DNA of 64,000 nt from Bifidobacterium sp. ESL0690. GTDB taxonomy: Bacteria > Actinomycetota > Actinomycetes > Actinomycetales > Bifidobacteriaceae. The notes under the pieces were generated by a model. That model saw nothing but the letters and a program-made list of their open reading frames with translations. It was not told the DNA's origin and did no database searches. Shown in pieces: positions 1 to 64,000 of the stretch; positions within the stretch are counted from its first letter, which is position 1; each line of letters opens with the position of its first letter. The position numbers and the translations under genes are program-made. Location: assembly GCF_029392315.1 (NCBI RefSeq), contig NZ_CP113939.1:2294001-2358000 (forward strand), given 5' to 3'.

Positions 1-1
1 A

Positions 2-1660
2 CAACAGAATCCAGTTATTGGCTTACACCCGATTGAGCCATTTTCACAACAAAATCAGGTAATTGGGTTACCCGCGACCAACCCATCACTGCAACAAAAC
101 ACGCAAAGCTCTCTTTCGCCGGCGACTCATGAACCGAGCCAATTATGGACGGAGACCAGCGGGGATCTGAGCCAACGGCGACAGCGCCTTGATACGCCCG
201 TGCCTACGGCCAAGCCTGGCAGCGCGACCACCGTAGTCATCGACCCGAGCCGGCAATACCAGCTTTGGGAGGGCGCAGGAGCGGCCATCACCGATTCCAG
301 CGCCTCGCTTCTGATGAATAGCATGAACGCCGAGCAACGCCACGCCATTCTCGAGGAGATGTTCAGCCCTGAACAGGGCGGCTTCTCGTCAGTGCGTATT
401 TCCATCGGTTCCTGCGATTTCGTAAGCCAGAAATATTACAGCTACGACGACTTGCCGGAAGGCGTCGGCACGGACCCGAACCTCGATTACTTCTCCATCG
501 GTACCGGTGAACCCGGCGCTCCGGACGCCACCAAAGACCTCAAGAACGTCATTCCTGTGCTGCAGGAGATCATGGCCATCAACCCTGCCGTCAAGGTGAT
601 GGCCTCGCCGTGGAGCCCGCCAGCCTGGATGAAGACGAACCGCAAGTTCGAAGGCGACGGCAGGCTGCGGCTCGGCGAATACGTGGGCAACGGCTATCGC
701 CGACAGGACACGGTGGATTTCGTCTACGCGCGGTATTTCGTCAAATTCATCGCCGCCTATGCCAGCTATGGCATTCCCATCACCTCGGTGACCATGCAGA
801 ACGAACCGAGCAATTCACCGCAGTGGCCGATGGCCATCTGGACGCCCGAGGAACTGACGAAGTGGGGCAGCGAATACCTGCGGCCCTGCCTCGACGCCAC
901 GTTCCCGGATGTCGAGATCTATTTCGGCGACGACGGGCTGCGTTTCTTCCAACGCCCGGTGAGCGACTACATGACCCCGGCCCAGGCCGAATGCTTCGCG
1001 GGCGTCGCGTTCCATACCTATTCCGGCCTGCCCAAGTGGGTGCTCAACGGCACGCGCCAGTTCCCCGGTTGGAAGGCCGCAATGAGCGAGCGCCGCTGCA
1101 TGCTTGACGAAACGGTGGACGAAGCCAGCCACGTGATGTTCGGCGAGATCGGCACCGGATTGGTGCGCAACAACGTCGGGCTGATCAACCTGTGGAACAT
1201 CGCGCTGGACGAACAGGGCTTCCCCAGCTACGCCAAGACGCGCGGTCGCCGCGGAGTCATCACCATCGATTCGACCACCGGCAAGGTCAAACGCAATCTC
1301 GAGTACTTCATGTTGCGCAACTTCGGCCAAGACGTACGCCCTGGGTCACGTCGCGTGGCTTCCACCAGCCACACCCCCGACGGAAGGCACGGTGGCTTGG
1401 GTTCGGTAGCATTCATCGAGCCGGACGGACGCGGATTTGCCGGCTTCCTCTATAACCCGACTGAAGAACCGATTGAAGCAGCTGTCACGTTCGCAGGCGA
1501 AAGCGCGGCCTGGCGCCACGTCACCGTCCCCGCCTACGGCACCGTCACCTTCCATCTGTCGGATTCGCCAATCAACACCAGCTCGGTGCCCGAAGACGAT
1601 GATTTCAAGATCACCTACACCCCGCACCCCGCCGACGACCACGACGAGCGCATTTTCTAG
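2..1660 (+). CDS. GH30-family glycoside hydrolase, 5' end outside the window
   Basis: Retaining TIM-barrel glycosidase of family GH30. Visible signs are the WEGAGAAITDSSA strand, the SPWSPPAWMKTN motif, MQNEPSNSPQWP with the likely acid/base Glu at about 803-805, VAFHTYSG, and a candidate nucleophile Glu in CMLDETVDE at about 1109-1111. A C-terminal beta-sandwich follows (GFLYNPTEE region). A GTG at 200 could be read as a start, but the frame stays open to base 2 with no ATG, GTG or TTG in between, and the LWTETSGD strand typical of the family N-terminus is encoded upstream of it, so the gene is truncated by the window edge. 552 residues are visible. Bases 5-100 encode two copies of a QQNxVIGL repeat, an odd linker. 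Some bifidobacterial GH30 enzymes act on beta-1,6-galactan; the neighbouring glucuronate genes suggest a glucuronate-bearing glycan, but the substrate is inference. Confidence 0.85.
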   Translation, partial: QQNPVIGLHPIEPFSQQNQVIGLPATNPSLQQNTQSSLSPATHEPSQLWTETSGDLSQRRQRLDTPVPTAKPGSATTVVIDPSRQYQLWEGAGAAITDSSASLLMNSMNAEQRHAILEEMFSPEQGGFSSVRISIGSCDFVSQKYYSYDDLPEGVGTDPNLDYFSIGTGEPGAPDATKDLKNVIPVLQEIMAINPAVKVMASPWSPPAWMKTNRKFEGDGRLRLGEYVGNGYRRQDTVDFVYARYFVKFIAAYASYGIPITSVTMQNEPSNSPQWPMAIWTPEELTKWGSEYLRPCLDATFPDVEIYFGDDGLRFFQRPVSDYMTPAQAECFAGVAFHTYSGLPKWVLNGTRQFPGWKAAMSERRCMLDETVDEASHVMFGEIGTGLVRNNVGLINLWNIALDEQGFPSYAKTRGRRGVITIDSTTGKVKRNLEYFMLRNFGQDVRPGSRRVASTSHTPDGRHGGLGSVAFIEPDGRGFAGFLYNPTEEPIEAAVTFAGESAAWRHVTVPAYGTVTFHLSDSPINTSSVPEDDDFKITYTPHPADDHDERIF

Positions 1661-1673
1661 TCTCCGAGTCAAT

Positions 1674-1717
1674 AAAAAAGGCCTGCCGAAACAATCAAGT
1701 TTCGACAGACCTTTTTT
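1674..1717. terminator. Bidirectional terminator between GH30 and manD
   Basis: Inverted repeat with 19-nt arms (two mismatched positions) and a 6-nt loop. An A-tract begins the left arm and a T-tract ends the right arm, so it can terminate transcription from both convergent genes. Confidence 0.8.
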
Positions 1718-1738
1718 ATTTATTTAGTATGCGAAAAA

Positions 1739-2986
1739 TCACCACTCGTGCATGGTGCCGTCGAGAAGGCGGTCGACCGGCAACGGAGCCGGCTGATACG
1801 GGTACTTCGCGGCAAGTTTTTCGTCGAAGTCGACGCCGAGGCCCGGCTTGTTACCCGGATGCAGATAACCATCCTTGAAGGTATAGGAGGTGTGGAACAC
1901 CTCGAGCGTCTCGTCGCTGTGCTTCATGTACTCCTGAATGCCGAAGTTCGGAATCGCCAGGTCCAAGTGCAGGTTCGCGGCCATGCCGACCGGCGAGACG
2001 TCGGTGGGGCCATGGAAGCCGGACTTGACACCGAAGAGCTCGGCGAAGGCCATGAGCTTCTTCATGTGGGTCAGGCCACCGGTGTGGGTGACGGCCGAAC
2101 GCACGTAATCGATGAGCTGCTCCTCGATCAGGGTGATGTAGTCGGTCCAGGAGTTGATGATCTCGCCAATGGCGATCGGGGTGGTGGTGTGCTCACGCAC
2201 CAGACGCAAGAACTGCTGGTTGTCCTCCGCAGGCGTGGTATCTTCCATCCAGAAGAGGTCATAGGGCTCGAGCGCCTTGCCGAAGCGGGCGGCCTCGATC
2301 GGGCGCAGGCGATGGTGGGAATCGTGCAGCAGAATCAGATCCTTGCCATACTTGTTGCGCACTTCCTCGAAAACCCCGGGAATGGTGTTGAGATACGTGC
2401 GCGCATCCCAGACCTCCTCGACCGGAACGCTGGTGCGGCGCGCTGGCTCGTAGTCGTAACGCATGCCCTTCTCACCCTCACCGGTCTGGGCGTTGGCCGA
2501 AGCCGCGACGCCGTAGGTCGAAGGGATGCCGGGCAGCGCGTACTGGATACGCGTGGCCTTGAAGCCCATGTCACGGTACATATCGATCGAGTCGAACAGG
2601 CTTGGCAGGTCGGTGCCGGAAGCATGCGCGTAGGTCAGGATGCCCTTGCGGGACGCGCCGCCGAGCAGGTCATAAACCGGAACGCCGAGCTTCTTTCCCT
2701 TGATATCCCAGAGAGCCACATCGACGGCCGAGATGGCGGCCATCGTCACCGGCCCGCGCTTCCAGTAGGCGCCCTTGTAGAGGTACTGCCACATGTCTTC
2801 GATGTTGTCCTCGTCCTTGCCGATCAGGGCGGGAGCAATGGTCTTCAGGTATTCTGCAGCGACCAGTTCGCGCCCGTTGAGCGTTGCGTCACCAAGTCCC
2901 ACAATCCCGTCCGTAGTCGTGAGCTTGAGGACGACAAAATTGCGCCCCGGGCTCGTGACGAAAACCTCGGCCTTTTCGATAGCCAT
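1739..2986 (-). CDS. manD: D-mannonate dehydratase, enolase superfamily ManD type
   Basis: Dehydrates D-mannonate to 2-keto-3-deoxy-D-gluconate in cytosolic glucuronate catabolism. 415 residues. The N-terminal capping domain carries the ManD signatures [32 protein letters not shown] and [14 protein letters not shown]. The barrel carries [11 protein letters not shown] and the metal-ligand strands [10 protein letters not shown] and IAIGEI, then the [12 protein letters not shown] segment. This is the RspA/ManD branch, unrelated in fold to UxuA, so it is a non-orthologous replacement for UxuA. A good AGAAAGGAAT ribosome-binding site lies just upstream of the ATG. It lies downstream of uxuB and uxaC on the same strand, forming a three-step pathway. 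Confidence 0.9.
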
Positions 2987-3064
2987 ATCGATTCCTTTCT
3001 ATTGCGCAACTTGCGGCTTCCTTAACCGTGCGTTGCTGTTTACTTCCGTTTAAATTTTGATAAC

Positions 3065-3075
3065 CAAACCGTTTG
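3065..3075. promoter_or_regulatory. Candidate LacI-type operator upstream of manD
   Basis: An 11-bp inverted repeat reads CAAACCGTTTG, with arms CAAAC and GTTTG around one base. It lies about 80 bases upstream of the manD start. The size and A/T-arm layout resemble LacI-family half-sites. No second copy was found by eye, so the assignment is tentative. Confidence 0.25.
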
Positions 3076-3167
3076 TGCCGATATTGGCTCAACGCGACCG
3101 ACCAGCTCCAGCCGGTCCAATCAAACCCGACCAACCAGCTCAATCGCCCCAAACCGAATCCGCCAAA

Positions 3168-4595
3168 TCACGACATCAGATGAGCCGCGGCAGCCCCGCT
3201 CACCTCGTCCATCTGGTTGACCACCTCATCGACGAACGCCGAAGAGCCGCCAAGAGAATGATCAAGATAGGAAACCACGTATTTCACGGCTTTCCGGTCA
3301 ATGCTCCCATCGGCCGCCTTGCAGGCCCTCGCGCACGCGACAACCTTGTCTTTATTGACGTCGGCCAGCCGGTCACTGTAACGGGTGAGGAACTGTATCC
3401 ACGCGGCGATGGCACGAGCAGGGGGAACGATTGAGGCACCGTCTTTCAACGCTTTTCGAGCGACAGGCACGATACGAACCGGCAGTTTTTCGCTTCCGTC
3501 GGAGGCGATTTGCATCAGCAGGTGGCGGATATTCGGGTTCTCGAAACGCTCAAGCAGCTGGTGCCGGTATTCCTCGGTGGGCACGCTGACATAGCGCCCG
3601 GCCAAATCCCACCACTCGTTGATCCAAGCGCACAGGGTCGGGTCGGCGACGGCATCGGCGACGGTCTCATAGCCGAACAGCGACCCACAATAAGCCAAAG
3701 TCGAGTGGGAACCGTTGAGCATCCACAGCTTGCGTTCCTCATACGGCGTGACGTCATCGGTAATCACGGCACCGACTTCTTCCCAAGCCGGGCGGCCGGC
3801 CGGGAAGTCCCCGGCAATCACCCATTCATGGAACGGCTCGGTGCGCACCGGAACCGCATCGTGCCAGCCCTTGACCCGTTCGACCAGTTCGATATCGCCC
3901 TGCGTGGTGGCTGGGGTGATGCGATCAACCATGGAAGTAGCCCAAGCGACATTGAGCCGCGTCCAATCCAGCAATGACGGATCGACCTCAGCGATGGCCT
4001 GCTCGACCACCTTGCGGAACGCGGCGCCATTACCAGCCAGATTGTCGCAAGGCAGCACAGTGATTGGGCCAGCCCCCGCGCTTCTGCGAGCGAGGAAACC
4101 GGCAACCATACGCACGGGGACGGTTTTGAGACCATCGGCTTGAGCGTCAGCTTTCAAAGCTTGCAAATCGGAAGCGACATCGGGGTTGGCAACGTCCAGA
4201 TCGCCATTCTGGTTGCGCGTATATCCGGCTTCGGTGATGGTCGAAGTGACGACGGAAATATCAGGATTGGCGAAACAAGCACGCAGCGCCGCCGTATCCA
4301 CGCCGCTATGCATGGAAGAAATCGAGGAGATGACTTCGAATTCGTCGCCTTTCGCCCCGGAAGTAATCAAGGTGTACGCGCAACCCTGCTTTTCAAGCGA
4401 ATCACGCATCCAAGGGCCCTTGCCCGTAAAACCGGCGATACCCCATTCCGCCGCATCGGGAGCGTGTTCGGTGTACCAAGACTGGTGCGCACGCGTGAAA
4501 TTACCGATTCCCAGATGAATGATTCTTTCGGGCGCGGCCGGGCGACCGTTCTTTTCACGGCTGATTTGAGGAATTGAAACGCTATCTGTTGACAT
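3168..4595 (-). CDS. uxuB: Mannitol dehydrogenase family, likely D-fructuronate reductase (UxuB)
   Basis: NAD-dependent long-chain polyol dehydrogenase, 475 residues, likely reducing D-fructuronate to D-mannonate. The Rossmann start RIIHLGIGNFTRAHQ is the family signature. VTSTITEAGYT and the segment PVRMVAGFLARRSAG, MLNGSHSTLAYCG match the catalytic domain of mannitol/mannonate/altronate oxidoreductases. The choice of fructuronate reductase over mannitol dehydrogenase comes from its place between glucuronate isomerase and ManD. It is separated from uxaC upstream by about 110 bp of unusual 9-nt repeats and from manD by about 180 bp. The start ATG gives a normal-length N-terminus. Confidence 0.85.
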   Translation of the reverse strand: MSTDSVSIPQISREKNGRPAAPERIIHLGIGNFTRAHQSWYTEHAPDAAEWGIAGFTGKGPWMRDSLEKQGCAYTLITSGAKGDEFEVISSISSMHSGVDTAALRACFANPDISVVTSTITEAGYTRNQNGDLDVANPDVASDLQALKADAQADGLKTVPVRMVAGFLARRSAGAGPITVLPCDNLAGNGAAFRKVVEQAIAEVDPSLLDWTRLNVAWATSMVDRITPATTQGDIELVERVKGWHDAVPVRTEPFHEWVIAGDFPAGRPAWEEVGAVITDDVTPYEERKLWMLNGSHSTLAYCGSLFGYETVADAVADPTLCAWINEWWDLAGRYVSVPTEEYRHQLLERFENPNIRHLLMQIASDGSEKLPVRIVPVARKALKDGASIVPPARAIAAWIQFLTRYSDRLADVNKDKVVACARACKAADGSIDRKAVKYVVSYLDHSLGGSSAFVDEVVNQMDEVSGAAAAHLMS

Positions 4596-4642
4596 TGCTG
4601 CCCCTCTCCTTAAGCGCGGTCATATCCTACGTTATTTTTAAG

Positions 4643-4730
4643 TCTTTTCGACTAATTCGGCTTATTCGGCTCCTTTAGTCCCTTTCGGCTCGTTCGATTC
4701 TTTCGGTTTATTCGGCCTTTTCGGCACCAC
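4643..4730. repeat. Degenerate 9-nt tandem repeat between uxaC and uxuB
   Basis: About nine or ten degenerate copies of a nonamer such as TTCGGCTTA, TTCGGCTCC, TTCGGTTTA and TTCGGCCTT lie in the spacer. They run into the last codons of uxaC (Gly-Gly-Ala-Glu-Lys-Ala-Glu). The coding strand is purine-rich. No function is assigned. Confidence 0.6.
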
Positions 4731-6156
4731 CGATTTTGAACACTCGCTTTGGCTGGGTGGAGACCTGAGCACGCATAATCGCAAGCCCTTCGTCCATCGA
4801 AATCCGGCGGTCGCAGACCAACGAGGAGACGAAACTTGCGGTGACCCTGCGGTTCATGTCGTGCCGGGAGGGAATCGAGCAAATCGCCCGGGTGTCGTCG
4901 ATGAACCCGGAAAGCTTGGTGAATCCGGCGTATGGAACGACGGCGTGGAAATAGCGCGAAATCGAATCCGGCGCATCGATAAACCACCAGGGAGCACCGA
5001 TATAAAAGGCGGGATAGAAGCCTGCAAGCGGCGCAAGTTCGCGGGAATACACGGTTTCGTCATCGGTGAATGCGACGAAATGGAAATCGGGATTATTGCC
5101 GTATTCGTTGAGTAGCGGGCGCAACCCTTCGACGAACTCGGCCCGGGCCGGGATGTCGCCGCCGACGTCCGCACCGTAGCTGGCGAAGGCTGCAGCGTCA
5201 TAGTTGCGGGCGATGGCGGGATGCACGGTCATCACCAAGCCATCTTCCTGAGCGAGCCTGGCCTGATCGTTGAACAGGTGGGCACGCAGACGAACGGCAT
5301 CACCGGCCTCAATGTTCCCCGCATAAGCTTCGGCGAACAGCATGCGCACTTCGCCGTCCGAAAGTCGCTCCGAGTTGAGGTCGGCGTGGGAATGGTCGCT
5401 TAAAACCGCCCCGTGATCCTTGAAATACCGCCTTCTGCGGCGCATCGCCTCGGTGAAACCGACGTATGTGGACGCGTCAACATCGGCGCTGGCACCCAAA
5501 GCGCGAACCAACTCCGGCCAATCGGCACGGGACGGCTCAAGATATTTGTCGGGCCGAAACGCAGGGGCGACAAACGGCTTGAAATCGGGATCCGCGTTGA
5601 CCTGATCATGCAGCTTCAGGTCGCTGACCGGGTCGTCGGTGGTCGAAACGAATTCCATATTGAAACGGTTGGCGAGCGCCCGAGTGCTGAATTCCGGGGT
5701 TTTGAGCATTTCGTTGAGTTCGTCGTAAATCGCGCCCGCGCAATCGGGACCGAACTTCTTGTTGATGCCAAAGACCCGAACCAACGAGTCCTCAAACCAA
5801 TAACGCATCGGCGTACCAGCGAAAGCGAACCAATACTTGCCAAAAAGCAAAAACGCGTCACGCGCCTGTTCGTCGGTAAAATCGGTTTGACCGACCCCAA
5901 GAGCGCTCAATGGCACGCCTTGGCCATGCAAAATTCGGGTCACGTAATGATCTGGCGTGATGAACAGATCCGTGGGGTTCGCGAAATGCTTGTCGCGGGC
6001 AAACCATTCAATCGGGATATGGCCGTGGGGCGAAACGATGGGAAGATCCTTCACCGATTCATAGAGCTCCCGGGCCACACGCAACGGCAAACCTTCCGCC
6101 GGCAGCAAACGATCGGGAGACAAAACAGGTTCAGATATATCCGTCTGGCCAACCAT
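4708..6156 (-). CDS. uxaC: Glucuronate isomerase
   Basis: Isomerises D-glucuronate to D-fructuronate (and galacturonate to tagaturonate), the entry step to the pathway completed by the uxuB and manD products. 482 residues with the chosen start. Family motifs: LPIVSPHGHI (metal-binding HxH), HYVTRILHGQGVP, WFAFAGTPMRYWFEDSL, STTDDPVSDLKLHD, DHGAVLSDHSHADL, and ARRISMDEG-like C-terminal CDRRISMDEGLAIM. A GTG 39 bases further upstream is open, but the ATG at 6156 has GAGGA seven bases before it and is preferred. The gene is divergent from the LacI regulator, which suggests local control. Confidence 0.92.
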   Translation of the reverse strand: MVGQTDISEPVLSPDRLLPAEGLPLRVARELYESVKDLPIVSPHGHIPIEWFARDKHFANPTDLFITPDHYVTRILHGQGVPLSALGVGQTDFTDEQARDAFLLFGKYWFAFAGTPMRYWFEDSLVRVFGINKKFGPDCAGAIYDELNEMLKTPEFSTRALANRFNMEFVSTTDDPVSDLKLHDQVNADPDFKPFVAPAFRPDKYLEPSRADWPELVRALGASADVDASTYVGFTEAMRRRRRYFKDHGAVLSDHSHADLNSERLSDGEVRMLFAEAYAGNIEAGDAVRLRAHLFNDQARLAQEDGLVMTVHPAIARNYDAAAFASYGADVGGDIPARAEFVEGLRPLLNEYGNNPDFHFVAFTDDETVYSRELAPLAGFYPAFYIGAPWWFIDAPDSISRYFHAVVPYAGFTKLSGFIDDTRAICSIPSRHDMNRRVTASFVSSLVCDRRISMDEGLAIMRAQVSTQPKRVFKIGGAEKAE

Positions 6157-6229
6157 GGCACCATCCTCACATTCCGCGGCGAACCAGAGATTCACCGCGA
6201 TGTCAAAACCCCTATTTGCCTTTTAGTGT

Positions 6230-6240
6230 ACGTGACACGT
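6230..6240. promoter_or_regulatory. Candidate operator in the uxaC/lacI divergent promoter
   Basis: Perfect inverted repeat ACGTGACACGT (ACGTG and CACGT around one base) in the 168-bp divergent region. Two tandem copies of TTGCCATTAC follow at about 6258-6278. Position and symmetry suit an operator for the adjacent LacI protein, but the regulator is inferred. Confidence 0.35.
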
Positions 6241-6324
6241 CTTGGTGCTGTATTCTGTTGCCATTACTTGCCATTACTCGCCAGAAACTGGTTATACTTG
6301 GCATCGCGAAGGAGCGTGGTGGAA

Positions 6325-7434
6325 ATGACGGCAGACGATTCAACCCCAACCGGCCCAGATTCCGCGCGGATAGGAACAGAAACGGCAACAGCGACAGAGA
6401 CACAGGCAGAGATGCCTGCGAAAGTAACGATTCGGGACGTCGCCAAGGCTGCTAGCGTCGCTCCATCAACGGTTTCAAGAGCTTTCGCAAGGCCAGGTCG
6501 GGTCAACGAGGCCACGGCCCAGCGAATTTACGACATCGCCGACAAAATCGGCTATCGTGCCACCGCCATCAGGGCGCATACCAACGACGACCACCTCAAC
6601 GGCATGCTCGGCATTGTGGTCGCCGACCTCAGCAACCCCGTTTTCGCTGAGTACACGCGTGCGGCCCAGCACGAGTGTCTTTCCAACGGTTTCGGGCTTT
6701 TGGTGCTCGATTCCGAGGAAAACGCAGTAATCGAACGAACGTCCATTCACGCTGCAATCCAGCATATCGATGGTCTTATTCTGGCCTCTTCCCGCCTTTC
6801 CGACGCCGGCATTCGCAAGCTCGCGCAGACGAAACCACTCGTGACGCTGAACCGCTCCATCCGCGGCATCCAGTCGGTCATCGGCGACGTGCAAACCGGG
6901 CTCACGCAGGCCGTGGAGCACCTCGCCTCGCTCGGACATCGCAACTTCACTTACCTAAGCGGGCCGGAATCTTCGTGGCAGGACGGCGTGCGTTGGCGCA
7001 CGCTTTCCTCGATCTGTCAGCGTCAGCACCTGAAACTGCGCCGCATTCCCTCAAACGCACCGACGTTCAGCGGCGGATTTCGCACCGGCGAGGTGTTCCT
7101 GAACAACCCGACCAGCGCGGTCATCGCCTACAACGACATCATGGCCATCGGCTTCATCGCGGCCCTGCATTCGCGCAATATCAGCGTTCCCGGCGAAGTT
7201 TCGGTGGTCGGCATCGACGATGTGCAGGTCAGCTCGCTGGTCTCCCCCGCGCTTTCCACCATCCGTCTGCCACGAAAAGAGCTGGGCTCGAAAGCGGTGG
7301 ACGAAGTGCTGGATCTCATTCACCACACCAAGTCGGTCAACGACCGCAAGCCGATCATGCTGCAATCCTCGTACGTCGTGCGCGCCAGCACCGGCAAGGC
7401 CAATTCCTCGCTGATATCCGCAATCCGGATCTGA
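6325..7434 (+). CDS. LacI-family transcriptional regulator
   Basis: 369 residues from the ATG at 6325, which has AAGGAG about ten bases upstream. Two in-frame GTG codons lie closer to the Shine-Dalgarno and cannot be excluded. An open frame running back to 5413 overlaps uxaC and is not credible. A 38-residue Ser/Thr/Ala-rich lead precedes the LacI helix-turn-helix VTIRDVAKAASVAPSTVSRAF and hinge helix region. A periplasmic-binding-like sensor domain follows (LGIVVADLSNPVFAEYTRAAQ, VIAYNDIMAIGFIAAL, VSVVGIDDVQVSSLVSPALSTIR). It lies between the glucuronate operon and the GH154-type gene, so a uronate or oligosaccharide effector is likely but unproven. Confidence 0.9.
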   Translation: MTADDSTPTGPDSARIGTETATATETQAEMPAKVTIRDVAKAASVAPSTVSRAFARPGRVNEATAQRIYDIADKIGYRATAIRAHTNDDHLNGMLGIVVADLSNPVFAEYTRAAQHECLSNGFGLLVLDSEENAVIERTSIHAAIQHIDGLILASSRLSDAGIRKLAQTKPLVTLNRSIRGIQSVIGDVQTGLTQAVEHLASLGHRNFTYLSGPESSWQDGVRWRTLSSICQRQHLKLRRIPSNAPTFSGGFRTGEVFLNNPTSAVIAYNDIMAIGFIAALHSRNISVPGEVSVVGIDDVQVSSLVSPALSTIRLPRKELGSKAVDEVLDLIHHTKSVNDRKPIMLQSSYVVRASTGKANSSLISAIRI

Positions 7435-7693
7435 TAATGGAATATGGCGATGACGCCATGGTTTGGAAAATTGAAAAACGTTGACCTTCGTTGACCGAAA
7501 TTGATAAATGTTGCCAGATTTTGTCGCGTAATCACAAAATAAAACCGGGCTTCAATCGTCGGTGCACAGCGCTTATTGTTGAGGTCATTTTCGACTCCTG
7601 CAACTTGCACAAGGCCAATCGTCCGATAGACCATATTTTTTATAGAGTTTATAGAGTGTGTCTAGAGGATTTCGGAAAGAAGCGAAGAAGCCG

Positions 7694-10072
7694 ATGGAAA
7701 CGAAGCCATTCAACGAAAACGTCGCCACCAACCCGCTGCGCACGAAGGCGGATTGCGAGCAAGCGCTTGTCGACATTCTCGCGCCGGCCATGCGCCTGGT
7801 GGAAAGCGGCAGACGATACGGCCGATTCCGCATGAGCGATAGCGGGGCCGTCTACAGCCAAGACCGCACCTCCATCGAGGGCTTCTGCCGCCTGCTTTGG
7901 GGGCTGGGGCCGCTTTTCGCCAACCGCGGCAACATCTCTCGTTTCCCGCGCTGGTGGCAGCTTTCGTGCGGGGGGATTCTTCACGGCACCACGCCCGGCG
8001 ACCCGGATTTCTGGGGCAATCCACTGGATGATTACGACCAACTGTTCGTGGAAATGGGCGCGATTACGGCATTCCTCTTCGAAACGCGACAGGATTTCTG
8101 GGACCATCTGAGCGATACCCAACAAAGCAATATCCTGACCTGGCTCGACCAGATCAACGCTCATGAATTGCCGAAAACGAATTGGCTTTGGTTCCGGCAG
8201 ATGGTCAACACCTGGTTCGTACATACCGGCCACCCCGAATACGACGCCTTGGTACAAGCTGATTTCGACATCACCACCTCGCATTATCTCGCCCACGGAT
8301 GGTCGTACGACGGCTATAAAAACCAAATCGATAACTACATTCCCTTCGCTTATCAGTTCTTTACGCTGATGACCGTCGGGCTTGCGGAACAGGACTATCG
8401 CGCTTGTAACGATGCTGACGACACCTCACCAAGACGTAATGCAAAATCAGTCGAGGAGAATACTTGTTTCCCCGCCGAAACCGCTGATTGCGCGACCTCC
8501 AGCTTCAGCATCTCTTCCAAGACTGCCGTACTTAGCGATGACGAAGACAGTAACGAAGAAGCTTCCGACGCGATAAATACCGGCAACACCGACGAACCGC
8601 ACAGCGCCGAGACGCAACGCTATAAATTGCTCAAACAACGCGCGACCGCCTTTGTACCGAGCTACGCCAACTGGTTCGCAGCCGATGGCGCCTGCCTGCC
8701 GTTCGGACGCAGCCTTGATTACCGATTCGCACAGGCAGCGTTCTGGGGAGCAGCGGCCTTTGCCAGCATCGATCTGCCAACCGGCTGGTCACTTGGGGAC
8801 ATGAAACATCTGCTGCTCGGCAACTTACGTTGGTGGTTCCGTCAGAATATTTTCCAGTCCGACGGACTGATTCCTATCGGTTATGCCTATCCAAATATGA
8901 ACATGGCCGAAGGCTACAATGGGCCGGCTTCAGCTTACTGGGCGCTCAAAACCTTCATTTTCCTGTGCATTCCCGATTCCGACATCTTCTGGACCACCCG
9001 TGAAAGCGATGATTTCAAATTCGAGCCGCTGAAACTGCAACCGGAACCGCGCATGCTGGTGGCGCACAGCCGCACCGGGCTGGAAGTGCAGGCGTTCACC
9101 GCCGGCCAGCACGCGCCGGAACACAACCACACCGATGCGAAATACGAGAAATACGTCTATTCCACGACCTTCGGCTTCTCGACGCCGAAAGCCACGACGG
9201 TTTTGAAGCAGCTTGCCTGCGACAATACGTTGGCGGTTTCAGAATCCGAATATCACTGGCGCATGGCCTTTGGCTACGCCGATTATGCGGTTCATGGCGA
9301 TTACGTTTATTCGCGCTGGGAGCCGTGGAGTGACGTCACGATCCGCAATTTCATCGTGCCGCTGATGCCGTGGCATATCCGCGTCCACGTCATCGATTCG
9401 GCACGAGCGTTGCACTTGGCGGAAGGCGGGTTCGCTATGCCGGACTTCGGGCAGGAACTGGCCGGACCGAATATCAACGCGGTCGGTAAGGTCGCCAAAG
9501 CGGCGGCTCAGCACGCTGCCGACGGTTCGTTTGCGTCGGGTTGGGATACCGGCAACGATGATATGGAAAACCTGTTTTCCGCAACGAGAGCTCTAAACAT
9601 CATTGTCGAGTCGGAAACCTTACCAAACGCCAATATCCAAGCCGAAAATCCCAATCAAAAACAGGAATCTGGGAACATTAGGAGCGAAATTCCGAAAACA
9701 ATGGCTAACGAAATAATCTCGCGTCCGACAGCGACATTCTCAACACCCCAACGTTCCCTCTTCTACCGCACCGAAGTTGGACTCACCGGGCTGATTGGAG
9801 CACAAGGATTCGCGCTGGAACTATCTACCCCCGAGCCGAACACGAACCTGCTGTATCCCAAGACACGAATACCGATGCAAATGCGCACCATCGACCACGG
9901 CCATTACGTCTTCATTTCCGCTTACTTAGGCGACCGAGAGCTGGAAAGCGTAGGCGACGACGGTTCGATAGCCATGCCGACCGCAACGCTTGCCGGCAAC
10001 GAGTTGTGTATCGGATATCGCGGCGAGACCCGCGTAGTGGACCTTACCGAATTGGCAAACCAAAGAACCTGA
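7694..10072 (+). CDS. DUF2264 protein, possible GH154 beta-glucuronidase
   Basis: 792 residues from ATG 7694 (AAGAAG a few bases upstream); a GTG at 7658 would add 12 residues. The N-terminal half has the DUF2264 (alpha/alpha)6-type helical signature: SIEGFCRLLWGLGPL, FWDHLSDTQQSNILTWL, NWLWFRQMVNTWF and HGWSYDGYKNQIDNYIPFAYQFF. The C-terminal half is beta-rich (RMLVAHSRTGLEVQAF, RWEPWSDVTIRNFIVPL). To my recollection the founding GH154 beta-glucuronidases, from arabinogalactan-degrading Bacteroides, carry this domain. With glucuronate catabolic genes next door, glucuronate release is the best guess. Oddities: a charged, low-complexity insert of about 75 residues (about 8401-8630) and a second Asn/Gln-rich one (about 9600-9720). 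No signal peptide is seen, so it is likely cytosolic. Confidence 0.75.
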   Translation: METKPFNENVATNPLRTKADCEQALVDILAPAMRLVESGRRYGRFRMSDSGAVYSQDRTSIEGFCRLLWGLGPLFANRGNISRFPRWWQLSCGGILHGTTPGDPDFWGNPLDDYDQLFVEMGAITAFLFETRQDFWDHLSDTQQSNILTWLDQINAHELPKTNWLWFRQMVNTWFVHTGHPEYDALVQADFDITTSHYLAHGWSYDGYKNQIDNYIPFAYQFFTLMTVGLAEQDYRACNDADDTSPRRNAKSVEENTCFPAETADCATSSFSISSKTAVLSDDEDSNEEASDAINTGNTDEPHSAETQRYKLLKQRATAFVPSYANWFAADGACLPFGRSLDYRFAQAAFWGAAAFASIDLPTGWSLGDMKHLLLGNLRWWFRQNIFQSDGLIPIGYAYPNMNMAEGYNGPASAYWALKTFIFLCIPDSDIFWTTRESDDFKFEPLKLQPEPRMLVAHSRTGLEVQAFTAGQHAPEHNHTDAKYEKYVYSTTFGFSTPKATTVLKQLACDNTLAVSESEYHWRMAFGYADYAVHGDYVYSRWEPWSDVTIRNFIVPLMPWHIRVHVIDSARALHLAEGGFAMPDFGQELAGPNINAVGKVAKAAAQHAADGSFASGWDTGNDDMENLFSATRALNIIVESETLPNANIQAENPNQKQESGNIRSEIPKTMANEIISRPTATFSTPQRSLFYRTEVGLTGLIGAQGFALELSTPEPNTNLLYPKTRIPMQMRTIDHGHYVFISAYLGDRELESVGDDGSIAMPTATLAGNELCIGYRGETRVVDLTELANQRT

Positions 10073-10097
10073 CCTCGCCGGCAATTGCAGAACGAGA

Positions 10098-11165
10098 CTA
10101 TTTCAGCGCTTTGCCCGCCGAACCCAACTCGACGCAGGCCTCGACCACGCGCTTGGCCATCGCACCCTCGGCCGTGCGTCCCCACGAACGCGGGTCATAG
10201 TAACGCTTCTCGCCCACCTCCCCGTCGACCTTGAGCACGGAATCATAGTGCTCGAACATGTGGCCGGCGACCGCACGGGTAAAAGCATACTGCGTATCGG
10301 TGTCGATGTTCATCTTGATGACGCCATAATGGACCGCCGCGGTAATGTCACCTTTCGACGAGCCTGAACCACCATGGAAAACGAGCATGAACGGCTTATT
10401 GTCATGTAAATCAGCATCCGTATAGCTGCTTCCCAACTTGCCCGCCTTTGCCGCGGACGCGACCTCGCGCTGAATCTCACCCAGCAATTCCGGACGCAGC
10501 CTCACCACCCCCGGCTTGTAGGCGCCATGCACGTTGCCGAAGGTGAACGCGGCCATATAGGCTCCCCGCTCCCCCAGCCCGAGCCTGCGAGCGACTTCGA
10601 TGCCGTCGGCCGGCGTGGAATACAGTTTTTCGTCGATATCCGCACGATGCCCGTCCTCTTCACCGCCGACCGCGCCAATCTCGATTTCCAAGACGGTGTG
10701 AGCTTTCGCCGAAAGGTCCAATAATTCTTCAGTGATATCAAGGTTCTCTTTGAGCGGCACCGTCGAGCCGTCCCACATATGGGATTGGAACATCGGCTCG
10801 TGCCCGTGCGCCACGTCGTCCGCCTCACGCGCAAGCAGCGGACGCACCCAGCCGTCGAGATACGGCTTGGCGCAATGGTCGGTGTGCAGAGCGATGGAAA
10901 TGTTCGGATATTTGGCGGCCACTTCGTGCGCGAACGCCGCGAACGCGAGCGATCCGGTGACGCGGTCGCCGACGCACTGCCCGGAAAAGTAGGACGCCCC
11001 ACCCACCGAAACCTGAATGATGCCGTCGGACTCAGCCTCAGCAAACCCCTGCAGCGCGGCGTTGAGCGTCTGGGTACTGGTCACGTTAATCGCAGGATAG
11101 GCATAGCCGTTGTGCCGCGCGGATTCCAGCATTTCACGATATCGTTCAGGGGTTGCAATGGTCAT
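10098..11165 (-). CDS. fba: Class II fructose-bisphosphate aldolase
   Basis: Zn-dependent cleavage or condensation of fructose 1,6-bisphosphate, 355 residues, the usual length of the long class IIA form. Motifs: YAYPAINVTSTQTLNAAL, ALHTDHCAKPYLDGW (catalytic Asp and Zn His), LEIEIGAVGGEEDG, FGNVHGAYKPG, LVFHGGSGSS and GVIKMNIDTDTQYA. Since bifidobacteria break down hexose by the fructose-6-phosphate phosphoketolase route, this enzyme probably serves gluconeogenesis and triose balancing. The ATG at 11165 begins the standard MTIATPERYREML N-terminus; a 24-residue upstream extension is open but lacks family similarity. Confidence 0.95.
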   Translation of the reverse strand: MTIATPERYREMLESARHNGYAYPAINVTSTQTLNAALQGFAEAESDGIIQVSVGGASYFSGQCVGDRVTGSLAFAAFAHEVAAKYPNISIALHTDHCAKPYLDGWVRPLLAREADDVAHGHEPMFQSHMWDGSTVPLKENLDITEELLDLSAKAHTVLEIEIGAVGGEEDGHRADIDEKLYSTPADGIEVARRLGLGERGAYMAAFTFGNVHGAYKPGVVRLRPELLGEIQREVASAAKAGKLGSSYTDADLHDNKPFMLVFHGGSGSSKGDITAAVHYGVIKMNIDTDTQYAFTRAVAGHMFEHYDSVLKVDGEVGEKRYYDPRSWGRTAEGAMAKRVVEACVELGSAGKALK

Positions 11166-11254
11166 GTTTCCATTATTGCCGCGAGCCTCGCCATTGACAT
11201 GCGGATTACGCCATCGCCGACACTTCGCCCATAACAAAATGAAAAATACTATGG

Positions 11255-11260
11255 TATAGT
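11255..11260 (+). promoter_or_regulatory. Candidate -10 box for the tRNA-like gene
   Basis: TATAGT lies about 55 bases before the 5' end of the tRNA-like element. The -35 region (about 11232-11237) is poor, so this is a weak prediction. Confidence 0.3.
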
Positions 11261-11314
11261 AACTAAGCGTTCAACGTCAGGCCCGGCAAAACGAAGCTTG
11301 GCGATGCACGATTT

Positions 11315-11382
11315 GGGGGATTAACTCAATGGTAGAGCCCGCCGCAAGGCGGAGATGCACGGTTCGATTCCTGCCTCCTCCA
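11315..11382 (+). tRNA. tRNA-Ala-like RNA with no anticodon loop (possible pseudo-tRNA)
   Basis: A 68-nt cloverleaf. Acceptor stem GGGGGAT pairs with 11375-11381 at six of seven positions and includes a G3.U70 wobble (11317 with 11379); the discriminator is A (11382). D-arm ACTCAATGGTAGAGC holds a three-pair stem and the G18G19 pair. The T-loop is TTCGATT at 11363-11369 with a five-pair T-stem and one bulged C at 11360. In place of a 17-nt anticodon arm there is a perfect 5-bp stem CCGCC/GGCGG capped by the GNRA tetraloop GCAA (11339-11352). Compared with a normal Ala(TGC) arm, three bases of loop are missing. CCA is not encoded, as in the nearby tRNA-Gly. It cannot decode as drawn. It is either a decayed tRNA-Ala or a non-decoding alanine acceptor. 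Confidence 0.6.
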
Positions 11383-11507
11383 CTTCCTTCTTCATCCGTT
11401 GAAGCTATAATCAATTTTCATCTCGCAATATCAAACAGCTCAAAACAAGAAAACCTTTGCATACCAATAGGCTGAAAAAACAACGGCTTGGAGATACTCA
11501 AAGAAGA

Positions 11508-11529
11508 GAGCGGATGACGGGAGTCGAAC
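11508..11529. repeat. att-like direct repeat, distal copy
   Basis: 22 nt matching 12327-12348 at 21 of 22 positions (GAGCGGATGACGGGA, then G or A, TCGAAC in outline). It is a displaced fragment of the tRNA-Gly acceptor and T-arm and includes the start codon of the small HTH ORF. Confidence 0.65.
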
Positions 11530-11681
11530 TCTACGACTCTCGCACCGTCACCGTCAACGAGATCGCCAGCCAATACAACGTCGGACGTACCGCCATCTAC
11601 CGCGCACTCGACAGCACCAAAGCCGAAAAGCAGAAGGAGGAAGTGCCCGACGCGGGTCGCCCCGTGCCGGGCCGGCCCTAA
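11514..11681 (+). CDS. Small helix-turn-helix protein, resolvase C-terminal type
   Basis: 55 residues from ATG 11514. The core SRTVTVNEIASQYNVGRTAIYRAL matches in outline the DNA-binding helix-turn-helix found at the C-terminus of serine recombinases and in small HTH_7-type proteins. A Pro-rich tail follows. The frame is open upstream to about 11457 without catalytic-domain sequence, so it may be a fragment. The start codon lies inside the att-like repeat and only a weak purine-rich site (AAGAAGAGAG) precedes it. It may be a leftover of the enzyme that inserted the element; function in DNA binding is inferred from the motif alone. Confidence 0.5.
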   Translation: MTGVELYDSRTVTVNEIASQYNVGRTAIYRALDSTKAEKQKEEVPDAGRPVPGRP

Positions 11682-11846
11682 TTAACGCCTGCGCCACCTC
11701 CAGATGACGACCAGCCCGCAACCGACAACGATCGCGAGCAGCACGTCCACCACCGCGTTGTCTGCGTTGGGCGCCAGAACGACAGCCAGCGCCACGATGG
11801 CCTGGATAGCCTCAGGCCCGTCAGAGCCTTTTCTTTTATGGGACAT
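11682..11846 (-). CDS. Single-helix small membrane protein
   Basis: 54 residues starting MSHKRKGSDGPEAIQAI, with one hydrophobic stretch (NAVVDVLLAIVVGCGLVVIW) and a basic end WRWRRR. AAAGGA lies about eight bases before the ATG, which supports translation. Its stop codon abuts the stop of the convergent HTH ORF with no spacer. Size and layout recall phage or element-borne holin-like or anchoring peptides, but no family is recognised. Confidence 0.45.
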   Translation of the reverse strand: MSHKRKGSDGPEAIQAIVALAVVLAPNADNAVVDVLLAIVVGCGLVVIWRWRRR

Positions 11847-11854
11847 AATTGAAT

Positions 11855-12110
11855 GTCCTTTCAATGTATGCCGCGCCACGATGGACGCGGCGAGGTCATG
11901 CGGCCGGAAAACCGCATGATTGCGCCTGCAAAAGCAGAGCGCAACAGGCTCATCCTACCGCGAAAGATGAATATCATACCTTCGGTGATATGATGTTTTT
12001 GTTGGTTGTGGCATCGGAAACCTTCCGGACCATTAGGCGGGCAATAAAGCTTTTACCGGAAGGGGTCACAACCGATATTGGGATGCAAGTCCTTTTCAAT
12101 GTATGCCGCC
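11855..12110. repeat. Partial duplication inside the element remnant
   Basis: The stretch GTCCTTTCAATGTATGCCGC (11855-11874) recurs with one inserted T at 12089-12109. On the minus strand the first copy is the ribosome-binding region of the small membrane protein; the second leads only into a short frame. The rest of 11875-12326 holds no supported gene. Confidence 0.55.
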
Positions 12111-12326
12111 GGCCTCGATGTTTGGAAACAAGCACTGGGGCCGAGGTGTTTCTGCCACATCACAGACCCACAGCAAACGAGCAACAATACAGCCGAGAGT
12201 TGTGCGTCCTTCCCATTCAGGCTATAAACCCAAAGAGAACTTTTGAATTGTCGCATCGGTGTTGCATCAGCTCATCATGCAATCAACAAAAAGCTTGAAA
12301 TCATTGGAAAATAAGGGAATCGTAAA

Positions 12327-12348
12327 GAGCGGATGACGGGAATCGAAC
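12327..12348. repeat. att-like direct repeat, tRNA copy
   Basis: Overlaps the 3' end of tRNA-Gly(CCC); matches 11508-11529 with one mismatch. tRNA 3' ends are the usual target of tyrosine-type integrases. Confidence 0.65.
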
Positions 12349-12398
12349 CCGCCTCTGAAGCTTGGGAAGCTTCCATTCTACCGATGAACTACATCCGC
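12328..12398 (-). tRNA. tRNA-Gly(CCC)
   Basis: 71-nt cloverleaf on the minus strand. Acceptor GCGGATG pairs with CATCCGC, the anticodon arm GAAGC-TTCCCAA-GCTTC gives anticodon CCC, the T-arm is GCGGG-TTCGATT-CCCGT, and the discriminator is U. CCA is not encoded. Confidence 0.95.
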
Positions 12399-12765
12399 AG
12401 TGACGCACGCAATGCCGCGCACATACAGAAGAAGAGTTTAGCACAGGGCTGCGAAACCTCTGCCGAACCGTGATGAAACAATTGATTCGTCGCCACATCG
12501 ACCGATTGATGCAATACCAAATATATTTAGACAAAAAAGGAATCACTAGATGCCCGATTCCCAGTAATTACAAGATATGTGATGATTTTGTGATACTATC
12601 GTCAATCATTTGACATTGTATAACACATTTGCGATTTGGGGTTATAATCAAATTAATTATATAAACGCTCGATAAAAACCTAAAGCCTTGGACGAAAGAC
12701 GGCAGAATACATGGGAGTCCATGTTTCAGGCAGCCTCCAAGCCCGGCAACAACGAAGGAGGCAAC
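12399..12765 (+). other. Intergenic region before the DUF3021 gene
   Basis: About 370 bases without a supported gene, AT-rich from about 12580. A TATAAT box at 12643-12648 may be a -10 element for the downstream gene, although no -35 lies at proper spacing (TTGACA at 12610-12615 is 27 bases away). Confidence 0.4.
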
Positions 12766-13173
12766 ATGGAACATAAAATAACGCCTCTACGCAAAATCAT
12801 TCGTTATGCTGCCGTCGGAATCGGCTTCGGATCATTCTTTCTCATGCTGCTCACCGCAATCGCGCCCGGCTGGATACCGCTCAATAGGCTGAGCATTCTG
12901 ACCATGTTCGTTATGAGCGCGCTTATCGGCGAACTGACGTTCCTGCTCGATGACGGATATCCTTGGAGCTATTTGGCCCACTTCGCGCTGACTTTCGCGC
13001 TGACCATTGCCTGGGTTCTGGCCAATGGCTGGACTTTCAGGCAAATCCCTGGCGGTCTGGGCAGTATCGCTGCGACATTTGTCGGCATTTATGTGGCGAT
13101 CTGGCTCGTCGTCATTACAGACATGAAAATTGACGTCGGCAGGATGAACAGGAAACTACGGGAAAGCCGCTGA
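12766..13173 (+). CDS. DUF3021-like four-helix membrane protein
   Basis: 135 residues. The ATG at 12766 follows a near-ideal AAGGAGG five bases upstream, which decides it over an earlier ATG at 12688. Four hydrophobic segments are visible (YAAVGIGFGSFFLMLLTAI; LSILTMFVMSALIGELTFL; AHFALTFALTIAWVLANGW; IAATFVGIYVAIWLVVITD) with a short basic C-terminus. The pattern and size fit DUF3021. Such genes often adjoin a LytTR response regulator; none is here. Confidence 0.7.
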   Translation: MEHKITPLRKIIRYAAVGIGFGSFFLMLLTAIAPGWIPLNRLSILTMFVMSALIGELTFLLDDGYPWSYLAHFALTFALTIAWVLANGWTFRQIPGGLGSIAATFVGIYVAIWLVVITDMKIDVGRMNRKLRESR

Positions 13174-13359
13174 AACGACAGGCCTATTGGCTGGCAAGAT
13201 TTTGGGTATTCCTTATATAAGGCGAAGTCTTGCGTTACGGGATTTCTCGCGCTATAAGAACGAGCAGATTCCCTAATTACAACGAACCAATACCCGAAAT
13301 TCTGGCTCCGCGCCGCTGAACCGCCGCGGACGCAACCGCAACAACAGCCGCAACCCAAT

Positions 13360-14328
13360 TCAGTACGCGACCTGCGCGGATTCATCCTGACCCAAGCGGT
13401 TGAAACGCGCGCCACCATTCGGAGCGGCACTGACGCCTTGCATCTCACGTGCCATTTGCATCAAGCGATTGATACGGTCCTGCGTCGGCGGATGCGTGGA
13501 GAAGAGACGGCTGAAGCCCTCCTCGGAGAAGGGATTGGCAATCATCATCGCGGCAGCGGACTGAGTGCCGGCGGTCTGCGGCATCGGGTTCGCCTGCGCA
13601 CCGGAAGTAATCTTGCTCAAGGCCGAAGCGAGCGCTGCCGGGTCGCCGGTGAGCTTGCTGCCGTCTTCATCCGCGTCGTATTCGCGCGTGCGGGAAATCG
13701 CCAGCTGAATCAGCGAGGCACCGATCGGCGCGAGAATCGAACTTAGCACTACGCCAATCAAGCCGAAAATGCCGGAATCTCGATCATCGTTGTCTCGCCC
13801 GCCGCCAAAGAACATCAGCATATAGCCGAGGTAAGTAATCACCGTCGCCATCGCGCTGGCCACTGCCGAGGTGAGAATGTCGTGGTTATAGACGTGCATC
13901 AACTCGTGGCCGAGCACACCGCGCAATTCGCGCTCGTTCAGAATCTGCAGGATACCCTGCGTGCAGCACACGGCGGCGTGGCGTTCGTTGCGGCCGGTGG
14001 CGAACGCGTTTGGGCTCATGGTTGGCGCGATGTAGATACGCGGCATCGGCTTGCCAGCACGTGCGGAAAGTTCGCGGACGATACGGTACAGCTCGGGAGC
14101 TTCGGCTTCGGAGACCCGCCGCGCACCCATCGAAGCGATGGAGATGCGGTCCGAGAACCAATAGGAAATGAACGTTGAGGCGAGGCCGATGAAAATGTAA
14201 TAGATAAGCGTGTCGCGGCTGGCTCCGGTAAGCCACCAAATGAGCATGATAATGGCCCACATCACGCCGAAAAGCAGTGTGGTTTTGAGGCCGTTCAAAT
14301 GGCCATGCACTTTAATCTTGCCGTCCAT
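13360..14328 (-). CDS. htpX: Membrane zinc metalloprotease HtpX
   Basis: M48-family membrane protease for quality control of membrane proteins, 322 residues. Two N-terminal hydrophobic segments (LLFGVMWAIIMLIWWL; YYIFIGLASTFISYWF) precede the protease domain. It contains SPNAFATGRNERHAAVCCTQGIL and the zinc site HELMHVYNHD. Two more helices follow, then a distal glutamate zinc ligand in REYDADEDGSKL. The C-terminal FSTHPPTQDRINRL is the usual M48 tail. It is transcribed away from the DUF3021 gene. The start ATG at 14328 gives a standard length. Confidence 0.95.
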   Translation of the reverse strand: MDGKIKVHGHLNGLKTTLLFGVMWAIIMLIWWLTGASRDTLIYYIFIGLASTFISYWFSDRISIASMGARRVSEAEAPELYRIVRELSARAGKPMPRIYIAPTMSPNAFATGRNERHAAVCCTQGILQILNERELRGVLGHELMHVYNHDILTSAVASAMATVITYLGYMLMFFGGGRDNDDRDSGIFGLIGVVLSSILAPIGASLIQLAISRTREYDADEDGSKLTGDPAALASALSKITSGAQANPMPQTAGTQSAAAMMIANPFSEEGFSRLFSTHPPTQDRINRLMQMAREMQGVSAAPNGGARFNRLGQDESAQVAY

Positions 14329-14402
14329 ATATTGAAGCCTAACGGCTCAGCCTGTACTTTTGCTGAACGATGGCTGGAACTATGCATGCAGGCACTCGTC
14401 CA

Positions 14403-14550
14403 GCACGAAAAGTACCATTTCGGCCCGTTTTTGGTGCTTTTCGCCTCAGTAGAAGCCGGTTCCAGTGCGAAAAGCACCTTTTCGAGAGGATTTTGGTGCT
14501 TTTCCCACTGAAGTTGATCTGGGCTACGGAGAAAAGCACCCTCACTGTGG
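14403..14550. repeat. Intergenic hairpin array A (two hairpins and a half unit)
   Basis: The word GAAAAG(T/C)ACC recurs at 14407, 14469 and 14531, exactly 62 bases apart. Each of the first two is followed by an inverted partner: GCACGAAAAGTACCA with TTGGTGCTTTTCGCC (14431-14445), and CAGTGCGAAAAGCACC (14463-14478) with GGTGCTTTTCCCACTG (14495-14510). It lies directly 3' of fprA and upstream of htpX. Confidence 0.75.
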
Positions 14551-14629
14551 CATAAGTATGCAAAACGGCGCCAAGCTCCCAGAGTGGGAACCTGGCGCCA
14601 CCACCATGCCGACTAATCAGTCAGTACAC

Positions 14630-16093
14630 TCAGCCCAGAGCCAAAGCACGCAGTTGGGCAGGGTCGATGACCTTTTTGTGGTCGCGGCCTTCCTTCGCGC
14701 CCTCGGCACGCTCGTAAGTGTCGACCTTCTTCCAGCCGGCGAAGTCGATGGGCTTGACACCGCGCGACGCGAGCAGGCGGTCGATGGACTCGGGGTCGCG
14801 GTCGGCGGCGATGCAGCCTTTGCCGGCGCCATCAACATCCTCGGCCTTGGAGAGGTCATCGAGCATGTTGCCGACAATCAGAAGCGCATCGGACTTGGTG
14901 GAGCCAATCAGGCCGACAGGCCCACGCTTGGCCCAGCCGGTGGCGTAAAGACGCGGGCGAACGGTACTCTTGCCGGTTTCGGCGGTGAGAATGCGGCCTT
15001 CCTCGTTGGCCAGCACATCTCGCTGCTCGTCGTAGGCCACACCCGGTACGCTCGCCGGCTTGTAGCCGATGGCGTGGTAAACGGCCTCAACCGGATAATC
15101 CGTGAATTCACCGGTATGGCGCATCACGCCGTCCGCTCCGGTTTCGGTGTGCTCGACGTGCAGGCCTACAACCTTGCCATCCTTGCCCAGCACCTCGGTG
15201 GGCGCAGAGTTGAAGTGCATATAGTACTTCTTGGGAGCAGGGTTGCCCTCGAAATCGACACCGCCATCATCTTCCATATCCTCGGCCATGTCGCGGATGG
15301 CGTAGAGCTCCTCGACCATCTGGCGGGTGAGCTTGTCCTTGCCGGCCTGTTCGACGGTGGCATCGTCGAGGTCGAAATCATCCTCATTGATGATGATCTG
15401 CACGCCCGGCAGCTTCTCGAGTTCGCGTAGCTCCTGCACGCTGAACTTGGCCTGGGCCACACCACGGCGAATGAAGAGGTGCAGCTCGCGCGCCTTGTTG
15501 GTTTTGATGCCGTCATAAACATTGTCTGGAATGTCGGTACGGGCCTTGAGATCGTCGGCATTGCGCATCAGCTCGCGCGAGACATCCATCGCCACGTTGC
15601 CGCCGCCGATGACGGCGACCTTTTCGGCATCCAGCGGCCACGTGCGAGCGCCGGTCGGATAACCGTCGTACCATTCCACGAACCTTGCGGCACCATGCAC
15701 GCCGTCCAAATCGGCTCCAGGGATGGTCAGCGGCCGGTCCGCAACAGCACCGGTGGCGAACAGCACCGCGTCATAGCGCGGCAGCAGGTCGTCAAGCGTG
15801 ACGTCCTTGCCGAATTCGACATCACAGTACAAATGAATATCCGGATTATCCAACGTCTTCTCCAGCGCATCGGCGATGAATTTGATGGCCGGGTGGTCGG
15901 GCGCAACGCCGTAACGGACGAGGCCGAACGGCACCGGCAGCTTCTCGAAGAGGTCGATGCGCGCGTTGGTGGGCAGACCAAGCGATTCGCCCTTCTTCTT
16001 CAGCTCGCGTAGGAAAATGTCGGATGAATAAACTCCCGCAGGGCCGGCACCGACGACGGCGATACGGAGTGTGTTGCTATTGTTTTCGCTCAT
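14630..16093 (-). CDS. fprA: NADPH-ferredoxin reductase, FprA type
   Basis: FAD- and NADP-binding oxidoreductase of the adrenodoxin-reductase/FprA type, 487 residues, which would pass electrons between NADPH and ferredoxin in the cytosol. FAD-binding Rossmann motif VVGAGPAGVYSSD at the N-terminus, then LPVPFGLVRYGVAPDHPAIK, the NADPH motif VIGGGNVAMDVSRELMR, VEAVYHAIGYKP, and the C-terminal RLYATGWAKRGPVGLIGSTKSDA. All these are diagnostic for FprA. No operon partner is evident: htpX is 300 bases away beyond the hairpin array. Confidence 0.93.
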   Translation of the reverse strand: MSENNSNTLRIAVVGAGPAGVYSSDIFLRELKKKGESLGLPTNARIDLFEKLPVPFGLVRYGVAPDHPAIKFIADALEKTLDNPDIHLYCDVEFGKDVTLDDLLPRYDAVLFATGAVADRPLTIPGADLDGVHGAARFVEWYDGYPTGARTWPLDAEKVAVIGGGNVAMDVSRELMRNADDLKARTDIPDNVYDGIKTNKARELHLFIRRGVAQAKFSVQELRELEKLPGVQIIINEDDFDLDDATVEQAGKDKLTRQMVEELYAIRDMAEDMEDDGGVDFEGNPAPKKYYMHFNSAPTEVLGKDGKVVGLHVEHTETGADGVMRHTGEFTDYPVEAVYHAIGYKPASVPGVAYDEQRDVLANEEGRILTAETGKSTVRPRLYATGWAKRGPVGLIGSTKSDALLIVGNMLDDLSKAEDVDGAGKGCIAADRDPESIDRLLASRGVKPIDFAGWKKVDTYERAEGAKEGRDHKKVIDPAQLRALALG

Positions 16094-16258
16094 AGTCCTA
16101 GATTAACGCAACCGGGGCCACCGCGAAAGACCAAACGTTAAGAGATTACTTATATTTCAACGTCAAACACTACATTTGTGCCCCCTGATGCCTATACTTT
16201 AAAGCTGTTCGCGCGGTTGGTGGCAGCAGCTGCGCCAAGACGATTTAACAACGCAGAC

Positions 16259-16349
16259 AGCTCGGGAATAGCGATTTTGCGGTGACATTGGCTGAGATAA
16301 AACCCAGCCGTAACCGCAAAACCAATTGGTATACAACGCTTTCCAAGCT
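16259..16349 (+). promoter_or_regulatory. Structured leader with partial THI-box (TPP riboswitch) resemblance
   Basis: A terminal helix AGCTCGGGAA (16259-16268) with TTTCCAAGCT (16340-16349) pairs at nine of ten positions. It encloses CTGAGATAAAACCC (16292-16305), which matches the pyrimidine-sensor part of TPP riboswitches. The second conserved arm (ACCTGATC...GCGNAGGGA) is not matched: the sequence there is AACCGCAAAACC and ACGCTTTCC. The downstream gene encodes a THI5-type binding protein, so a divergent or decayed TPP switch is possible. A covariance-model search is needed. Confidence 0.3.
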
Positions 16350-16435
16350 CGATGCACCGGTTTGATTCGTCGCGCGGACTCCTCACCTTTCCGCATGCGT
16401 CGCCTCAGGCCGCAGAACAGACAAGGTGATTCACA

Positions 16436-17611
16436 GTGAGTATCAAAACCGGTTTTTCGAGGATTTTTAAGGGCAACGAACGATTCAGCGGTTCCCGAAA
16501 TGATGCCAGAAACAATTTCAACTATTATCGCAAAATAATTCGCAAGACTATGTCGGTCATCGGCGCGGCGGCGCTGGGGCTTTCGCTAGCAGCCTGCGGT
16601 AATGGTTCAGCAAACAACAATGCCACCGACGCCAACGGCAAGCCGACGCTGACGTTTATGCTCGACTGGACGCCGAACACCAATCACGTCGGACTGTATG
16701 TGGCCCAGCAGCTCGGCTATTTCAAGGATGCCGGTATCAATGTGAAAATCCTGCCGACCGCCCAAGCTGGGGCGGAAACCAGCGTGGAGAACGGCGTGGC
16801 CAATATCGGCTTCTCGAAACTGACCGACCTCGCCAACGCCGACGCGCATGGTGCCGACCTGAAGCTCGTCTTCGACCTGACGCAGAAACCCATCGCCCGC
16901 TGGTGCAGCCTGAAGAGCCGCACGGACATCAAGACGCCCAAGGACTTCGCCGGCAAGACCTTCGTTACCTTCGGGTCGGCCGAACAGAGCGCTTCGGTGC
17001 GCCAAATGATCCGTTACGCCGGTGGCGACGGTGACTTCAAAACCGCTACGGCCGGCACCAATACCTTCCGCACATTGACCAGCGGCAAAGGCGACTTCGC
17101 CGGCTTCTACGCCAACTGGGAAGAAGTAGAATCACAGCTCAACGGCCCGGCACTCAACTGCTTCGCCGCCGATAAATGGGGTGTGCCCGGCAATCCCGAC
17201 CAACTCGGTTTCGCGGTGAAGAATTCATGGCTCAACAACCCGCAGAACGTCGCCAATCTGAAGAAGTTCCTCAAGGCCGCGCGCCGCGGTTACGACTATG
17301 CGCTGGCCAATCCCGATAAGGCCGCCGACATCCTCGTGAGCCAGACCAAAACCTCGCACCTCGACCCGAAACTCGCCAAAGCCTCGATGGAAAAGGTCGT
17401 GAAAGAAGGCTACTGGAGCGGCAACGGCATGAACGACGACACCACGGACGGCAAGCCCGACCAGAAGCTCACCGCCACGGTCAACACCGAAGACGGCCAG
17501 AAGTACTTGGATTTCCAGTACAACGCCGGCACCTACACCGATTCCCACAAAAAGAAGCTCGCCCGTGCGCCCCAAGCCGCCGAGCTTGCGACCAACAAGT
17601 ACGTGGAATAA
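16436..17611 (+). CDS. NMT1/THI5-type ABC transporter substrate-binding lipoprotein
   Basis: 391 residues. GTG at 16436 follows AAGGTGA at proper spacing and gives a long basic N-terminus before the lipoprotein signal VIGAAALGLSLAAC, with the lipidated Cys in the LAAC lipobox. The mature part has the NMT1/THI5 fold signature TFMLDWTPNTNHVGLYVAQQLGYFKDAGINV and VENGVANIGFSKLTDLANA. These features are typical of ThiY-like proteins for the HMP pyrimidine precursor of thiamine. A permease follows on the same strand after 215 bp that contain hairpin array B. Riboflavin- or sulfonate-type ligands cannot be excluded. Confidence 0.8.
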   Translation: MSIKTGFSRIFKGNERFSGSRNDARNNFNYYRKIIRKTMSVIGAAALGLSLAACGNGSANNNATDANGKPTLTFMLDWTPNTNHVGLYVAQQLGYFKDAGINVKILPTAQAGAETSVENGVANIGFSKLTDLANADAHGADLKLVFDLTQKPIARWCSLKSRTDIKTPKDFAGKTFVTFGSAEQSASVRQMIRYAGGDGDFKTATAGTNTFRTLTSGKGDFAGFYANWEEVESQLNGPALNCFAADKWGVPGNPDQLGFAVKNSWLNNPQNVANLKKFLKAARRGYDYALANPDKAADILVSQTKTSHLDPKLAKASMEKVVKEGYWSGNGMNDDTTDGKPDQKLTATVNTEDGQKYLDFQYNAGTYTDSHKKKLARAPQAAELATNKYVE

Positions 17612-17675
17612 GGTTCCCGACAACTCGACTCCCACTGCGAGAACTTAAAAAAATAATCCCGTCCTCCTTACTTTG

Positions 17676-17812
17676 GTGCTGGTAAACAGCATCTTGTGCA
17701 CGGTCAAAGTCCGTTTACCAGCATCGAATTGCAAGAAAGACGGAGAACCACACATTCCTGCTGGAAAACCGCATATTAGTGACGATACGAGTCCGTTTAC
17801 CAGCAGCAGCAC
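17676..17812. repeat. Intergenic hairpin array B (two units, inside an operon)
   Basis: Two units of the same family as array E. Unit 1 has CTGGTAAACAGCA (17679) with GTCCGTTTACCAGCA ending near 17723. Unit 2 has CTGGAAAACCGCA (17761) with GTCCGTTTACCAGCAGCA (17791-17808). The units lie between the binding-protein and permease genes. Confidence 0.75.
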
Positions 17813-17826
17813 AATGAAAGAATGAG

Positions 17827-18645
17827 ATGACAACGAAACAGAAACGCCGGTCAACGTCCTCGCAAAGTTGGTGGCACAAGGCGTTGCCGCCGGCTATCAC
17901 CATCGGTGCGGTACTGGTCGTCTGGCAGGTAGCAGCGAGCGCCCACCTCGTTTCCGAAACCACGCTCGCCTCCCCCGTTGCCATCGTTTCATCGATGATC
18001 GCCACCTGGCCAGAACTGATGGCTGCGACGGCCGTGACCACCGTTGAAGCACTGGCCGGGTTCGCGATTGCAGTCGTCGTCGGCATCGCCATCGGCATGG
18101 GTCTTTACGTCTCGAAAACCGCCAATCGCGCCATTTATCCGTTGCTCGTGGCCGCGCAGACCATCCCCATCATCACCATCGCTCCGCTGTTCATGATCTG
18201 GTTCGGCTTCAATCCAATCGGCAAAATCACGCTGGTGGCCATTTTCGGCCTGTTCTCGATTGCCGTCGACACCTCGCGCGGGCTCACCGCCGTTCCCCGC
18301 TTCTATCAGGACGTGGCGCTGACCTGCGGAGCAACCAAGCCATGGACCCTGTTCCATGTGAAACTTCGCGTCGCCGGCCGTCAGATTTTCTCCGGCATCC
18401 GCATCAGCGCGGCTTACGTGTTTGGTACGGCTGTCACCGCTGAATACCTCGGGGCAACCAACGGCCTCGGCGTCTGGCTGCAGGGAGCGTTCAATTCCTT
18501 CCAGACGTCGCTGATTTTCTCCGCCGCCATCGTCGTGGTGGCGTTGACCGGCATTCTGCTTGGTTTGGTCTCGCTCGCCGAACGTCTGTTGCTTGGCCCG
18601 GCCGACAAAGATGACGCGATATCGCTCGATGACAGTGAATACTGA
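17827..18645 (+). CDS. ABC transporter permease (SsuC/ThiX type)
   Basis: 272-residue inner-membrane permease, the likely partner of the upstream binding lipoprotein. Several transmembrane helices are visible (ITIGAVLVVWQVAASAHL; LAGFAIAVVVGIAIGMGL; IYPLLVAAQTIPIITIAPL; AAIVVVALTGILLGLVSLA). The permease-ATPase coupling (EAA-type) loop lies around DVALTCGATKPWTLFHV. The family is BPD_transp_1, as in nitrate, sulfonate and pyrimidine importers. No ATPase gene follows: the next gene encodes a DUF805 protein. The importer must therefore borrow an ATPase encoded elsewhere. Confidence 0.88.
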   Translation: MTTKQKRRSTSSQSWWHKALPPAITIGAVLVVWQVAASAHLVSETTLASPVAIVSSMIATWPELMAATAVTTVEALAGFAIAVVVGIAIGMGLYVSKTANRAIYPLLVAAQTIPIITIAPLFMIWFGFNPIGKITLVAIFGLFSIAVDTSRGLTAVPRFYQDVALTCGATKPWTLFHVKLRVAGRQIFSGIRISAAYVFGTAVTAEYLGATNGLGVWLQGAFNSFQTSLIFSAAIVVVALTGILLGLVSLAERLLLGPADKDDAISLDDSEY

Positions 18646-18854
18646 TCAATTCGGCGGCAGCCATTAGGCGTTCCATAAGTTATTCCTAAATCGTTTGACC
18701 AAAAATCTATCCAAAGTTGCTGACTCTCGACATCTTCCGCTAAACTGAAACAGACATATGAGGTCGTATCTCCACGCTGTATCTAGGCGGTGCGGGTATT
18801 ATCGGCTATGAAAAATATGCATAGAAGACGGAATGGTTCAACGAAAGGAAATCG

Positions 18855-20429
18855 ATGAACGACACCAACCCTCAAACGAACGAGGATTACATAAATCCGG
18901 AGCAGAATCAGCAATCAAGCGAAGGCGCTTCCCAAGCATCCGACAACTCCGAGAATCCCGCCGGCTCGTCATCATCGACTTCGCCGCAATCTCACGAGGA
19001 CTCTTCGATTGCGCCGCTAGATTCGTCCGATTCATCATCAACCGATGATTCCAATCAGCAGGTAACGCAAGAAGCATCGTCTTCGGCTTCTCAATCCAAT
19101 CAGCATGAAGGGGTTTCACAATTTGCGTTTTCCCCGGATCTTCCGCCTCTGCCCGGTTCGTTGCCGCAGTACAATAAAACGTCACAATATGACACACCGG
19201 AATATCACGCTTCGCAACCAGCTGCGCAGTCCGACGCCTCGCAGACGGATTCACAGTACAGCGGCTCGCAGCCCACGCCACAATCCAGCGATTCGCAAGC
19301 GGCTCCGCAATATAATGCGGCGCAATCTTCATCTCAATATGATGCCGTGCAGTCTACATCTCAATACGACGCCGCACAATCAACCCCGCAGTATAACGCC
19401 GCGCAACCGGCATCACAGTACAACACTTTCCAGCAAGCCCCGTACGATAATCTCCAGCAGCCCCAGCAGGCTCCGCAATACGACAATCCCCAGCAATCGC
19501 AGAGCAGCTTCCAATCTCAATTCCAGGCAACCCCACCCACAGGCGGCCAAGGCGGCATGCCTGCGTTCAACGGAGGCATGCCCGGCCAACCCTACGGCAA
19601 CCCGAACCAAGGTGGTTTCGCATCGCCAATGGCCGTCCCACTGAACATGCCGTATTATGGCTGCCCGCCATTCGAGGCCGTCAAACGTTTCTTCCGCAAG
19701 TATGCGAAGTTCTCCGGCCGCGCCAGCCGCAGCGAATACTGGTGGGTGCAGCTGTTCATCTTCATTGTCTACGTCATTATTTTCGTGTTCGACGAGCTGC
19801 TGTTCCGTACCGGTTCAAGCTTTATCGACTACATCTGGGAAGTTGCGATTTTCATACCGCAAATCGCCATCGCCATTCGCCGTCTCCATGATTCGAACAA
19901 ATCCGGCTGGTGGTGGATACTCCCCTACGGCTTGGAATTCGCAGGCGTGTTGATTCTTGGATTCTCCGTTGGATTCAGCCTCGGCGGACTCCTGGCCAAC
20001 CCATCATCCGCAGTCGCCGACACTTTCGGAGCCGGCGTCATCGGAGGGTCGCTTTTATGTCTCCTCTTCCTCCTCGTTGGCTTCATTTTGCAAATCGTTC
20101 TTATGGTACTTGGCCCGAAACCGGAAGGTGTACGTTTCGACGAGGATGTGCCGCCGATGAATCCAGTGAATCCGGGAAATCCGGCAGGCCAGTACGACCA
20201 GTACGGTCAGTTCATTCCGCAGCAGAATCCCGCCAACCAGCCGTATTCGCAGGCTCAGCAGCAGTCCGCTTCCGCAGGAAATTCGTATTCGCAGGCTCCG
20301 TATCAGCAAACTGCTGCGAATAATTCGTACGCACAGCCATATAACGATTTCAACGCAAATAACAACGCAAACAATTATGGAAACTACGGAGGTTACACAA
20401 ACAGCAACGGCAATAACTTCGCACAATAA
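18855..20429 (+). CDS. DUF805 membrane protein with long Q/S/Y-rich N- and C-terminal tails
   Basis: 524 residues; AAAGGA precedes the ATG by seven bases. Residues 1-260 are low-complexity, rich in Ser, Gln, Asn, Tyr and Ala. They include about ten-residue repeats of the type SQYDAAQSTP and QYNAAQPAS, then a Gly/Pro-rich linker. The DUF805 core starts near YAKFSGRASRSEYWWVQLF and has several helices (FIFIVYVIIFVFDELL; VAIFIPQIAIAIRRLHDSNKSGWWW; LLCLLFLLVGFILQIVLMVLG). The last 90 residues are again Asn/Gln/Tyr-rich. DUF805 proteins are small membrane proteins of unknown role. The tails look like disordered, prion-like segments. Cell-envelope location is inferred. Confidence 0.85.
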   Translation: MNDTNPQTNEDYINPEQNQQSSEGASQASDNSENPAGSSSSTSPQSHEDSSIAPLDSSDSSSTDDSNQQVTQEASSSASQSNQHEGVSQFAFSPDLPPLPGSLPQYNKTSQYDTPEYHASQPAAQSDASQTDSQYSGSQPTPQSSDSQAAPQYNAAQSSSQYDAVQSTSQYDAAQSTPQYNAAQPASQYNTFQQAPYDNLQQPQQAPQYDNPQQSQSSFQSQFQATPPTGGQGGMPAFNGGMPGQPYGNPNQGGFASPMAVPLNMPYYGCPPFEAVKRFFRKYAKFSGRASRSEYWWVQLFIFIVYVIIFVFDELLFRTGSSFIDYIWEVAIFIPQIAIAIRRLHDSNKSGWWWILPYGLEFAGVLILGFSVGFSLGGLLANPSSAVADTFGAGVIGGSLLCLLFLLVGFILQIVLMVLGPKPEGVRFDEDVPPMNPVNPGNPAGQYDQYGQFIPQQNPANQPYSQAQQQSASAGNSYSQAPYQQTAANNSYAQPYNDFNANNNANNYGNYGGYTNSNGNNFAQ

Positions 20430-20762
20430 GCGGCAACCGTTAAGCCTGAAGGCCTTTTGAATCCGTCTGCCGGATATCAGATGAATGAATCCAAGGCCTT
20501 CGGTCTTGACAAATAAACCGATTACGCTACCGCCTGACGGTGCCGCGAAAATCGCTGTTCATCACGTTTTCGTTCACCCGTCTGTCAAACAATTGTTCGG
20601 ATTTATGACCAATCTCAATAATTCGAAATTTGCGGTTTGTTTATTAAATAAACCGCATTCAGTATCATAAGAATTCAATGTACACAGATACGTACGTCCA
20701 GCACTTGTTGGAGCCAATCCGGCGCACTGCGGCGTGCGTAGCCGATCAGAAGGGAAAACAAA
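20430..20762. other. Intergenic region after the DUF805 gene
   Basis: 333 bases without a supported gene beyond the next small ORF's leader. An imperfect inverted pair, CCTGAAGGCCTT near 20440 and AAGGCCTTCGG near 20493, probably forms the DUF805 gene terminator. The part from 20560 is AT-rich and may hold a promoter. Confidence 0.4.
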
Positions 20763-20945
20763 ATGAGCAGAGCTGATTCAACCGGAAATCCCCAGAATAC
20801 CAACGTTAAGGAACCGCCATACGACGCGAATACGCGACCAGGCGGAGGCCATGACGGCAAGACTTTCCTGCCCGGTTCCGGCGGGGAACCCGCAAGCGGA
20901 TACATGGGACCCACCGACATGGGCTCCAAGAAATCCAGAAACTGA
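20763..20945 (+). CDS. Small hydrophilic protein of unknown function
   Basis: 60 residues, rich in Gly, Pro, Asn and Lys (EPPYDANTRPGGGHDGKTF) with no hydrophobic segment. AGAAGGG stands about eight bases before the ATG, and a strong hairpin follows 12 bases after the stop; both support a real short gene. Not recognised. It is probably a disordered peptide. Confidence 0.5.
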   Translation: MSRADSTGNPQNTNVKEPPYDANTRPGGGHDGKTFLPGSGGEPASGYMGPTDMGSKKSRN

Positions 20946-20957
20946 TACAAGCTATTC

Positions 20958-21018
20958 GATATATACGAAAACGTGCGCTGCCGCAATGTTGCTGGCAGCG
21001 CACGTTTTCGTATATATC
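20958..21018. terminator. 25-bp perfect inverted repeat between convergent genes
   Basis: Arms of 25 nt match perfectly around an 11-nt loop (20983-20993). The stem core is GTGCGCTGCC/GGCAGCGCAC, flanked by ACGAAAA and TTTTCGT, so it works as a bidirectional terminator. The right arm ends one base into the stop codon of the gene on the minus strand. Confidence 0.85.
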
Positions 21019-22007
21019 TACAACTCCACCGGCGGCTTGTTCTTGTCCTCCGGAATGTCCTTGAACTTTTCGGCCAACTTGGCCTTCTTGATTTTGTCTT
21101 CCTTTTCCTTTTCGGCCTTCTGTGCCGCAACCGGATCATAGACGACGTCGTTGCGGTGCTTCTCCCACTCAGCCTTAGCCAGCGGCGAGACGAATTCGGC
21201 CACCGCGTCAAGGGCGCGCGCATCGTCGCCGGAACCGGCCGCATCGCTGTACTTGGCGACCAGATCCTTGAACTGCTGGCTGGTCAGGTACATGCGCGGA
21301 ATCGACATGCGCTCGCACAGCTCGTTGATATAGAGCATGATTGGAGTCGCATTGCGAGCGGCGGCAGCATCAGCACTATCCGTGTCGCCGGAACTTTCGA
21401 CATCCTGTTCAACCAAACCAAGCAGCCCGTCAATGGCGGCCAATACCACCGCGAGACGCTGGGCCACGCTTTCGACGTCGGGGCCGTGCGGTGTGGAATC
21501 ATCGGCGGCGGAACCATCGTCTTGTCCGTCTTCATTCGAAACGGCACTGACACCTGCAGCCTGCTCAATCTCCTCAAGAGCCACAGCCACGGCCTTCACC
21601 GTTTTCTCGTCCCAGCCGACGTGGAGGTCTCCGGCACCTGCCATCACCAATGAAGTGTCACCGTTGCGAGAATAGTCTTCCATCTGCTCGTAGGCATCGT
21701 TGACGTCAATCAACGCGTCGACCATCGATTGCGGGCGGCCCGGTATACTAACCGCGCCCTCGTAAACGAACTCGGCATCGGCCATCGGGATTCCCTCGCC
21801 GGTAATGACCTCGGCCACCGCACGGCAGACCAGAACCTGCAGGTCCTCGGCGTATTTCGCGTCATTGCTCAGCTTCTGGGCGGTGTCCAGCGGCCAAAGC
21901 GCGATGAGATCAACACCGGCCTGCGCAGCATCCCGCACCTCGGGCATCAAAGCCAGACGAGCCAACCAGCCATCTTTGACTATCCCGCCTTCAATATCAA
22001 CCGCCAT
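21018..22007 (-). CDS. Conserved-looking protein of unknown function
   Basis: 329 residues from the ATG at 22007, which has AAAGGAG six bases upstream (an earlier frame start adds eight residues without such a site). Acidic, mostly helical, soluble. N-terminal part LARLALMPEVRDAAQAGVDLIALWPLDTAQKL, a variable Asp/Ser-rich linker in the middle, then MLYINELCERMSIPRMYLTSQQF and a charged Lys/Glu-rich C-terminus (KAEKEKEDKIKKAKLAEKF). No catalytic motif or membrane segment is recognised. It may act with partners through its helical ends; no function is proposed. Confidence 0.7.
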   Translation of the reverse strand: MAVDIEGGIVKDGWLARLALMPEVRDAAQAGVDLIALWPLDTAQKLSNDAKYAEDLQVLVCRAVAEVITGEGIPMADAEFVYEGAVSIPGRPQSMVDALIDVNDAYEQMEDYSRNGDTSLVMAGAGDLHVGWDEKTVKAVAVALEEIEQAAGVSAVSNEDGQDDGSAADDSTPHGPDVESVAQRLAVVLAAIDGLLGLVEQDVESSGDTDSADAAAARNATPIMLYINELCERMSIPRMYLTSQQFKDLVAKYSDAAGSGDDARALDAVAEFVSPLAKAEWEKHRNDVVYDPVAAQKAEKEKEDKIKKAKLAEKFKDIPEDKNKPPVEL

Positions 22008-22088
22008 ATTCGCTCCTTTGCCTTCTGCCAACTGCCGGTTTCCTCACTCTATCGTAATCCATACGCTGCTATGACGACGCCGAAAGAT

Positions 22089-22760
22089 CTACTTCACGTC
22101 TTTGGCCGGGTCGACGTACGCGATGCGCAGCATCTTGCCGGTTTTGCTGTCGTAGGTGATCGAGGTGATCGAGGCGAGCGCGGTGTGGCGCAGGAGCATG
22201 TTGTGCTCGGGGTGGCCAGTTTCCAGCATATGTCGATAGCTCCAGATTGGCGACTCGTGGCTGACGATGATGACCTGCGCGCCCGGATGGTTGCGTACCG
22301 CTTCCTGCGCGAAATCGCCGACCCTCGCGGCAATATGCTGGTAGCTTTCCCCCCAGCTCGGCCGCCAAAGGTTGCGCAGCAGTTTGAGACTTCGCGGACG
22401 CCACAGCGCAGCTTTGCCGTAGCCGATACGCAAGCCGCGGAACTCGTTACCCGCTTCGATGAGTCGCGGGTCGGTTTCTATGGAAAGTTCCGTTTCCCCG
22501 CGCGAAAGACGCACTGGGTTAAGTTCGGCGAGAATCGCCTGGGCGGTTTCACGCGTGCGGTCCAGCGGCGAAGAATACAGCGCCACCGCCTGATTCATCT
22601 GCGAATCGGCAGCAATGTAACGTCCGCTGGTTTGGGCCATGCGCAATCCCAACGCCGAAAGATGGAAGCCGGGAAGGCGCTCATAAAGCAAATGACCAGG
22701 GTTTTCGACCTTGCCGTGACGGACGAAATGCAACGTGGTCTGTTCCCCGCTTGACGACAT
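22089..22760 (-). CDS. Histidine phosphatase family protein (phosphoglycerate mutase-like)
   Basis: 223 residues from ATG 22760, preceded by AAGGAAAGG. The branch-1 histidine phosphatase signature LHFVRHGKVENP holds the phospho-accepting His. Partners are SSPLDRTRETAQAI (Arg) and the distal VIIVSHESPIW (second His), with GESYQHIAARV between. It hydrolyses or transfers phosphate from a small or protein substrate, which cannot be named from sequence. It lacks the length and context of a glycolytic phosphoglycerate mutase. Confidence 0.88.
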   Translation of the reverse strand: MSSSGEQTTLHFVRHGKVENPGHLLYERLPGFHLSALGLRMAQTSGRYIAADSQMNQAVALYSSPLDRTRETAQAILAELNPVRLSRGETELSIETDPRLIEAGNEFRGLRIGYGKAALWRPRSLKLLRNLWRPSWGESYQHIAARVGDFAQEAVRNHPGAQVIIVSHESPIWSYRHMLETGHPEHNMLLRHTALASITSITYDSKTGKMLRIAYVDPAKDVK

Positions 22761-23161
22761 GAACGGCCTTTCCTTGATAACCCGATAACCATTACTCATT
22801 TCGAACGTCACCAATAGCGACGTCCTTTTTAACTAGTAACAGGGTACCAGCGAGGGTACCGGCATCTCGTAGCGTAAGCCGTGTTTCTTGCGAGATCTAA
22901 AGCCCCGAACAACCCGATGAATACGTTTGCAAAAGTTTTACGTTTTATTCTTCGTCCACCGCGCAATCTACCGCGTGTCGCGGCGTATGACCGCTAAAGT
23001 ATCGAGGCTGAGAGTAGAGAAATTGGGTATCTACCACCCTTCTGAATCTCAAAGCGATGCCCTAAACAATCCACACAAACCGCTCGCGCGCCAACCGGAT
23101 TTCTCTGCTGCCACAAACCGCAAGACTTCCACCACACACCCTGAAAGGAACCCGTAAAGTC
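22761..23161. other. Divergent promoter region, histidine phosphatase / MFS
   Basis: About 400 bases without a supported gene. Two GGGTACC boxes, 12 bases apart (22842-22848 and 22854-22860), look like tandem operator half-sites upstream of the phosphatase gene. Nothing else recognisable was seen up to the MFS ribosome-binding site (GAAAGGA at about 23140). Confidence 0.35.
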
Positions 23162-24520
23162 ATGCGCTTTATACCTGTTTCCGGCCTCAAAGACGCCTCC
23201 CACCGCCTCTTCGGTGGCTATGCCGAACTCTTGCGTATGCCGCACACCGCACGCTTCGCCGTCGGTTCGGTCATCGCGTGTATGCCTTTCCCGATGGTCG
23301 GCATGACCATCACCATTTCGGTGCAGCATTATTACGGCAACTACACGCTCGCCGGAGCGTTGAGCGCGGTACAGGCCATCGCATTGGCGATTATGAGCCC
23401 TGTACTCGGCAAGCTGGTCGACAAATTCGGGCAGCGGCAGGTTTCGATTCCCACCATCATCGTGTGGATCGTAGCGGCCACGGCGCTGGTTTCATGTATT
23501 ACAGCACGGGTTCCTTCCTGGATATTGTTCGTCATCGTGCCTTTTATGTCGGCAATACCGCCATGGGGCGCGATGTCACGCAGCCGCTGGACGAATCTAC
23601 TGCGCGGCGACCGCGTGCGCACCGACCGGGCGCTTTCGCTTTCCGGCGTCTTCGACGAGGCGATGTGGGTGATCGGCAACCCGCTGGCCTCGACCTTAGC
23701 GGTGATTTCCGGCGTGCTCGCGTTTTCCGTGACCGGCATGTGCGTTATCGTCGGCGCACTGATGTTCCTGACCGAACTCTCCACCGAACCGCCCTCGCAA
23801 ACGCAACTGGCCCGAAAAGCCGGCATCTCCCGCAAGGAATACCGCAGGCGCGAGGCTCTGAAAGCCGCCAAGTTGCGCGGGCAGGCCGAGGCCGCGGAGG
23901 AAAAAGCAGGATTGCTGAAATCCGGGCAATCCATCTGGGGACCGGGCCTGATTGCCATGTGCGTCACCTGGTTCGGTCTCGGCGCCTTCCAGTCGGCCGC
24001 ATCGATTTCGATCATCTCGTTCGCCACCGAACAGAGCATGAAGCAATACACGGGCTTCGTTTTCGCATGCTTTTCGTTCTCCTCGATGATTGGCGCGATC
24101 TTCTACGGCGCGAAAAACTGGACGATTCCGCTGTGGAAACGCTTCTACTTCTGCCTGATCGTCGTCGACCTCGGCACGGCCACATTCATGTTCGCCCACA
24201 ATATCTGGACGATTATGATTGTTTACCTGCTAATCGGCGTTTGTCAGGCCCCGACATGGATCAACGGCAACCAGCTGATGCTGCATCTCGTGCCGCCGAC
24301 CCGCTTTACCGAAGGCATGGCGTGGACCAGCGCGATGAACTCAATCGGCGGTTCCGCGGGCTCGGCCATTGCCGGTGTCTTCATCGACCGGATGGGTTCG
24401 CACGGCGGTTTCCTCGTGGTGGCCGCGCTTGCGATTACCTCGCTGGCCTTGTCGTTCTTTGGTTTCAAGCAGATCAAGCAAAGCACCGAAACTCCTATGC
24501 TTACGCAGGTCGAGGTTTAA
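23162..24520 (+). CDS. Major facilitator superfamily transporter
   Basis: 452 residues with about 12 predicted helices in two halves. The N-half loop LGKLVDKFGQRQVSIP resembles the MFS A-motif region between helices 2 and 3. A long charged central loop (SRKEYRRREALKAAKLRGQAEAAEEK) separates the halves. Helices include CVIVGALMFLTEL, TWFGLGAFQSAASISIISF and FLVVAALAITSLALSFFGF. Substrate unknown; drug or sugar efflux are the common roles of such single-gene MFS proteins. It ends convergent with gtrA, with hairpin array C between. Confidence 0.85.
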   Translation: MRFIPVSGLKDASHRLFGGYAELLRMPHTARFAVGSVIACMPFPMVGMTITISVQHYYGNYTLAGALSAVQAIALAIMSPVLGKLVDKFGQRQVSIPTIIVWIVAATALVSCITARVPSWILFVIVPFMSAIPPWGAMSRSRWTNLLRGDRVRTDRALSLSGVFDEAMWVIGNPLASTLAVISGVLAFSVTGMCVIVGALMFLTELSTEPPSQTQLARKAGISRKEYRRREALKAAKLRGQAEAAEEKAGLLKSGQSIWGPGLIAMCVTWFGLGAFQSAASISIISFATEQSMKQYTGFVFACFSFSSMIGAIFYGAKNWTIPLWKRFYFCLIVVDLGTATFMFAHNIWTIMIVYLLIGVCQAPTWINGNQLMLHLVPPTRFTEGMAWTSAMNSIGGSAGSAIAGVFIDRMGSHGGFLVVAALAITSLALSFFGFKQIKQSTETPMLTQVEV

Positions 24521-24620
24521 GACACAAGTTCAGAGATGCGGAGCGCAACAGAGCGGATGCATGAGATTAATCGACCATACTCACTCCACGCGCAAGCCGA
24601 TACCTCATACATCTCTAAAT

Positions 24621-24732
24621 GCGTCTTTTCCAGCACTCCGCACACATTTGTGCTGAAAAAGTCCTAATTAGCCGCGCTAAATACGTCTTTCCCAGCACCT
24701 ATCCCCTACTTAGTGCTAGAAAAGACGTATTT
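24621..24732. repeat. Intergenic hairpin array C (two hairpins)
   Basis: GTCTTTTCCAGCAC (24623) and GTCTTTCCCAGCAC (24685) are 62 bases apart. Each faces an inverted partner, TGTGCTGAAAAAGTCC near 24650-24665 and GTGCTAGAAAAGAC from 24713. The second hairpin has 20-nt arms (24679-24698 and 24713-24732) with two mismatches. The array lies between two convergent genes. Confidence 0.75.
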
Positions 24733-24777
24733 TGCTATTATTACAGACTAATTATTCACGCAATAACAAAAACGCTT

Positions 24778-25326
24778 CTATTGCCAACCCTTCGGGGTGT
24801 GGGCAATCGACCACTCACCCAGCTTTTGCGCGAACGTTTTGCGCTTGGGAGCCGTGGACGCTGAAGCCGAGGACACGGAACCAGCGGCTTTGCCGTTCTG
24901 GCTGGAATGGTCATCAAGCAGCCACTTGCGGATGACGAAGTTCCAAACGGCGACCACCACAGTGGCCACGATTTTGCCGATATTGGTGCGCAGGACATAC
25001 ATTCCGTGCTGCACGATGGCGGCATTGGCCACCATTCCGAGCGTGCTCATCCAGATAATCAGATCATTGATACCGAGACCGACCACCGCTGCCGCAAGAA
25101 AAATCGAACCTTCCATCCAGCGGGCCATATCGGCGCGACGCTTGAACACATACTTCATGCTTGCCCAGTAATTGAACGCCAACGAAACCAGAAACGAAAT
25201 CGTGCTGGCGACCACGTTATTCATATGGAAAGCGGCCACCAGAATATTTAGCACACCGAAATCGATAACGGCTGCGATGACACCAACGATACCGAATTTC
25301 ACGAGTTGTTCAATAAGCTTTTTCAC
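24778..25326 (-). CDS. GtrA-family membrane protein
   Basis: 182 residues, four hydrophobic segments: KFGIVGVIAAVIDFGVLNIL, NNVVASTISFLVSLAFNYW, GSIFLAAAVVGLGINDLII and IGKIVATVVVAVWNFVIRK. The motif FNYWASMKYVF and the ending WNFVIRKWLL are hallmarks of the GtrA family, thought to help flip or handle polyprenyl-linked sugars in polysaccharide decoration. The GtrB-like transferase at 32.1 kb is a natural partner, although not adjacent. Confidence 0.88.
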   Translation of the reverse strand: MKKLIEQLVKFGIVGVIAAVIDFGVLNILVAAFHMNNVVASTISFLVSLAFNYWASMKYVFKRRADMARWMEGSIFLAAAVVGLGINDLIIWMSTLGMVANAAIVQHGMYVLRTNIGKIVATVVVAVWNFVIRKWLLDDHSSQNGKAAGSVSSASASTAPKRKTFAQKLGEWSIAHTPKGWQ

Positions 25327-25388
25327 AAGAGACCATTTAACTACCTGTGCCTGCCAACTTTATGCAAGAATGCATAATTACCACTGAT

Positions 25389-26564
25389 TCATCGCATGGA
25401 ATCTTCGAAACGCACGCCGGCTCCTGGCCGATGGACCGCAATCTCACAGCCTGGCAGGCGGTTGCGCAGCTCGTCGGCCACACGCTCGGCATCGCGGCCG
25501 TCGGTCAGCACTTTGACGTTCGGACCGGCGTCCATCGTCGACCACGCGCCCAAACCGGTTTCACGAATCGAGGCGACGGCGCTTAGCGCGGCAACCGTCT
25601 GCGGAAGCCAATAGAAAATAGCGGGGCGCGAAGCCATCATCGCCGCGTGCATGCCGAGCGCATTGGCTTCGGTGATTTCCCCCAAGCGTTGCACGTCACC
25701 TTCGCGAATCGCCGCGAGTGCATCGTCCATATCCTGCCCGCACGAATCGATCCATGCGTCATAGAGCGGCGAAGTGGCGATGGTGCGGCGCATGGCCTCA
25801 CGACTGGAAATCGGCTTTTTCGCGCCAGAAATCAGCACCACGATAATGGCCAAATCCATGTCACTGGAATCAACCGGCTCAGCGTACGAACTCTCATCGT
25901 CATGTCCGGCATTCCACTTCACCAATCCGCCGAAAACCGAACGGCAGGCCGAACCCGAACCGCGGCGAGCCAAACGGGAGAGGTCACGCGGGCTCAGCTC
26001 AAGCCCGGCAGCTCTGGAAGCCGCAGCCGCAAGCGCCGCAAAGGCCGACGCCGAACTGGCCAAGCCAGCTCCAAACGGTACGGTATTGGAGGAAGTCACG
26101 CGTGCAGGAGATGCGATACCCGCTTTATCGCGCACAATATCAAGGAATTTCGAGACACGAGTTAACGCCGGACCTTGTTGCGCTTTACCATCGATAGTCA
26201 GGAAATCGGCAATCGACTGGGTATCCGACTTCTCTGAATCGTCTAGCGAACTCGTCGCCCCACCTGTCGATGAATCTAAGAATGGGGATCGCACCAACGG
26301 GAGCGACGCCGTATCAGGCTCCCCGAATTCGACCGTGGTGCGCGTGGAAAGTCCATTCAGCGTTAGGGAAAGGCTGGAAGCACGAGGAATAATCAAGTGT
26401 TCGTTCGCTTTGCCCCAATACTTGATCAGCGCAATATTGGCGTTCGCCACGGCGGTGACTTTCTTCCCAGACCCCGCTTGCTTCATGGATTCGATACACG
26501 AAACGGAACCCGAGCGCTTTTGCGATTCCCGTGTTTCCGCCATATCCGATGCACTGACCTTCAC
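25389..26564 (-). CDS. mvaD: Diphosphomevalonate decarboxylase
   Basis: GHMP-kinase-fold enzyme that converts mevalonate 5-diphosphate to isopentenyl diphosphate using ATP, 391 residues. Signature VTAVANANIALIKYWGKANEHLIIPRASSLSLTL at the N-terminus, the phosphate loop PFGAGLASSASAFAALAAAA, SGSACRSVFGGLVKW, and MDAGPNVKVLTD near the end. A variable Ser/Asp-rich insert lies at about residues 85-120. The start is uncertain: GTG at 26564 or ATG at 26543, neither with a strong ribosome-binding site. It lies 150 bp after the mevalonate kinase gene, in the same direction. Confidence 0.93.
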   Translation of the reverse strand: MKVSASDMAETRESQKRSGSVSCIESMKQAGSGKKVTAVANANIALIKYWGKANEHLIIPRASSLSLTLNGLSTRTTVEFGEPDTASLPLVRSPFLDSSTGGATSSLDDSEKSDTQSIADFLTIDGKAQQGPALTRVSKFLDIVRDKAGIASPARVTSSNTVPFGAGLASSASAFAALAAAASRAAGLELSPRDLSRLARRGSGSACRSVFGGLVKWNAGHDDESSYAEPVDSSDMDLAIIVVLISGAKKPISSREAMRRTIATSPLYDAWIDSCGQDMDDALAAIREGDVQRLGEITEANALGMHAAMMASRPAIFYWLPQTVAALSAVASIRETGLGAWSTMDAGPNVKVLTDGRDAERVADELRNRLPGCEIAVHRPGAGVRFEDSMR

Positions 26565-26713
26565 AATTCATGAGTGTATTCCGTCAACGCGGGCAAGACT
26601 ATACAAATCCGAGACTATCTACCAAACCCGCAGAATTCAAGATAATCCATTATCGTCAAATCCTGTAATTTCATGAATCTGCCACTACGCAAGCCTCGTT
26701 GCGAAACGCTTCA

Positions 26714-27781
26714 TCACGCAGCTACGAAAGACCTGCTGTCGTAATGATTCTTAACTTCATCAGCATCAACAGACTGTTCATTCTCATCTTTATCGAACAA
26801 CGGGTGAATCCAGACCTCGCGAGCGCCTTCGCACAGCAATGTGCGCTTGATATTTTGCGCAGTTTGCGTGTCGGGTGCCAACACGATCAGGCAGCCACCC
26901 AGGCCGCCACCGGTCATTTTCGCACCGACGGCACCGGCCGCACGCGCCGCAGCGACCAGATGATTGACCAAAGGATGGCTGACATTGAGCTCGTTGAGCA
27001 AACCCTGCGCGCGGTTCATGCGCTCGCCCAGCATGAGCACCGTCCCTAGCTCAAGATCAGTTTCGGAAGCACGAGCCAGTTCGCCAAGCTCGTCCATAAT
27101 GGACTTGACGTGCGCGTGATCCTGCTCGTCCTCTTTATGGACGTTGCCGACCGCCTCACGCGTGCTGCCGGCGATGCCGGAATCCGCGATGATCAAGTAA
27201 GCCGGCATATCAACACGCATTTTCTCGATATCGCCGGATTCGAATGCGACCAAATCGCGCGAGCACGTCGTCACCGCGTCAAGGCCCGAAGGATTGCCGT
27301 GTGTAATGACTTCGGCCTCGTTGGTAAGTTTCCAAATCTGTTCTTCGCTGGTCTTGACATCGCAGGCGTCGAGAATCGCACGGATCACCGCACCTGCGCT
27401 GGCCGCCGACGAACCCATGCCACGTCCTGCCGGGAACGAGCTGTCCGTCACAACGTCGAAGGCGAGGCCCGGATAACCAGCAAATTCCGTGGCGACCTTG
27501 ACCGCACGTTCCAGCCCGCCAAAACGGCTTCCAGCTTCGGAAAACGAGCCTTTATAATTCAAAGCCTTGAGGGTGCCAAGAGATGTTTGAGAAGAATCCT
27601 CGGAATGACGGAAATCGCTAATCACGGTATGCGACGCACGCACCGGTTCAACCGGCGTGACCCAAGCCCGCATTTTCAGCGAAAGCAGCGGCGCGGCGAC
27701 AGCGGGATACCCGTAAACCACGGAATGTTCGCCCATGAGAATGACCTTCGCCCAGGTCTCGCCATACCCCATGTGCACCAT
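26714..27781 (-). CDS. mvk: Mevalonate kinase
   Basis: Phosphorylates mevalonate to mevalonate 5-phosphate, the first committed kinase of the mevalonate route to isoprenoids; 355 residues. GHMP motifs: AKVILMGEHSVVYGYPAVAAPL, the phosphate loop SFPAGRGMGSSAASAGAVI, NPSGLDAVTTCS and AVGAKMTGGGLGGCLIVLA. AAAGGTGA stands upstream of the ATG. The pathway in bifidobacteria supplies undecaprenyl carriers that the polysaccharide cluster downstream consumes. Phosphomevalonate kinase and HMG-CoA genes are not in the window. Confidence 0.94.
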   Translation of the reverse strand: MVHMGYGETWAKVILMGEHSVVYGYPAVAAPLLSLKMRAWVTPVEPVRASHTVISDFRHSEDSSQTSLGTLKALNYKGSFSEAGSRFGGLERAVKVATEFAGYPGLAFDVVTDSSFPAGRGMGSSAASAGAVIRAILDACDVKTSEEQIWKLTNEAEVITHGNPSGLDAVTTCSRDLVAFESGDIEKMRVDMPAYLIIADSGIAGSTREAVGNVHKEDEQDHAHVKSIMDELGELARASETDLELGTVLMLGERMNRAQGLLNELNVSHPLVNHLVAAARAAGAVGAKMTGGGLGGCLIVLAPDTQTAQNIKRTLLCEGAREVWIHPLFDKDENEQSVDADEVKNHYDSRSFVAA

Positions 27782-28224
27782 CTTGAGCCATCACCTTTCA
27801 TGATTCATACATCTCAAATGGCTATCAACACTTCACTTCCGGCTGCGATAAATCGCGGTTTCAAGCCCAAAACGGACTAGCAAACGACAGACACAAACAG
27901 CGAAACGCATACAGAATATTGCGCATCAATCGCTCATCGCGGCTTTCATCGTCACCAATATCGGCATTGATTGCCTACCGATTCCCGAGTCTAGAAATCG
28001 ATTTGTGAACTGTGCGCAAACGAGCGTGAAGATAGTGGAAAGGCGACCCGGATTTGTGTGAACTTTAGTTTTGTGCATTTACTTTTCCTTCACTACTTTG
28101 CAAGTCTCAAGTAGTGGCCTCATTCTACTGCTTTGCTTCACCGCCTCACATTCATCTCACCATATTTCATCATTCCTTCCGACCTTCCATACAGCTTTTG
28201 CCTTCCCCACCAGTCTCTACACTT
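27782..28224. other. Divergent intergenic region, mvk / GT2
   Basis: About 440 bases without a supported gene. A short inverted repeat CACTACTT...AAGTAGTG (28091-28116) may be an operator or leader hairpin. The stretch 28117-28220 is pyrimidine-rich with no clear ribosome-binding site. The frame of the downstream GT2 is open through it from 28114. Confidence 0.35.
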
Positions 28225-29334
28225 ATGGATATGACCAACACCGCAGAACCGCTTGTTTCCATCATCGTGCCTGTGTATAACGCGGCCGATTACCTGCATT
28301 ATTGCGTGGATTCAATCATCGGGCAGAGCTATCGCAATCTTGAAATCATTCTCATCGACGACGGTTCCACGGATGAGTCGAGTGAACTCTGCGACAAATA
28401 CGCGAGCGCCGATCAACGAGTCAAAGTGATCCACCAGGCCAACGGCGGTATCGGCAAGGCGCAGAACGCCGGGCTTGACGCGGCGAGCGGCGAGTACATC
28501 GCGTTCTCTGACAACGACGACATCCTCGACCGGCGCAACATCGAGCTACTGCTGCACGCGCTCGTCTCCACCGGTGCCGACATGAGCAAGGCACGTTGGC
28601 GCCAGTTCGGGGTTTCGCAGCTTGACGATGTCGCCGACGAAGCGCAGAAAGGCGCTGCCGACCCAGACAAGACCACCGTTTTCTCCCACCCGCTTCACGC
28701 CTATCAAACGGTGTTCTGCAAATCGTTGCGGCTTCTGGGCTCTGCACTCGGCCGCGCGACAGAAACGAAATACTTCAACGAAGCCAACTGGTGCCGTCTC
28801 TATCGCCGCGAACTTTGGGGCGGTATCCGCTTCCCCGAAGGTGTCTACGCGCAGGACACCGCTATTTCCTGTATGCTTTACGCACGAATGAGCAAAGTGG
28901 CCGACATCGACGTCAACCTCTACAACTGGCTGCAACGCCCGGATTCGGTGACCCACAATATGCGCAGCGCTTCGTTCTACCACGACCACGTCGCCGCGTC
29001 GCTCAAGAACATGGATATCTGCCGTGAAGACGACGTGCTCCCCGCTCGCAGCTATTACACCTTAGTAAGTAATAATAAATATGAGCAGCAAGCAGCGAAG
29101 TTGGAATCGGCAGAAAACGGCATCGGCAATACCAACGAAACCAATGCCTCAGACGCCTCAACGACGGAAAACAAAACCTCGCAAACGCTTGACACTGCTC
29201 AAAACGACAACGAACAGACCAAAAAAGTTCTGCAACGGCTGAGCACGTTCCAACGTCTGGAATGCGCAACGCTCCGCGCCATCCGCCTGGCCGAAAAATT
29301 CGTCTACGACCGCGAAATCAAGAACATGAAGTAG
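28225..29334 (+). CDS. Family 2 glycosyltransferase
   Basis: 369 residues from ATG 28225 (a second ATG follows two codons on; earlier starts lack homology). GT-A fold with the N-terminal signature VSIIVPVYNAADYLHYCVDSIIGQSYRNLEIILIDDGSTDESS, the acidic IAFSDNDDI (a variant of the usual DxD) and AKARWR-type acceptor region. From about residue 285 to 330 a Thr/Asn/Ser-rich low-complexity spacer interrupts the C-terminus. It is cytosolic and probably adds one sugar to a lipid-linked polysaccharide. It is the first gene of the surface polysaccharide region. No good ribosome-binding site is visible. Confidence 0.88.
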   Translation: MDMTNTAEPLVSIIVPVYNAADYLHYCVDSIIGQSYRNLEIILIDDGSTDESSELCDKYASADQRVKVIHQANGGIGKAQNAGLDAASGEYIAFSDNDDILDRRNIELLLHALVSTGADMSKARWRQFGVSQLDDVADEAQKGAADPDKTTVFSHPLHAYQTVFCKSLRLLGSALGRATETKYFNEANWCRLYRRELWGGIRFPEGVYAQDTAISCMLYARMSKVADIDVNLYNWLQRPDSVTHNMRSASFYHDHVAASLKNMDICREDDVLPARSYYTLVSNNKYEQQAAKLESAENGIGNTNETNASDASTTENKTSQTLDTAQNDNEQTKKVLQRLSTFQRLECATLRAIRLAEKFVYDREIKNMK

Positions 29335-29368
29335 GACGCCAAGGCCTTCGCTCTGAGAACAGAACCTA

Positions 29369-30334
29369 CTATTCCCTATCCGTGCCTTTCGAGGCGTTCA
29401 TCTCTCGAATCTTGCGCTTGCCGGCACGCCAGCCTCGCAGCATCGCGCCGATTTTCTTAGCCTTGTCGTGTTCGAAAAGCAAGACGATGAGCGCGTCACC
29501 GACGATGCGGGCCACGGCGTGAGGCCATGAATACACACCAAGTTTTTTATCGATATACAGGGCGTTGCGCTCGATATAGTACCAGCGGAACGGCGCATGG
29601 TTCCAAGCAATCGGATGCTTGATGCCAAGATTGATCGTCCGGCTTTCACCGATTTGGTGCGGCATGACCACAGCTTTGCATTCGACAATCGGATATCCCG
29701 CAGCCACCAGCCGACGCGAGAAATCGAAATCCACCCCGTCGATAAAGAGCCAATCGTCAAACCCACCAATCGCCCGCCACGCAGCAACATTGGTCAAGCT
29801 ACCGGAAGTAATACATTCATCTTTTGAACGCTTGCTATGGAAAACCGTACCGTCCTTACGGTTAATCAGCAACGGGCAAACGATGCCGACCCGAGATGAA
29901 CCATTGGAATCATCGGCTCGTTTAGAACCATTCACGGAATTTGCCGAATCTAAGACACCATCAGAATCACTCGACGCACCACTCCCCACAGCCGCCACGT
30001 CGTCCCGGTCCTTCAAACAACGTCGATACCCGTCAATCATCCCGCTAGGAATCTCAGAATCATCATCCAGTGTGAGCACCCAGTCGAACCCAGCTTTTTC
30101 GGCCCACTCGAAAATGCGATTCAGCGCCACGGCAACGCCAAGATTCTTTTCATTACGCAACAGCGTAACCTGCGGATACCCGGCCACAAAGTCAGCCACC
30201 TTGTCCACGTTTTTCGACCCGTTGTCGACGATAACAAGCGCCTCGACCTGCTTTAGCAGCGCAGGCACACTCCCCCGCAAATCGTCCAAAGAGGGGTTAA
30301 ACGTCACCATCCCTGCCGCTATACGCATGTCCAT
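29369..30334 (-). CDS. Family 2 glycosyltransferase, rhamnosyltransferase type
   Basis: 321 residues from ATG 30334, which has AAAGGTGG just upstream. Signature: MRIAAGMVTFNPSLDDLRGSV, VIVDNGSKNV, NEKNLGVAVALNRIFEWA, WVLTLDDDSEIP, FIDGVDFDFSRRL and the HQIGESRTINLGIKHP stretch. These fit the RfbF/WbbL-like branch that uses dTDP-L-rhamnose. A Ser/Asp-rich insert (SSDSDGVLDSANS) splits the domain at about residues 130-155. It is convergent with the preceding GT2. Confidence 0.85.
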   Translation of the reverse strand: MDMRIAAGMVTFNPSLDDLRGSVPALLKQVEALVIVDNGSKNVDKVADFVAGYPQVTLLRNEKNLGVAVALNRIFEWAEKAGFDWVLTLDDDSEIPSGMIDGYRRCLKDRDDVAAVGSGASSDSDGVLDSANSVNGSKRADDSNGSSRVGIVCPLLINRKDGTVFHSKRSKDECITSGSLTNVAAWRAIGGFDDWLFIDGVDFDFSRRLVAAGYPIVECKAVVMPHQIGESRTINLGIKHPIAWNHAPFRWYYIERNALYIDKKLGVYSWPHAVARIVGDALIVLLFEHDKAKKIGAMLRGWRAGKRKIREMNASKGTDRE

Positions 30335-30478
30335 CCGCCCACCTTTCCGTCCACTACTTGCCAATATCAATCATAAAGCTCAAAGGGATTCGAGAAATTC
30401 AACAATCCTCTATCAAGGAATAAACCGACAAAGATCAATCAAGAACAATCCGTATTATTGTACCTGCAGAAAAAGCTG

Positions 30479-31912
30479 TTATTGCCGATAATCCAAATCG
30501 GCTCGTGCCGCCTTATCTGTATACGCAACAGTAAGCAGGAGAGGCAAGAGTGGGAAGAAATACCGTTCCTCCATACCCATCAAATAATCGTTCCACCCCA
30601 TATAATACAGTCTGTTCCATATCAGCGCTTCGATGGCATAAATCGCTAGAAGAATGAGCGCGAGTATGACAAGGGAAGTCAACGCATAACGATAAACCGC
30701 AATCCAAGATTCATTTTTCTTCGTTTTAAATACACGCCGGTTGTAGGCGATATAGCCAAGCCACACAACGATTAAAACAACGAAAGCCATGACATCAAAC
30801 GAGTACTTGGGCGCATTCTGCCAAAACGCGGAAAGGGTGCTATAAAGCACCATAGCTACTATTTTCACAGGCCTTTTGCCCGCATATGCTACATTTTGGG
30901 CAACATTCACGTTGGGGAACGTACTGCTGAACATGACGCTCCAGACTCCATAAATGGGCAGGGACACCAACATCGAAACAGCAACGAACCCGATCTTGCG
31001 TTTGGTGGACAACACCTTTTTTGGCAAGACCATCACCAGCAACGCGAGCGCGACGTACACGCCCTTACAAAATACCAACAATGCGGTTAGGGCAACCAGG
31101 CCGGCCAGCGCACCATTGCCCATTCGCCCGCCCGACTCCGCACATTTCAACACAAGGGCGACGAATAATGTGGCCACGCTGATAAAAAGGGCATCAGCCA
31201 TCAAACTCGAAGCCATGAAAACCGTCATCGGCAGAACACCGAGGATCGCAAGAAATGCCTTGCCTCGAGGCAATATCGCAATCGCCAACGCATACAACGC
31301 CAGGAATAGCAAGAAATTGGTAATTCGGCCCAGCTGCCAGTTGGCAAAAGGCGAAAGCCCTATTTTCATACCAATCCAAACGCCTAAAGCCTGGGGCGCA
31401 TAGACAATCGGGAAATACTGATTGGAACGGTTGGTCAGGGTTTTAACAGGAATGGTGACGGTGAGGGCATGCTGCCGGTCCGTCGATTCCTGAATCACAC
31501 GATGCTTATCATACAGAAAATGCGACAGGAACGAAGCATGGGAATGTCTGCCGTTTTGACGGGAAGCCTCCTGATGAAATTCCTCAAGCAAATCGGATAC
31601 CATGCCGTTGTGCATGCCGGTACGAAACAGATAGCGCGAGTCTCCGGTGATGTGTTGTACCCTGACCTGATTGCCGTATGGGTCTTTGTGACCCTGAACC
31701 GGGTTGAACTCCTGACCGGTGACGACAGCGTAAATCGAATTGGCATGAAGATCAGTATCGGGAATGCTCAAAGGCCCTGTCGTCTGGATGAACATGGCAC
31801 CCTCGGCGGCGCAAACCACCACAAACACAAGTACAATCAGCAGATTTCGTTTCGCGCCGACAGTCGGTTTCGCTGACCACTTCTCCAGCAATCGCTTCAG
31901 CCGATCATTCAA
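30479..31912 (-). CDS. DUF2142-family polytopic membrane protein
   Basis: 477 residues with about ten hydrophobic segments. A large extracytoplasmic loop (about residues 45-160) precedes YFPIVYAPQALGVWIGMKIG and FANWQLGRITNFLLFL, typical DUF2142 features. DUF2142 proteins sit in polysaccharide clusters and are thought to be GT-C-fold transferases that use polyprenyl-phosphate sugars on the outer face. The divergent GtrB-like gene would make such a donor. Exact linkage unknown. Confidence 0.8.
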   Translation of the reverse strand: MNDRLKRLLEKWSAKPTVGAKRNLLIVLVFVVVCAAEGAMFIQTTGPLSIPDTDLHANSIYAVVTGQEFNPVQGHKDPYGNQVRVQHITGDSRYLFRTGMHNGMVSDLLEEFHQEASRQNGRHSHASFLSHFLYDKHRVIQESTDRQHALTVTIPVKTLTNRSNQYFPIVYAPQALGVWIGMKIGLSPFANWQLGRITNFLLFLALYALAIAILPRGKAFLAILGVLPMTVFMASSLMADALFISVATLFVALVLKCAESGGRMGNGALAGLVALTALLVFCKGVYVALALLVMVLPKKVLSTKRKIGFVAVSMLVSLPIYGVWSVMFSSTFPNVNVAQNVAYAGKRPVKIVAMVLYSTLSAFWQNAPKYSFDVMAFVVLIVVWLGYIAYNRRVFKTKKNESWIAVYRYALTSLVILALILLAIYAIEALIWNRLYYMGWNDYLMGMEERYFFPLLPLLLTVAYTDKAARADLDYRQ

Positions 31913-32066
31913 TGGCCAACCACCTTTAACCTATGCACGCTATACACGCGAAAAGAAATTATCTATACCAATATCCTATAGATACACATGGAAACAACGT
32001 CAGACAAACCCGATAAGCATAGGTTGGGATCTTTTCCTTTGCCACCCCACGGTATAATCTGGAAAC

Positions 32067-33110
32067 ATGACCAGACAAGGGAAATCCACGAACCTCGACA
32101 AAGATTCGGGCAATGTCTCATCCAATTCGAACGATGACCCGAAAGTCGCTATCTCACTGAAGCCTTCGCCGCTTCTGGCGTTGGTCATTCCCTGCTACAA
32201 CGAAGAAGACGCCCTCAAAGAGACTTCAAAAGTAGTCCGTGACAAACTTGCATCGCTGAAAAAAGACCATGCGATCGACCCCAGCAGTTTCGTCATCCTC
32301 GTCGACGACGGCTCCACCGACAAGACCTGGCAGGAGATTTCCGCGCTTCACGACAAGGAACCGGAACTCTTCCACGGAGTGAAATTCTCCCATAACCGTG
32401 GGCATCAGAATGCTTTGTACGCTGGGCTCATGCAGGCCCGTGCATTGAAAGCAGACGCCGCGGTTTCCATGGACGCCGACCTGCAGGACGACCCTAACGC
32501 CATCGATGCCATGGTCGAAGAATACCGAAAAGGTGCCGAAATCGTTTACGGCGTGCGAGACAACCGAGACACCGACACTGTCTTCAAACGCAGCTCCGCA
32601 CACGCTTTTTATCGTCTCATGCACTGGATGGGCACCGAGACCATTCCCGACCACGCGGATTACCGGCTGATGAGCCGTGCAGCTCTTGATGCCTTATCGG
32701 AGTACACTGAAGTCAATCTTTTCCTGCGCGGCATCGTGCCTTCGCTTGGTTTCAAAACAGCTAAGGTCTATTACAAACGTTCCGAGCGCGTCGCCGGCGA
32801 ATCAAAATACCCGTTGCGCAAGATGGTGTCTTTCGCCATCGATGGCGTCACCTCGTTTTCCGTCAAGCCACTCAGCGCCATCACGGCCATTGGCGCGATA
32901 TCTGTCATCTTCGGCATCATCATGCTGATCTACACCATCGCATCCCTGTGTGCCGGCCATGCCCAAGCAGGCTGGGCCTCAATCATGTGCTCGCTGTGGA
33001 TCATCGGTGGCCTCATCCTCACCGCGCTCGGTATCGTCGGCGAATATATCGGCCGCATCTACCTGGAAGTCAAGCAGCGTCCGCGTTACATCATTGAGAA
33101 AACGATCTAA
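32067..33110 (+). CDS. GtrB-like polyprenyl-phosphate glycosyltransferase
   Basis: 347 residues. An N-terminal 38-residue Ser/Asn-rich lead is followed by a DPM1/GtrB-type GT2 domain: LALVIPCYNEEDALKE, VILVDDGSTDKTW, SHNRGHQNALYAGL, AVSMDADLQDDP, YGVRDNRDTDTVFKR, DYRLMSR. Two C-terminal helices follow (ITAIGAISVIFGIIMLIYTIA; SLWIIGGLILTALGIVGEYIGRIYLEVKQRPRY). The architecture is that of enzymes that move glucose or another hexose from UDP/GDP to undecaprenyl phosphate for side-chain addition outside the membrane. GGAAAC precedes the ATG. Confidence 0.92.
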   Translation: MTRQGKSTNLDKDSGNVSSNSNDDPKVAISLKPSPLLALVIPCYNEEDALKETSKVVRDKLASLKKDHAIDPSSFVILVDDGSTDKTWQEISALHDKEPELFHGVKFSHNRGHQNALYAGLMQARALKADAAVSMDADLQDDPNAIDAMVEEYRKGAEIVYGVRDNRDTDTVFKRSSAHAFYRLMHWMGTETIPDHADYRLMSRAALDALSEYTEVNLFLRGIVPSLGFKTAKVYYKRSERVAGESKYPLRKMVSFAIDGVTSFSVKPLSAITAIGAISVIFGIIMLIYTIASLCAGHAQAGWASIMCSLWIIGGLILTALGIVGEYIGRIYLEVKQRPRYIIEKTI

Positions 33111-33178
33111 CGGGCGCCTAACAGTCGGAAGAAACATCCGATACCGATTCCAATAGGCTAATAAGCCAGACGTTCGTC

Positions 33179-34612
33179 CTAGCCGAAGATATAGAGCTGG
33201 TATCCGACCCTCATAATCCTCGTGATGAAGCTGATTATATTGAGCACAGCAGGGATGAAGACAGCGATATAGATAACCTTATTCCTGAACTTGCTCTGAA
33301 TCATCGCCAATATAATGATGATCAATACCGCGGAAACGTACATGCTGCGAGCGCCGGTCGCATAAATCGTCGGCGAGAAATACATAACCATGCCGGCGCA
33401 GAGTGACGCCAATGCCAACAAGAGAACCACATACTTGTGTTCAAGGAACCTCATCAGAAGCACCACAAGGCAGGCTACGAAAACAGTCCAGAATATGTAC
33501 GGGAACAGCCAGTCGGCCACAGGCTCTCCCGGTCCGTGAACCTTGAATATGAAAAGAGACGTCCAAAGCTGCATCTTGGGTTCGGCGGCGAGCAGGATGA
33601 GCTGACCGACGACAACTCCCATCAGCCCATAGTCAAGCGGCTGCAACGTACGCTGCTCGTTCAACGAGGAATCATTCTGCGCAGATGCAGCATGCTCGTT
33701 GTGCCGGGAAGCGACGATGGAAACGACTGCCGCAACAGTCGTAAAAGCGATAAGCCCGAACAAGTAGTTGGCGACCTCGCCATATTGCCAGACAACGCCC
33801 TTATAGATTTTCGTCGTCAAGGGAAGCTGATCGAAATTAGGATACCAGTGCTTGGTCTCGCTGACAGACCTCAGCTTGGAACCGGGGCAGACGAGTTCAA
33901 TGATCAATCCGACAATCGAAGCGCAGGCATTCGCAGCGACCCCGACGTTGACTTTATGCTGCTTGACATAGAGGTAAATCAAGGTGATGAGCGAAAAAGC
34001 GACAACGCAGGGGCCGACCTGCTCAACGCCCATCGAGCCCAAAAATGCGGCAATCACATAAAGGAATTTGTATTTGGTGTTCTGTCCGCGCACCGCATCG
34101 GACAAAAGAATGCCGCTGAAGACCGCCAAAGAGGCCGGCCACAAATAGACGACCGCACCGGCAAGCCAAAAACTTGAATTGAGCAATATCGTCGGCGCCA
34201 GAAGCCAATATGCCGCATAAACAAACAGAACGGAACTCGCTTGAACCTTATGGAACGCAATTCGAGCGATACTATAAACCAGCAGGGTAAGGAATAAGGC
34301 ATTGAAAAAGCGCCAGACGGTCTGCGGGAACGGGACGGTAAAAGCGGCCGAAATTTCGGAGAACACGCGCCCGGACCAAGTCTTGTAACGCATGATCACC
34401 CATTGGATGCCGTTCATCCGCCGCAGTTCGCGAGCGTATTTCGCATCGTCGCCAGGGGCTCGAAGTACGAGGAAGGAAATCGCAAAAGTCGTCAGCCAGC
34501 AAACAAATAACGCAGAACCTGTCCGGAACTTATCCTTATGCAGGACTTTCATCAGTTGTGCTTGGTTCAAGAGATTTCCTTCCGATCCTGTATCGACTCG
34601 TGGAATAGACAA
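33179..34612 (-). CDS. Polytopic membrane protein, DUF6056-like (possible GT-C transferase)
   Basis: 477 residues and about 11 hydrophobic segments. It starts with a cytoplasmic tail, then RTGSALFVCWLTTFAISFL and a first external loop with DDAKYARELRRMNGIQWVIMRYKTWSGRVFSE. An acidic first-loop motif of that kind is common in GT-C enzymes and DUF6056 proteins. Helices such as WLLAPTILLNSSFWLAGAVVYLWP match the family layout. It is convergent with the GtrB-like gene and could use the lipid-linked sugar that enzyme makes. This is inference by context. Confidence 0.7.
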   Translation of the reverse strand: MSIPRVDTGSEGNLLNQAQLMKVLHKDKFRTGSALFVCWLTTFAISFLVLRAPGDDAKYARELRRMNGIQWVIMRYKTWSGRVFSEISAAFTVPFPQTVWRFFNALFLTLLVYSIARIAFHKVQASSVLFVYAAYWLLAPTILLNSSFWLAGAVVYLWPASLAVFSGILLSDAVRGQNTKYKFLYVIAAFLGSMGVEQVGPCVVAFSLITLIYLYVKQHKVNVGVAANACASIVGLIIELVCPGSKLRSVSETKHWYPNFDQLPLTTKIYKGVVWQYGEVANYLFGLIAFTTVAAVVSIVASRHNEHAASAQNDSSLNEQRTLQPLDYGLMGVVVGQLILLAAEPKMQLWTSLFIFKVHGPGEPVADWLFPYIFWTVFVACLVVLLMRFLEHKYVVLLLALASLCAGMVMYFSPTIYATGARSMYVSAVLIIIILAMIQSKFRNKVIYIAVFIPAVLNIISFITRIMRVGYQLYIFG

Positions 34613-34753
34613 TTTAACTATAGCCTACTGTCAGCAAATTTCAGATTCGACTTGTCTCAATAAACCCCTTATTATTTAAAAGGCAAATTTTCTAGGTTAC
34701 GTGTAAAGTTAAGGCATCGTTGTGAATATGCCTATGAGGAGCAGCAAAATCTT

Positions 34754-36646
34754 ATGAAATTGTCTGAAACCAGCGTGAATCGTCTCGGCATCTTTTTCTT
34801 TTATGATGAAGATGGCATCGTTGACGATTACATTTCGACACTCCTCGAAGGCCTTACGCCGTTTTTCTCGGATTTCACTGTCGTCGTCAACGGCAAGCTT
34901 ACCAACGAAAGCCGGATAAAACTACTGAAATTCGTGGACAGCACCAAGCTCATCGTCCGGGTCAACAAAGGCTACGACGCCTGGGCCTATAAGACCGCCA
35001 TGGATTCCTACGGCTGGGACAAGCTCGCGAAATTCGACGAAATCGTGCTCTTCAACGCCACGATCATGGGCCCTATCTACCCGTTCTCCGAAATGTTCGA
35101 AGCGATGGACAAGCGCGACCTCGATTTCTGGGGCATCACCAAATTCCATCGCGTCGAAGAAGACCCGTTCGGCCGCAGCCCCTTCGATTACCTGCCCGAG
35201 CACATCCAGTCGCATTTCCACGCCTACCGCAAGAGTCTGCACACCAGCAAGGCGTTCCGCGACTATTGGGACAACTTGCCGGAAATCAAAAGCTACTATG
35301 ATTCGGTCGGCTACCACGAGTCCCTCTTCACCAAGCGCTTCGCGGACAAGGGCTTCAAGTGGGATGTCTACGTCAATACCGACGATCTTGAAGGCTTCTC
35401 ATATGGCCCCATCACCTTCGCGGCGAAGCAATTGGTGGAAGAGAAGCGTTGCCCGATCATCAAGCGGCGCTCGTTCTTCCAGTGGTATGGCGACGTCATT
35501 TCGCAATCCGTCGGCAACCCTGCCCTGGATCTTTTTGAATATCTACGAGACCACACCGATTACGACACCGATCTGATTTGGCAGAACGCCTTGCGCAGTA
35601 TGAACTTGGCGGACTTGATGAAAAACCTTCATCTTGACTATGTACTGCCGCAAAATCAAGGAACCGAGCTTCCTCAAGGCAAGAAGATCGCGCTGGTCAT
35701 GCACCTTTACTATATGGACCTGCTCGATCAGACCATGCAATATGCACGCTCGATGCCCGAAGGCAGTGACCTCATTCTCACCGTCGGCAGCGAGGAAAAC
35801 GCCAAAATCGTCCGGGATTACTGCAACGAAAACAATCTGCCGTATAACGTCGACGTTCGTGTCATCCAGAATCGCGGCCGTGACGTCAGCGCTCTGCTCA
35901 TCGGCGGCGGCAAGGACCTCTTCAATTACGATTATGTCTGCTTCATGCACGACAAGAAAGTGACGCAGGTCTCCCCGCAGTCCGTCGGCGACGGGTTCCG
36001 CTACAAATGCTTCGAAAACATGCTGCCCACCAAGGAATATGTGCAGAACGTCATCAAGCTGTTCGAAGATAATCCGCGTTTGGGCATCGCCATGCCTTCG
36101 CCGCCGAACCACGGCGACTATTTCCCCAACTTCACCTTCACCTGGGGCCCGAACTATAAAGGCACCAAGAAATTCCTCGAACACACCCTTGGCATCCACG
36201 TTCCTCTCGATGTCAAAAAGGAAGCAGTCGCGCCTCTTGGCACCATGTTCTGGTTCAGGCCGGAAGCAATGCGGGGCTTGCTCGACCGAAATTGGAAATA
36301 CACAGACTTTCCGCCAGAGCCCAACAAAATCGACAACACGCTTTTGCACTACATCGAACGCTCGTACTGCTACGTTCCCCAGTCCAATGGATATTTCCCG
36401 GCCTACATCTTCTCCGAGCGATTCGCGCGCATCGAGATCACGAATCTTGCGTTCGGCATGCGCGAGCTCACCCGCGCCGTTTCCGACCCTTGGATGAAGA
36501 AGAATCTCGAGGAAACCAAGGGCGCAGTAACCGATGGCAAGCGTTTCCGCAAGAGTCTGCTGCGCGTAATCAAGAACCTCATCAAGCGCACACCGATTAT
36601 CGGACCACAACTCGTGAAAGCCCGCAAAAAGCAAGTCAACAAGTAA
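34754..36646 (+). CDS. rgpF: Rhamnan synthesis protein F (RgpF)
   Basis: 630 residues; GAGGAG occurs about 10 bases upstream of the ATG. Two-part RgpF architecture: an N-terminal segment (RLGIFFFYDEDGIVDDYISTLLEGL, VRVNKGYDAWAYKTAMDSYG, EIVLFNATIMGPIYPFSEMFE, FWGITKFHRVEEDPFG). The C-terminal half includes LVMHLYYMDLLDQTMQYARSM, NRGRDVSALLIGGG and FMHDKKVTQVSP. In streptococci RgpF extends the polyrhamnose backbone from dTDP-L-rhamnose, which the rml genes at 43-46.5 kb provide. It indicates a rhamnose-rich wall polysaccharide. The acyltransferase gene follows after 24 bases. Confidence 0.92.
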   Translation: MKLSETSVNRLGIFFFYDEDGIVDDYISTLLEGLTPFFSDFTVVVNGKLTNESRIKLLKFVDSTKLIVRVNKGYDAWAYKTAMDSYGWDKLAKFDEIVLFNATIMGPIYPFSEMFEAMDKRDLDFWGITKFHRVEEDPFGRSPFDYLPEHIQSHFHAYRKSLHTSKAFRDYWDNLPEIKSYYDSVGYHESLFTKRFADKGFKWDVYVNTDDLEGFSYGPITFAAKQLVEEKRCPIIKRRSFFQWYGDVISQSVGNPALDLFEYLRDHTDYDTDLIWQNALRSMNLADLMKNLHLDYVLPQNQGTELPQGKKIALVMHLYYMDLLDQTMQYARSMPEGSDLILTVGSEENAKIVRDYCNENNLPYNVDVRVIQNRGRDVSALLIGGGKDLFNYDYVCFMHDKKVTQVSPQSVGDGFRYKCFENMLPTKEYVQNVIKLFEDNPRLGIAMPSPPNHGDYFPNFTFTWGPNYKGTKKFLEHTLGIHVPLDVKKEAVAPLGTMFWFRPEAMRGLLDRNWKYTDFPPEPNKIDNTLLHYIERSYCYVPQSNGYFPAYIFSERFARIEITNLAFGMRELTRAVSDPWMKKNLEETKGAVTDGKRFRKSLLRVIKNLIKRTPIIGPQLVKARKKQVNK

Positions 36647-36670
36647 CAGAGCGATAAGGAAGAATAAAAC

Positions 36671-37759
36671 TTGACGAAAGAAGAAGTGCAAAAGACGCGA
36701 CCGACACGAAAACCTCGCCTCTTTTACCTTGATTGGGTGCGAGCAATTTCCGTTGTTTTCATACTGATTACACACTTCAACACCCCGGAGTTGCTGAAAC
36801 ACCCGATTTTCGTCAACTACCCTTTTCGTATTTTTCTTGGTGATTTAGGCGTCTCACAATTCTTGATTATTTCCGGCGCTGCACTCATGTACACCTACGG
36901 AGATACGGAACATCTCAATCTCAAAGAATTCTATTGGAAGCGTTTCAAGTCCATTTTCCCAATGTTCTGGCTTGCGTTCCTTTTTGCCAACACTTTCCTT
37001 TACATCAAAAATGGTGGTGCGCCCTCGGTAAAGGCACCGCTTTGGACGATTATCCTCTCGATTTTCGGAGTGGACAGCTACGCCGCTGCGGCCGGTTACA
37101 TTACCTTTGCGACCACAGGCGAATGGTTCATCGGCTTCATCATCATTTTCTATCTGATTTTCCCGTTGCTTCGGTATGGGGTGAAAAAGCATCCTGCCAT
37201 TACCGCTGCAATCGTCCTCGCGCTTTATCTCGCGACGATAATCCTGAAGCCGACTTTCCGCACTCTCCCGCTTGAGCTGCTGCCAACATCTCGCCTGCCC
37301 GAACTGCTTTTTGGCATGTATTTCGTAAAGTACTTCAACAAGGCGAACACCCCTACTGGAATTATCGCCATTGTTGTTCTTGTTCTTCAGCAGATTTTCA
37401 ATCCCATTCCCAATGCCATGGTGACCACCACCCTGACAGGAATCGCTTTCTTCCTGGCTCTGACATGGATAGGGCCGCTGCTTGAATGCCAGCCGGTCAA
37501 AGTGCTGATCGGGACCATCTCTAAATATTCTTACGCTATTTTCCTTACCCACCACGTAGTCATCGAACAGATTTTCACTGTGGTCAAGGCATCCAGATAT
37601 GCAAAGTACATGTCCGGCGCCTACGTGCTTTTCTTCGCGGATTGCGTGATTATCATGATCCTGTCAATATTGCTATACAAAGCAGACGCCGGGTTCAAAC
37701 AGTATGTTGCGCGAATGTTCAAGAAAACCGACGCTTCCGCTGCGAAAATATCGGCTTAG
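36671..37759 (+). CDS. Acyltransferase family 3 membrane protein
   Basis: 362 residues, TTG start at 36671 with AAGGAAG nine bases before. About ten helices. The N-terminal motif LDWVRAISVVFILITHF carries the conserved Arg and His of acyltransferase-3 O-acetylases. GVSQFLIISGAALMYTYG and TTGEWFIGFIIIFYLIFPLLRYG follow the family pattern. Likely O-acetylates the rhamnan or its side chains. It is separated from rgpF by 24 bases and probably cotranscribed. Confidence 0.88.
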   Translation: MTKEEVQKTRPTRKPRLFYLDWVRAISVVFILITHFNTPELLKHPIFVNYPFRIFLGDLGVSQFLIISGAALMYTYGDTEHLNLKEFYWKRFKSIFPMFWLAFLFANTFLYIKNGGAPSVKAPLWTIILSIFGVDSYAAAAGYITFATTGEWFIGFIIIFYLIFPLLRYGVKKHPAITAAIVLALYLATIILKPTFRTLPLELLPTSRLPELLFGMYFVKYFNKANTPTGIIAIVVLVLQQIFNPIPNAMVTTTLTGIAFFLALTWIGPLLECQPVKVLIGTISKYSYAIFLTHHVVIEQIFTVVKASRYAKYMSGAYVLFFADCVIIMILSILLYKADAGFKQYVARMFKKTDASAAKISA

Positions 37760-37770
37760 ATAATTAATCA

Positions 37771-37827
37771 CATACTGATAAAGGGCAAGATCTACCTGAA
37801 TGGTCGATCTTGCCCTTTATCAGTATG
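37771..37827. terminator. 22-bp perfect inverted repeat between convergent genes
   Basis: Perfect 22-nt arms (37771-37792 and 37806-37827) around a 13-nt loop. The core GGGCAAGATC pairs with GATCTTGCCC, with AAA before and TTTAT after. It serves both the acyltransferase gene and the convergent epimerase gene. Confidence 0.85.
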
Positions 37828-37838
37828 TATGAGGTTCT

Positions 37839-38672
37839 TTATTCAGCCATAATCTGACGAATCTTGGTGTCGTCGCCCCAAACGGCCGGCGAATCGTACG
37901 GACGGTCCGGGAAAGCGCCGTATTCAAGTTTGATATCAAGATTGTTTTCCTTGATATAGCGCTCGACGCGGTCGGCCAAGGAAACGGGCTCGCCGCTGCA
38001 GCAGTTGATGATGCCGTTGATCTTGTCCTGCGAAACGACGGCTGCAATCTGCTTCGCTAAAACATCGACGTTAATAAAGTCATATTTGTTCTTGCCCATG
38101 GTGAACGGGAACGTCTTCTTGCCGTCCTGTGCCGCCTGCAGCAGCTTCGAGAAAATCGAGCTTCCGCGCAGATCGTCGCCGACGATGTAGTAGGCGCGAA
38201 TCCACTGGGCAACGGCGTCGTGCTCGTCGGCCAGCTGCAAAGTCGCTGCACGCAACGCGTTCTTGGCGATACCATACATCGAAGCCGGGTTGCAGGGTGT
38301 GTTCTCGTCGATCGCGCCCTCCCAGTAGCCGACCTCATGCATCGTGCCCATCACGGCAATCTGCTTTAAGCCGCTGTCGAGCATCTGCTTGATAAAGCGG
38401 TAATGCCCCGAAAGGTCGCCCATATGCGCATCGGAATTATGCTTGAAGCCGTCTCGCCAAGCCATGTGCAGGCAGACATCCGGGCTCCCCAGCTTTTCAA
38501 ACAAATCATCGTCGGGCGCAAAAAGATCAATCGCCACTTGCTTGGCGCGTGGGTCCAGATCATTAGGGTGCCGGTCGGCTGCGATGACTTCCTGGCCACC
38601 GTCCAACAGCGCCTTTACCACATGCCGGCCGATATAGCCTCCGGCCCCGGTTACAAGAATTCTTTTTGACAT
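37839..38672 (-). CDS. NAD-dependent sugar epimerase/dehydratase (extended SDR)
   Basis: 277 residues. Rossmann motif RILVTGAGGYIGRHVVKALL, MHEVGYWEG, and active-site YGIAKNALR (the YxxxK pair), then YDFINVDVLAKQIAAVVS and a short substrate domain. It acts on a nucleotide sugar in the cytosol, perhaps reducing or epimerising a 4-keto-6-deoxy sugar for a second component of the polymer. Shorter than RmlB, it resembles WcaG-like reductases. Substrate unknown. Confidence 0.85.
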   Translation of the reverse strand: MSKRILVTGAGGYIGRHVVKALLDGGQEVIAADRHPNDLDPRAKQVAIDLFAPDDDLFEKLGSPDVCLHMAWRDGFKHNSDAHMGDLSGHYRFIKQMLDSGLKQIAVMGTMHEVGYWEGAIDENTPCNPASMYGIAKNALRAATLQLADEHDAVAQWIRAYYIVGDDLRGSSIFSKLLQAAQDGKKTFPFTMGKNKYDFINVDVLAKQIAAVVSQDKINGIINCCSGEPVSLADRVERYIKENNLDIKLEYGAFPDRPYDSPAVWGDDTKIRQIMAE

Positions 38673-38845
38673 AACTCCTTAGTCTATCAGCGTAGGCGTA
38701 ACGCGGTGCTCCAAGTTTGTAGAAGAAGTTCGGTTTTTCACAAATCAACCATGACTTATGCGCTACAGTTCTATGCCAGAGCCTAAAATTAACTTGTTTG
38801 CTCATAAAAATCAGACGAAACGGCAAAGGTAACGGAAAGGTCACG

Positions 38846-39709
38846 ATGACAGCAGAATCTGAAATCGTCTCGCACCCAGGTAAAAGTAGGGGGCTGCTGG
38901 ACGTGCCTCACTACCTTTACCTGCTTGATCTGCTGGTAAAGAAAGAGGTCAGGATTCGCTATCGCGGGTCTTGGCTCGGCATGGCGTGGACGTACGTCAA
39001 GCCGCTCACTCAGTTCATCGTCTTTTACGTGGCCATGGACGTGTTCATGGGCATGGGACGCGCCGGTAACATTCAGGTCTATCCCGTTTATCTGTTCAGC
39101 GGTGTCATCGTCACGAATTTCTTCACCGAAGCGTTCGGCAATTGCACACGCTCAATCCTTGGCAATTCAGGGCTTATCCAGAAAATCTATCTGCCACGCG
39201 AGCTGTTCCCGCTGGCCTCGCTGCGAGTCGCATTCGTCCACTTCTTCCCGCAGCTCGTGGTGCTTATCATCGGCGCCGCGCTTATGGGCTGGCGGCCGGA
39301 CATCAAAGGTCTGCTCATTGCCTTTGCCGGACTCGTTTCGATATGCCTCTTCGCATTCGGACTGGGTCTGCTTTTCGGCTCCATCAACGTTTTCTACCGC
39401 GATGCCGAAAACATCACCGACCTTGTGGCCATGATTTCCGTGTGGGCGGCCCCGTGCTTCTACACTTGGCAAATGGTCGCGGCCCACGTGCCGTGGTGGG
39501 TGCTCGAAATCTACTACGCAAACCCCATTGCCATCTGCGTGGAATCCTTCCACCGCGGCTTCTGGTGGGGAGCCACGGACCGTACATTCCAGTTTGCCGG
39601 CGCCTGGCCAATGCGAATCGGAGAAAGCCTTTTGGTCTCGTTGCTTTTCCTTATCATCGGCGAGTTGACCTTCAAGCATCTTGAGGGCCGCTTCGCGCAG
39701 GAGATCTGA
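38846..39709 (+). CDS. ABC-2 polysaccharide export permease (Wzm/TagG/RgpC type)
   Basis: 287 residues from ATG 38846, with GAAAGG before it; the open frame from 38798 has no such site. Six helices. The entry motif LLDLLVKKEVRIRYRGSWLGMAWTYVKPL and FFTEAFGNCTRSILGNSGLIQKIYLPRELFPLASL are hallmarks of ABC-2 exporters for O-antigen, teichoic acid and rhamnan. It forms the membrane channel for lipid-linked polysaccharide. The ATPase start lies one base after its stop, so the two are coupled. Confidence 0.93.
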   Translation: MTAESEIVSHPGKSRGLLDVPHYLYLLDLLVKKEVRIRYRGSWLGMAWTYVKPLTQFIVFYVAMDVFMGMGRAGNIQVYPVYLFSGVIVTNFFTEAFGNCTRSILGNSGLIQKIYLPRELFPLASLRVAFVHFFPQLVVLIIGAALMGWRPDIKGLLIAFAGLVSICLFAFGLGLLFGSINVFYRDAENITDLVAMISVWAAPCFYTWQMVAAHVPWWVLEIYYANPIAICVESFHRGFWWGATDRTFQFAGAWPMRIGESLLVSLLFLIIGELTFKHLEGRFAQEI

Positions 39710-39710
39710 T

Positions 39711-40481
39711 ATGAAGAAAAAATCAAATCCCAAACTTACCTTGCCTGAAAACGTGGCCATTCAGGTCAGTCATGTCTCGAAGCACTTCTCCTTGCGCGCC
39801 AATTCCTCCATCAAGGAATCAATCATCAAGCTGTTCACGCCCAAGAAGAAGCGCCACCACGACCAGCAATTCCATGCCCTCGACGATATTTCCTTCACCA
39901 TCGACAAGGGCGAAACCGTTGGCCTCATCGGCGTCAACGGCTCCGGCAAGTCCACCATGCTCAAGATGATTTCAGGCGTGATGCAGCCCGACAGCGGCGA
40001 TGTGCTGATTCGCGGTCGGCTCGCAGGCCTCATCGAAGTTGGCGCAGGCTTCGCCTCGGAACTCACCGGGCGCGAGAATGTCTACTTGAACGGCGCTATT
40101 CTGGGTCTTTCGGAAAAGCAGATCGACGAACGCTATGACGACATCGTGGCATTCAGTGGCATCGAGCCTTTCATGGACACCGAAGTGAAGTTCTACTCCT
40201 CCGGCATGTTCCTGCGCCTTGCGTTCGCGGTCGCCGTCTACAGCAATCCCGACATCTTCCTGATCGACGAAATCCTCGCCGTCGGCGACGAGGCCTTCCA
40301 GCACAAGTGCATCGAGCGCCTCAAGGAACAGCAGAAGCAAGGCCAGACCATGGTCATCGTTTCCCACAGTGAAGGCCAGATCAAAGAACTCTGCCAACGC
40401 TGCATCGTCCTCGCCCATTCCCACATCATCTTCGACGGCGATCCGGAAGAGGCCTTCAACGTGATGCGCCAGAACTTGTAA
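39711..40481 (+). CDS. Polysaccharide export ABC ATPase (Wzt/TagH/RgpD type)
   Basis: 256 residues; GGAG at 39700-39703 lies within the end of the permease gene, seven bases before the ATG. Walker A GVNGSGKST, the family loop RGRLAGLIEVGAGFASELTGRENVYLNG, signature YSSGMFLRLAF, Walker B IFLIDEILAVGDEAF and switch His VSHSE. It ends shortly after the nucleotide-binding domain, with no carbohydrate-binding C-terminal module, so export should not depend on recognition of a terminal sugar cap (unlike the long Wzt). Confidence 0.93.
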   Translation: MKKKSNPKLTLPENVAIQVSHVSKHFSLRANSSIKESIIKLFTPKKKRHHDQQFHALDDISFTIDKGETVGLIGVNGSGKSTMLKMISGVMQPDSGDVLIRGRLAGLIEVGAGFASELTGRENVYLNGAILGLSEKQIDERYDDIVAFSGIEPFMDTEVKFYSSGMFLRLAFAVAVYSNPDIFLIDEILAVGDEAFQHKCIERLKEQQKQGQTMVIVSHSEGQIKELCQRCIVLAHSHIIFDGDPEEAFNVMRQNL

Positions 40482-40563
40482 TACTGCTGTCTTTTGAAGT
40501 TGTCTGGATTGGCATAGACAATTATCTGATTGGGAAAACAACAATCAAAATTAGAGGAAAGAA

Positions 40564-41670
40564 TTGCAAGGTTTACAAAGGGGTAATTCCGGCCAATCCA
40601 AACAAACGATGCGTCAATCGAATTTGGAGTTGCTGCGCATCATTTCGATGATGATGATTGTTTTATGCCACTTCTTCTACTACAACAAGTTTTCCCTCGA
40701 CCAACAGCCAATGGGACTCAAAAGAATCGTCCTTAAAACTTTTCTGGGCAGCCAAGGCAGGGTTGGTGTCGATATATTTTTCGCAATCTCCATTTGGTTT
40801 CTGTGCAAGCCAAAACGTCAGATCACTTTTCACGATGCGGCAAAGCGAGCCTGGATTCTTGAACGTACCTTGCTTTTCTGGTCAGTCATCCTCGGTATAG
40901 CGTGTATGGTCACCGAAATCGCGCCAAAAAATATCTACATGATCTTGAATACGATTCTTCCGACTTTGAGCAACGACTGGGGATACGCGACTTGCTATAT
41001 CGTCATCCTCTTGCTCATGCCCTTTGCCGTCAAAGGTCTTGCCTGTTTGAGCCGACAAGAACACATGGCTCTGTGCGCCATCATCATTTTTATCGGCCCT
41101 GTTATGGCAACGATACCCGGACTCGAACATCACCTGCTCAACACTGGCCTGCTGAGCTTTTTGGCTCTTTTGACACTGGTGACGTATATTCGTTGGTATC
41201 GTTGCGAACCGGCCAAACCCCTTATCGGCGTAATTTGCCTGGCAATGGGATACTTCATCATCGGGGTTGAAGCCTATTTCGGGTTTCAGGTTTACGAAAT
41301 GATGGACATGGGTATTTTATTGGAAACTCTTGGTTGGTTCATTCTTTTTTCGAAGTTGCGCTTTTCCAGCCGGTTCGTCAATTGGATTGCCTCGCATGTC
41401 TTCGCCATCTATCTGATCACCGAATTCATACCAATCAGACAATGGCTGTGGGGAACCATATTCGATTACGGCCCCTATTATCACGGTCTGGCTTCCATTT
41501 TCTATCCTATTGCCGTCACCCTGCTCATTAGCGCGATCTGCATCTTATTCGATATAGCGAAATCGGCAATTTTCAAGTTAACCGTCGACCGCAATAAAGG
41601 CCATTGGTTCGAATTGCTTTGGTCGAAAATCTCGATGAACAACAAAACAATCAGGGAGTTGGATTCTTAA
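40564..41670 (+). CDS. Acyltransferase family 3-like membrane protein, paralog 1
   Basis: 368 residues. TTG at 40564 sits five bases after GAGGAAAG; an ATG at 40609 is an alternative. About ten helices. N-terminal RQSNLELLRIISMMMIVLCHFFYYNKF holds the family Arg and His. SQGRVGVDIFFAISIWFLC and SHVFAIYLITEFIPIRQWLW are shared almost word for word with the next gene. It may acylate a surface glycan or translocate a similar group. It lies 80 bp after the ABC ATPase gene. Confidence 0.85.
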   Translation: MQGLQRGNSGQSKQTMRQSNLELLRIISMMMIVLCHFFYYNKFSLDQQPMGLKRIVLKTFLGSQGRVGVDIFFAISIWFLCKPKRQITFHDAAKRAWILERTLLFWSVILGIACMVTEIAPKNIYMILNTILPTLSNDWGYATCYIVILLLMPFAVKGLACLSRQEHMALCAIIIFIGPVMATIPGLEHHLLNTGLLSFLALLTLVTYIRWYRCEPAKPLIGVICLAMGYFIIGVEAYFGFQVYEMMDMGILLETLGWFILFSKLRFSSRFVNWIASHVFAIYLITEFIPIRQWLWGTIFDYGPYYHGLASIFYPIAVTLLISAICILFDIAKSAIFKLTVDRNKGHWFELLWSKISMNNKTIRELDS

Positions 41671-41764
41671 AAACGTATATTTTTCAATTAGAATCAATAC
41701 GTGTTTTCACACTGATTGAAATATCGTATTCGGTATCGTGCAGATAAGACCACAGGGAGCGTCA

Positions 41765-42907
41765 ATGAAGGAAAACGAGGGTCGCAAGCTTCAAGTTCGT
41801 CAGTCGAATTTGGAGTTGCTGCGTATCGTCGCCATGGTGATGATCATCATGCATCACTTCTTTTTCTTCAATAAATTTCCTCTCTATGCCCAACCTTTAA
41901 GCAGGAAACGACTGCTGATTCAGACGTTCCTCGCTACCGAAGGGCGGGTCGGCGTCGACTTGTTCTTTGCGATTTCAATCTGGTTTTTGTGCAAACCGCA
42001 CCGACAAATCACTCTGCATAGTGCTGCAAAACGTTCATGGATTCTCGAACGAACGCTCTTGTTTTGGTCCCTGGTTTTAGGCGTTGCCTGTATAATCTTC
42101 AGACTTACGCCGATCAACACAGCCTTCATTTTGGAAATGTTTCTGCCGCTGCTCACTAATCACTGGTGGTATGCGACCGTCTACGTCATCATTCTTCTTA
42201 TGCTGCCCATGCTGGTCAAGGTTTTAGGTGCGCTCACCCAACGGGAACATTTCATTCTTGCCTGCATAATCTTCTTCATCGGCCCTATCATGGGCGATAT
42301 TCCTGGGCTCAATAACCTTATGATCAACGACGATCTTTTGGAAATGCTGTGCCTTTTGGTACTGGTTTGCTATCTGCGTTGGTACCATGAACAGCTTCCT
42401 TCCATCGGAATCGGCTTGGCCTGCCTCGCTTTCGGCTATCTGGTCGTCGGCGTCCAGGAAGCGACTGCAGACACCGTTTTCTCCCAGAATCCTTCGGTTT
42501 TTATCTTCCCTAAAATGATGAACCTCGGCATTCTGGTGCAAGCGTTTGGATGGTTCGTTCTCTTTTCACATATACACTTCCAAAGCCGCATCATCAACTG
42601 GATTGCTTCCCACGTCTTCGCCATCTATCTCATTACCGAATTCGTCCCGATTCGAGACTGGATCTGGAAAAGCGTATTCGACTACGGACCTTATTATCAA
42701 AGCCGAATCATGGCCGTCATTTACCCGATAGCCGTGGTCCTGTTTCTCTGTGTGGTTTGTATTCTGCTTGACGTCATTAAATCGGCGATTTTCAAGCTCA
42801 CCGTCGACCGGCATAAAGGTCGTTGGTTCGAAATCGTCTGGAGCTGGGCTGCCAAAAAATTGGCTAAGAACAACCAGACAGCCAAAACCGGCGACGAAAT
42901 GCTATGA
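41765..42907 (+). CDS. Acyltransferase family 3-like membrane protein, paralog 2
   Basis: 380 residues from ATG 41765, with GGGAG seven bases before; an upstream ATG at 41738 lacks a site. Close paralog of the preceding gene: RQSNLELLRIVAMVMIIMHHFFFFNKF, GRVGVDLFFAISIWFLCKPHRQIT, NWIASHVFAIYLITEFVPIRDWIW, KSAIFKLTVDRHKGRWFEIVW. It carries an extra loop (VQEATADTVFSQNPSVFIFPK) in place of the shorter one in paralog 1. Tandem duplication followed by divergence is the plain reading. Confidence 0.85.
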   Translation: MKENEGRKLQVRQSNLELLRIVAMVMIIMHHFFFFNKFPLYAQPLSRKRLLIQTFLATEGRVGVDLFFAISIWFLCKPHRQITLHSAAKRSWILERTLLFWSLVLGVACIIFRLTPINTAFILEMFLPLLTNHWWYATVYVIILLMLPMLVKVLGALTQREHFILACIIFFIGPIMGDIPGLNNLMINDDLLEMLCLLVLVCYLRWYHEQLPSIGIGLACLAFGYLVVGVQEATADTVFSQNPSVFIFPKMMNLGILVQAFGWFVLFSHIHFQSRIINWIASHVFAIYLITEFVPIRDWIWKSVFDYGPYYQSRIMAVIYPIAVVLFLCVVCILLDVIKSAIFKLTVDRHKGRWFEIVWSWAAKKLAKNNQTAKTGDEML

Positions 42908-43001
42908 GCTGACGATACCAAGCCGAACCTCTGGTTTACGCGGATCCGCCACACGGTTAAGTACCGCATAATTGTGCCTGAACCTTGTAGTTATCAAGTA
43001 A

Positions 43002-44060
<1,059 letters not shown>

Positions 44061-44141
44061 TTTCATTGCGCGTCACCCGCAAGGTGTGGCGCGCTTTGTC
44101 TTCAACAGTTCGGCAATTACGCAACGCAAACGAGGCTAGAT

Positions 44142-45590
44142 ATGGCATTTGAATTTGAGAAGGACCTGAAGGTCACCAAGACGAACATCCCGGGGCTTTT
44201 GGTGTTCGACCTGCCGGTGCACGGCGACAACCGGGGCTGGTTCAAGGAGAACTGGCAGCGGGCCAAGATGACGGCGCTGGGGCTGCCGGACTTCGGGCCG
44301 GTGCAGAACAACATCAGCTACAACGACAAGAAGGGCGTGACTCGTGGCATCCACGCCGAGCCCTGGGACAAGTACATCTCGATCGCGGCCGGCGAGATCT
44401 TCGGCGCGTGGGTGGACCTGCGTCCCGGGGAGAGCTTCGGCCAGGTCTATACGACCCGTCTTGACCCGTCGCGGGCGATCTACGTGCCGCGCGGGGTGGG
44501 CAACAGCTTCCAGGCCTTGCAGGACGGGACGGTGTACACGTATCTGGTGAACGCGCACTGGTCGCTGGAGCAGAAGAAGACGTACACGTTCGTCAACCTC
44601 GCGGACCCGGACCTCGGCATCGACTGGCCGATCCCGTTGGAGCAGAGCGAGCGGAGCGAGGCCGACCTGCACCACCCGATGCTCAGGGACGCCAAGCCCA
44701 TGGCCCCCAAACGCACCCTCGTCACCGGATGCAACGGACAGGTCGGTCACGCCATTCGAAAGTATGTTCAGGAACATCATCTCGACAGCTTTGAATTCGT
44801 CGATTCCGATACGTTCGACATCACCGATCCTGCTGCTTATGAGAACTATGACTGGGACCTCTACGGCACCATCATCAACACCGCGGCCTTCACGGCAGTG
44901 GACAAGGCCGAAACCCCTGCCGGCCGGAAGGCAGCTTGGAACACGAATGTCAGCGGTGTAGCAAACCTCGCCAAGGTTGCCACGCGCCACGGCATCACTT
45001 TGGTCCATATTTCCAGCGATTACGTTTTCGATGGAACCGCCGAGCAGCACACGGAAGATGAAGGCTTCGCGCCCTTGGGCGTATACGGCGAGACCAAGGC
45101 CGCTGCCGACGCCATCGTCTCCACTGTCCCCCGCCACTACATCATCCGCTCAAGCTGGATCGTCGGCGACGGCAAGAACTTCGTGACCCGTATGCTCGGG
45201 CTTGCCGAACAGGCCGCCGAAACCCAAAAGCAGACCGCACAGGCGCCCAACGATCAAAGCGGACGCCTCACCTTCGTTGGCGATTTGGTCAAGGGCATCT
45301 TCCACCTGCTCGATTCCGGATGCGATTACGGCACCTACAATCTCACCGGTTCCGGCCGTGTGGCGTCCTGGTACGATATCGCCGCCAAGATCTTCGAGCT
45401 GGAAGGCGTCGATACCAAATATATCGACGCGAATTCCGTGGATACCTACGCCGCCCAGACCGGCGGTTCCAAGCGCCCACACCACTGCGCGCTGGACCTT
45501 TCCAAGATTCGCAGCACCGGTTTCGAGCCTGCGGATTGGGAGCAGCTTCTCGAAACGTATCTGGCCGACCACAAGCGTAATCAGGACTAA
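44142..45590 (+). CDS. rmlCD: Fused dTDP-4-dehydrorhamnose 3,5-epimerase / reductase (RmlC-RmlD)
   Basis: 482 residues with two enzymes in one chain. Residues 1-185 are a cupin RmlC (GLLVFDLPVHGDNRGWFKE, NISYNDKKGVTRGIHAEPWDKY, VPRGVGNSFQAL). Residues 190-482 are RmlD (RTLVTGCNGQVGHAIRK, NTAAFTAVDKAE, HISSDYVFDG, YGETKAAAD). Together they convert the 4-keto intermediate to dTDP-L-rhamnose in the cytosol. The fusion is common in bifidobacteria. Base use changes at the domain border near 44700: row 44461-44520 has 42 G/C in 60, row 45001-45060 has 31 in 60. The first half favours GGG, GCG and GTG codons. Confidence 0.94.
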   Translation: MAFEFEKDLKVTKTNIPGLLVFDLPVHGDNRGWFKENWQRAKMTALGLPDFGPVQNNISYNDKKGVTRGIHAEPWDKYISIAAGEIFGAWVDLRPGESFGQVYTTRLDPSRAIYVPRGVGNSFQALQDGTVYTYLVNAHWSLEQKKTYTFVNLADPDLGIDWPIPLEQSERSEADLHHPMLRDAKPMAPKRTLVTGCNGQVGHAIRKYVQEHHLDSFEFVDSDTFDITDPAAYENYDWDLYGTIINTAAFTAVDKAETPAGRKAAWNTNVSGVANLAKVATRHGITLVHISSDYVFDGTAEQHTEDEGFAPLGVYGETKAAADAIVSTVPRHYIIRSSWIVGDGKNFVTRMLGLAEQAAETQKQTAQAPNDQSGRLTFVGDLVKGIFHLLDSGCDYGTYNLTGSGRVASWYDIAAKIFELEGVDTKYIDANSVDTYAAQTGGSKRPHHCALDLSKIRSTGFEPADWEQLLETYLADHKRNQD

Positions 45591-45603
45591 CTAAGGAGAC
45601 GTT

Positions 45604-46491
45604 ATGAAAGGCATTATTCTCGCCGGAGGTTCCGGCACACGTCTTTATCCGTTGACGACGGTGACTTCGAAGCAACTACTGCCCGTCTACAACAAGCCGA
45701 TGATCTATTATCCGATGAGCGTGCTCATGCTCGCCGGAATTCGCGACATCCTGGTGATTTCCACGCCAAAGGACCTGCCGAACTTCGAACGCTTGCTCGG
45801 CGACGGGAGCCAGTTCGGGCTCAACCTTTCCTACAAGGTGCAGCCCAGCCCTGACGGCCTTGCCCAGGCGTTCATCATCGGTGAAGACTTCATTGATGGT
45901 GATTCCTGCGCGCTGGTGCTCGGCGACAACATCTTCTACGGCAACGGCCTGAGTCAGGTGCTTAAGCGCGCTGTCAAAGTGAAGCATGGCGCTTCCGTGT
46001 TCGGCTACTACGTCGACGATCCGGAACGTTACGGCGTCGTGGAATTCGATAAGAATCATAAGGCAGTGAGCATCGTCGAAAAGCCGGAACATCCGGCCTC
46101 GAATTACGCGGTCACCGGTCTCTATTTCTACGACAACCGCGTGGTCGATTTCGCCAAGCAGGTTCGTCCTTCGGCGCGAGGCGAGCTGGAAATCACCGAT
46201 CTCAACAAGATGTATCTGGAAGACGATTCTTTGAATGTGCTGACGCTGAGCCGTGGCTATGCTTGGCTCGACACCGGCACCATGGACTCGCTTTACGAGG
46301 CCGGCGAATTCGTGCGCACCGTCGAGCGCGCACAGGGCCTGCCGATTGCAGTGCTCGAGGAAATCGCTTATGAGAACAACTGGATCAGTCGCGACCAGCT
46401 GCTCGAAGCCGCCCACAAATATGGCAAGAGCCCTTACGGCCAGCACCTGCTGCAAGTGGCCGAGAACAAGATTCTTGCCTCGGATATCTAA
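45604..46491 (+). CDS. rmlA: Glucose-1-phosphate thymidylyltransferase
   Basis: 295 residues, standard size. Makes dTDP-glucose from dTTP and glucose 1-phosphate, the first step of the rhamnose pathway. [77 protein letters not shown] and [15 protein letters not shown] are family signatures. TAAGGAGA precedes the ATG, 13 bases after rmlCD. Allosteric control by dTDP-rhamnose is known for the family. Confidence 0.96.
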
Positions 46492-46543
46492 AGTTCCCCT
46501 GGCGGATGATATTCGTCAGGAAAAGCGAAATAAATAAATATGG

Positions 46544-46588
46544 AAAGTGGGTGGGAACCGAACAAGTGATTCGGTTCCCACCCACTTT
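46544..46588. terminator. 19-bp perfect inverted repeat after rmlA
   Basis: Perfect 19-nt arms (46544-46562 and 46570-46588) with a 7-nt loop. The core GTGGGTGGGAACCGAA pairs with TTCGGTTCCCACCCAC, with AAA and TTT flanks. It lies between rmlA and the convergent muramidase gene. Confidence 0.85.
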
Positions 46589-46624
46589 ATCTGCCACAAT
46601 GAAGTAGCATATTACATCAACTTA

Positions 46625-48658
46625 TCAGACGCCAAATGCATAGGTCTTGGTGTCAGCCAACCGGCCATCCCAAGTATACAATTCGTAATGCGTCCAATAC
46701 ACGCCTCTTCTCGGATGCCACATGGCCCACTGCCCGCCGAATTGCTGCACCCAACGCCCAGCGCCGTAATCATAAATCTTCATCTGGTAATGAGACCAGG
46801 GATTGCTGGAACTCATGCCCAAAAGAATACCGCCATTACTCCACCCGGAATAGGTGCCGGTTATATATGTATTTCCGGCGGTATAGTGGAACGCTATCGT
46901 TTTGGTGCCTATGGAACGTTGGGTTGCCCTATCGCGGACCTCGAGCTGCAGCCAATAATCGCCGGAATTGGCGTACCAGCTGGCCCAGTTGCCTCCTACC
47001 CAACCGGTGATGTCACGCCACGTACGACTACCCAGATCGTAACTTTGCCACTTGTAATCCACAGGACTGCCATTGAGCCCTGCGGATGTGCCGATGTCGA
47101 TATAATCGTTACGCATAATCCAGATGATGTTGAGATCACTCTGATAATTGCCGAAAGCGTTCGCGTCGACAGTGCCTATGCCGTCAATCCAATTGTTGTC
47201 GGCATATTGCCAGCCGCGGTCGTTGGTCGGGAAATTAAACCCTACCCGCGAGCCATAGCTTGCCACCCAGCGGGTTCTTGAATGGATATTTCCGGAATTA
47301 AGCGGGCCGTAGAGATAAGACGTATATGAATAGACGGAAACATTGCCGTATCCGCTGAGCTGGACCTGCATGAACCAGTTATTGACAACGCCATCGTAGA
47401 CCGAAGGCGAAGTAGGAGGGGCATGACCCGTCCATGTCCAATTCTCCAAATCGTAAAATACCGGATAGCTCAAGTCGCCGGGGCTTACGCCAAGTTGGCG
47501 GAGTTTCTGGACGGTATCACTGCCCTCTGCGGCTCCGGAATTATTGTCGTACGCATACGAGTAAAGGTAGACGCCGAACGGGATTCCCAGACGCTTGCAT
47601 TCATTGACATTGCGCTGGGCCTGATAATCGAGCCTATTGCCCCAACCGAAACCGATACGGATGATCGCGCCTTCGACACCCGCGTTTTTCGCCCGCTGCC
47701 AGTCAATCGTGCCTTGGTGCTCGGAAACGTCAACCACGCCCTTGGCCTGCTGGGCGAAAAGATTGCCGCCGTACTCGAAGAACGCCTGCGTGCCGTTGTA
47801 CCAGCCCCAATAGGCGCCATACTGGTTGTTTTGCAAAGCGACATTGTGCACATTGCCGCTGGCCACATTCGATTTTTGAACGTAGGCAGCGCCGTTGGCA
47901 CTCTGTGAAGATGGGCTGGACGAGGAATTCCCCGAAGGAGACGATGCGTTATTCCCGGTTGAGGATTTGGCGGAAGGCTCATTGCCGGCCGGCGTATTTG
48001 AAGGATTCGAAGAAGAAGAATCGCTGCCACTGGGAGCATTGGGCGACGGAGAAGGAGCTGAAGACGAGGAAGATGGAGAGGAGGCGCTGCCATTTACGCC
48101 ATTATTCGCGCTACTATTATTCCCGCTGCTGCCATTGCTGCCGGCATTGGCATCGCCGCCGTTTTTCTGCACGGCCTGCTTCACTTCGCCGGCTTCGACA
48201 GGAATGAAGTGCTTGCCACCGGTTTTGGCAAGCGGGTCGGGCTGCTTGGTTGGTGTGCCGACCAACTTCGGGTCGGTCACCGGCTTGCCGGTTTCCACAT
48301 TCTTGACCTGACCGTCCTTGGTCACAGCCAGATCCTTGGAAACGACTGTGGCATCGTCGGGAACGGCGGCGCTGACCTTGTCCGGCAACTTCTGGCTCGG
48401 GTTATCGGGCATGGTGTCTTTCGCATCATCGGCTGCAGGAGATACCCGCTGATTGCCGATAGTGTTGCTGCCAAAACTGTTTCTCTGCGTGCCCAGCGCC
48501 GGGCTAGAAGTCGTGGAACCGATACCAGCTTGGCCCAAACCGCTCAGGTTCGTGTCGCTCGCCGCCTGTGCCGGAACCGCAGTCAACGCCAGTCCCAACG
48601 CCGGAATCGCTATCACCACCCCAAGTTTGGTAGCCAACTGCGTGAACCTAGTCTTCAT
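46625..48658 (-). CDS. Secreted GH25 muramidase with C-terminal tandem repeats
   Basis: 677 residues from ATG 48658 (GAGAGG seven bases upstream). Signal peptide KLGVVIAIPALGLALTAVPAQAA. An N-terminal domain (about 80-160), then a Ser/Asn/Pro-rich linker of about 100 residues. The GH25 domain follows at about 305-505, with the catalytic acids in GVVDVSEHQGTIDW and YPVFYDLENW and also GIPFGVYLYSYA. The last 170 residues hold two tandem copies of an aromatic-rich module ending GxYWLQLEVR...TIAF and GVYWTHYELY...TYAF, likely wall-binding. It would cut the peptidoglycan glycan chain. It is the only gene of this kind beside the rhamnan cluster, suggesting wall remodelling. Confidence 0.9.
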   Translation of the reverse strand: MKTRFTQLATKLGVVIAIPALGLALTAVPAQAASDTNLSGLGQAGIGSTTSSPALGTQRNSFGSNTIGNQRVSPAADDAKDTMPDNPSQKLPDKVSAAVPDDATVVSKDLAVTKDGQVKNVETGKPVTDPKLVGTPTKQPDPLAKTGGKHFIPVEAGEVKQAVQKNGGDANAGSNGSSGNNSSANNGVNGSASSPSSSSSAPSPSPNAPSGSDSSSSNPSNTPAGNEPSAKSSTGNNASSPSGNSSSSPSSQSANGAAYVQKSNVASGNVHNVALQNNQYGAYWGWYNGTQAFFEYGGNLFAQQAKGVVDVSEHQGTIDWQRAKNAGVEGAIIRIGFGWGNRLDYQAQRNVNECKRLGIPFGVYLYSYAYDNNSGAAEGSDTVQKLRQLGVSPGDLSYPVFYDLENWTWTGHAPPTSPSVYDGVVNNWFMQVQLSGYGNVSVYSYTSYLYGPLNSGNIHSRTRWVASYGSRVGFNFPTNDRGWQYADNNWIDGIGTVDANAFGNYQSDLNIIWIMRNDYIDIGTSAGLNGSPVDYKWQSYDLGSRTWRDITGWVGGNWASWYANSGDYWLQLEVRDRATQRSIGTKTIAFHYTAGNTYITGTYSGWSNGGILLGMSSSNPWSHYQMKIYDYGAGRWVQQFGGQWAMWHPRRGVYWTHYELYTWDGRLADTKTYAFGV

Positions 48659-49290
48659 CATCTCGCCTCTCAAATCGGTCATTTTCATTGGAGAACCCGG
48701 TTTGCCAACATCCGCCTTGCGCGTTTACCGAAAGTTCTCAATTTGACACATTTCCGTTCTTTTATCTTGAAATTCGTTTTGCCCGATGAACCAATCTACC
48801 AGCTCTTCAATAAGAGCAAACGCGTCCAATCTGATGTAATAGTAATGCCATCAACAAAAAATACAGGCATAAGACCGAAATATTAGCGAAATCATAACAG
48901 TTTATTACAGACAAGAAGAAACCAACACCTTGTGCTGCCTTTGAATACTGTTAAATACACGTGGTTAAAATATACTTTCTTAGCACTTTCCTTGATTCCA
49001 TATCAGCTAAATAGAACATTTTTAATGTTATCTTTCAGACATTCACTCTATAGTAATTCATCAAGTCAATAGTTTTTGTCGGAATAATAGCGGATAAATC
49101 GCACCACAACGAATTCTACAAAATTCAGCACCTCGCGCCATTATTCGTGTGCTACACTAAATGAGTCGGCACAGCAAAGTGTCGGAACAATCTGAACGAG
49201 TTGTTCTTGTGCAAAGGATGTTCACTGTAACATCCGTCGAGCAAAACATCCCGTCGTCTATTGGCAAAAGCCGATAGGAAGGAATGCATC
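48659..49290. other. AT-rich divergent region, muramidase / small protein
   Basis: About 630 bases with no supported gene and much lower GC than its surroundings (row 48961-49020 has 18 G/C in 60). A short hairpin, GGATGTT with AACATCC (49216-49235), lies in the likely leader of the downstream gene. TACACT at 49153-49158 may be a -10 box. The rest shows no recognisable structure. Confidence 0.45.
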
Positions 49291-49692
49291 ATGGCAGATG
49301 ACAAAACCATCGTCGTTGATCCGGCGCTTTACGGCGAAACCGCAGCCGAGAAGACCGCAGAGGCCAACAAGGTAGCCCGCAAATTCGGCATCGGGGATGA
49401 CGCCCTTGCCAAAGTCGAGGATTTCAAGAAGGAATTGACCGACCATAACGCTTGGGATTTGCCGTTTATGGGCTATATCGACGAGGACGGATACGGCTAT
49501 GCCTACGTCCCCGACAAGGCCATCGCGCCGCCGAACTGGGATGCGCATGCGGCTTTCAAGTCCCTCCCCTATGACGCCCAGACCGCGTTCGCAATTCGTA
49601 TGCTCTTCACGCACCGTGATGTCGATCGTTACGGCGCCACAATGTTCCTGCATTATGAGCGCAATTTCGACATCAAGTTCAAGGAAGACTGA
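49291..49692 (+). CDS. Small acidic protein of unknown function
   Basis: 133 residues from ATG 49291, preceded by AGGAAGGA at good spacing; an ATG-less extension to 49261 is not supported. Soluble, acidic, Tyr- and Asp-rich (NAWDLPFMGYIDEDGYGYAYVPDKAIAPPNW, FAIRMLFTHRDVDRYGATMFLHYERNFDIKF). No family recognised. Balanced composition and the strong start site make it a real gene. Confidence 0.75.
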   Translation: MADDKTIVVDPALYGETAAEKTAEANKVARKFGIGDDALAKVEDFKKELTDHNAWDLPFMGYIDEDGYGYAYVPDKAIAPPNWDAHAAFKSLPYDAQTAFAIRMLFTHRDVDRYGATMFLHYERNFDIKFKED

Positions 49693-49707
49693 AAGTAATT
49701 AGTTAGT

Positions 49708-49785
49708 CTTTGCGAACGCGATAACGCTATGTTCGCTGATGCTCTTTCCATTGGAGGGCTCCAGCGAGCATAGCGTTATTTTGTG
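49708..49785 (+). terminator. Terminator after the small acidic protein gene
   Basis: Inverted repeat with arms GATAACGCTATG (49719-49730) and CATAGCGTTATT near 49769, extended inward by TTCGCTG/CCAGCGAG pairs, followed by TTTTG. Likely intrinsic terminator. Confidence 0.65.
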
Positions 49786-49840
49786 CGCCTCAACCAATTC
49801 GGAAATCACGGAATAGGTGACCACAGCCCATCCATCGGAC

Positions 49841-50060
49841 CTGCACTTTTTTCACGTCGCTACCCAAAAAGTGCAGTTAACACCATCCATAACGCACTTT
49901 TTGCGTATTTACGTCAAGAAAGTGCACATTACTTTCTACAAAATGCACTTTTTGGACATTCCCGTAAAAAGGTGCACGTCACGCTCCGCAAAACGCACTT
50001 CCCACGCACTACCGCCAGGAAAGTGCACATTACGTTCCCCAAAACGCACTTTTTGGACAT
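49841..50060. repeat. Intergenic hairpin array D (four units)
   Basis: AAAGTGCA-type words start near 49868, 49919, 49969 and 50020, about 50 bases apart. Each unit is GAAAGTGCACATTAC, about eight variable bases, then AAATGCACTTTTTGGACAT or a close form, forming a hairpin. A half unit (CTGCACTTTTTT) precedes. Core sequence differs from arrays B, C and E but the build is alike. It lies 3' of the small protein gene and 5' of tRNA-Ser. Confidence 0.75.
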
Positions 50061-50187
50061 CGGCTTACAAAATATCATCGAACCGCCACGCCGACGCCGA
50101 AATTGCTTGCGAAGCTCGCGGGCTCATGGTATCTTATTTAAGTTGTGTGTTGTGAGGTCTGCTTGCAGACTTGGCAATGTGCATGCT

Positions 50188-50275
50188 GGAGAATTCGCCT
50201 AGTGGTCTATGGCGCACGCTTGGAAAGCGTGTTGGTGTAACAGCCTCACGAGTTCGAATCTCGTATTCTCCGCCA
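50188..50275 (+). tRNA. tRNA-Ser(GGA)
   Basis: 88-nt class II tRNA. Acceptor GGAGAAT with ATTCTCC, discriminator G and encoded CCA. The anticodon arm CACGC-TTGGAAA-GCGTG gives GGA; the long variable arm TTGGTGTAACAGCCTC and T-loop TTCGAAT are present. Confidence 0.95.
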
Positions 50276-50277
50276 GT

Positions 50278-50318
50278 AGCCCGGAAGCCCTGAAATACCA
50301 AGGTTTCCGGGATTTTTT
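50278..50318 (+). terminator. Terminator after tRNA-Ser
   Basis: CCCGGAA (50280-50286) pairs with TTCCGGG (50308-50314) around a 21-nt loop with inner pairs, followed by ATTTTTTCT. Confidence 0.7.
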
Positions 50319-50609
50319 CTGCCAAAACGGTGGGAAAAATAACAGGACGAAACACTTACTTCCATAAGGCCAAACCCCGGATTACAAACCAAATATTCTG
50401 GCCTATAACCCGGGGAAAGCACCGAGAAAAAGGCACCGGAAAAGTGCAGCTGCTTTACCCCCTATCGGGTTGAAACTACAACTCTATTGTTAGAAATGTC
50501 CGGTTATGAGTGATAGCCAAAAAATATCCGGTATCGCCCAGAAAATATCGTAGATACCGGCCAGAATATCGACTTACCGCCGAGAATATTTAAACAACTT
50601 CTTATAAAA
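50319..50609. other. Intergenic region between tRNA-Ser and sortase gene
   Basis: About 290 bases with no gene. The motif (A)AATATC(C/G)G or AGAATAT(C/T) recurs several times between about 50520 and 50625 (AAAATATCCGG, AAAATATCG, AGAATATCG, AGAATATTT), a short degenerate direct repeat of unknown role at the end of the pilus operon. Confidence 0.4.
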
Positions 50610-51770
50610 CTAATACAGAATATTCTGCGAATCAGTTGGGTAGCCGTTCCGTTTTTTCGCCTTCTGAAAGACGGAATTAACACGGCGGTGACGTGCCGGG
50701 ACGAAGCTGCGGCGCGACAGTTTTACAGCGATGAGACCGACGATGAGGACGGCTAGAGCGATGAGAATGGCGATGAGCATGGGATCTCCTTTAGCATTAT
50801 TGGGATTGGGAATTGGATGAGGGATGGATTGCCGGGTGGCGGTGATGACAAGGCGCTGCGTATTGATGGCGTAAGGGGTGCAGGTCATGAGCGTCACCAG
50901 GTCGCGGCCAGGCACCACGCGGTAAAGGTGGGTGTCTTGCGGGTCGATGACGTGGATGCCGGTGACGCGATAGCCCATCGTGCGTCCGAGCGTCTGGACA
51001 TAGAAGATGTCGCCGCGCTTGAGCTCGTCGAGGCGCGTGAACAGCAGGGCGCTGCTCAGCCCGCGATGGCCACTTAGGACGGCGTTCGTCGATTTGCCGC
51101 CGATGGGCAGGCTTGTGCCGTAAAGGTGACCGGCACCATGGAGCAGCGCGTCGTCAGAGGTGCCGTGGTAAATCGGCATGTTCACCGAAATCTTGGGGAT
51201 GCGGACATTGCCCATCACCCCGTCGCCGACATTGAGAAGACTTTGGTATTCGCGGTCGTCGTCACTCAGTGTTTTCGGCTTGGATGGTGTCGAATCAGAC
51301 GAACCGGACGCGTTGGACGCACCCGACGAACCGGACGCACCAAGTGAGCCGGTCATCTTGGACAAACCGGACGAACCCGGCGAGCTGACCGAACCGTGCA
51401 CACCCACCGAATTACCCGACTTTACAAATCCCGAAGATCCGGAAGAACCAGTCGCAAATGGATCGACGAACTCCCCCAACGCGTTCTGCCCGGAGGCCGC
51501 TATACGCCGGTTATAAGCTAGGGCGCGATTGTATTCGTTAACGACCTTGCCTCGCGGCCAACGCTCGACACGGCTTGCAGAATTTTCGACCAACCGGCTC
51601 TGCCGATACGTCTGAATCGTCCACACAGTCGGGAACCACGCAATGGCAACGACCAGCGAGACGGCGCAGCATACCAGCAACACGTCAACAACGCGGATGA
51701 CAACCCTGCGAGCAGTGCTCGATTCGGCAGTTTTGCCGCGCATAATCGCGTCGAAATCGGGGAATAGCAA
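50610..51770 (-). CDS. Class C sortase of the pilus locus
   Basis: 386 residues. The TTG at 51770 has GGAGG seven bases upstream, which decides it over an ATG eight codons earlier whose AAGG abuts the start. An N-terminal helix (VDVLLVCCAVSLVVAIAWF) and a C-terminal helix (PMLIAILIALAVLIVGLIAV) bracket the domain. Catalytic His in LSGHRG, Cys in TLMTCTPY and Arg in VITATR. The lid motif DPF (in EFVDPFATG) marks class C, the pilus polymerases. A Gly/Ser-rich insert of about 55 residues directly follows the lid. It links the pilins encoded upstream via their LPxTG motifs. Confidence 0.92.
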   Translation of the reverse strand: MLFPDFDAIMRGKTAESSTARRVVIRVVDVLLVCCAVSLVVAIAWFPTVWTIQTYRQSRLVENSASRVERWPRGKVVNEYNRALAYNRRIAASGQNALGEFVDPFATGSSGSSGFVKSGNSVGVHGSVSSPGSSGLSKMTGSLGASGSSGASNASGSSDSTPSKPKTLSDDDREYQSLLNVGDGVMGNVRIPKISVNMPIYHGTSDDALLHGAGHLYGTSLPIGGKSTNAVLSGHRGLSSALLFTRLDELKRGDIFYVQTLGRTMGYRVTGIHVIDPQDTHLYRVVPGRDLVTLMTCTPYAINTQRLVITATRQSIPHPIPNPNNAKGDPMLIAILIALAVLIVGLIAVKLSRRSFVPARHRRVNSVFQKAKKRNGYPTDSQNILY

Positions 51771-52095
51771 GGGTAAACCTCCAATCGCTGTCATCCTTCG
51801 TAGTGAATAGATAAAAGTAACGTTCAGGAATCAAGAATTTGGCGCTTAACACTCAGCACTCAACGTTTATTGATGGGAATTTCGCGTTCCTTGCTTTCAG
51901 CAGAGAATCCACGGATTTGAGGAACGTTGGAATTTCAACGATTTGATATTTTCGGATTGCGGGACACGACGATTGCGCAGCACAGAAACCACAACTTGTT
52001 CATTTTTGCTGTTCCGTGCTGCGCGCTTGTAATTTTATCGATATTTTTACCTCAAAATCATCAAAATACAATGATTTCAAGGCTTTACCAGCTCA
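51771..52095. other. Intergenic region between pilin and sortase genes
   Basis: About 320 bases without a gene. AT-rich in the middle (51990-52080). An inverted pair GATTTGATATTTTCGG is not convincing and no clear terminator was found. Transcription may read through from the pilin to the sortase gene. Confidence 0.35.
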
Positions 52096-54126
52096 TTACT
52101 CCTGACGAAGGCGACGACGGACCATGATCAGCGTGCCCGTAGCCACCGCCAGCAGCACGATGACAAGCAGCGCGAGGATGATGCCGGCGCCACCGGTCAG
52201 AGGAAGCTGCGAGATGGAAGTGATGGCCAAAACCACGATCGGCTTGTCGCTCGAAACGGCCGTAGCGTGCGGCGCAACCAAATTCCAGGAGTCGCTTTCG
52301 TTGGTATAGATAGACTTTCCGGCATTGGCTGCATCGGCCTCAACATGCACATTGAACACGGGCATGAAGGTGTCGGAGTAACCGGCCGGACGGGTGAGCT
52401 CCCTAACGGAGTAATCGCCCTTGCCCAGACCGTCGAACGTCAACTTGCCGTCGCTGCCAACCTCTAGGTCAGAAACGAAAGTGTTGTTACTGGCGTTCTG
52501 CGCGGCAACCAGCTTGTAATGGCCGTCGCCCAGCTTGATGAACTTGAGCGCGCTTGCCATAGCAGACCCTTCACCCGCTTTTGCCTCAGACGGCTTGGCA
52601 TCGGCCGCAAACAGCTGGTACTTCACACCCGTCAGCCCGTCGATGGCGTCCCGAGTAGCCTCATCCTTGGCATTGTCCCACGCCAGCTTGGGCTTGGTGA
52701 CGACCGAGAACTTGCGGAAGCTCGCCACGGAGGCGGGGTTCTCCGGGCTGGTGGCATTGGAAGCGAGGGAGCCGTTGCCAGCGCCGTTGCTCACGTTGCC
52801 GGTGGCCGGGTCGATGGTGGCGACGGTCGGATCGCTGGAATTGGCAGCGCTCGGCTGGTTGTTGATATCGCTGGAATAACTGAGCGTCGCACCATTCTGT
52901 AGCTGGCCGCCATCGGCGTCATCGGTAATCGACATCGTGTACGTAATGACTATCGAATCTCGATAACGGAACTTCAAGATGCTCGGAGAAAGGTCGAAGA
53001 CCACGTAATCGGTGGAATCATCACCCGGGATGTCTTGGAACTTGCCGTCTGCCGCAGCATGAGCGGTCACCTTGTAGTCACCGTTCGCGGCGCTGAGCTG
53101 GGTGGTGCCGACCATCACCTTTTCGGAACCGGAGACGAAATGCAGACCGAGCTGCTGAGGACGATCGACCATGGTGTAGATATAGCGGTGGAAGCCGGTG
53201 GTCAGCGGAACGCTGCCGGTGAGTTTATAATGCAGTTTGCCGCCGATGGAAGCGTTGTTGTTCTCATCGGTATCAAGCGCTTTGTCGACCGTCGGCGCAT
53301 CATTCTTCATATCGACCACGCCGAGCGTCTCCTTGGAGGTGCCGATCTTGTTGTAGGTCACGCCTTCGGAAGTGATTCCGGTGCTTACAAGCATCGGGAT
53401 GGAGTTGCCGGCGGCCTTCGGAGCAGCAGCGCCGGACTTGCCGGCCGCACCAGCAGCGCCCGCCTCGCCGGTGACGTCGTCGACCATATAGATGCCCGGC
53501 AGCAGGCCGGAAATGCTCACGGTCATCTTGTCGCCGGTAACCGTAGCAGCAGAAGCATCGGTGGGCTGTGCCGCAGCGGCACCCAGCAAAGCCCCGAATT
53601 TGGCGCTGTAGAAGACGTTGCTGACGAACTGACGCAGCTTGCCGTCCCAAGCGTGACCGACGCCACCGTTGTTGGAAGTCGTGTCCTCATTGGCGGTGTC
53701 GCTGTTCGCCTGGCCCGCAAAGCCGAGCCATTTAGCCGCGACCTCGCCGACGGGGTTGCCCTGATAGTGCACATCCGCGTCGCTGCCCTTGACCTCGCGC
53801 AACGCGGTGGCGGCCTCGGCGGTAATCTGCGGGTCGGTGCCGACGGACACGGCGTTCAGCACGCCTGTCGTCCCGTCGCCGTTCACAATGCCTTTGGCGT
53901 TCGCGTAGGTACCGATGCGCACGGCCTTGAACTGGTGGCCTTCGAGCATGGACTTGTCACCCTGAATGGCGATGGTCTCGCCCGCGTATGATCCCGCGAT
54001 GGCGGTGGGCACGGAGATGGCACCGTCCCCCTCTGCGTTTGCGGCACCCACCGGCGCCACTGCCAGCAGCGTGGCGGCGGCAAGCGCAGCTCCTGCGAGC
54101 TTGTGTATGGTGGTTTTGAAACTCAT
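52096..54126 (-). CDS. LPLTG major pilin (FimA/SpaA-like)
   Basis: 676 residues. Signal peptide KLAGAALAAATLLAVAPVGAANA. C-terminal sorting signal LPLTG, helix and basic tail VRRRLRQE. E-box YSVRELTRPAGY at about residues 590-600 supports intramolecular isopeptide bonding. The expected pilin motif (VYPKN) appears as VVDMKND before a conserved-looking TVDKALD, so the polymerising Lys is probably in that segment. Several Ig-like (Cna-B) domains follow one another. It is exported by Sec and polymerised by the sortase encoded downstream. Confidence 0.88.
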   Translation of the reverse strand: MSFKTTIHKLAGAALAAATLLAVAPVGAANAEGDGAISVPTAIAGSYAGETIAIQGDKSMLEGHQFKAVRIGTYANAKGIVNGDGTTGVLNAVSVGTDPQITAEAATALREVKGSDADVHYQGNPVGEVAAKWLGFAGQANSDTANEDTTSNNGGVGHAWDGKLRQFVSNVFYSAKFGALLGAAAAQPTDASAATVTGDKMTVSISGLLPGIYMVDDVTGEAGAAGAAGKSGAAAPKAAGNSIPMLVSTGITSEGVTYNKIGTSKETLGVVDMKNDAPTVDKALDTDENNNASIGGKLHYKLTGSVPLTTGFHRYIYTMVDRPQQLGLHFVSGSEKVMVGTTQLSAANGDYKVTAHAAADGKFQDIPGDDSTDYVVFDLSPSILKFRYRDSIVITYTMSITDDADGGQLQNGATLSYSSDINNQPSAANSSDPTVATIDPATGNVSNGAGNGSLASNATSPENPASVASFRKFSVVTKPKLAWDNAKDEATRDAIDGLTGVKYQLFAADAKPSEAKAGEGSAMASALKFIKLGDGHYKLVAAQNASNNTFVSDLEVGSDGKLTFDGLGKGDYSVRELTRPAGYSDTFMPVFNVHVEADAANAGKSIYTNESDSWNLVAPHATAVSSDKPIVVLAITSISQLPLTGGAGIILALLVIVLLAVATGTLIMVRRRLRQE

Positions 54127-54350
54127 ATCCCTTGTCTTTCTTTCCTCACTTGGTACGGATATTGGTTATCGGCCCGTGTCACCTTTGTTTCCAAGGTTTC
54201 GTCAGGCCAAATCTTTAAATTTTGCATTATGTGCGTCGCGATTTACGAACAACGAACACTCATTCAGGCGCATCACGGCATGCGCAAGAACGATTCCCAC
54301 GAAATGAAACGCAGGTCCATTCATACGAAACCGTTGACGAAACGACGAAC

Positions 54351-57300
54351 TCACCGCTTAATGTGCGCTCCGCGGTGCGCCTGGTGCGACCGGCGCCCTC
54401 CGGTATGCGCCCCGACCTTCTTCTTGAATCGGGTCAGGTAGACGTACCCTGCCACACTCACCAGCGCAACCGCAGCGGCGACAATCAGTAGCCACCACCG
54501 GCGCCAACCGGTGAACGGCAGCGCCCAGACGGGTTCCGGCTCCGCCAGTTCTGCACTGACCGCGTCCGACTGATTGCCCGGTTCGTTGCCATCAAGCTCC
54601 GCGAGCGTGTTGATGTTGTAGATAAAGTCCAGCGTTCCCGCGCGGTCCATCGAGGTGACGCTCAACTTCCCCGGCGGCATGAACGTCGGAACATCGATAT
54701 GCCATTTCGCATCCTTGTCGGTGGTGGTGCTGGTCTCGCTGCCATCCGGCCAAGTCGCGGTAACGTGGTTGCCCTCCATCCCCGTGAGCTTGCTGACCGG
54801 TGACGGGTCGATGCTGGCGCGTGCGGTGTCGGTCACCGTCCCGGAAATCCCGTCTCTACGACTCACCGACGTGACTTGAACGGCCGTCGGATAGGTATCG
54901 ATCAGCTGGTTGCGCACCTGGCCGAAGGTCAGTACGTGCGTGTCCGAGTTGTCAAGCACCGCGACGATGGTGAACAGGACCTTCCCGGCGTTCTCACCTT
55001 GCGTAAGGGTCGATACCGGCCCCTGCCAGGTCCAATCGGTGAGCCAATGCCCACTGCTCTGATCCTGCCGCTGCTCTTGACCCGCGGCGTCGAGCGCGCC
55101 GAAATCCTTCAGCAAGTAGGTGTCCGCAGGCGGCTGCGGGTTGTTCGGGTCATCATACGGCTGGCCGGTTATCGTATCGTGATGAATCGGCGCGGATTGC
55201 GCCACCGCGTAAAGCTTAAGTCTGTCGTTCGGGTTCACCGTTTCCGCCGATCCCTTGATGGTCACTTTCGCGTCCGCCGGCATCTCGCTTTTCCCGGACT
55301 TATTACGCACGGTGTGGGGCACGGTAAGCTGCTTGATTTCGGGGTTCTTGTTCATCTCGAGCTGGAAATTACCCTGAACGACGTTCGAGAAGAGCGAGGA
55401 AATCTTGAAATCATTGCTGTCGGTTTGCCAGGCATGGTAGCGGATGGAGTGCTGCAGGTTGGTGTCAATCGTGCGATTATCGGGAATGGACCAGCTGCCA
55501 TCCGGTTTGACTTCGGTGGAACCGATTCGGATACCTCGCGTCGCGGGGTCGTTCGGCTTGTTGAGGTTGATAATGTGCGATTGGTCCTCGGCGAAGAGCG
55601 TCACCGTATCCTTGGGAATACCCGTGCCGGTAATGGTACGCGAAGAGGTGTGCACATAGCTGTTGAACGGATTGATCGTCGGCGGTTTCGGGCGCGGAAT
55701 GCTGTAGTTGGCAAACGCGGTGTCGATGGTCCAGCCGACGTCGACCAGCTTGTTGATCTCCTCCTGTGTCGACGTGGAGGTGATGCTCAGCGGCTTGGTC
55801 GGATCAGCGTTGTTGTAAAGCGGATTGAAGGCATCGTGGACGCTTCTCGTCTGTCCGCCGGTCGGTGTGTTCTGCACCGTGCAGCCTTCGTAGGCCGCAG
55901 CGCTGTTCTGATTGCTGACACCGGGGTTGGTGGAAATCGGCCAGGTCACGAGCTTAAAATAGCCGTCGAGCTTTTCTTTCGTCTTGATGGCGCCGAAATC
56001 GATGTTGCCTTTGGCGTCCTGCAGTTTGTCCGGGTCGGTACCGGCGCCGGGAACCATCAAGTGGTTCGGTGTGCTGTTGTATGTGCGGTTATTCGGGCTG
56101 TTGAAGGCCGAATAGCTGTCGTTTCCTCCATAATTGGAATAAGCCGTCTGTCCATCAACGCGCACTGCGCTCGGCGTCAGCGATTGCACCGGCACCCAGT
56201 CCTTGCCATCTTTGAGCGCCAGCCATTGGTAATAGAACGAAGTGACTTGCGAGCAGGGGTAGCCGTTATAGCCGATGTTGTACCAGAAAACGAAGAAGGA
56301 GTTGGCCGGAGCGACGCCCGCGCCGGTTTTCTGGCTGGGGAAGCCATAATCGGTCACCAAGCCCCAGTTGGCCTGTCCGCTGCTCCACAGGTTAGGATGC
56401 GCATCGAAGCCGACATGGGCGGTCGGGCCGTTGCACAGTTGGACCCTTTGTGCCGCCGTGCCAGACCCCCAACCGCACGAGCTGGCATACATATACGAAG
56501 GTACGCCCTCACTGATATTGGTGACGTAACGCGAATCGAGCTTGGAGTAGGAATACACTCCACCCCAAGGGTTGCTGACCGGTATCTTCCCGTTCATCTG
56601 TCTGCCCGGCGCCGCCACGGCATAGATGTACTGGTCGTATTCGGTGCCGCCGACGTTGCCCGAAGCCAAGTCCTTGCCTGTGTAGTAGATGTTGCCCACA
56701 ATGGAGATGGTGAGGTAATCGTAGTCGCCGGAAACCAGCACGTTGTGGATGGTGTAGCGCTCCTCCGCGTTCTGTGCCCATTTGAGGGCGGCTTGTTGCG
56801 CATTCGTATCTGCGGCACGGTCGCTGTCGCCGCCGTAGGTGTTGAGATACGGAAAACTCGTCAACTGGGTGTTGGGATCGGTGCCAGGCGTCCCGGATAG
56901 GGAGACCAGCATCTGCATGCCACAGTCGATTTTCGGGTTCTCCCCGTTGACGTACTTTTTCTTGTAATCGCCATTGCCGCCAATATCGGAAATGGCTGAC
57001 ACAGCCACGCAGTTGGGATTCACCATGCCGTGCGGCATGCGCAGCACGAAATCCATGCGCAACTCGTCGTCGACGTTGTTGCCCTGCATCTTGTCGTTGT
57101 TGGCCAGGAATTTGTAAAGCTTCGGTTTGCAGTCCACGCGTTTGTCCGCGGGAACTGTGCTGTCGGTGTCTTGGACGCACAAGGCCGGATAATCGTCGAT
57201 AGTTACGTCGTTGCCGGCATCGGGAGCCTCGTTGTTGCCGGAAGCAAGGTTCGTCACTTCGTCCTGCGTCGCGGCGACGCTTTGGGTTGCCGTCGTATCC

Positions 57301-57488
57301 TGTGCCGCGACGTTTTGCGCGAAAGCGTTGATATTACCTGAAACTGCGGTCGCTATATTCGGGTTCAGCGCGCAACTTCCCAGCAGCAGCGACACTGCGA
57401 TGGCAACTGCCGCAAGCAGGCGGCCACGGTGCGAGATTGCGGCTGGCTTTTGAGTTATTTGTTTATTTATAAAATCGTTCGACTTCAT
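54351..57488 (-). CDS. LPFTG surface adhesin, likely pilus tip or minor pilin
   Basis: 1045 residues from ATG 57488, preceded by GGGAGGTGATT, a near-ideal site. N-terminal signal region LLAAVAIAVSLLLGSCALNP (contains GSC, so lipoprotein processing cannot be excluded). A large adhesin-like N-terminal domain, then Ig-like modules (PPTINPFNSYVHTSSRTITG; VRNKSGKSEMPADAKVTIKG; GISGTVTDTARASIDP). C-terminal LPFTG, helix LLIVAAAVALVSVAGYVYL and basic tail. First gene of the pilus set, so probably the tip subunit. The ligand is unknown. Confidence 0.85.
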   Translation of the reverse strand: MKSNDFINKQITQKPAAISHRGRLLAAVAIAVSLLLGSCALNPNIATAVSGNINAFAQNVAAQDTTATQSVAATQDEVTNLASGNNEAPDAGNDVTIDDYPALCVQDTDSTVPADKRVDCKPKLYKFLANNDKMQGNNVDDELRMDFVLRMPHGMVNPNCVAVSAISDIGGNGDYKKKYVNGENPKIDCGMQMLVSLSGTPGTDPNTQLTSFPYLNTYGGDSDRAADTNAQQAALKWAQNAEERYTIHNVLVSGDYDYLTISIVGNIYYTGKDLASGNVGGTEYDQYIYAVAAPGRQMNGKIPVSNPWGGVYSYSKLDSRYVTNISEGVPSYMYASSCGWGSGTAAQRVQLCNGPTAHVGFDAHPNLWSSGQANWGLVTDYGFPSQKTGAGVAPANSFFVFWYNIGYNGYPCSQVTSFYYQWLALKDGKDWVPVQSLTPSAVRVDGQTAYSNYGGNDSYSAFNSPNNRTYNSTPNHLMVPGAGTDPDKLQDAKGNIDFGAIKTKEKLDGYFKLVTWPISTNPGVSNQNSAAAYEGCTVQNTPTGGQTRSVHDAFNPLYNNADPTKPLSITSTSTQEEINKLVDVGWTIDTAFANYSIPRPKPPTINPFNSYVHTSSRTITGTGIPKDTVTLFAEDQSHIINLNKPNDPATRGIRIGSTEVKPDGSWSIPDNRTIDTNLQHSIRYHAWQTDSNDFKISSLFSNVVQGNFQLEMNKNPEIKQLTVPHTVRNKSGKSEMPADAKVTIKGSAETVNPNDRLKLYAVAQSAPIHHDTITGQPYDDPNNPQPPADTYLLKDFGALDAAGQEQRQDQSSGHWLTDWTWQGPVSTLTQGENAGKVLFTIVAVLDNSDTHVLTFGQVRNQLIDTYPTAVQVTSVSRRDGISGTVTDTARASIDPSPVSKLTGMEGNHVTATWPDGSETSTTTDKDAKWHIDVPTFMPPGKLSVTSMDRAGTLDFIYNINTLAELDGNEPGNQSDAVSAELAEPEPVWALPFTGWRRWWLLIVAAAVALVSVAGYVYLTRFKKKVGAHTGGRRSHQAHRGAHIKR

Positions 57489-58027
57489 CGCAATCACCTC
57501 CCCAACATCGGATGACATCGAAATTTAAAGTTTTATATTTATCCGCATATGCGTATAAATGTCATTCTTTTCAAGTTCAATCCATCAAATTGTCGTTCCA
57601 GGCAATACGCGCGTTTACCGATTAAGCATCGCGCGAGGGAATAAACGGGTACTAGTGTGCGGGTTCCATAAGACATAAAAACTCAATAAAAATTAGACAT
57701 ATTTATACATAGATGTGAGTATTGTCTCATTTTAGGACCACACTTAACAGCATCGTCCTTTATACATAGAAGTTTATTTTGCAGGAATTTCAGTAGAATC
57801 TATTATGAATATTTATACTATGCAAAATATAGATTAAACAAAGAATGTTTCATTTTGTGCTATTTTAAATGTGATATTGCTAATAAAATATCAAACGTTT
57901 TATAGCTCTCAGAATATCCGTCAGTACGTCCTGAAATCGTCAAGGGCAATGACACTGTCTGATCAAAGCTAAATATTGCAAAATATTGTTAAAACGGGTA
58001 TTATTGTACCCAAAAGAGGTGATTAAT
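57489..58027. other. Very AT-rich region upstream of the pilus operon and dinJ
   Basis: About 540 bases without a gene. Row 57781-57840 has 14 G/C in 60. Near-repeats ATACATAGA(T/A)G and TATTTATACTATG recur between 57700 and 57830. This is the divergent promoter of the pilus operon and the toxin-antitoxin pair. No homopolymeric G or C run that could drive phase variation was seen. Confidence 0.55.
57996..58011. promoter_or_regulatory. Candidate autoregulatory operator of dinJ-yafQ
   Basis: Perfect inverted repeat GGGTA and TACCC around six bases, directly before the ribosome-binding site of the antitoxin gene. This is the usual place for antitoxin binding. A direct repeat AATATTG (57972 and 57983) precedes it. 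Confidence 0.55.
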
Positions 58028-58288
58028 TTGGTATCAGCCGCAAAAACACGAATGCAGATTCGAATCGACCCCACACTCAAGGAGCAGGGTGAACAGCTGT
58101 TCCGCTCAATGGGCACCGACCTGTCGAGTGCAGTGAGCATGTTCGTGGCGCAAGCCGTGCACGAAGGCGGTTTCCCGTTCCGCCCGGTCGCCGACCCGCT
58201 CGCTACGGCCGTCAAAGTCGCCGAGTCCGAACCTGCCGAATACGTAGGCAGCGCGCAGGACGTGAAGGATATGATCGATGCCTTATAA
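58028..58288 (+). CDS. dinJ: DinJ/RelB-type antitoxin
   Basis: 86 residues. TTG at 58028 sits seven bases after AGAGGTGA and starts the natural N-terminus LVSAAKTRMQIRIDPTLKEQGEQLF. Ribbon-helix-helix DNA-binding fold (TRMQIRIDPTLKEQ...MGTDLSSAVSMFVAQAV) followed by an acidic toxin-binding tail. It neutralises the toxin encoded just downstream, whose start overlaps its last codons by 11 bases, and likely represses its own promoter. Confidence 0.88.
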   Translation: MVSAAKTRMQIRIDPTLKEQGEQLFRSMGTDLSSAVSMFVAQAVHEGGFPFRPVADPLATAVKVAESEPAEYVGSAQDVKDMIDAL

Positions 58289-58559
58289 TTTCGAGGTCAG
58301 TCCCCAATTCAAACGCGACGTGAAAGCGATGAAACGGCGTCACAGGGACATGGCGGAGCTGGAAAGGGCAATCGACGCTCTGGCAGTCAACGACACTGCC
58401 CTTCTTTCCGGCCATTTCCGGGATCACAAACTCACCGGCGATTTGTCTGGTTGCCGCGAGCTTCATATTGAAGGTGATTGGTTACTGGTTTACAAGAAGA
58501 GAAAGTCAACGGTGACTATCATCTTGCTACGTACCGGAACCCACGACCAACTACTATAA
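58278..58559 (+). CDS. yafQ: YafQ-type mRNA interferase toxin
   Basis: 93 residues, RelE-superfamily ribosome-dependent endoribonuclease. FEVSPQFKRDVKAMKRR at the start, then HKLTGDLSGCRELHIEGDWLLVYKK and LRTGTHDQLL. These hold the His and Asp residues used for catalysis in YafQ. It starts inside the antitoxin gene, so translation is coupled. It looks intact. Confidence 0.9.
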   Translation: MPYNFEVSPQFKRDVKAMKRRHRDMAELERAIDALAVNDTALLSGHFRDHKLTGDLSGCRELHIEGDWLLVYKKRKSTVTIILLRTGTHDQLL

Positions 58560-58568
58560 GACAAATAA

Positions 58569-58610
58569 AAGTCGGCCAGCTTGATGTTTCTGCATCAAAC
58601 TGGCCGACTT
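58569..58610. terminator. Bidirectional terminator, yafQ / glnK
   Basis: Arms of 18 nt with one mismatch (AAGTCGGCCAGCTTGATG and CATCAAACTGGCCGACTT) around a six-base loop, between convergent genes. Confidence 0.8.
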
Positions 58611-58628
58611 CGGTAACTAAATGGCATC

Positions 58629-60262
<1,634 letters not shown>

Positions 60263-60398
60263 TTCGCGTTTCCTCTCCTCCGGCCTGTCTGCGCGCCGGA
60301 GCTCGACGCGCCCTGAACCGTATGTGGCTATGAAACACGGAAAACGTAAGGAGAAGTTTGACGCGAGATTACGGCGATGTAAAACTCACGGCACTATC

Positions 60399-60414
60399 GA
60401 AACATAATGGTTAC
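60399..60414. promoter_or_regulatory. Candidate GlnR box upstream of amt
   Basis: GAAAC-ATAATG-GTTAC matches the GaAAC-n6-GTnAC half of the actinobacterial GlnR consensus, about 140 bases upstream of amtB. The flanking half-sites are not clear. Nitrogen control is the expected regulation for this operon. Confidence 0.4.
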
Positions 60415-60442
60415 TTGCACTTATGGAACACGAGCAATATTT

Positions 60443-60753
60443 TGCTGCTGGAAAACCGCATATAACGATAGTTTAGAGTACGTTTCCCAGCAGCACCATC
60501 ATACTTTAGTGCTGGAAAATTGCATATAACCATACCCAAAAATCCGTTTACCAGCAGCACCACAGATTAATGCTGGAAAACCGCACCTAACGGCAAATAA
60601 GAGTCCGTTCTCCAGCAGCACCACACTTCAGTGCTGGGAAACGGCACGCAACCACACCCAAAAGTCCGTTTACCAGCAGCATACATATTTTTACGCTTTT
60701 ACATGCCGGAAAACTGCACGCAACAACAAATAAAAGTCCGTTTACCAGCACTA
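60443..60753. repeat. Intergenic hairpin array E (five units)
   Basis: Five units begin CTGGAAAAC(C/T)GCA-like at 60448, 60512, 60573, 60634 and 60706 (spacings 64, 61, 61, 72). Each has about 20 variable bases and then GTCCGTTTACCAGCAGCAC or a close form. Left and right arms are inverted, giving a hairpin per unit and an alternative hairpin across units. The same unit occurs twice in array B. The array lies 3' of ftsY and upstream of amt. Confidence 0.85.
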
Positions 60754-60828
60754 AAGTGTCATTTTCGCAAGAACAGATGGCTGAACATCGTAAATACGGC
60801 AGAATAATTCAAAAGCCAAGTTGGTGGC

Positions 60829-62382
60829 TCAGGCAAGGATACCGTCGACGAAACCTTCCGGATCGAACGGAGCCAAATCGTCGGGGCCTTCGCCGAGGCC
60901 GACCAGCTTGACCGGCACACCAAGCTCCTGTTGTACGGAGATGACGATGCCGCCCTTGGCCGAGCCGTCGAGCTTCGAAAGCACGACGCCGGTGATGCCG
61001 ATGGCCTCCGCGAAGACCTTGGCCTGCGCCATACCGTTCTGGCCGGTAACCGCGTCGAGCACCAGCAGCACTTCGTCGACCGGCAGGTTCTTTTCGGTGA
61101 CGCGGCGAATCTTGCCGAGCTCGTCCATGAGATTCGCCTTGTTCTGCAGACGGCCGGCGGTATCGATAATCAACACGTCGACGTTCTGTTCCTTGGCCTG
61201 CTTGGAAGCGTCGAACGCGACGGATGCTGGATCGCCACCTTCCTTTTCGCTGCGCACAACCGGCACACCGACCTTCTGTCCCCAGGTCTCGAGTTGGTCG
61301 GCGGCGGCGGCGCGGAACGTGTCGGCGGCGGCGAGCATCACGCTCTTGCCTTCCGAAACGAAGAGACGCGCGAGCTTGCCTGCGGTCGTGGTCTTTCCGG
61401 TGCCGTTGACGCCGACCATGATGATGACGCTCGGCTTCTTGGCATCGGGCTTGTCCGCGTTGAGCGCGCGGTCGGGCTGGGAATCGACCAGGTCGATAAG
61501 CTTGGAACGCAAGGCCTCGCGCACGGCTTTCGGGTCGGAGGTGCCGGTGATGCGGGCATCGTTACGCAACTCGTCCACCAGCTTCTCGCTGGCCTCGCTG
61601 CCGACATCGGCCAGCAGCAACGTGTCTTCGACGTCCTCCCAATCGGACTCGGAAAGCTGATCCTTGGCGAGGATGTTGAAGAGCACGCGCCCGAACGGGT
61701 TCGAAGACTTGCTGAGTTTCTCCTTGAGGCGAACACCTCGCGACGCCTTAGGTTCCGGAGTCTCGACCTCAGACTTCGCGGGAGCCTCTTCCTTCGAAGC
61801 ACTTGCGGCAGAAGAATCAGGCTTGGTCGCGCCCTTCTTCGCTTCGGAACTTTCCTTAGTCGCGCTTTTGGCACTTGCCTTATCCTGAGAGGAAGGTTTG
61901 TTGCCAGAACCCTTCTTATCGTTGGCTTTCTGAGTTTTCTTCGCGCTCTTCGTCCGAGAGGCTTTCTCCGTGGTGTTCTTCGCGCTCGACTTTTCACCAG
62001 CCGAAGATTTACCTCCGGAGCCCTTCTCCCCCTTGAGCTTCTGAGCGCCTTTGGCTTTCTTCCCGCCGGTTTTCTGGGCATTCTTCGCCGTATCGCCGGT
62101 CTTCACTTTGCCCGACTCATCTGACTTGCTCGGCTCACTGGCTTTACTCGACTTGCCGGTCTTACCGACATCCGTCTTTGCGGTTTCAGACGATTCCTTA
62201 TCCTTGCCACCGCTCGCTTCGCCAGCTTCAGCACTTTTCGCGCCTTCGGAAACGTTGGTATTCTGCGGGTTAACGGCGTTTTTCTTGTGCGAATGCGACA
62301 CCAGCACGGCCACGGCAATAAGCACGACGGCGACGACAACAAGCGCCGCGACAATCAACATCGGATTGATAATAAGACTCAT
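60829..62382 (-). CDS. ftsY: Signal recognition particle receptor FtsY
   Basis: 517 residues. An N-terminal helix (MLIVAALVVVAVVLIAVAVLV) anchors it in the membrane. Then comes a long Lys/Ser/Ala/Glu-rich linker of about 170 residues, and the NG GTPase domain: VIIMVGVNGTGKTTTAGKLA (G1), AADTFRAAAADQLETW, VLIIDTAGRLQNKANLM, VVLSKLDGSAKGGIVISV and VGLGEGPDDLAPFDPEGFV. It docks ribosome-SRP complexes at the translocon. The linker is more variable and longer than in many FtsY proteins. Confidence 0.95.
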   Translation of the reverse strand: MSLIINPMLIVAALVVVAVVLIAVAVLVSHSHKKNAVNPQNTNVSEGAKSAEAGEASGGKDKESSETAKTDVGKTGKSSKASEPSKSDESGKVKTGDTAKNAQKTGGKKAKGAQKLKGEKGSGGKSSAGEKSSAKNTTEKASRTKSAKKTQKANDKKGSGNKPSSQDKASAKSATKESSEAKKGATKPDSSAASASKEEAPAKSEVETPEPKASRGVRLKEKLSKSSNPFGRVLFNILAKDQLSESDWEDVEDTLLLADVGSEASEKLVDELRNDARITGTSDPKAVREALRSKLIDLVDSQPDRALNADKPDAKKPSVIIMVGVNGTGKTTTAGKLARLFVSEGKSVMLAAADTFRAAAADQLETWGQKVGVPVVRSEKEGGDPASVAFDASKQAKEQNVDVLIIDTAGRLQNKANLMDELGKIRRVTEKNLPVDEVLLVLDAVTGQNGMAQAKVFAEAIGITGVVLSKLDGSAKGGIVISVQQELGVPVKLVGLGEGPDDLAPFDPEGFVDGILA

Positions 62383-62444
62383 ACTTCAAGATTATTGGCG
62401 AGGCGCGACGCAACGTTGGTTCAAGGCTCACATACAATATAACT

Positions 62445-63227
62445 ATGTCAAATGCTTCCAGAATGACTTCGTACCAGCGCCGCGAACAGCTGATCACCGT
62501 CGGGCGCGGGCTTTTCGCCGCCAAGGGCTACGAAGCAGTGAGCGTTGAGGAAATCGCCGCCGCCGCGAAGGTGTCAAAGCCGATTGTTTACGAGCATTTC
62601 GGAGGCAAGGAAGGGCTTTACGCCGTCATCGTCGACCGCGAGATGCAGAAGCTCACAAGCACGTTGATCGACGCACTTTCCGCCGGCGACACCCATCCAC
62701 GCCAGATCGTGGAACGCACGGCGCTCGCGCTGCTCACCTATATTGAGGAGAATTCCGAGGGCTTCAACGTACTTGTGCGCGACTCCCCCACCACCGACCC
62801 GGCCGGCTCGTTCAGCTCCTTGCTCGGAGATGTAAGTTTGCGCGTCGAGGAAATCCTCACAAAAGCGTTCAAACAGCACAAGCTTCCGGCCAAGGGCGTT
62901 CCGTATTACGCGCAGATGCTTGTCGGCATGACCGTCTTCACCGGCCAGTACTGGGCCGCGAACCAGAAGAAAATCAGCAAGGAACAGCTCGCCGCGCATA
63001 TTGTCAATCTTGCCTGGCACGGACTTTCGCGTCTTGAAGCCAAGCCGAAGTTGCAGTTCGAGAATGATTTGACCGGCAAAGGCAATAATAAAGATGGTGT
63101 CGAAAAAGCTGACACCGAAAATTTCGACAACAAAGATTCTGCTGTTAAAAACATCGATGTCAAAGACGCCAACAATGACAATATTCGCGACGTGGATGGC
63201 AACGATAATACCAATACCGAAGAGTAA
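62445..63227 (+). CDS. TetR-family regulator with an acidic Asp/Asn tail
   Basis: 260 residues. HTH RRGLFAAKGYEAVSVEEIAAAAKVSKPIVYEHFGGKEGLYAVIV is typical TetR. A helical ligand domain follows to about residue 205. The last 55 residues are a low-complexity acidic tail (KGNNKDGVEKADTENFDNKD). Divergent from ftsY with 62 bp between. Target genes are unknown. Confidence 0.88.
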   Translation: MSNASRMTSYQRREQLITVGRGLFAAKGYEAVSVEEIAAAAKVSKPIVYEHFGGKEGLYAVIVDREMQKLTSTLIDALSAGDTHPRQIVERTALALLTYIEENSEGFNVLVRDSPTTDPAGSFSSLLGDVSLRVEEILTKAFKQHKLPAKGVPYYAQMLVGMTVFTGQYWAANQKKISKEQLAAHIVNLAWHGLSRLEAKPKLQFENDLTGKGNNKDGVEKADTENFDNKDSAVKNIDVKDANNDNIRDVDGNDNTNTEE

Positions 63228-63446
63228 CAAGCAACGGCAGCGATTCGGGCGATGCCAAATCCGTATAATCCCAAAAGCTGCCAACAAATTAGACAGTAAT
63301 AAATAATCAATCTGATAACACTTTTGACGCAACTTACGGAGAAAGTGACGCAATTCATGCGCTCAGCCCCGCCATTCTCGGGATTGCATGGTAAATTGGG
63401 CTTGTTTCGCCGCACCAACGCCGCGAATATCCACTAACGAGGAACC

Positions 63447-64000
63447 ATGCCGCAAACTAACTCGAAAACGCTGACTTTCGTAGTGCCTGCGTTCAATATG
63501 GACACCTACCTTGAACGTTGCGTCTCATCGTTGACCGCGAATCCCGATAGCGACGACATCGAAGTCCTCATTGTCGACGACGGTTCGTCCGACGGCACCC
63601 CCGAACTTGCGGACCGGCTTGCGGCCTCGAAACCCGGCATCATTCACGTCATCCACCAAAAGAACAAGGGCCACGGCGGAGCGGTCAACACCGGCATCGC
63701 CAACGCGGAAGGTATGTATCTGAAGGTCGTCGACGCCGACGATTGGGTGGGCGCGGAATCACTCAAGCAGCTCATGAATGTAATGCGGCGGCAGCGCGGG
63801 GCCAGCGAGCCGATCGACATGTTCGTCACCGATTACGTATACGACAAGGTGGGCAAGAAGCGCAAGCACGTCGTGAAATTCGAAAACGTGATGGACGCGG
63901 ACCGGAAACTTGACTGGGACGATCTCAAACATTTCGGCATCGCACAATACATGATCATGCACGCGCTGATTTTCCGCACGGAAGTCCTGCGCGCGGCCCA
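63447..64000 (+). CDS. Family 2 glycosyltransferase, 3' end outside the window
   Basis: Partial; 184 codons visible and the frame is open at the right edge. ATG 63447 follows GAGGAACC. GT-A signature LTFVVPAFNMDTYLERCVSSL, EVLIVDDGSSDGTPELAD, KNKGHGGAVNTGIANAEGMYLKVVDADDWV (DxD-type). The sequence resembles small GT2 proteins of capsule or teichoic-acid type. It belongs in kind to the polysaccharide region but lies 17 kb away. Confidence 0.88.
   Translation, partial: MPQTNSKTLTFVVPAFNMDTYLERCVSSLTANPDSDDIEVLIVDDGSSDGTPELADRLAASKPGIIHVIHQKNKGHGGAVNTGIANAEGMYLKVVDADDWVGAESLKQLMNVMRRQRGASEPIDMFVTDYVYDKVGKKRKHVVKFENVMDADRKLDWDDLKHFGIAQYMIMHALIFRTEVLRAA

Follow-up and report, generated by a model that had tools for sequence, protein, structure and literature searches.

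What use would a bacterium have for a tRNA-like RNA without an anticodon loop? The window analysed here, a stretch of 64,000 nucleotides from Bifidobacterium sp. ESL0690, contains an element in which a capped hairpin stands where the anticodon arm belongs (Table 1). We propose a gene in its own right, of single origin within one clade, whose non-decoding tRNA-Ala-like product would carry alanine outside translation. We put the probability of this whole proposal at roughly 45%, and the end use of the alanyl-RNA is our guess. Non-decoding tRNAs are already known; the literature we covered describes none of the stand-alone ones as devoid of an anticodon. A literature search conducted mostly outside subscription journals turned up no account of a bacterial tRNA-Ala that lacks its anticodon. 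A conserved stand-alone alanine-acceptor tRNA of this kind makes a separate aminoacyl-RNA pool in a bacterium directly testable.

Table 1. Features of the locus and of loci with a FemX-like gene. Positions are those of the window unless a locus is named.
Feature	Position	Strand	Remarks
Class II fructose-bisphosphate aldolase gene, fba	10098..11165	-	divergent neighbour of the element in 10/10 carriers
Extended -10 box TGGTATAGT	11252..11260	+	weak -35 ATAACA at 11231-11236
Full 68-nt gene for the tRNA-Ala-like RNA lacking an anticodon loop	11315..11382	+	fold, Rfam match, alignment
5' acceptor strand GGGGGAT	11315..11321	+	G3 = 11317; U7 opposite C66
D-arm ACTC-AATGGTA-GAGC	11324..11338	+	includes G18 G19; 10-25 is A.C in the window copy
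Anticodon-arm replacement CCGCC-GCAA-GGCGG	11339..11352	+	5 bp and GNRA loop; loop invariant in 10/10
Variable loop AGAT	11353..11356	+	
T-arm GCA-C-GG/CC-TGC, loop TTCGATT	11357..11374	+	bulged base = 11360
3' acceptor strand CTCCTCC and discriminator A73	11375..11382	+	U70 = 11379; CCA not encoded
tRNA-Gly(CCC)	12327..12398	-	convergent neighbour; found at 8/10 carrier loci examined
FemX-like protein gene, first copy	L304:130-1227	+	
FemX-like protein gene, second copy	L305:1033-2025	-	

Structure of the element

The initial annotation had drawn a tRNA cloverleaf here, and its coordinates proved exact. The Rfam tRNA model (RF00005) gives a full-model match to the window element of 31.2 bits, against a gathering score of 29. 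The minimum-energy fold is a cloverleaf with the GCAA-capped hairpin at the anticodon-arm position, which agrees with the claim that a 5-bp stem and this loop replace the arm. The G3.U70 pair, A73, the GG of the D-loop and the TTCGATT T-loop, all named from the first, are found in the element. None of the ten copies, one in each of ten carrier genomes, has a canonical 7-nucleotide anticodon loop; all have the GCAA tetraloop. The bases of U8-A14, A15-Y48, G18-U55 and G19-C56, which we take to be the tRNA core contacts, are also retained in 10/10 copies.

The element has four irregularities that the initial annotation left unmentioned. Position 7-66 is U.C, nucleotide 26 is absent, and the 10-25 mismatch of the window copy is a G-C pair in 4/10 carriers. 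All ten carriers share a one-base bulge in the T-stem (GCA-C-GG/CC-UGC, where the bulged base is C or U), and no bulge like it occurs among the 45 distinct tRNAs of the element's own genome. Rfam tRNA scores run from 29.5 to 38.6 in nine of the ten carriers; the copy in G084 is not among the matches at E 0.1, and its minimum-energy fold is not a cloverleaf. ARAGORN, run on the window, called no tRNA at 11315-11382, so similar genes may lack annotation elsewhere. Given its composition the fold has an ordinary stability, which 35 of 200 shuffles equal or exceed (z -0.76), so folding gives no proof of the element. The proof is its conservation.

Conservation and selection

The ten copies have a mean pairwise identity of 95.0% (minimum 89.7%, 45 pairs), against 60.8% at the four-fold sites of fba in the carriers. 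The four-fold rate predicts 26.7 differences per pair of elements, and 3.4 are observed. Identity in the flanks is 48.7% over the 130 nt upstream and 29.9% over the 60 nt downstream. The element is less conserved than tRNA-Gly(CCC), at 99.7% in 8 genomes. Nine of its 68 columns vary, and seven of these nine are unpaired (hypergeometric p = 0.02). The one change in the anticodon-arm stem, from C to U in G084, still pairs as G-U. There are no compensatory base changes in the stems among the ten copies and no excess in the shuffle control; with no covariation, the stems are supported by the tRNA model and by the lack of damage.

We conclude from these alignments that the element is under selection and not decaying, and it is very probably a functional RNA. 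The initial annotation had considered random decay unlikely, and the gap between the element and the four-fold sites of fba bears this out. Close relatives were checked for absence or scrambling of the sequence, and the element is conserved in ten genomes of one clade. Decay of a tRNA is rejected, as ten conserved copies show no relaxed constraint. The loss of three loop bases through sequencing error is rejected too, since the GCAA loop is identical in ten genomes.

Distribution and origin

A covariance model built from the ten copies was run on 112 genomes of the genus. Ten of them score 94-103 bits (G000, G082, G083, G084, G085, G088, G089, G090, G091 and G092), and the next best score is 42.5. 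Of the lower matches, nine were read and proved to be tRNA-Gly(UCC) in eight cases and tRNA-Thr in the other. Family-wide, the element is in 10/189 genomes and 1/16 genera. The carriers include Bifidobacterium sp. ESL0682, ESL0784 and the MAG B-bin1 according to a pattern scan of GTDB, in which Bifidobacterium accounts for at least 3 of 112 stretches among the matches listed, below the ten carriers. A copy beside fba in other Bifidobacterium genomes was proposed as a check at the outset, and all ten copies in the 112 genomes are indeed next to that gene.

We sought fba in 30 of the 112 genomes and matched it in 28 (G086 and G096 gave no match). The resulting tree has 27 rows, as G041 was dropped for a split match; it is rooted at its midpoint, and the other 85 genus genomes are not placed in it. 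The carriers form a single clade in this tree with support 98/93, and the fork uniting them with the element-free G025 has support 100/98. G025 has fba and tRNA-Gly(CCC) in an unchanged order, and the stretch of about 1.07 kb that separates them does not contain the element. The simplest reading of the tree and gene order is a single origin in the ancestor of the carriers followed by vertical descent.

A search of phages and plasmids gave partial matches only, in 6 phage records and 1 plasmid record (at most 75% covered, E of at least 0.1), and a mobile origin is rejected on that basis. Sixteen viral stretches share the 5' end of the element: 11 are ARAGORN tRNAs with normal or odd anticodon loops, and the other five have no ARAGORN call and, on visual inspection, do not include the 3' half of the element.

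Promoter-like region and acceptor end

Upstream of the element, TGNTATANT is found in 9/10 carriers and TGNTATAGT in 8/10, at a distance of 61-64 nt in seven of these and of 50 nt in the eighth, G083. The box of G091, also at 50 nt, reads TGATATACT, and G092 has no -10 box upstream of the element. We infer from these boxes that the element is transcribed from its own promoter.

The identity bases mark the acceptor end as alanine-type. Among the 45 distinct tRNAs of the same genome (one palindromic false hit excluded), G3:U70 together with A73 is confined to the three isoacceptors of tRNA-Ala (UGC, CGC and GGC), which strengthens the annotation's claim of an alanine-type end. The first four acceptor pairs of the element are identical to those of the genome's tRNA-Ala. 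In the accessible part of PMC9976931 the bacterial alanine set is A73, G2-C71, G3.U70, G4-C69 and G20. The element matches the first four of these, invariantly in 10/10 copies. It has U20 in place of G20, and the tRNA-Ala genes of the same genome read GGT there too. We consider it probable that the RNA is alanylated.

Alignment scores against possible parent genes are nearly equal (Val(CAC) 63.5, Ala(CGC) 60.0, Val(UAC) 59.5, Gly(UCC) 58.5), so we name no parent. The initial annotation had suggested the loss of three bases from an Ala(TGC) loop. The tRNA-Ala(UGC) loop, TTTGCAA, does end in the GCAA of the element's tetraloop, but this fit is no proof. Together the conservation, the clade, the promoter box and the alanine acceptor argue that the tRNA-Ala-like RNA is real, passed on vertically and non-decoding.

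Proposed mechanism

In our proposal an independent gene would have arisen once in the ancestor of the carrier Bifidobacterium clade. An extended -10 promoter belonging to the gene would drive transcription, and the transcript would lose its leader and gain CCA as a tRNA does; AlaRS would recognise G3:U70 and A73 and attach alanine. Since a capped hairpin replaces the anticodon loop the RNA should not decode, and the T-stem bulge common to the carriers may weaken EF-Tu binding. The alanyl-RNA would then have a use other than translation, and the likeliest one is to bring alanine to a putative tRNA-dependent transferase.

The T-stem also has the pair A51-U63, which is tied to weak EF-Tu binding in the non-proteinogenic tRNA-Gly of Staphylococcus aureus in the accessible text of PMC4052509. 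The same pair is found in 5 of the 45 tRNAs of the element's own genome, so we go no further than to infer weak binding. That the RNA is an alanine donor is a tentative idea, which we hold at odds clearly below even. The fuller version seems somewhat unlikely to us: a dedicated, genome-encoded alanine carrier that has lost its decoding half, is barred from EF-Tu, and gives the clade an alanyl-RNA supply of its own for a reaction outside the ribosome.

Candidate partner enzymes

Which enzyme might take the alanine? The initial annotation pointed to peptidoglycan, and this idea has lost ground. A profile search gave a full-length FemAB (PF02388) match in 0/10 carriers. A FemX-like protein with weak partial PF02388 matches is present in five of them (G083, G084, G085, G091 and G092). 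The two copies read are 330 and 365 aa long, and the solved proteins closest to them in sequence are aminoacyl-tRNA-dependent peptide synthases, followed by a lipid II glycyltransferase and FemX. The protein was not found at the expected place in the stretches from the other five carriers. G082 and G090 have both conserved flanks without it between them. In G000 the stretch stops short of the second flank, and neither G088 nor G089 gave a flank match; for these three its absence is read from the weak PF02388 profile search. A FemABX-type transferase is thus not found in every carrier. We reject FemAB as an obligate partner, with no full-length match in ten carriers and the FemX-like protein missing between its flanks in two.

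MprF is a possible partner. It is present in 10/10 carriers and in 10/10 element-free genomes tested, and it is closer to the lysyl-type 4v36 (64.6 bits) than to the alanyl-type 4v34 (37.9 bits). MprF1 accepts minihelix-Ala according to the accessible text of PMC4052509. No carrier-specific transferase appeared among the few families tested. A LanB-type transferase was matched in 0/20 genomes by a search whose control likewise gave no match anywhere, so the zero carries no weight.

Alternative explanations

The RNA could instead be a decoy or competitive inhibitor that binds a protein handling tRNAs (AlaRS, an anticodon nuclease, RNase P or a modification enzyme) and tunes or shields it. Such an RNA would be neither cut in the anticodon loop nor used in decoding, and any charging would be incidental. 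The retention of the tRNA core while the anticodon loop is gone fits this, and short-arm tRNA-like RNAs elsewhere in bacteria are often near slipin and RtcR genes. We still regard it as unlikely. Three 8 kb Bifidobacterium loci have no slipin-like or RtcR-like match, RtcB is found in 0/112 genus genomes, and G3:U70 with A73 would be unneeded unless the target were AlaRS.

It is quite improbable, in our judgement, that the element encodes a regulatory small RNA that keeps the tRNA shape mainly for processing and stability and works through base pairing or as a sensor of alanine supply. The promoter-like site of its own and the neighbouring tRNA-Gly(CCC) on the opposite strand speak for this reading. 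Against it, conservation is poor in both leader and trailer, and where the element is unpaired its sequence is tRNA-like. A T-box reader needs an anticodon, and this also counts against a regulatory role. The Bacillus cereus pseudo-tRNA, as far as the accessible text of PMC3399842 goes, counts in its favour.

A dead tRNA pseudogene, or an attachment-site scar beside the integration site at tRNA-Gly(CCC), is very improbable: the element does lie near a tRNA with integration signs and has a low tRNA score, but it keeps 95% identity despite diverged flanks, sits at the same place in ten genomes, has intact stems except at 10-25, and has a 3' end that does not recur in the window even when up to 3 mismatches are allowed.

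Comparison with known systems

In its presumed mode of action the element resembles a tRNA decoy or an aminoacyl-tRNA that is sequestered, but it lacks at least one defining feature of every named family tested. The tRNA-like domain of tmRNA has no anticodon. What it would share with the element is an alanine-charged tRNA end, described for tmRNA in the accessible part of PMC11090510, but tmRNA has an mRNA-like domain and the element, at 68 nt only, has none. We reject the element as a tmRNA substitute, since tmRNA is present in 20/20 genomes tested.

The S. aureus non-proteinogenic tRNA-Gly is withheld from translation and has the A51-U63 pair. In the accessible text of PMC4052509 it has A49-U65 and lacks G18-G19, whereas the element has G49-C65 in place of A49-U65, keeps the GG and has no anticodon loop. 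The element also departs from bacterial glycine identity (U73, C2-G71, G3-C70) with A73, G2-C71 and G3.U70. The B. cereus pseudo-tRNA (tRNAOther) is another tRNA-shaped RNA with a presumed role outside translation. In the accessible text of PMC3399842 it keeps a Trp anticodon, whereas the element has an alanine-type acceptor and no anticodon loop, so the analogy drawn in the initial annotation is poor. The same text has it poorly charged with lysine in vitro and perhaps part of a larger regulatory RNA.

In the short-arm tRNA-like RNAs near RtcR and slipin genes the anticodon arm is also cut to a short hairpin, sometimes with a GNRA loop. These differ in that several are arranged in tandem and, on visual inspection, have acceptor stems that are short. 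No RtcB match occurs in Bifidobacterium, and the element is rejected as a member of an RNA-repair array for this reason.

Other observations

The 3' end of tRNA-Gly(CCC) is directly repeated in the window (11507-11529 and 12326-12348, 22 of 23 bases, 819 bases apart), perhaps as the remnant of an integrated element. A 74-aa ORF at 11457-11681 has a sub-threshold match to a resolvase HTH (20 bits against a cut-off of 23.8). A palindrome of tRNA-like halves at L196:1477-1535 (G000:C1:425476-425534) is called tRNA-Ala(TGC) by ARAGORN and scores 31.3 bits with the Rfam tRNA model; it is probably a false tRNA call.

For the short-arm tRNA-like RNAs of other bacteria (pattern-hit loci L037, L025, L020, L058, L085, L119, L115, L041 and L027), a retroelement reading was dropped. 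A 5-bp stem with a loop of 3-6 nt occurs in 57 of 110 pattern matches, with GNRA in 21 of these. Band_7/slipin genes are near 9 of 11 loci scanned with Pfam, and RtcR is near two. Local tblastn on 109 non-Bifidobacterium loci found a slipin-like gene in 69 and an RtcR-like gene in 30; the slipin-like genes are at 42/56 loci with a short hairpin versus 27/53 without. These RNAs are possibly a class of tRNA mimics linked to RNA repair.
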